Assembly (NCBI GenBank): GCA_009602725.1
Contig: WELB01000248.1
Location: 1 to 24,331, forward strand
DNA from: Spirogloea muscicola
Taxonomy: Eukaryota > Streptophyta > Zygnematophyceae > Spirogloeales > Spirogloeaceae
Length of the DNA stretch: 24,331 nucleotides
Direction: 5' to 3'
The notes under the pieces were generated by a model. It was not told the origin of the DNA. It ran no database searches and saw nothing but the letters and a program-made list of their open reading frames with translations. This document shows positions 1 to 24,331 of the stretch, piece after piece. Numbering within the stretch: position 1 is the stretch's first letter; the number at the start of each line of letters is the position of its first letter. Position numbers and translations under genes: made by a program.

Positions 1-169
1 CGCCGCCGCCGCCGCCACCTCCTCCTCCATTGCCGCTGCGGGCACAGGCGGCGACGGCGCCGGCGCCACAGCCAGCGCCAGTGTGAGCGCGTGCCACGGC
101 CAGCTCGTGATGCAGAGCACACGGAAGCGGCCTCGGCCAGGATGCTGCAGTGGAGGCGCTGCGGCAGAG
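1..169 (+). CDS. possible coding exon, 5'-partial, low-complexity
   Basis: One frame starting at base 2 stays open across the segment and encodes an Ala/Ser/Gly/Thr-rich stretch followed by a basic patch (T-R-K-R-P-R-P-G-C-C). It ends at a good splice donor, GAG|GTGAGC, at 169/170. Such Ala/Gly-rich linkers are common in GC-rich algal proteins. No domain is visible and I do not recognise the gene. A downstream segment with a plausible acceptor (ttgcacag|G, about 498) and an open frame to a stop at 640-642 could be a later exon, but the phases do not join directly. The call rests on frame openness and one donor only. Confidence 0.25.
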
Positions 170-263
170 GTGAGCCGGTTTTACCAGAGTCAACAGATAG
201 TCTGCTTATAGGTTTGCCTCTTCAAAGGGAGAGGGCTCCACTGAACTCTGCTCAAAGTCATAT

Positions 264-420
264 AGTGGGGCTGAGTGAAGTCAATGCTTTGTAGGGTCCC
301 AGGTGGTTAACTCCACTATATTAATCCTGCCTATAGTCACTAGATGCAGCTGAGTGAAGTCACGGCTGTGTAGGCTTGCAGGTGGTTAACTCTGTTACTC
401 AGGTGCCTGCCAGAGCCCAG
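264..420. repeat. two-copy imperfect tandem repeat, 79-bp period
   Basis: The words CTGAGTGAAGTCA and AGGTGGTTAACTC recur at a fixed offset of 79 bases (271 and 350; 301 and 380), so the segment is a diverged tandem duplication. It lies in non-coding DNA, probably an intron or 3' flank of the left-end gene. Confidence 0.7.
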
Positions 421-642
421 AAGAGCAGTTGAAGTGAAATTAAGTTGAAGCTTGGAAGAGTGCTGATTTGCCTGCCATCTGGTATTCTCTTGCACAGGCG
501 GGCAGCGCATGCCACAACACTGGCTGGTAGTCGTCGCAACGTCCCTGCGCCCATCACCATTGACAGAGCATGGCCGGGCGGCCAGGGGTGTATTCAGTTC
601 CGGCAGGCCGTGAAGGTTACACCGCTGCCAGAACTGGAATAG

Positions 643-1758
643 CTGAAGGCCTGTAGTTTATGTTAGCCAATAAGCCCACAGCATACAACTTGCTGGCAAG
701 ACGAACGTCTTGTGGGTCGCCCCCTCTGCAATAGCTGCATCTCCTGTAGCACTTTGCAGAATGAAGTAATTGGAAATATGACGACTCCCCCCGATCAACA
801 TTGACTTATGGCCAGACCTTGCTGCCATGCTTCGGCGGCTTCCCACTGGACTATGATTTTCATGTTTTCTTTCTGACGTGCTGGACGAGCTTATGCACTG
901 ACGCCAACAGGCGGGCACTGCGCTGTGGCCAAAAGGACGGGCCAATGTGGCCCATGTTGTTAATTGCCAATGTGGCACAATCCAATCGTAAGCTAGCAAT
1001 ATGAGTGTTAATGTGCCCCCTCCCCCCCACTAGCCTCGTTCTCATCCTGCTATCTCTGTGTCCCACCACGTTCCCTGTCAATCTTCTCCACGGTGCTTCA
1101 CTGGCCATCTAACAATTACTCCCACTACCTCCCACTTTCAACCTGTCCCCCTTATCCCCCCTTTACACCTCTGCTTACTGCTGCTACCAGCAATCCAGAG
1201 GGCCGCCTTCCTGCCATCAGTCCATGCAACTTTACCACCTGAGCTGAGTTTGACGACGTGCTTGCCAGAATTTCATCCTGAGTCATTTGCCAGCTTAATA
1301 GTTCTCACGCTTGGCTCCCGCCGCCGCCGCCGCCGCCGCCTCCGTGACCAGTGCGGAGGATTGTTCTGGCGGTGCTGGCGGCTTCCGGTCGGGGTTGTAG
1401 ACGCTGTAGTCCCCAAATTCTCGGTGGCCGCTGCAACACAGGCACGCCTTTCTGGGCCGCTTTCAGAGTGCTCCTCCAATAGAGGCTGCTATATGAGCAG
1501 TGACAACTTGTACAAAAGCATTATGAGCTGTGACACCAGACTCGACTATACGTGATGTCGACCTTTTTTCGAGGACTGAAGATATGGAGCACATCACGTG
1601 GGCAGTCTCATCAGCAGCACTCCGCTGTGCGTTGCTCTACCAGAGATCTGTAAGCACATGATCTTGCACTGCTGACAGAGTGGTAAGATACCACGAGAAG
1701 CATGGACCAAGCTGGTGAAATAGGTGGTAAGATGAGCACGAAAGAGTACGAGCTTCAT
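643..1758. other. intergenic or 3'-flanking stretch, no gene seen
   Basis: Short open frames on both strands show no recognisable motif and no consistent exon structure. The stretch includes a (CCG)n run at 1318-1342 and a pyrimidine-rich segment at about 1015-1200. It lies just beyond the stop of the minus-strand RRP6L3-type gene, so part of it is probably that gene's 3' untranslated region. Confidence 0.5.
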
Positions 1759-4700
1759 CTAGCATTGATGTCTATGGCTTTGACCATACCTGTGCTCGAC
1801 GGCCCAGCCGGCGGGCAGGAACTGCGGGCGCACGGCTGCCACGAACGTGCTGCGCCACACCTGGGAGAAGGCTCGCAGTGCACCCTCGCCGCCCGACGCC
1901 AGCAGCACGCCCACGACGCGCCGCCCGTGCTCCGAGTGGCCCAGGGGCGCCTCCGCCTCGCGCCGAGCCGCCGCTTCTGTGCCACTGCTGTACCCAGAGC
2001 CTGGGACTCTCGCCGCCACAGCCGACGGTAGTGGCGTCTGCTGCAGGAGCTCCCTCGCCCCTTGCTTGGCTCCGCAGTTCTCCAACGGCGCTCCACTTCT
2101 GTTCTGTGTAGCACTCTCGCCTTCTTCCTGCAGCTCAAGCTGAAGGCTCTGGCCTCGACTGTCTACGCCACACAGTGATGCCAAGCCGTCCTCTCTAACA
2201 GTGATTCTGCAGTGATCTGCTTGCCCAGCCAGGCGTATGTTGCCACGCTCCGTGGAGCTAGTAAGATCGTCGTCGTCGCCTCCAGCTCCCGTGATCTGTC
2301 CTCCTTCCTGCCTCAGTGCTCCTCCTACCACTCCAGCATGTATTGCGGCTCGGTCGTCCGTCTTGCCAGCCAGCGATGCAGCCCGCCGCAGGCCTCGGAG
2401 CACCTTCGGCCGGACCCCTGCGTGCAGCAACGCCTGCTCCAGGTCGTCTTGACTTACGTCCTCCTTTCCAGTATACATCCTTAGGACCTGGCGGAGTCAA
2501 CCGTCAGGTATACGACCAACTGAGCATGAGAGAAGAGCATTATCAAGATAATACACATACACATACGGGGCCAATTGCAGGTATGACCAAAGACCAGAGA
2601 TGCAGCCAGTTAGCATATACAGTCAAGTTACACCAATTAAGCTCGGTGGAGATCGGCCTGCGTCAATTGCCCCTTGTGACATGAGGTCCAAGTCAAGCGC
2701 TCGTTTGACATGAGACGAGACTTTGAAGGGCGTGCAACATTGACTTGCTACTGTGATGACCGTCCACCCACCTCCTCGAGCTCCTGGAGCCGTGCAGGCG
2801 GCATCGACCGGCCGTGCCGGAGTAGCGCCATGGCTGACCGGCGCAGGAGCGATGGCTCCACGCCAGGCCTCCTTGACTCTGCGCCGCCTGCGCCCTCCGC
2901 CGTTATCTCCTGACTGCCCAACGGGGCGCAGATGCGGGCGGGTATGAGAGGGATGCCAAAGTCCTCGGCCACCTGGCGCTTCTGGCGCTCTGCCGCCTTG
3001 TGGGCTATCTGACAAAGCAGGTGGAACAGCAGGGCATCTTCATAACGAAGACAAAACAGCCATCGGTACTGGTATATGCTTTGGCATGTGAATAAAGCCA
3101 GGGGGTTGCAGCTAAATAGTTACTGAATACTAACATTGATGATGATTATAAGTACACAAATCGAATATTCTAGCACGGAAGCACAGTGCTGAATGCCGAG
3201 TCCCATAGAGCACAAGTGCCAGATCCAGAGCCTGGATACTTATCTCAGTGTCTTAATCGAGAATGTAAGAGCAAATTAGGGTCCAGAAGTCGAGGTCCAA
3301 GTCACCTCATGACAATCGATGCAGAGGAGCACGATGTCGTGGCTCCGGTGGCTCTTGAGGTGCTCGGGGAAGTATTGGCGGTAGCACGACGGCACCAGGC
3401 GGTAGCGCAGGTAGTGCCCAGCCTCGCCGCACCCCACGCATCGGTTGGCCTTGGACTGGATGTAAAACTCGTTCGCCGAGTCCTCTGGCCGCCCCTTGGG
3501 CTCAAACAGCAGCCGCACGCTTGGCGGCTCTTCGTCGAGGTACTCTGCAAGGCTCCTCTGCACGTACCTAAGCAATGACACGCACACTAAACACCTCAAT
3601 TTGGATAACAGGAGCAAATGCCCACGTTGCCAAGCTGATGTCATTTGGTCAGTGACAAACAATGTCTGACACTCTTGACCTTTGGAGAAGCTTTTGTATT
3701 CCCTGGGCACTTCGCTCTGGCTAAGGATGTCAAGGGGCCAAGATATTGTAGGACTGAGGCCTGCACTATGCATGAATTTTGTTGCAGGAGTCACCTTTGT
3801 GCCGAGCTAAACCGTTCCCAGTAAAGATGCCCATGCTGAATGAAATAAAGCCGTACAGGGCCACTTAGAGGTTTTGATATTGGAGGAAACCACCAAGGGG
3901 ATGACCAGCATCTTACCAATCAAGCTTTTTGCGGTCGCAGTAGCAGAGCAGCCGTCCATCGCCCGCGTAGATCCGACAATTTTGGTACACAGGGTTCTTG
4001 CACGAGAACTTGGACACGAACTGCTCCCGCATTTGCACATAGTCCTTGCGGCGCAAGGCCCGGGGGGCACCGTTGGCAACTGCCTTTGCTGCTGATGGCG
4101 TACTCAAACCCGCAATCGAATCCCCATTGAGTGATCTCGGCAGCCCACTGTTTGCAGCCGCCGAGGCTTCCTCACAGCTGTCGCCTGTCTCGCCAGCTGT
4201 ATCCAATGGTGTGTCAAGGGCGAGATGCGCAGCAACCTGCTTGCTCTGAGACTCCTCCCTGCTTCTCTTGGGCTCGCCTCTTGCCATCTGGATGAGCTGC
4301 ACGAGCGAGGACGCGTGCCTCCTCAGCACCAGCGAAGGGGTCTGCTCAGCCCAACTCAGAGCCTCGTCTAAGGGCTTCAGTCCATCATCAACGCAGTGGT
4401 CGTCTGTTCTTGCCGCAGCCAGGTCTGCGGACCGGATTGTCGAGAATAGGTCTGCTTCTGTGGCGGGCGCTGATGCTGCCACCGCCACCAGTGCCGCGTC
4501 CGAGAGAACGTGGCGGCTGCTCTCGTCCTCGGTGCGTGCCTGTGAAAGGCCGTATCTGCTTGTTAATATGGCCATGTTATGGTTAACCAATGCTTTCTGA
4601 AACATCACTCTATTGCTGTGGCTTTCAGGGCAGCTGAACAAGGCAAAGCAAGACCCAGTATCAAATAAGAATTGAGGGTTTATACTGAAACTGTGAAGTA

Positions 4701-7700
4701 TAATGGTTTCAATAAGAATGCGCATGCGACTTATTAGTAGCACCTCCTTACATGCCGAAAGGATGTCAAGACTAAGCAGCCACTCATGATAGACATGGTC
4801 CACTAAGCTTCGAAAGAATCAGGTCATGGGAGACATTCTTGTACATGGGGTTGACAGTGTCTTACGGACAAGGCAATCTCTCCAAGCGCATATCTCCCGC
4901 ACAATGATGGCCAGCCTTTCATCTGCAGCCTGACCAACAGGACAACCAAATGCTCAGCCTTAATCATAACAAACAGCAATCACTGCAAACTTCTCCGAAC
5001 TGTGACGTGCAGACAGGGCTGGTGCTTTGCATGTAGAGAACCCTTAATTCTTCACAAATACTTTACTTGCATCTGGCATTCATAGAGCTTATTACTGAGC
5101 ATCTCAGACCGAATTGCACAAAAGGAGGAAAGTCGGGGGCAGGTCAGTATTACAGGCTGGATCCACTTGACATTAATGTAACCACGATGTAACCTTGCAA
5201 TGAGCTAGGATGGGCAAATGCTCACCATTGGCTGGCTGTTGAGCTGCTTGACCTTGTAGCGGGAGAGCAGGGAGGTCGCGACCGTGGCTACCGAGAACTG
5301 CTCCTTCTTGTAGAGGCTCAGGGTGGTCAGATTGGACCTCGCTGCAGCCCTCTCATACAACCTGCATTGACTCTCCCACTCAGACGAGGAAGTCAGAGCA
5401 GAGTCTCGGTTAGTCGTATACTCGCCTCCTATTACCACTAGTTAAGTCTGCTGATTCTATTGAAGGCACTGCTAAGGGGCTCATTGGAATTTGCGGACGT
5501 TTCTTTTGTATCTTTGGGGCTCCCGGCTGACGCATCCCAGCTCCCAACTTGTTCTGCATCGAATCTCATCCCAGGCTTCACCTGCAAATACAGCTTGTAT
5601 TTTCAGGTGAAATTGCTCAGATAGTGCCTGAAGTGCTATGTTCTTCAATTCCCCAAGTTATGCCCTGCAGGGCAGAATGCCAACAAGCGTTTATGCTGCT
5701 GATGACGAACGTCACAAAGACTCCTGTCAAGAAGGCTAGGAGAGAGAGTCGCACTGGCACGTCTCGAGCCCCTATTCAATCGCTGACATTTGGGGTTCAG
5801 GGTCAAGGAGTTCCATCTAGTATCCAGACGTATGAGCTTCAGGATAAAGTCAAGGCATACATTGCAAGAGCTCCAGGGACCAGCGGCACGGAGGAGCTCG
5901 TAGCGTAGCCGCGCCGCAATGTACACGAGGAAGTGGGCGTCAACCCGAGCATACGCCAGCTGGCCGGGCGACAGCGGTCTCCTTGTCCAGTCGGACTTCT
6001 GCAGTGCACAGCCGCAGGCAGTTGAGCTGCATCAGCATTTAAAAAGCTTTTCTACCAGCAGACAGGATCCCTTGACGCCCACAGTGACATCCAGAAGTTC
6101 CAATAGCTGCGAAATGGTTTCAGGCAGGTGATTGAGACCAGGACTGTTGCTCCTTGAAGTATAAAGCCTAGAAATTTCAACAAAAAATCAGGTATTCGTG
6201 ATGCAATTTTGCAGGTGATTGGGAGAGGCCTCTGCCAAGGAGGAGCGTGCCAAAGTTGTGGATGCCAATGGAAAAAGGGCAGTTGTGTTCACATGATCGA
6301 CAATAGTGCAGGTAGCATGAGCTGATGCCATACCTGATAGCGTTTCTCTGTGTTGATGCCACAGTATTGCCGAAGGAGGAATGCTAGGGACCGCTGAGGC
6401 TTTCCCAGCACATCGCATGCCTGCCAAACAACAATTGCAACAAATTGCTTGTTCCTTTCCAAACAAGAAATGCAACAATCAGTGCAACAGGAGTCTCAGG
6501 TTGATCCGAAACGAGCTCGAAAGTTTCCCATAGGAGCAACAAGCAGGTGGCACTGCAGCGTCCATAGACACAAGAGGTATGAGCCTGTTGTTTCTGAGTA
6601 AGTCCTGCAATATGAAGTGAGAGCAATGGCATGTGGGCTTCGCATTGATGGAAGTGGGCCGCTGACCCTGGCAGTGTCAAAGAGGCTGACAACATAGATT
6701 TGGAAGTCACGCTGCAGCCACAGTACGTCATTGTCTGCTCCATGAAATACCTGCAGGCAGCAGAGCACGCCTATGGTCCTCAGCCAATCTCTATGCTAGA
6801 GATGCATAACCAGACAAACCTGCCAACACTGCAGCTCTGAGCTGTGAAGACGTCATGGAGAGACCAGTGCAATCCCAGAACTGCAACTGCAGAATCACGG
6901 TGTTCATATGGAGCACAATGGTGGAGCCCATTGATTCTGGTGCTGTGCTTTGCTTGCGCCCAACACTAGCCAACCGGGACTTCTTTCATGAACTATGAGA
7001 AGTCTAGCAATCATAAATCTGTCCTTTCCATTGGTCCTGATAGGCGCATGGATATGTACTTTGGTGATCATAGGGTCGGCGAAGATGGGCCGGAGGAGGG
7101 GAATGTCGTCATGGAGACGAATTGTGTCTACCAGAAAGTCCCAGCCTGGAATAGAAATCTGCTGATTCAGTGACAAAATGAGTACTACAAGCAATGGTGA
7201 ACACTCCTTGAATGTCATGCATTCTTGGGCAGCTACTAAGGGAGAATATCAAGCGTAGTCACTTCGAAACCACAAGCTCAAGAAGACCATCTAAAGGGCA
7301 CGAAATGAATGACGTAACAAGTGCTCACAGCTCTTGCAGCTTCCAGGATTTGACAACTCATGCTCAAATACTCAAATACTCAAATACTCAAGTACTCAAG
7401 TACTCAAGTACTTAAATGCTCAAATGCTCAAACGCTCAAACGCTCAAATGCTCAAATGCTCAATAATTTCTTTATTGACCTTGAGGAAAACAGATGGCCT
7501 TGGCAGCTGAATTTTGCACCTGGAGGAGGGCGGTGTAGCCGCGGTAGGAGTGGAGAGTGTGCTGCTCGGTGTCGACGCCGATCTCGGGCTGCCGCGCCAG
7601 CAGTACCACGAGGTCCTCGAGCCCACCGCGGTCGGCCACCCACTTGCAGGCGGTGCTGGCCAGCGGCGCCGGCGGCACGCCGCCCGGCGGCTCGGCTGGA

Positions 7701-8705
7701 CTGCAGGATGGCGGGCACGCCAGGACCCGTCGAATTACGTCTTCAAATGGGTGTTGATCTGCTCCACGGTTTGTAGATAGTGAAAAAGAGATATACTCGT
7801 TAGTGGATTGCCTAGCCTGACAGAATGTACTGTATCACGCATCATCCACCAAAGCTGAAAGCTGGCGTTAGAAGCACCTCCACCAGCAATGGCAGCAGTC
7901 CTTATGAGCGTTCTGAACTTCGTTAGATCTGTTTAGTGGTCGCTTTTGGGCTCCTTGTCAGCTTAATAAGTGCTGCAACCAATAGTCTATTTACATCCCC
8001 CCTTAAGTTGGAACCTGGTAACATCCTGCTCACAACGTAAGCGGTGCCTCCAGCAGGCAGCCCGGTCCAGAACGTCCTTGCAGGAAGCGGAGAGTCTAAT
8101 TACAGGGAGCCTCTGCTAACCTAACTCCAATACCTTAAACCCTGGTAACCCACCTCCTCACCTGAGGCGCTACTTGGTCCTCCATCGAGCTTGCGGCCTC
8201 TCCCTGACGGTAGAGCTACGCCGTAGACTCACATGTGCCTAGCCCTTTAAGGGCGAGGCCCACTGTCTGCAGGCTTAGGGTATTAGGGTTTAGGGCTTAC
8301 GGTTAGGGTTTAGGGTTAGACTTGCCCGGAGCCCCGTTAGAGGGCCTCGTGTGCAGGAAGGGACACGAGGTTACTAACGAGCTGCAGCTCTTGCGGCGGG
8401 GGTTCGACTCCGCACCTCCGCCGGCGAGGTGCCGGAATGGCGCGTCGGAGTTGTCGGCTAGCACCATCCGGAAGCAAGGCCTCGCCACCATCGCCGCCGT
8501 CTCCTCCAACGACTCGTCGTCGTTGGTCAGCCACTCTACATCCGCTTCTCCGTCTTCAGAATCACCGTCTCCGCCGCCGTCGCTGCCGTCGCGGCGCCGC
8601 TTGGCCACCGCACCGATGGTGGCCGCGGCAGCGGCGGCGGCGGCGGCCGCGAAGGTCGCCAGGCCCCNCCGCCGCCGCCGCCGCCGCCGCCGCCGCGGCG
8701 GTCAT
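1759..8705 (-). CDS. RRP6L3: RRP6-like 3 (RRP6L3/EXD2-type) 3'-5' exoribonuclease, 12 exons
   Basis: Exons in coding order: 8705-8416, 7758-7520, 7158-7060, 6750-6667, 6420-6334, 5998-5861, 5378-5226, 4929-4870, 4539-3917, 3567-3306, 3008-2772, 2487-1759. All junctions are phase-compatible and, with N8668 removed, total 3000 bases (about 999 aa). An Ala-rich hydrophobic N-terminus is followed by KRRR. The DEDDy exonuclease domain has D159 and E161 (VDTEQHT), D217 (FHGADNDVLWLQRDF), and Y282 and D286 (YARVDAH). An HRDC-like CAWRD segment, an EXD2-like module with two CxxC pairs (CVGCGE, CIDCHE) and a C-terminal block with FLPAGW follow. The domain order matches plant RRP6L3, which acts in 3'-5' RNA degradation; Arabidopsis RRP6L3 is reported to be cytoplasmic. 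All five catalytic residues are present. Least certain are exon 1, the start of exon 2, the acceptor at 5378 (ctgag), the donor at 4870 (GTCCGT), and the last codons, where CACAG|GTATGG could instead splice onward. Confidence 0.88.
7361..7464. repeat. 8-bp minisatellite, 13 units (TACTCAAA-like)
   Basis: Thirteen consecutive 8-base units alternate among TGCTCAAA, TACTCAAA, TACTCAAG and CGCTCAAA, with similar units adjacent to each other. The array sits in the intron between exons 7758-7520 and 7158-7060 of the RRP6L3-type gene. Confidence 0.9.
8117..8151 (-). repeat. degenerate telomere-like CCCTAAA-strand motifs
   Basis: The segment contains TAACCTAAC, CCTTAAACCC and GGTAACCC, each close to the C-rich strand of plant-type TTTAGGG telomeric repeats. 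It faces the G-rich array at 8275-8319 about 120 bp away, inside intron 1 of the RRP6L3-type gene. Confidence 0.4.
8275..8319 (+). repeat. interstitial telomere-like TTTAGGG repeats
   Basis: About six units matching TTAGGG or TTTAGGG occur in 45 bases, with degenerate spacers such as GCTTACGG. TTTAGGG is the common telomere unit of green algae and land plants. The array is inside intron 1 of the RRP6L3-type gene, so it is interstitial and not a chromosome end. Confidence 0.75.
8416..8705 (-). other. first coding exon of the RRP6L3-type gene, frame broken at N8668
   Basis: An ATG at 8705-8703 opens an alanine run (GCG codons). After the ambiguous base at 8668 this frame continues as an unlikely Arg-rich sequence. 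Dropping that one base moves the reading to GLATFAAAA..., then TIGAVAKRRRDGS, then an acidic stretch and ADNSDAPFRHLAGG. The exon then ends at G|GTGCGG in phase 1, exactly what the next exon (AT|C...HPFEDVIRRVL) needs. A hydrophobic N-terminal segment followed by basic residues also occurs in Arabidopsis RRP6L3 as I recall it. The assignment to this gene rests on phase, position and composition, not on conserved catalytic motifs. Confidence 0.6.
8669..8700. repeat. (CCG)n trinucleotide run next to an ambiguous base
   Basis: A run of about ten CCG units ends at the only N in the window (8668). On the minus strand it encodes the alanine run at the start of the RRP6L3-type protein. GC-only repeats of this kind are prone to sequencing and consensus errors. 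Confidence 0.9.
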
Positions 8706-10025
8706 GCCAAGCTCAACTGCTGCTCGCCCTAATTTTGCCACCGGACGACCTAAATTGCAGACCATGGGCAAACCACCACCACTTTAATCCCCAAAATTTT
8801 TCATAGTGTCGAGATTCCTGTAATCGCGGCTGTTGGAGACGAGTCATATTATAGTTGTGTGGATGCTTGCATGAGCTAATTCGAGCAGAGTTTGGCATCA
8901 AGCAACGCCTGAGCTTCTTCAATCATCGATTACCATAAATTAAACAAAGGTTGCTCGATTGCTGCCATCGTGCTTGCCCTTCTTGCTTTTATTCAACATG
9001 CTTTTATTCAACATGCAGCGCCCCCCCCCTTGGGCCAAACGTCAAAGCGTGTTGTACTCCTGTGTGAAGGGAATAAAAGCGTGATAAGTGACCAACTCTT
9101 AACAACGATAACAGTCAGAGCTCGAGGCCACTGGTTGATGGACAGTGTTTCGTAGCGTCGTAAACAAGGCCATAAGAGGAAGAGCCGTTCAGTGAACAGA
9201 TCAGAAGCGCATTGCTTCCGGTGGCTTCACCAAGGGTAAGGAAGTGCTGCATTGACTTTGGCGGATTCTTTTGATGAGCCTGCTTGACTGTGAATCATCA
9301 GATAGTACTTGAACAGACTTTAATATCCAGAACTGCCGGAGTGCCAGACGGGTCACGAGTGGCTGGCCTAAGGACATGACCTGGCAGCCGACTTAGCAGG
9401 ACACGGCTGCTTTATGTAGCTGCATCGTGATGTCACCAACAGGGTGCCAGGTGTAGGAATGAGTTGGAGGACATGATCAGTACTGACAGAATTTTACCCC
9501 ACCAAAGAAAGAATACAATCTGAAGTAATGAATTTGCATGCTAGTGTAATTCTGCAGCAGGCCTTCTTTCTTACAGTGACCCGCAAATAGTAGTTGAATG
9601 CACGTTTCATCTGCACGTCTTTCTGGTGACGCTCACAAAGCACGTTACCATATAGTAACTAGCTATCTCAGGTATCACTGTGTGAGAGATCGCACGAATT
9701 TTCCAGGTTTGAGATGAAATGTAACATATCAGATTTGTGAAGGATTCAATCTACCTTATACCTTTTGACATCATTATCATCAACATTACGAGTGAACATA
9801 GCATATTGAGGGTATAGATTTGTGATATTGTGGATTGTGGCGCTTACTAAGGGACAACACAACAGTAATGGGACAAATGAAGAGTTCGCCGACGCATTCT
9901 TTGCAAATGTGACGGGTCATTGGCCTGTTGCCAGGCCTGGCTAAGGCACCGCCAGAATACATAAGGCACATCTGCACCTATTAGGAACCCGATCAGAATC
10001 CTAAGTCATGGGCACTGAACTAGGT
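8706..10025. other. intergenic stretch, no gene seen
   Basis: It separates two minus-strand genes and should hold the promoter of the RRP6L3-type gene at the left end and the 3' untranslated region of the transferrin gene at the right end. Open frames are short and motif-free. A 15-base unit CTTTTATTCAACATG is directly duplicated at about 8986-9016. No RNA gene was recognised. Confidence 0.55.
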
Positions 10026-12810
10026 TCAGATAAGCAGATGAGCAGCGAGCAAAAGAGTACAGGAGACAACTGCAATGGCCATGCTCGCAGTGGTGACAAC
10101 CGCAGAGCTGGGAGGGGCGGCTGTGACAGGCGTGGAGTCTAGCTTCTTGACGTTGGTGATAGCGTCGTAAAGCGGGCCAATGTAAGTGATGGCACTGGTG
10201 CCATTGGGAACGCGCTCCAAGCCCAAGGCTTCTGAGTCGAACACGTATCCCATGGTGTTCTTCCCAGACCAGAAGAGCGCCACGGCGCGAGTGTCGGTGT
10301 TGAACTTAACCATTGTTGCCAGGAACTCGTTGATTTCGTCCTCAGCAGCGGTCGGAGACACCATGAGGGCGTGCGCCACCGTGGTTCCAAAGTTGCAGGT
10401 GGCATAGTCGGTGACATCAGCACAGCCACCCTGGTAATAAAAAGCGACAGCAATCAAACATGGCATGTTAGCAATTCATGAGTGTTTGCAAGAACTTTTC
10501 AAGGACACCTCAACAATTGGTCTAGGAGGCAGTCAATGATCGGCAGTCTTAAGCTCAAGCAAGACGTATATCAAGGCTGATTGCAGAGTTAACTCTTGTG
10601 GCTGCGTTGGCTGAGTCTGCACATGGGGTGTAGGCACATTTCTCACCGCAGGGCAGACAAGCTTGTAGTTGTCAGCAGTCTCGAGGTTTTTCCAGCTGAC
10701 GTCAACCAGGGGCCCGCCCAGGGAGTAGTCGATGGCTGTTGTGTGCTTGTTGAATGTCACATATTGGCTTCCACCCTCCACCATGCACCGGAACGATCCT
10801 TCATAATTGTAGTACTGAAAATGAACAAGGAAAGTACAAGCACATCAGCATCACATGTTTGATGGCGGGTCTCAAGTAAACTGAGAAGTGAATGTCAAGC
10901 TGCTACAGAATGGATTCTTGCTCAGGGGCAGATAGGAGATCGAGAGACTCATAGGCAGCTTGCTTACAGTGTCTGTATTGTCACAGCCACTTTTGACAGC
11001 ACAGCCGGAGCAGATTTGGCCATCCCCATCATCATCATCAGAATCCTCTGAGGGTGCGCATGTTGTAGAAAAGAAAGCCTCCACCGTTTGGATGTCAACC
11101 TCCTCACTGCCATTGCTGCTCAAGGCGTCCCAAGTTTTTTATGAAGTGACACTCAGTACAATATTTGCAACCTCAGCCGCTCACTACAAAATTTCAGGTC
11201 ACTATATTTGGAAGTCCTGCAAGTCTCTTGAATTGCATCTCAAATACTTTGACATTCATATGCACAACACTGAGGCACAAACAAGCCAGTGAGTAGAAGG
11301 TAAAGGTGAGTACTTGTTGACAATTGGCATGATTGGGGGACTGCCACTGGTCATGTAACTGACTGGCAGGTACCAGCCTTCATCGTCGTGGTAATAAGTG
11401 TGGCAGGAGTGATAGCCCTTGAGATCTGCCAGAGTCATACCCGTCCTGTGAAGGCACCCAGCAGCAATCACAACTGAATCAGGCAAAGTTGACTGGGGCC
11501 TGTGCTCATGCTGATTCAAACGATGGCGGCACCACTGACTTCCTACTGAGGCAGCGGCGACAGAGGGCGCCAATCTAGCAAGCTCCTTGACAACGTTCTT
11601 TTGGCAGTGAAGACCGCATGATGCAAGAGCGCTTGGAACCTTCAAGTGGTCAAGTAAAAGGTTCCTTGATGGCAGTCGGCCTATCCTGCCAGGGAACTAA
11701 GCTCAACATACTTGTGCTTGGGACACAACAATAAAAAGAAAGGACACAGGGTTGCCTTACTTGCAATCGGATGCATGAACAACAGCGACCGCATAGTTCA
11801 GCACGCCGTTGCCTGGCAGTGTTTCCTTCAGAAGGGGGTACAGGCCATAGTCCTCGTACGCGTCAAAAATAGCACCAGCGTCCAGAAGAACGTACTCAGC
11901 TTCACCTTTGCCAACTTTCTCAATGCAGTCATCATCGTCATCGCCCTGGACGCTGCACATTGTTCACAGGTATGCATGAGGATAAAGAGGATAAGGAGGC
12001 AACACTCAAAGCCAAGGTGAGTACGTTCTTCTGGGGTGGTTGCATCCAGGTATGCACACTAGCTCATATCTTGCTAGTTGCACAAGCACCCATCGGCATA
12101 GTGTCGCTTTAGCGATGGAAGCTACGGCATATTGGCAGATAGGCCCGTATGCTTGACTGTGCTAAGGTACAAGATGACAGAGGAGCGGGCCCCACCAGCT
12201 CCAGGTGTGGTCATCCTCGGCGTCAAGCGACTGAAGGATCGCGGTCATGTTCAGGCAGGTGCCAAGCTCCTCCTTCAAGACGCAGAACCGACGGTCTGCG
12301 CAGCGAAATCGCGCCTACAGCAGCTGTCAGCTCGTTCAAGAAATGACCGACTACTGGAGCTGCATTGGAGTCGGCCTACAACACCCAGAAGAATGACAAT
12401 GCAACCAGCTCGATTCATCACCAATCTGAAAAGCGGCTGTGAAGCTGCGACAATGCAGTGACAGTGGCGTCTTCAAGACACCTAAAGAAAGCTGCAACCT
12501 CTCCACCGCACAGGCTTACACCAGCAGCTCAGCGAGCTGGCAATCTGGAGTCACTCTTGGACGTGAAAGCCAGGCAGGTGCATGCAGAGGGTGTTCACGC
12601 GTACAATAGCGGAGCCACAGGAGAGGCACACAGGGCGCTCTTACTGATCCAGAGTATCAGCAATGTAAGGCAGATGGGCTCACGCTCGTTGGTGTTGGGG
12701 GCGTCGTTGTCGTCGTCGCCGTCGGAGTCGGCGCGGGCGCCGGGAGCGGCGGCCAGAAGGACGGCGGCGAGGACCAGGAGGCCCGAGACGGCGTGCCGGA
12801 GTCGGGCCAT
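10026..12810 (-). CDS. single-lobe transferrin-like protein with signal peptide and GPI-like tail, 7 exons
   Basis: Exons in coding order: 12810-12684, 12295-12196, 11952-11761, 11445-11314, 11115-10968, 10814-10647, 10430-10026. They total 1272 bases (423 aa plus stop), all phase-compatible with GT-AG introns. Residues 1-27 form a signal peptide ending ARA. One transferrin lobe follows: CVQ...DDCIEKV, LLDAG (D100), NYAVAVV (Y129), ADLKGYHSCHT (T156), EAFFSTTCAP, YYNYEGSFRC (Y237), HTTAI, KLVCPA, and VAHALMV (H309). The four iron ligands Asp, Tyr, Tyr and His of transferrins are therefore visible. The anion-binding Arg (four residues after the Thr) is Asp160. After a Pro/Ser/Thr linker the protein ends in a hydrophobic tail typical of a GPI-anchor signal or membrane anchor. 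The likely role is iron or other metal binding at the cell surface, as for salt-induced Dunaliella transferrins, but with one lobe. An open in-frame extension reaches an ATG at 13020; the later ATG was chosen because it starts the signal peptide. Confidence 0.9.
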
Positions 12811-13952
12811 GACGGCGGCGCGGCGGCGGCTGCTGCTGGCCCGGGGAGACGGCTCTGTTGGTGTGCTTTGGAGCGGCGGGGAGACGGCGGGAGGGAGGTC
12901 TTCTGATGGGCACTGGGGGGGTCCGAATGGTAGGAACTGTGGCCCCGACGGGGCTTTATGATACCGTCTACTGATGGTGGGACGAGTGGCGGGGCCCCCA
13001 CTGAGTGGCCGCGCCGCCATGATGGCCGGCCCTCACCGCGGGCGCGCGCCGCCACGCCGGCAGCACACGCCCGGCACGTGCCGCTCCGAGATAGGCGCCG
13101 GGAAAAGCGCCGGGATAGGCTCACAGTCCACCTCCATTCGCCGGGGGGAGATCGGGGGGGGGTTCCCCGTCGGGGTACGCGGCATCCCGCGGCGCGAGGG
13201 GGCGCTCAAAATCGGAATAGATTTAGAATCTGACACCAAGATACTGGAATGCAGGGGCAACTATCACGAGTACCGGGAAAAGGGATGGCCGGCGTTCGAG
13301 CTTCCCGGTCTGCACGTGGACTACTTGACCTGGCCCTGTTTCTAAATCTGCCACACCAATTGAAGGCCTAGGTTCCCGACTCATGCAGCAGCTGCCGCCC
13401 TCTCGAAGCTAGGACCTCTTCCGAAGGCCATACAGCAACTTTAGGAATCAAGATTCGGCCACGCTGCACATCACACGCTGCGAAGCCCGAGCTTTAAAGC
13501 TTGTGCACGAGGAAAATTTCGTGTGTACAAGGTAGAGGAGGCTGGCCGCTCGCTGCGCCTGCTCACCTAGCGTAGAGACGCTGCTCAAGGCTGCTGAATT
13601 ACTGCTGAATTACCTGGAGTACTGTCCGCAGTTCTTGAGGGCCCTTCGGGTGCAACTCGGCGATGCTATTGGGGGTCCTCTCACCAATACCTCTCACAAA
13701 TACATCAGTAACCAGTCTTTTGAGCTTGTCTCATGATTACATGCTGCAAGTGTGTAGATCTACCATCTGATACAGCGAGGAGTAATAGAGCTGAAGCATA
13801 GTCCTTCGCTCTGCTATAATTTGCAGTCTCAAGTACGGAGTCAAGCTGCAGACAGCTGAACAATATCGCAGGACAGGTCTTTGCACAATTTGCAGCAAAA
13901 AGCAAGCTCCTCTCCTCTCTAACAACCACCACCTTGAAGCTCTATTACACTT
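12811..13952. other. upstream region of the transferrin gene and intergenic DNA
   Basis: It is GC-rich to about 13205 and AT-richer beyond. It should contain the transferrin 5' untranslated region and promoter, but no TATA box or known iron-response element was recognised. A GC-rich segment near 13090-13115 has two copies of GCGCCGGGA in an E2F-like context. A plus-strand open frame ends at 13345 without recognisable motifs. Nothing else is supported. Confidence 0.45.
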
Positions 13953-13963
13953 CGACGTTACAG

Positions 13964-14043
13964 AGAGAAGGGCTCGCCCATTGAGGATAGGGGCTGGAAA
14001 AAGCCAGCCCAGAAAAGAATGAACAAAGGACGAGAAGGGGCCA
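13964..14043 (-). mobile_element. 80-bp retroposed tail flanked by 11-bp direct repeats
   Basis: Read on the minus strand, the insert runs from TGGCCCCTTCTCGTCC through the hairpin GGGCTGGC...CCAGCCCC to GGGCGAGCCCTTCTCT. It is bounded by perfect copies of CGACGTTACAG at 13953-13963 and 14044-14054, which fits a target-site duplication. The body matches the 3'-end repeat found many times further right, so this is an extremely 5'-truncated retroelement copy or a short non-autonomous retroposon. Confidence 0.8.
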
Positions 14044-14054
14044 CGACGTTACAG

Positions 14055-14580
14055 GTCTGTTGTGTCTACAAGACACCCAATTCCATCGCATCACGCCCAA
14101 GAGCCTCTGAAAATCTTCAAGCTACATGCAAAACATGGCGGTACTTGCACTGCTCACTCAGACACAATTATCTGTTACCTATGTGATTATAACCACTTGC
14201 AAGTCATGGACAACAAATGGCTAGACTATCACCACAATGTATTGTCTGCTTACAGGATCTAAGGACGTTTGGCAAGCTGTGACGCCAAAAGTAAGTGTGC
14301 AATGTGGATCGGCAACGGTTAGTTAGACATCACTGCTATCAAGTGAGCGACCACTTTAGTGGATCTGGTCGGTTCAGACGTGAAGGGTAATGAGTCCTCT
14401 CTAAGAGACTTCCTCGATGGCGACCTGGCGTCTAGCAGTTCACAATTTGTGCGACTCGATCGGGCTTGCAATCATGGCCATGCGCCCTCTCAAAAAGAAG
14501 AAACAGTTCCTCGCGGACTCGAAGGCCGCGCCAGTAGCCGGCGGCTGCAATGTAGCCGACGGCTGCAATAGTGTCCCGCA
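14055..14580. other. no gene recognised
   Basis: Open frames are short and none carries a recognisable motif. The sequence leads into a retroelement tail copy at 14581. A short imperfect duplication with GCCGGCGGCTGCAATGTAGC-type words lies near 14534-14570. Confidence 0.45.
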
Positions 14581-14666
14581 CTCCTTAGCACTCCGGCTCC
14601 TTCAGGCCTTGTCCATTCCTTTGGGCTGGCCTCTCCCAGCCACCAGTTACTCTGGCCGCGCTTGCT
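14581..14666 (+). repeat. retroelement 3'-tail copy
   Basis: It begins CTCCTTAGCACTCCGGCTCC, contains CTTGTCCATTCCTTTGGGCTGG with CCCAGCCACCAGTTA, and ends TCTGGCCGCGCTTGCT. It is nearly identical to the sequence downstream of the long retroelement frame at 18238-18324 and related to 24226-24296. Confidence 0.8.
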
Positions 14667-15029
14667 GTCCCGCCCATACATAAAGAACTCGTCGATAAGT
14701 AGCGAATACCCGATTCCTGGCGCTAGCCAGGTGCTTCGAGCGCGCCCTCCCATCAGGGCGGCGCCGCCGCCGAGCCGCCACACGCTAATGGCCCGGACGC
14801 ACCGACGCCCCTACCCGGCGGCACGAGGGCCGCGACACGGGTTCGTGGCAGGCACGCGCCCGCGGCGTGGCCGGCGCCCGCGCCGCGTGTGGCGCGCTCG
14901 AGGCGACGCGGGCGCCGCCCTTATCCCCCCCCCGCAGCATCTTCCAGCGTCGGGCAAGTTGTGCCTTTTCCCCAACGATTTCCACATGCTGTAAACCATT
15001 CTCTTTGAATTGAGCTGTCTCAGATAAAG
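14667..15029. other. GC-rich stretch without a supported gene
   Basis: From about 14730 to 14935 the DNA is very GC-rich and open on several frames, giving Arg/Pro/Ala-rich translations of the kind produced by composition alone. No motif or splice pattern supports a gene. Confidence 0.4.
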
Positions 15030-15237
15030 AAGAAGTGCGCGCCCATAGGAAAGAGGGGCTGGCAAAGCCAGCCCAAAAATGAATATACAATGTCCAAAGC
15101 CAAAGAAAGAGGAGCCGGAAAAGGACTACACTACAAAAACACTGCAGAACACAGAGACGATGCAGAGGGAAGCTCAGTACCCACGAGTGAGCAACATCAG
15201 GTCTGAGTAGCTCGCTGCAGGGAAAGAGGCACTCCAA
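15030..15237 (-). mobile_element. 5'-truncated retroelement copy with C-terminal codons and tail
   Basis: On the minus strand, 15206-15174 encodes S-D-L-M-L-L-T-R-G-Y-stop, matching the last codons of the long retroelement frame. It is followed by a 3' region containing TTCCGGCTCC, TTTGGACATTGT and the hairpin GGGCTGGCTTTGCCAGCCCC, and ends GGGCGCGCACTTCTT. It is flanked by AGATAAAG at 15022-15029 and 15237-15244. Confidence 0.75.
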
Positions 15238-15244
15238 GATAAAG

Positions 15245-15342
15245 GGAAGTGCCCAAAGAGAAGAGGGGCTGGCAGAAGAGGGGCTGGCAAGTGTCCAAAG
15301 CCAAAGAAAGAGGAGCCGGAAAAAGGAAGTACGAAGAACGAC
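15245..15342 (-). mobile_element. shorter retroelement tail copy abutting the previous one
   Basis: It repeats the TTCCGGCTCCTCTTTCTTTGG to GGGCACTTC portion of the neighbouring copy, with a duplicated CCAGCCCCTCTTCT segment. It is flanked by GATAAAG at 15238-15244 and 15343-15349, so it shares its left flank with the copy at 15030-15237. Confidence 0.7.
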
Positions 15343-15445
15343 GATAAAGGGCTCTCCTGAAGGAGGCGAAGGCCTGTGAACAGCCAGCCCGCAAAGAATT
15401 GACAACCAACTGTTAGAAAGTGGCTTTCCCAAATGGGGCAAGGGC
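15343..15445 (-). repeat. further minus-strand retroelement tail fragments
   Basis: On the minus strand the interval contains TTGTCAATTCTTTGCGGGCT followed by GGCTGTTCACAGG, and separately CCCTTGCCCCATTTGGGAAA then GCCACTTTC. Both are variants of the common tail. The second ends exactly where the long plus-strand retroelement frame begins, making that frame's left edge a junction between repeats. Confidence 0.55.
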
Positions 15446-15450
15446 TATAG

Positions 15451-18216
15451 ATGCTCGGGCGTGCACCCCCCCAGGGCCACGGCCAAGGCCGTCAGCTGCT
15501 CCTGGACCGCATCTACCTCTTTCAGTGTGGGCGATGGGAGGAGCTTCTGGCGCGGCATGACGCTGCCGTGGCTGCAGCCACAGCCGGCCGCCGCACTTCG
15601 CAGACAGGGCCATCGCCTGACAGGGCGGCCAGTGTCCGCCGCGCTCTCCGGTATGGCCATGCCGGGGAGCTCTCGAGAGCAGTCCAGGCACTGGATGATT
15701 CGGCGTTGGCGCCGGCGACTGAGGACACGCGGCAAGCCCTCTCGTCCCTCCACCCCCCGGCACGCTCTCCCTTGCCTTCGTGGTTGGCTTCCTACGTCCC
15801 GCCGGAGGAGGTGGCCCTGGATGCGGCAGCCCTCCGCAAGGCCCTGCAGAGCAGCCGGCGCGCAGCTGCAGGTGGCCCCTCACGCATGGTTACGGAGCAT
15901 TTGAGAGAGCTCTTTCTCGAGGGGGACGAGGCGGACTTTCGGGTGCTGCACCAGGTGTGCCAACACATGGCCCGGGATCACGTCCCTGCCAGCATCCGCA
16001 GTGTGCTCTGTGCCAGTACCCTGCTGGCCCTCAGCAAGGTCAACGGCGGCGTCCGCCCCATTGCCATCGGCGAGGTCCTGTACCGCCTGGTGGGTAGGGC
16101 ACTTTGGCAACAGCACGCCGATGCGGCCCAGACACACCTGGCGCCACACCAGTACGGCGCAGGCCTGCGGAGCGGCGGCGAGGCGGTTGTCCACGGGGTG
16201 CGGGCTTCCCTCGACTTGCACCCCGAGTGGGTCGTGCTGGCGGTGGACGTCCGCAATGCCTTTAACTGCGTCGACCGCGTCACAGTCGCCGAGGAGCTCC
16301 GTGCGGCCTTCCCCACCCTGCTGCCGTTCTTTCGGCTGGGCTACGGCCAGCCCAGTGATCTCCTATGGCGGCATGGAGCCGGCGGGGTGGAGGTCCTTCA
16401 GTCTTCCACGGGCACGCGTCAGGGTGACCCGCTGGCGGGGTTTTTCTACGCGCTGGCCCACGACCGCGCCCTGAAGGCCACGGCAGCTGCTCACCCGGGC
16501 GTCCTCATGCCGACGTATGCCGACGACACCTCCCTGGTCGGGCAACCAGACGAGGTCTTGGCTGCCTTCACCACGCTCGAGGAGCAGCTGAAGGAGATCG
16601 GCCTGGACATCCGAGCGTCGAAGTGCAGCGCCTGGTCCCCCCAAGGGTTGCCAGCCCTCCTCCGCCTTCCCTCCGGCTGTCAGACACCTGCCGGGGGCCT
16701 CACCCTCCTCGGGGTTCCACTGGGCTCACCTGCCTTCGTGGACGAGCAGCTGCGCAGCAAGCTGCAGGAGCACCTCCAGCCGGCGGCCCGCCTCCCTGAG
16801 CTGCACGATATGCAGCTGGGGCTTGCCATGCTGACGCGCAGCATAGCCCACCGTCCCCTGTACCTGGCTCGAGCCCTCCCCCCCTCCCCGGCGACGCAGG
16901 CCGCCTATGCAACTTTCGATGCAGGTATCCTGGCCTGCACAGCGGCCCTGGTCCAACACCCGGCCTTCCTGGAGACGCCGGCTGCTGTGCACCAGGCCTC
17001 CCTGCCTGTGAGCCGAGGGGGTCTGGGCTGCCGCCCGCTGGCTCGTGCCTGCCGGGCAGCACACCTGGGGAGTTGGGCGCAGGTTGCGGCTTCGGTGGCT
17101 CAGCGTTTCATCCGGCATGGGGGTCGCCTCCTGGAGCAGGCGGCCGCGGACGTGGAGACTGGCACGCTGCCTTTCCAGACGGCTCTCCGCTCAGCCCGGG
17201 ATGAGCTGCTTGCGGATCATCCCGCCCTGGTGCCACGGGCCGTCCCGTTCGCTCACCTCGCGCGCACGGCCGACCTGCGGGCCCAAGCTCGCTGCATGGC
17301 GGAGGTAGATGCGGCGTCTTTCTCCACGGCGCTGGGGCTTTTGCCTCCAGCCGACCTCCGGGGGCGCGCGCGACTGCTCTCGGCGTCCTCACCAGGGGCG
17401 GCTGCTTGGCTGTCGGCTCTGCCGATCCACGACGCGCTCCGGATGCCGGACGCCGCATTCCGAACGGCGGTGCACCGCCTCCTCGGCCTCCACCCACCAT
17501 GCCTAGGTGGAGTACAACAGTGCGAGTGCGGCGAGCGCAGCCCGGACGCGGCGTCACTGGCAGCTCACATGCTCCGATGCGCACGGGGAGGGGAGCGGAC
17601 CGGCACACACGACCTGCTCCGGAACGCGATGTTTGGCATATTTGTCGAAGCCGGTTACACTGTGGCGCTGGAGAACTCCAGCATCATGCCTCTGACTGCT
17701 GGGGCGGACGGCCGCCTCCACACCCGGCGCGCCGATCTCGTCGCTAGCGCGCTCGGCGGGGGGCCTCGGCTCATTGCCGACGTCGTCACAACGGACTCCT
17801 TGGATTCCAGGAGCGCAACACGCTCGGCGGAGGAGGCGGGCTACGCCGTCCGCCAAGCGGCCGCCGCAAAGGAGCGCAAGTACTCAGATCACCCGGTAGG
17901 CGACGAGTTTATCCCACTCGCCGTCGACGTACACGGCGCCTTTGGCGCCAAATGGCTGGACCTCCTTCACCGCCTTGCGCGGCGAGCAGCGGCCCGCCGC
18001 GACGGGCAGCAAGGCGAGCAGCCTGGCTTCCATGTCGCCGGGTCCCTCGCCCAAGTTTACCGGATGCGCCTGGCCGTCTCTTTGCAGCGGTCCCTAGCTT
18101 TTGCGGTCCACTTGCGCTCAGGCCGCGCTCTGGCAGCGGCCTCCGGCTTCCGTCAGGGCGACGTCTTTCCGCCTGCTAGCTACTCAGATTTGCATCTACT
18201 GACGAGAGGTTACTGA
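15451..18216 (+). CDS. non-LTR retrotransposon protein: reverse transcriptase plus R2-type restriction-like endonuclease
   Basis: The 921-residue open frame carries reverse transcriptase motifs in order: a GPSRMVTEHL block (about 146), KVNGGVRPIAIGEVLYRLVG (about 191), motif A VLAVDVRNAFN with catalytic D266, motif B TGTRQGDPLAG (about 320), and motif C YADDT with Y356, D358 and D359. A gag-knuckle-like C691-x-C693...H706-xxx-C710 is followed by R760-A-D762...D777 and AAAKERKY. This is the pattern of the PD-(D/E)xK endonuclease of R2/CRE/NeSL-type elements, not the apurinic type. Such proteins nick target DNA and copy their RNA at the nick. No N-terminal zinc-finger or Myb region is present, an in-frame stop directly precedes the ATG, and the left edge abuts a repeat fragment, so the copy looks 5'-truncated and the ATG fortuitous. 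The frame has no stops or frameshifts, suggesting recent insertion. Confidence 0.9.
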   Translation: MLGRAPPQGHGQGRQLLLDRIYLFQCGRWEELLARHDAAVAAATAGRRTSQTGPSPDRAASVRRALRYGHAGELSRAVQALDDSALAPATEDTRQALSSLHPPARSPLPSWLASYVPPEEVALDAAALRKALQSSRRAAAGGPSRMVTEHLRELFLEGDEADFRVLHQVCQHMARDHVPASIRSVLCASTLLALSKVNGGVRPIAIGEVLYRLVGRALWQQHADAAQTHLAPHQYGAGLRSGGEAVVHGVRASLDLHPEWVVLAVDVRNAFNCVDRVTVAEELRAAFPTLLPFFRLGYGQPSDLLWRHGAGGVEVLQSSTGTRQGDPLAGFFYALAHDRALKATAAAHPGVLMPTYADDTSLVGQPDEVLAAFTTLEEQLKEIGLDIRASKCSAWSPQGLPALLRLPSGCQTPAGGLTLLGVPLGSPAFVDEQLRSKLQEHLQPAARLPELHDMQLGLAMLTRSIAHRPLYLARALPPSPATQAAYATFDAGILACTAALVQHPAFLETPAAVHQASLPVSRGGLGCRPLARACRAAHLGSWAQVAASVAQRFIRHGGRLLEQAAADVETGTLPFQTALRSARDELLADHPALVPRAVPFAHLARTADLRAQARCMAEVDAASFSTALGLLPPADLRGRARLLSASSPGAAAWLSALPIHDALRMPDAAFRTAVHRLLGLHPPCLGGVQQCECGERSPDAASLAAHMLRCARGGERTGTHDLLRNAMFGIFVEAGYTVALENSSIMPLTAGADGRLHTRRADLVASALGGGPRLIADVVTTDSLDSRSATRSAEEAGYAVRQAAAAKERKYSDHPVGDEFIPLAVDVHGAFGAKWLDLLHRLARRAAARRDGQQGEQPGFHVAGSLAQVYRMRLAVSLQRSLAFAVHLRSGRALAAASGFRQGDVFPPASYSDLHLLTRGY

Positions 18217-18327
18217 GAGTTCGCTTACTGCTGTCTCAGTCCTTAGCACTCCGACTCCTTCAGACCTTGTCCATTCTTTTGGGCTGGCCTCTCCCAGCCA
18301 CCAGTTAATCTGGCCGCGCTTGCTCGA
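18217..18327 (+). mobile_element. 3' untranslated tail of the long retroelement copy
   Basis: Directly after the stop codon the sequence runs through TCCTTAGCACTCCGACTCC, CTTGTCCATTCTTTTGGGCT, GGCCTCTCCCAGCC and CAGTTAATCTGGCCGCGCTT. The last part is repeated at 14581-14666, 23325-23348 and 24226-24296, which identifies this as the element's own 3' end. Confidence 0.75.
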
Positions 18328-18405
18328 TAGCCAGCCCGAAGATGATTGATTGATTGAAGGTCCGAAGGGCATCGGGGACTCAAAGCAAGCGCGGCCAGAT
18401 CAACT
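18303..18405. repeat. 22-bp inverted repeat, tail-to-tail retroelement ends
   Basis: Arms at 18303-18324 and 18384-18405 (AGTTAATCTGGCC... and its complement) match with one mismatch around a 59-bp spacer. The spacer carries ATTGATTGATTG and, on the minus strand, another CCTTCGGACCTT...CGGGCTGGC tail. Two tails of opposite orientation therefore meet here. Confidence 0.75.
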
Positions 18406-18553
18406 CAAAGGGGGCGGGGGCTCTGAATGTCCAGCCCAGAAGCAGAAATGTCCATAGTGTCCAGGTCGAAAAGCAAGAAGTGAGCTCTTCCAAGGAAACA
18501 GCGCTTCCAAATTGAATTTTCCAAGGCTTTTTCCAAGGCCACTTCTCTCTTTT

Positions 18554-18699
18554 TCACAGCCCTTGCCCCCATTGGGAGAGCCACTTCTTCAGGCCCCGCA
18601 GTCGCTGCTTAGCTCGTAGTTTGGCCCCTTCGAACCTTGTCAATTCTTTTCGGGCTGGCTTCTCACAGCCCTTGCCCCCATTGGGAGAGCCACTTCTTC
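18554..18699 (+). repeat. retroelement tails with an exact 37-bp direct repeat
   Basis: The 37 bases 18554-18590 (TCACAGCCCTTGCCCCCATT... ending GCCACTTCTTC) recur exactly at 18663-18699, an offset of 109. The second copy is preceded by TTGTCAATTCTTTTCGGGCT, the common tail. The arrangement fits one tail inserted immediately after the 3' terminus of another. Confidence 0.8.
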
Positions 18700-18796
18700 T
18701 TCCAAAGGGGCTGTGAAGAAGAAAAGACGCTTCCAGGAGAAGGCGGTTGAAGAAGGGCTGTGATGGGCCACTTGTATCGCAATGTGCTTTAGTTCT

Positions 18797-18956
18797 TCTG
18801 ACGTGCACTTGCTGACTAGAGGTTATTAAGCGCCGTTTGCTGCCGTCTTAGAGACTAGTATTTTGCTTTTTGCGCCAGCCGGCCCTTTCAGACCGTGTCC
18901 ATTCCTTTGGGCTGGCCTCTCACAACCATTGCCGGCCATTGGAAGAGCTGTTCTCA
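18797..18956 (+). mobile_element. 5'-truncated retroelement copy (last 10 codons plus tail)
   Basis: Bases 18797-18829 encode S-D-V-H-L-L-T-R-G-Y-stop, matching the end of the long frame. The tail TCAGACCGTGTCCATTCCTT, TGGGCTGGCC and CCATTGGAAGAGC follows. Only the extreme 3' end of the element is present. Confidence 0.75.
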
Positions 18957-19242
18957 GTGGTGCTGTCCTGGCCCCTTCGGACTTCAATAATTCTCTCTGG
19001 GCTAGCCTTCTGGCTAGCCTTCTGGAAGAGTCTTTCTCTCTGTGAATAGAAGTCCTGCCGATTGACGTGAGTGCCAACATCTCCTGCGGAGCCAACACGA
19101 GTTCCTCGATCAGTTGGAGAATGAGCTATCCGTCATCCATCACTGCTTGTCCCAGTGTGCCTACTCAAGCTTATGCGATTACTTGTCGGATATTGCTAGG
19201 TGCTTAGACAAGAAATTCTTGAACTCAATCGAGGGGCGGTGG

Positions 19243-19266
19243 CTACTGAGAGGGCCCTCTCAGTAG
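19243..19266. repeat. perfect 24-bp palindrome
   Basis: The arm CTACTGAGAGGG is followed immediately by its exact reverse complement, with no loop. It lies next to GAGGGGCGGTGG, a word resembling the GAGGGCGGTGGCTG at the minus-strand tail copies at 19434 and 19550. Confidence 0.9.
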
Positions 19267-19414
19267 TAGCTCAAAAGAAGGGACAGAGTGACGTGCCTCA
19301 AAGCGGATTTTAGCTCGCAATCATTCAGTGGCTGGTAGACATTCTCTTCCTTCTGAAGAGCTCTCACAATAATGGAATCGAATGATGCTTGCCGAGCAGC
19401 CTGTCAGTCGCAAC

Positions 19415-19770
19415 ATCAGGACGCCTCCAGGAGAGGGCGGTGGCTGTGAGAGGCCAGCCCAGAAAAATGAATGAACAACGTTCGAGGGGGCCAGGAAAGT
19501 GCTAAAGCACACGGGGAACAATATCTCGTTGATAGACGCTTCCATGAGAGGGCGGTGGCTGGGAGAGGCCAGCTCAGGAAAAAGAAGTAACAAAGTCCGA
19601 AGGGGCCAGGGAAGCGCTAAAGCACACACGGAATCAAGTAGTATCTAACACTCAGTAACCCCTACTAAGCAGCCGCAGGTCACAGAAACTAGCCTCCTGG
19701 TAGCGGGTCCCCTGGCTAGGGCCAGAGGCGGCAGCAGGGGCACGACCTGCACCCAGCTCGCTGACCTGCA
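19415..19770 (-). mobile_element. minus-strand retroelement 3' end with duplicated tail
   Basis: On the minus strand about 19765-19652 encodes GRAPAAASG, then E-A-S-F-C-D-L-R-L-L-S-R-G-Y-stop, aligning with GRALAAASG and A-S-Y-S-D-L-H-L-L-T-R-G-Y-stop of the long copy. The 3' region that follows is present twice. Each unit contains GTGTGCTTTAGC, CTTCCCTGGCCCC or CTTTCCTGGCCCC, a GCTGGCCTCTC hairpin and CACCGCCCTCTC. Confidence 0.8.
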
Positions 19771-19823
19771 GCTCGCTGCCGGCGGCCGGTAGCTGGGGCC
19801 CTTGGTGTGATACTGTTCCCCGT

Positions 19824-20213
19824 GTGCCCGTGGCCGGGGGGCCGCGTCTCATCCTGGACGTGGTGACTACTCACGCCTTCGACAACACTCACCCGACGAA
19901 ATCTGCTTCCACGGCTGGGCATGCGGTGGCCTGCGCCGCCCGGGCCAAGGAGCTCATATATGCTGACCACCCGCGGGACGACGAGTGCTTTCCGCTCGCC
20001 ATCGACACCCACGGTGCCTTGGGCGCTAGGTGGCTGGAGCTGCTCAACAATCTCTCCCGCCACGCTATCGCCAGCTACAGCCTTGGGGAGCCGGTGGACT
20101 TCCATGCAGCGGCAGCTGCGGCGGTAGTCGCGGCAGGCAGTCGCCGGACTACCTCCGCTTTCGGAAAACGACGGCGCTTTCAAATTGAGGCAATGGCTGT
20201 TCGAAAGAAGTGA
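19824..20213 (+). pseudogene. retroelement endonuclease-domain fragment
   Basis: The frame encodes GGPRLILDVVTTHAF, CAARAKELIYADHP, DDECFPLAIDTHGALGARWL and ELLNNLSRHA. These align with GGGPRLIADVVTT, AAAKERKYSDHP, EFIPLAVDVHGAFGAKWL and LLHRLARRA of the long copy. It starts just after the first endonuclease aspartate motif and contains no reverse transcriptase, so it is a 5'-truncated fragment. It diverges from the long copy after about residue 85 and ends at a stop at 20211-20213. Confidence 0.85.
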
Positions 20214-20217
20214 GCAT

Positions 20218-20280
20218 CTATTGAAGGGGGCTAAGGCAAAGCCAGTCCGAAAAGAACTGACAAATTCCGAAAGGGGAGCT
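20218..20280 (-). repeat. retroelement tail fragment
   Basis: On the minus strand it reads TTTCGGAATTTGTCAGTTCT, TTTCGGACTGGC and TTTGCCTTAGCCCCC, a diverged copy of the common tail and hairpin. Confidence 0.65.
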
Positions 20281-20558
20281 GTCCCACTAAGCTCGGCCCT
20301 GCTGCCTGACAGTCCCCATGCCACCCCGTGTCCGGCTCTGCCGGACTTGAAGGATCAGATTGTCCGACGCCACCTGGCATGCCGTGTGCCACCGGGACGA
20401 GGTTTTATCACGCATGGAAATGGTACAAAGTGCCCGGCCAGCAGGAACGTGCGTCCCGCGATCTGGGACTTTCCGATGTAAGTTACTTCCCAGAAGGGGC
20501 GATGGCGGTGGAAGTGGCTGCTTTTCCAAGACAGAAGGAGTCTCAGGCTCATACTTGC

Positions 20559-20733
20559 CTCTTCCCCTGCTCCGACTTGCTGCTGCTCATTGGTGGGTAC
20601 TAAGCTTCCATCTGCAGTCGTCTCGTGTCTAGCTGTGTGGTTTCTGTTTTTGGCACCTTTTGGCTGTTTGGACCTTGTCCATTCTTTTTGGGCTGGCCTT
20701 TTCCAGCCCCTACCCTCCGTGCGCGAGCACTTC
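20559..20733 (+). mobile_element. 5'-truncated retroelement copy flanked by near-identical direct repeats
   Basis: The insert begins near the codons C-S-D-L-L-L-L-I-G-G-Y-stop, a diverged version of the long copy's C-terminus. It continues through GTCGTCTCGTGTCTAGC, GGACCTTGTCCATTC and TTGGGCTGGCCTTTTCCAGC to GCGCGAGCACTTC. It is flanked by CTCATACTTGC (20548-20558) and CTCATACTTTGC (20734-20745), a likely target-site duplication with a one-base length difference. Confidence 0.75.
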
Positions 20734-20876
20734 CTCATACTTTGCACCTGTAAGGAGGATGAGCTTCTGTTGGTGGCAGAAGGGCTCTTACTCTGACGAT
20801 AGGCTAGCCCAAAAACATGGACAAGTTTCAAATGGGCCTGTCAGCTAAGCAGCAAATGATGTATCTTTTCTCTCTC

Positions 20877-21450
<574 letters not shown>

Positions 21451-21737
21451 ATTCACGGTATTCATATCGCCCTAGTGCAATAACAAAATATTATCCTAGT
21501 CGTCAGGAATCTTTTGCCTCCTTAACTTGGACAAGTAAGTTGGCTATACGAGCAACTTCACAACTCCAGCAAAAGGACAACAATGCACAGCCACAGAGCA
21601 GAAAGTTTTAAGAACTCTAACGAAGGGACATAGATGCAAGTCAAAGAGGAGCAGCTAGCAAACTGCAGTTCTAGTATGGTTGCCGAATTCATATTCAACC
21701 ACTACAGTGGTGTACAGTACAGTAGCGCAGCGAGTAC

Positions 21738-22609
21738 CTGGACCTTCTTCCGACAGAGGACAGCAAGTGACCGTGCAGCCGCAGCCGATGCCTGCAGTGC
21801 CGCCAGGAATGTCTGAGCAGGGCTTGGGCTTGCAGTCCACATTGGAGAAGGTCTCAGTTGCCAGCAGCCTTTCTCGGCGTAGCCCTTCAAAGAGCTCCTG
21901 GGTGTCATTGCACAGTCTCCGACGATGAGGGCGTTTGGCTGGAAGCAACTCGTGTGGCCAGCTACATCTCCGCAGGGACGTCGGGAATCTGCTTGGATAG
22001 TAACCAGTGTCAATATGAGCAGAGACACCCTCTTTTAGGTGATTCATAGCCTTGCAGGTCAGTCGAACCGGGGAAGCTCCCTCCATAGGCTCAAGCGTGA
22101 CGTGACAACTAGTGTGCTGGCCAGCAGCCACGTGGTCGCCACCCTCGCAATTCTTGCACCACCATCTGGGGCGACTCGTAGTGTGACTCAGTGCCTCATG
22201 TATGTCACATGTTGCAATACCTGCTCACACTACAATAATGGTCAAGTTCCCCTTCAATAGTGACATCTTCTCCGCTTGACACTGCTGTGACGCTCACCTT
22301 ACAGAGGCCATGTGAGACAAGAGTGCAACGCTGGAGCAGAGTTGCTGACGTCACAGACTTAGAAGTGTTGCATGCGCACCTGGCTCTGGCGGTGCAGCCA
22401 CTGTGATGAACAAAGATGCAGTCCTGGCTGTCCAGCGTCAGGCCCGGCGCGACCTCCTTGGCGTAGAATAGCTCCCCACTGTCATCGCTGAGAACGGCGT
22501 ACTGCATCTCGTGCTTGGCAGCTCGGACGCAAGCAGGAGCCACTGCAGCAACGAGAAGCGCGACAAGCTGCACCCACCGCTTGCTACCGACGCGCTGCCC
22601 GACTGTCAT
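21738..22609 (-). CDS. secreted cysteine-rich protein of unknown family, at least 3 exons, 3' end not found
   Basis: Exons in coding order: 22609-22380, 22165-22029, 21938-21738. Junctions are phase-compatible (AG|A, G|CC, then phase 1 at G|GTACTC). The 189 residues begin with a signal peptide (VQLVALLVAAVAPACVRAA). The mature part has DCIFVHHSGC, WWCKNCEGGDH, TSCHVTLEP, VRLTCK, LCNDTQELFEGL, VDCKPKPCSD and GIGCGCTVTCC. The many cysteines point to a disulfide-rich extracellular or cell-wall protein. I do not recognise the family. No continuing exon was found between 21737 and the microsatellite at 21450, so the gene may extend past the repeat or be truncated. An alternative exon 1 ending at 22298 is possible but breaks phase with exon 2. 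A retroelement tail lies about 150 bp upstream of the ATG. Confidence 0.65.
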
Positions 22610-22756
22610 CTTTGCGCCAATCGCTAGCAAGCACCAGCTGCGGCAGCTGAGCAGAGAGCAGGAAGAACTTGCGAGCCCGGACCCTAACCTGGCTCGCGAA
22701 TGCGGCGGGGCGACAGAATGTACTGTGTCGGAGAAGGAGCTCTTCCACACGGATGC

Positions 22757-22805
22757 GATGGCTGTGAAAGGCCAGCCCAATCACCTGGACAAGGACAGAG
22801 GGGCC
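22757..22805 (-). repeat. retroelement tail fragment upstream of the cysteine-rich gene
   Basis: On the minus strand it reads GGCCCCTCTGTCCTTGTCC, AGGTGATTGGGCTGGCC and TTTCACAGCC, a copy of the common tail. It lies in the presumed promoter or 5' untranslated region of the gene starting at 22609. Confidence 0.65.
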
Positions 22806-22864
22806 ACTGAGCGGCGGCCGAGCACAAAGGCACGCACGTCTACTGATGGAGGCCCGGTTGCCGC

Positions 22865-23640
22865 TTGATGCTCGCTGCACAGCGGGGTCCAGGGCCTGTC
22901 GAGGGGCTCCAAAGCGCAGATGGGGCTGCTCGCCCTCCCTCTCTCTTAGCCAAAAGGCTTCGCTTGTGTAGCACTTTCCTTTGCACCATGTTTCGCCCAA
23001 AGAGTGTACTGACTCAGCTTGGCTTCCATTTCAGTGCATGCGCACCGCGCGGTATCTCTTTTCCCCTCCACCATCCCGCCTGCTACTGCTGCTGCCCAAC
23101 TCCTCCTCTAGCAGCCCCAGCAGGACAGGTCGACAAGGCCCCAAGTGGCAATTCCGCCCTCTTCCCTCCCCCGTCCCTCCACTCCTGCCACTGCTGCTGC
23201 TTCAGTCGTCTAGCAGCCGGCCCTCTCCCCCCCCCCCTTTCCCACCCCCCCCTCCATTGGCACTTCCGGCCCTCTTTCGCCCCCCCTCCATTCCTCCCGC
23301 CACTGCTGCTGCCCCACTCCTCTGGCAGTTAATCTGGCCGCACTTGCTCTTTGGCAACTCCAGAAGCTGCTAGATGCAAGCTGCTACGTAATTATATGTG
23401 CTTGCCTTGTACTTGGCCATATTGGCCTTCGATTGTTTCAAATACACGAAATGTTTTGTTTTCGCAGCCCCTACCTTCTACACAAGGCCTACACTCCCGC
23501 TGGGTTGGCTTGAAGTGGCCACGCTTTCAGTTCATGCGCACCGCGCGCGCCTCTTTCCCTTCTCTCCGCTGGCTGGCAGAGGGTGCCTCCTCGTCTTATA
23601 CACGACTTTTTCTGCAACCCCGCCCTCACTAGGCCGGAGA
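22865..23640. other. pyrimidine-rich low-complexity region, no gene
   Basis: The plus strand is dominated by C and T with long C runs at 23227-23250. Three spaced, similar blocks with CTGCTGCTGC followed by a TCTAGCAG or TCTGGCAG word occur near 23081, 23185 and 23296, suggesting a diverged tandem repeat of about 105-110 bp. GTGCATGCGCACCGCGCG near 23034 recurs as TTCATGCGCACCGCGCG near 23531. Open frames here follow from composition. Confidence 0.6.
23325..23348 (+). repeat. short retroelement tail end
   Basis: The word CAGTTAATCTGGCCGCACTT followed by GCT matches the terminal part of the tail at 18302-18324 with one difference. Confidence 0.65.
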
Positions 23641-23999
23641 GAAGGATCGCTATCGCTTGGGCGCCAGCACACGGGGGTTCATAATGGCAAGCCAATACTC
23701 GAGATGCCGTGCCCGTGCGGGTAGTGGCTTGAGGGTTGGTTTCCGCGGCCGCTCAGCCGTAGATGCCGGGCAGCCAGCCGGGCGGCAGAGTCCTGCGGGC
23801 TCCGCGGCCACCCTGCTACCCACCAGCCCGGAAAAGCATCCCCCAATGCTGCCTTCTGATGCCGCTCGTTTTTGAATCGGCAGCCGCATCCTTCTATACC
23901 GCCACTGCTCCCACTCTCTCTCCCTCCCCTCGCCCTCCTTCCCATCCCACTCCCTGCCTTGCTTGCTCGCTTGCTCGCTCGCTGTCTCTCTATCTGAGT

Positions 24000-24125
24000 T
24001 TCTCTCAGCATCGTCTCGTATCTAGTTGTGTATTTTTTTTTTCGGCACCTATTTTGGCTTTTGGATATTGTCAGTTCTTTTTGTGCTGGCTTTGCCAGCC
24101 CTCTTCTCTCTGCGCGAGCAATTTC
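24000..24125 (+). repeat. retroelement tail copy ending at a TC run
   Basis: It contains GTCGTCTCGTATCTAGTTGT, TTCGGCACC, GGATATTGTCAGTTC, GTGCTGGCTTTGCCAGCCC and GCGCGAGCAATTTCAT, the same order of blocks as in the copy at 20620-20733. A (TC)n run starts four bases after the expected 3' terminus. Confidence 0.75.
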
Positions 24126-24126
24126 A

Positions 24127-24128
<2 letters not shown>

Positions 24129-24166
<38 letters not shown>
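24129..24166. repeat. (TC)n microsatellite, 19 units
   Basis: A clean 38-base TC run directly downstream of a retroelement tail. Confidence 0.97.
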
Positions 24167-24172
<6 letters not shown>

Positions 24173-24225
24173 TCTCACCCTCTCTTCCGCCCCCTCTCCA
24201 CCTCTCCCCCTCTCCCCCTCTTTCC

Positions 24226-24331
24226 TCAGAGCTTGTCCATTCCTTTGGGCTGCCCTTTCCCAGCCACCAGTCAATCTGGCCGCGCTTCTTGCTTGATGTC
24301 TTAGTCCTAGTCCTTCGCACTCCGACTCCTT
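24226..24331 (+). repeat. retroelement tail copy and the beginning of another at the window edge
   Basis: GCTTGTCCATTCCTTTGGGC, TTTCCCAGCCACCAGT and CAATCTGGCCGCGCTTCTTG match the tail at 18262-18324. The last 30 bases (AGTCCTTCGCACTCCGACTC then CTT) match the beginning of that same tail at 18238, so a second copy starts here and runs out of the window. Confidence 0.8.

Follow-up and report, generated by a model that had tools for sequence, protein, structure and literature searches.

The window analysed here, meaning the whole stretch of 24,331 nucleotides of contig WELB01000248.1 (C248 below) of Spirogloea muscicola, encodes on its minus strand a single transferrin lobe that retains the complete set of iron ligands and carries an aspartate, Asp160, where the carbonate-binding arginine of transferrins is expected. 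Its function is best read, with about an even chance of being right, as that of a ferric-binding lobe at the cell surface whose carbonate site would have become weaker or given way to the Asp carboxylate.

The 423-residue protein results from the splicing of seven minus-strand exons (12810-10026), all of whose borders are GT-AG; the seven-exon gene model of the initial annotation was thereby recovered, with splice sites shared by all three homeologous copies in the genome. The features of the gene, given with reference to human transferrin and to the closest paralog on contig C3, are the following:

Exon 1, 12684..12810, minus strand: ATG, signal peptide and onset of an acidic N-terminal stretch, with GT donor
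Signal peptide, residues 1-27, 12730..12810, minus strand: putative cleavage between ARA and D, placed by eye
Exon 2, 12196..12295, minus strand: defined by its splice borders
Exon 3, 11761..11952, minus strand: contains Asp100 and Tyr129
Asp100 codon, 11880..11882, minus strand: aligned with human transferrin Asp63
Tyr129 codon, 11793..11795, minus strand: aligned with Tyr95; Phe in paralog C3
Exon 4, 11314..11445, minus strand: contains the entire anion-site motif
Anion-site motif T156-YYHDDE-GW, 11373..11399, minus strand: TGYHRASGW in paralog C3, TGLGRSAGW in human transferrin
Asp160 codon, 11385..11387, minus strand: at the position of carbonate-binding Arg124; GAC in all three homeologs
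Exon 5, 10968..11115, minus strand: defined by its splice borders
Exon 6, 10647..10814, minus strand: contains Tyr237 and Lys256
Tyr237 codon, 10803..10805, minus strand: aligned with Tyr188
Exon 7, 10026..10430, minus strand: contains His309, the C-terminal signal and the stop codon
His309 codon, 10371..10373, minus strand: aligned with His249
GPI-type attachment signal, about residues 397-423, 10029..10109, minus strand: SSA, short spacer and hydrophobic end, without cytosolic residues

The borders of exon 1 are identical in the three homeologs, and the exon layout is common to paralog C3. Exon 5 has a possible alternative in-frame AG acceptor 9 bases downstream, the use of which would give three residues fewer, away from the sites discussed here. 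The putative signal peptide is based on hydropathy, the most hydrophobic 15-residue stretches of the protein falling inside residues 6-25. By inspection of hydropathy and small residues, the C-terminal end after SSA is hydrophobic and uncharged, and similar tails are present in paralogs C7 and C3, in line with the GPI-type tail proposed initially. Signal peptide and tail together fit a putative GPI-anchored surface protein.

The initial annotation had further proposed one complete transferrin lobe, to be checked by a Pfam search, and the match to Transferrin (PF00405) is clear (E 8e-45, 153.9 bits where the curated cut-off is 20.3), covering profile positions 4-326 of 328 and hence the whole lobe. 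Among solved structures the best match is human melanotransferrin (E 2.3e-60), both lobes of which are matched by the window lobe. No second lobe was found among the matches listed on the contig: in searches that score the best candidates only, the two to PF00405 and the six to the lobe itself all lie within 10128-12293. The lobe is bracketed by the signal peptide and the stop codon. When the lobe is aligned with human transferrin by phmmer, D100, Y129, T156, D160, Y237 and H309 stand at D63, Y95, T120, R124, Y188 and H249 (human residues in mature numbering). The Asp-Tyr-Tyr-His iron tetrad is therefore complete at the four positions originally assigned to it, and the anion Thr (Thr156) is kept too. 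Lys256 is aligned with Lys206 and Asp354 with Lys296, Lys206 and Lys296 being the lysine pair that forms the pH trigger in human transferrin. Cysteines 47, 56, 76, 85, 154, 243, 287 and 301 correspond, by alignment only, to human transferrin cysteines. Two further cysteines, C139 (exon 3) and C292 (exon 7), are without counterpart in the aligned human lobe and are also present in paralogs C7, C3 and C145; a disulphide restricted to these algal lobes may link them.

At the anion site, Asp160 stands instead of the Arg, so the lobe is not classed as canonical carbonate-binding. That an Asp is found four residues after Thr156, followed by Gly-Trp, had been read from the window sequence at the outset, and both the alignment and all three homeologs agree. 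The motif is interior to exon 4 and distant from the splice borders. Arg occupies this site in the lobes of serum transferrin and ovotransferrin and in the N-lobe of melanotransferrin (four alignments examined). Compared directly, the site reads SCHTGYHRASGW in C3 and SCHTYYHDDEGW in the window lobe, Arg-Ala-Ser in the former facing the acidic run D160-D161-E162 in the latter, and the Arg codon CGA and the Asp codon GAC differ in all three bases. Ten of the 43 residues of exon 4 differ between the two genes, four of them within the six-residue loop 157-162, where Gly, Arg, Ala and Ser of C3 correspond to Tyr, Asp, Asp and Glu of the window lobe. This clustering is suggestive only, with a permutation P of 0.018 if the loop is preset and of 0.35 if any six-residue window is allowed. 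The window lobe also contains poly-Asp stretches and has a net charge of -36, compared with -26 for C3 and -19 for C7, and the loop may owe its acidity to a general drift. Because Arg is present in C3 and in animal transferrin lobes, the change from Arg to Asp is probably derived, and we infer that it came later than the split of the window type and C3. Its direction leans mainly on C3 and the animals; the site is loose in the family of this genome, since three more distant gene types are without Arg at the exact position.

Three syntenic copies of the gene, on the window contig C248 and on C288 and C215, have identical splice sites, and most of window 1-14550 aligns to both other contigs in pieces that are 68-90% identical (pieces of at least 120 bases, about 30 kb of each contig). 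The homeologs are 93-98% identical in exons and 84-95% in introns, the latter differing by 5-16%. Pairwise comparison by two methods gives dN of 0.011-0.016, dS of 0.14-0.20 and dN/dS of 0.06-0.10, and the codons for residues 153-164 are identical in all three. The gene is real and under selection against protein change. That mis-splicing, a sequencing error or a decaying copy yielded the Asp is highly improbable, considering that the motif lies within an exon and is identical on three separate contigs, and that the low dN/dS comes with conserved splice sites and an exon layout common to C3 at 68% identity.

The surroundings of the gene were also inspected. No iron-related neighbours came out of a Pfam scan that covered 22 distinct open stretches of the window, with E limits for listing of 0.01 or 0.1, and that was apt to miss small exons of intron-split genes. 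The matches were to reverse transcriptase, to 3'-5' exonuclease (one over the cut-off and one below), to HRDC just below the cut-off and, sub-threshold, to CcmD (E 0.07). At 3916-7834 on the minus strand, 3'-5' exonuclease (PF01612) and sub-threshold HRDC pieces follow each other in the order seen in an RRP6-like exosome nuclease, and this neighbour does not look iron-related. The reverse transcriptase domain (PF00078) lies in a 921-codon open frame at 15451-18216 on the plus strand, where the alignment to both homeologous contigs breaks, and the element was probably inserted in the window copy only. Further along, both homeologous contigs carry about 21448-23065 in the opposite orientation, and 21001-22000 and 23001-24000 show strong GC/AT skews and long overlapping open frames, six of which were scanned and gave no Pfam match.

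In the 153 Mb of genome searched (471 contigs), the transferrin family comprises at least five gene types on at least 11 contigs, and the anion motif was read on 10 of 11, all except C39, the partner of C7. The window type (C248, C288, C215) combines the iron ligands D,Y,Y,H with T and D at the anion site. Paralog C3 (1018605-1021447) is likewise one lobe with a GPI-type tail, shares all seven exons and their phases with the window gene and is 68% identical to the window protein (280 of 413 aligned residues). Its iron ligands are D,F,Y,H, with Phe for the first Tyr, and its anion site has T and the canonical R; it was found in one copy only, the window type in three. C7, with partner C39, has N,Y,P,K at the iron positions and T and Q at the anion site, with an Arg one place earlier. 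In C147 and C33, where the gene is incomplete, the anion Thr is P and the Arg position T, again with an Arg one place earlier, and both iron Tyr are lost (one contig read, alignment borders uncertain). In C145, C61 and C284, Ala and Ser replace the anion Thr and Arg respectively, as they also do in the melanotransferrin C-lobe, and both Tyr and the His are lost (one contig read, alignment borders uncertain). The C145 gene (4300-6800) shows, by eye, a putative C-terminal transmembrane segment with a short charged tail, and a very weak match just upstream of it (E about 1-2) possibly belongs to the end of a second lobe. None of the four other gene types keeps the full iron tetrad, two or more ligands being lost in C7, C147 and C145, and none of the lobes read in the genome has the full iron and anion ligand sets together. 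The transferrin family in this genome may be leaving iron behind.

In the reading that we prefer, a secreted, membrane-anchored one-lobe transferrin would act at the cell surface and there capture ferric iron, or a comparable hard trivalent ion, in a metal cleft formed by Asp100, Tyr129, Tyr237 and His309. With the anion site altered, Thr156 being kept and Arg replaced by Asp160 in an acidic run, carbonate would be bound weakly or not at all, and iron would be held less tightly and released faster; as an alternative step, Asp160 itself might stand in for carbonate. Surface location, iron binding and altered carbonate use are what we infer from the sequence. According to the accessible part of the melanotransferrin study, iron binding was impaired when either the anion Thr or the anion Arg was changed and abolished when both were (PMC7804310), and the window lobe keeps one of these two residues, Thr156. 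In human transferrin, Arg124Lys is described, in the portion of the paper available, as releasing iron much more readily (PMC3125230). Because of the melanotransferrin, cod and human data, one would expect iron to be bound more loosely by the window lobe, or with a smaller contribution from carbonate. The lactoferrin mutant R121E reportedly, to go by the title of the study, has destabilised iron binding; it is the only close engineered parallel known to us, and by analogy the iron affinity of the window lobe may be too low to matter.

A stricter version, in which Asp160 supplies the carboxylate that normally comes from bound carbonate and the protein would be a carbonate-free transferrin, seems to us rather improbable. 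By formal charges, carbonate (2-) and Arg (1+) would equal one Asp (1-), so that the net charge of the site would be kept without an outside anion, and the paralogs would have split the classical site between them, the window type with all iron ligands and no Arg, C3 with the Arg and one Tyr fewer. Precedents exist in bacterial ferric-binding proteins that share the fold and do without an outside anion. A rival view, of ordinary surface iron uptake in which another basic residue, or Thr156 and the amino end of a helix alone, hold the carbonate and the loss of Arg is tolerated, is unlikely. Cod offers support for it, since the Arg is replaced by Lys in the Tf1 N-lobe and by Thr in the Tf2 C-lobe while DYYH is kept in both lobes of both proteins (PMC3125230, in the text accessible), and so does the melanotransferrin N-lobe structure, where the Arg points away and Thr alone touches carbonate, as described in the available part of the paper for a low-pH crystal with partial iron (PMC7804310). 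An Asp, however, is a charge reversal and not a neutral or conservative replacement, and the next two residues are acidic where C3 has Ala and Ser.

It is also somewhat doubtful that the lobe no longer binds iron and serves as a surface binding or structural protein for another ligand, such as calcium or another metal, by way of its acidic surface. Its strong acidity and poly-Asp stretches would suit such a role, which also accords with the loss of iron ligands in C7, C147 and C145 (two or more) and in C3 (one) of the same genome, and a one-lobed fish otolith matrix protein without iron ligands is a precedent in the accessible part of PMC3125230. Yet the four iron ligands and the Thr are kept in all three copies, where the loss of some would be expected, as in the paralogs, and a role without iron would leave the conservation of the tetrad without a ready explanation.

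Among known transferrins of the green lineage, the Dunaliella salina transferrin-like proteins (TTf and relatives) are, by the titles of the studies, plasma-membrane proteins linked to iron uptake. They are multi-lobed and their host is a chlorophyte, which sets them apart from the window protein. The Lambert 2005 survey is said to list Lys for the anion Arg in one green algal (Dunaliella) lobe. The comparison with Dunaliella made initially probably reaches across a deep divide, between a streptophyte (Zygnematophyceae) genome and a chlorophyte. GRAS genes are abundant in the present genome, often in threes (92 exon matches, and none in any of 14 control genomes), and light-harvesting genes gave 68 exon matches. 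The GRAS genes and the triplicated blocks both point to a streptophyte such as Spirogloea muscicola. One light-harvesting exon scores best with chains that we take to be from moss and spruce, above those that we take to be from Chlamydomonas, Chlorella and Dunaliella; the 620-residue chain LHCI-2 scored higher for that exon, over two stretches. The RuBisCO large subunit had no match in the genome's contigs, which therefore seem to include none from the plastid. Phytotransferrin ISIP2a of diatoms is a member of a distant group that Pfam Transferrin does not include. Like the role proposed here, it serves algal surface ferric uptake but is carbonate-dependent (PMC7972479, in the part available).

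Melanotransferrin, an animal protein that is GPI-anchored or secreted, resembles the window lobe as the best solved-structure match, in having a GPI-anchored form and in a C-lobe without the anion Arg; unlike the window protein, it has two lobes, and its C-lobe has also lost the Thr and the Asp ligand and does not bind iron (accessible text of PMC7804310). Of the anion pair and the iron tetrad, the window lobe has lost the Arg only. Two one-lobe transferrins are described in the available part of PMC3125230: ascidian nicaTf, which is from an animal and is proposed to traffic vanadium with carbonate as the anion, and the fish otolith matrix protein, whose iron ligands, unlike those of the window lobe, are not conserved. 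In the accessible parts of the same literature, the anion Arg is lost elsewhere in favour of Lys, Thr or Ser (PMC3125230, PMC7804310).

Transferrins with one lobe, with a GPI anchor or without the anion arginine are thus each already known separately, and the description of the protein as unusual does not hold for these traits one by one; it does hold for an acidic replacement combined with a complete iron tetrad, which is new in that it is unmatched in the accessible portions of the open-access literature examined. That literature yielded no paper with both 'transferrin' and 'Spirogloea'. Relatives were confirmed among neither 4 pattern-matching stretches in viral contigs nor 83 in a genome-contig collection, both weak negatives given patterns built from three near-identical sequences and one paralog, and none were found in a phage collection.

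Taken as a whole, a strongly selected lobe that keeps all its iron ligands and reverses the charge at the carbonate site amounts to a natural experiment on the need for carbonate, and it is worth a binding assay because paralog C3 supplies a ready-made control. With Spirogloea as host, Pfam-type transferrins are also placed, in several forms, in the algae that are sister to land plants.
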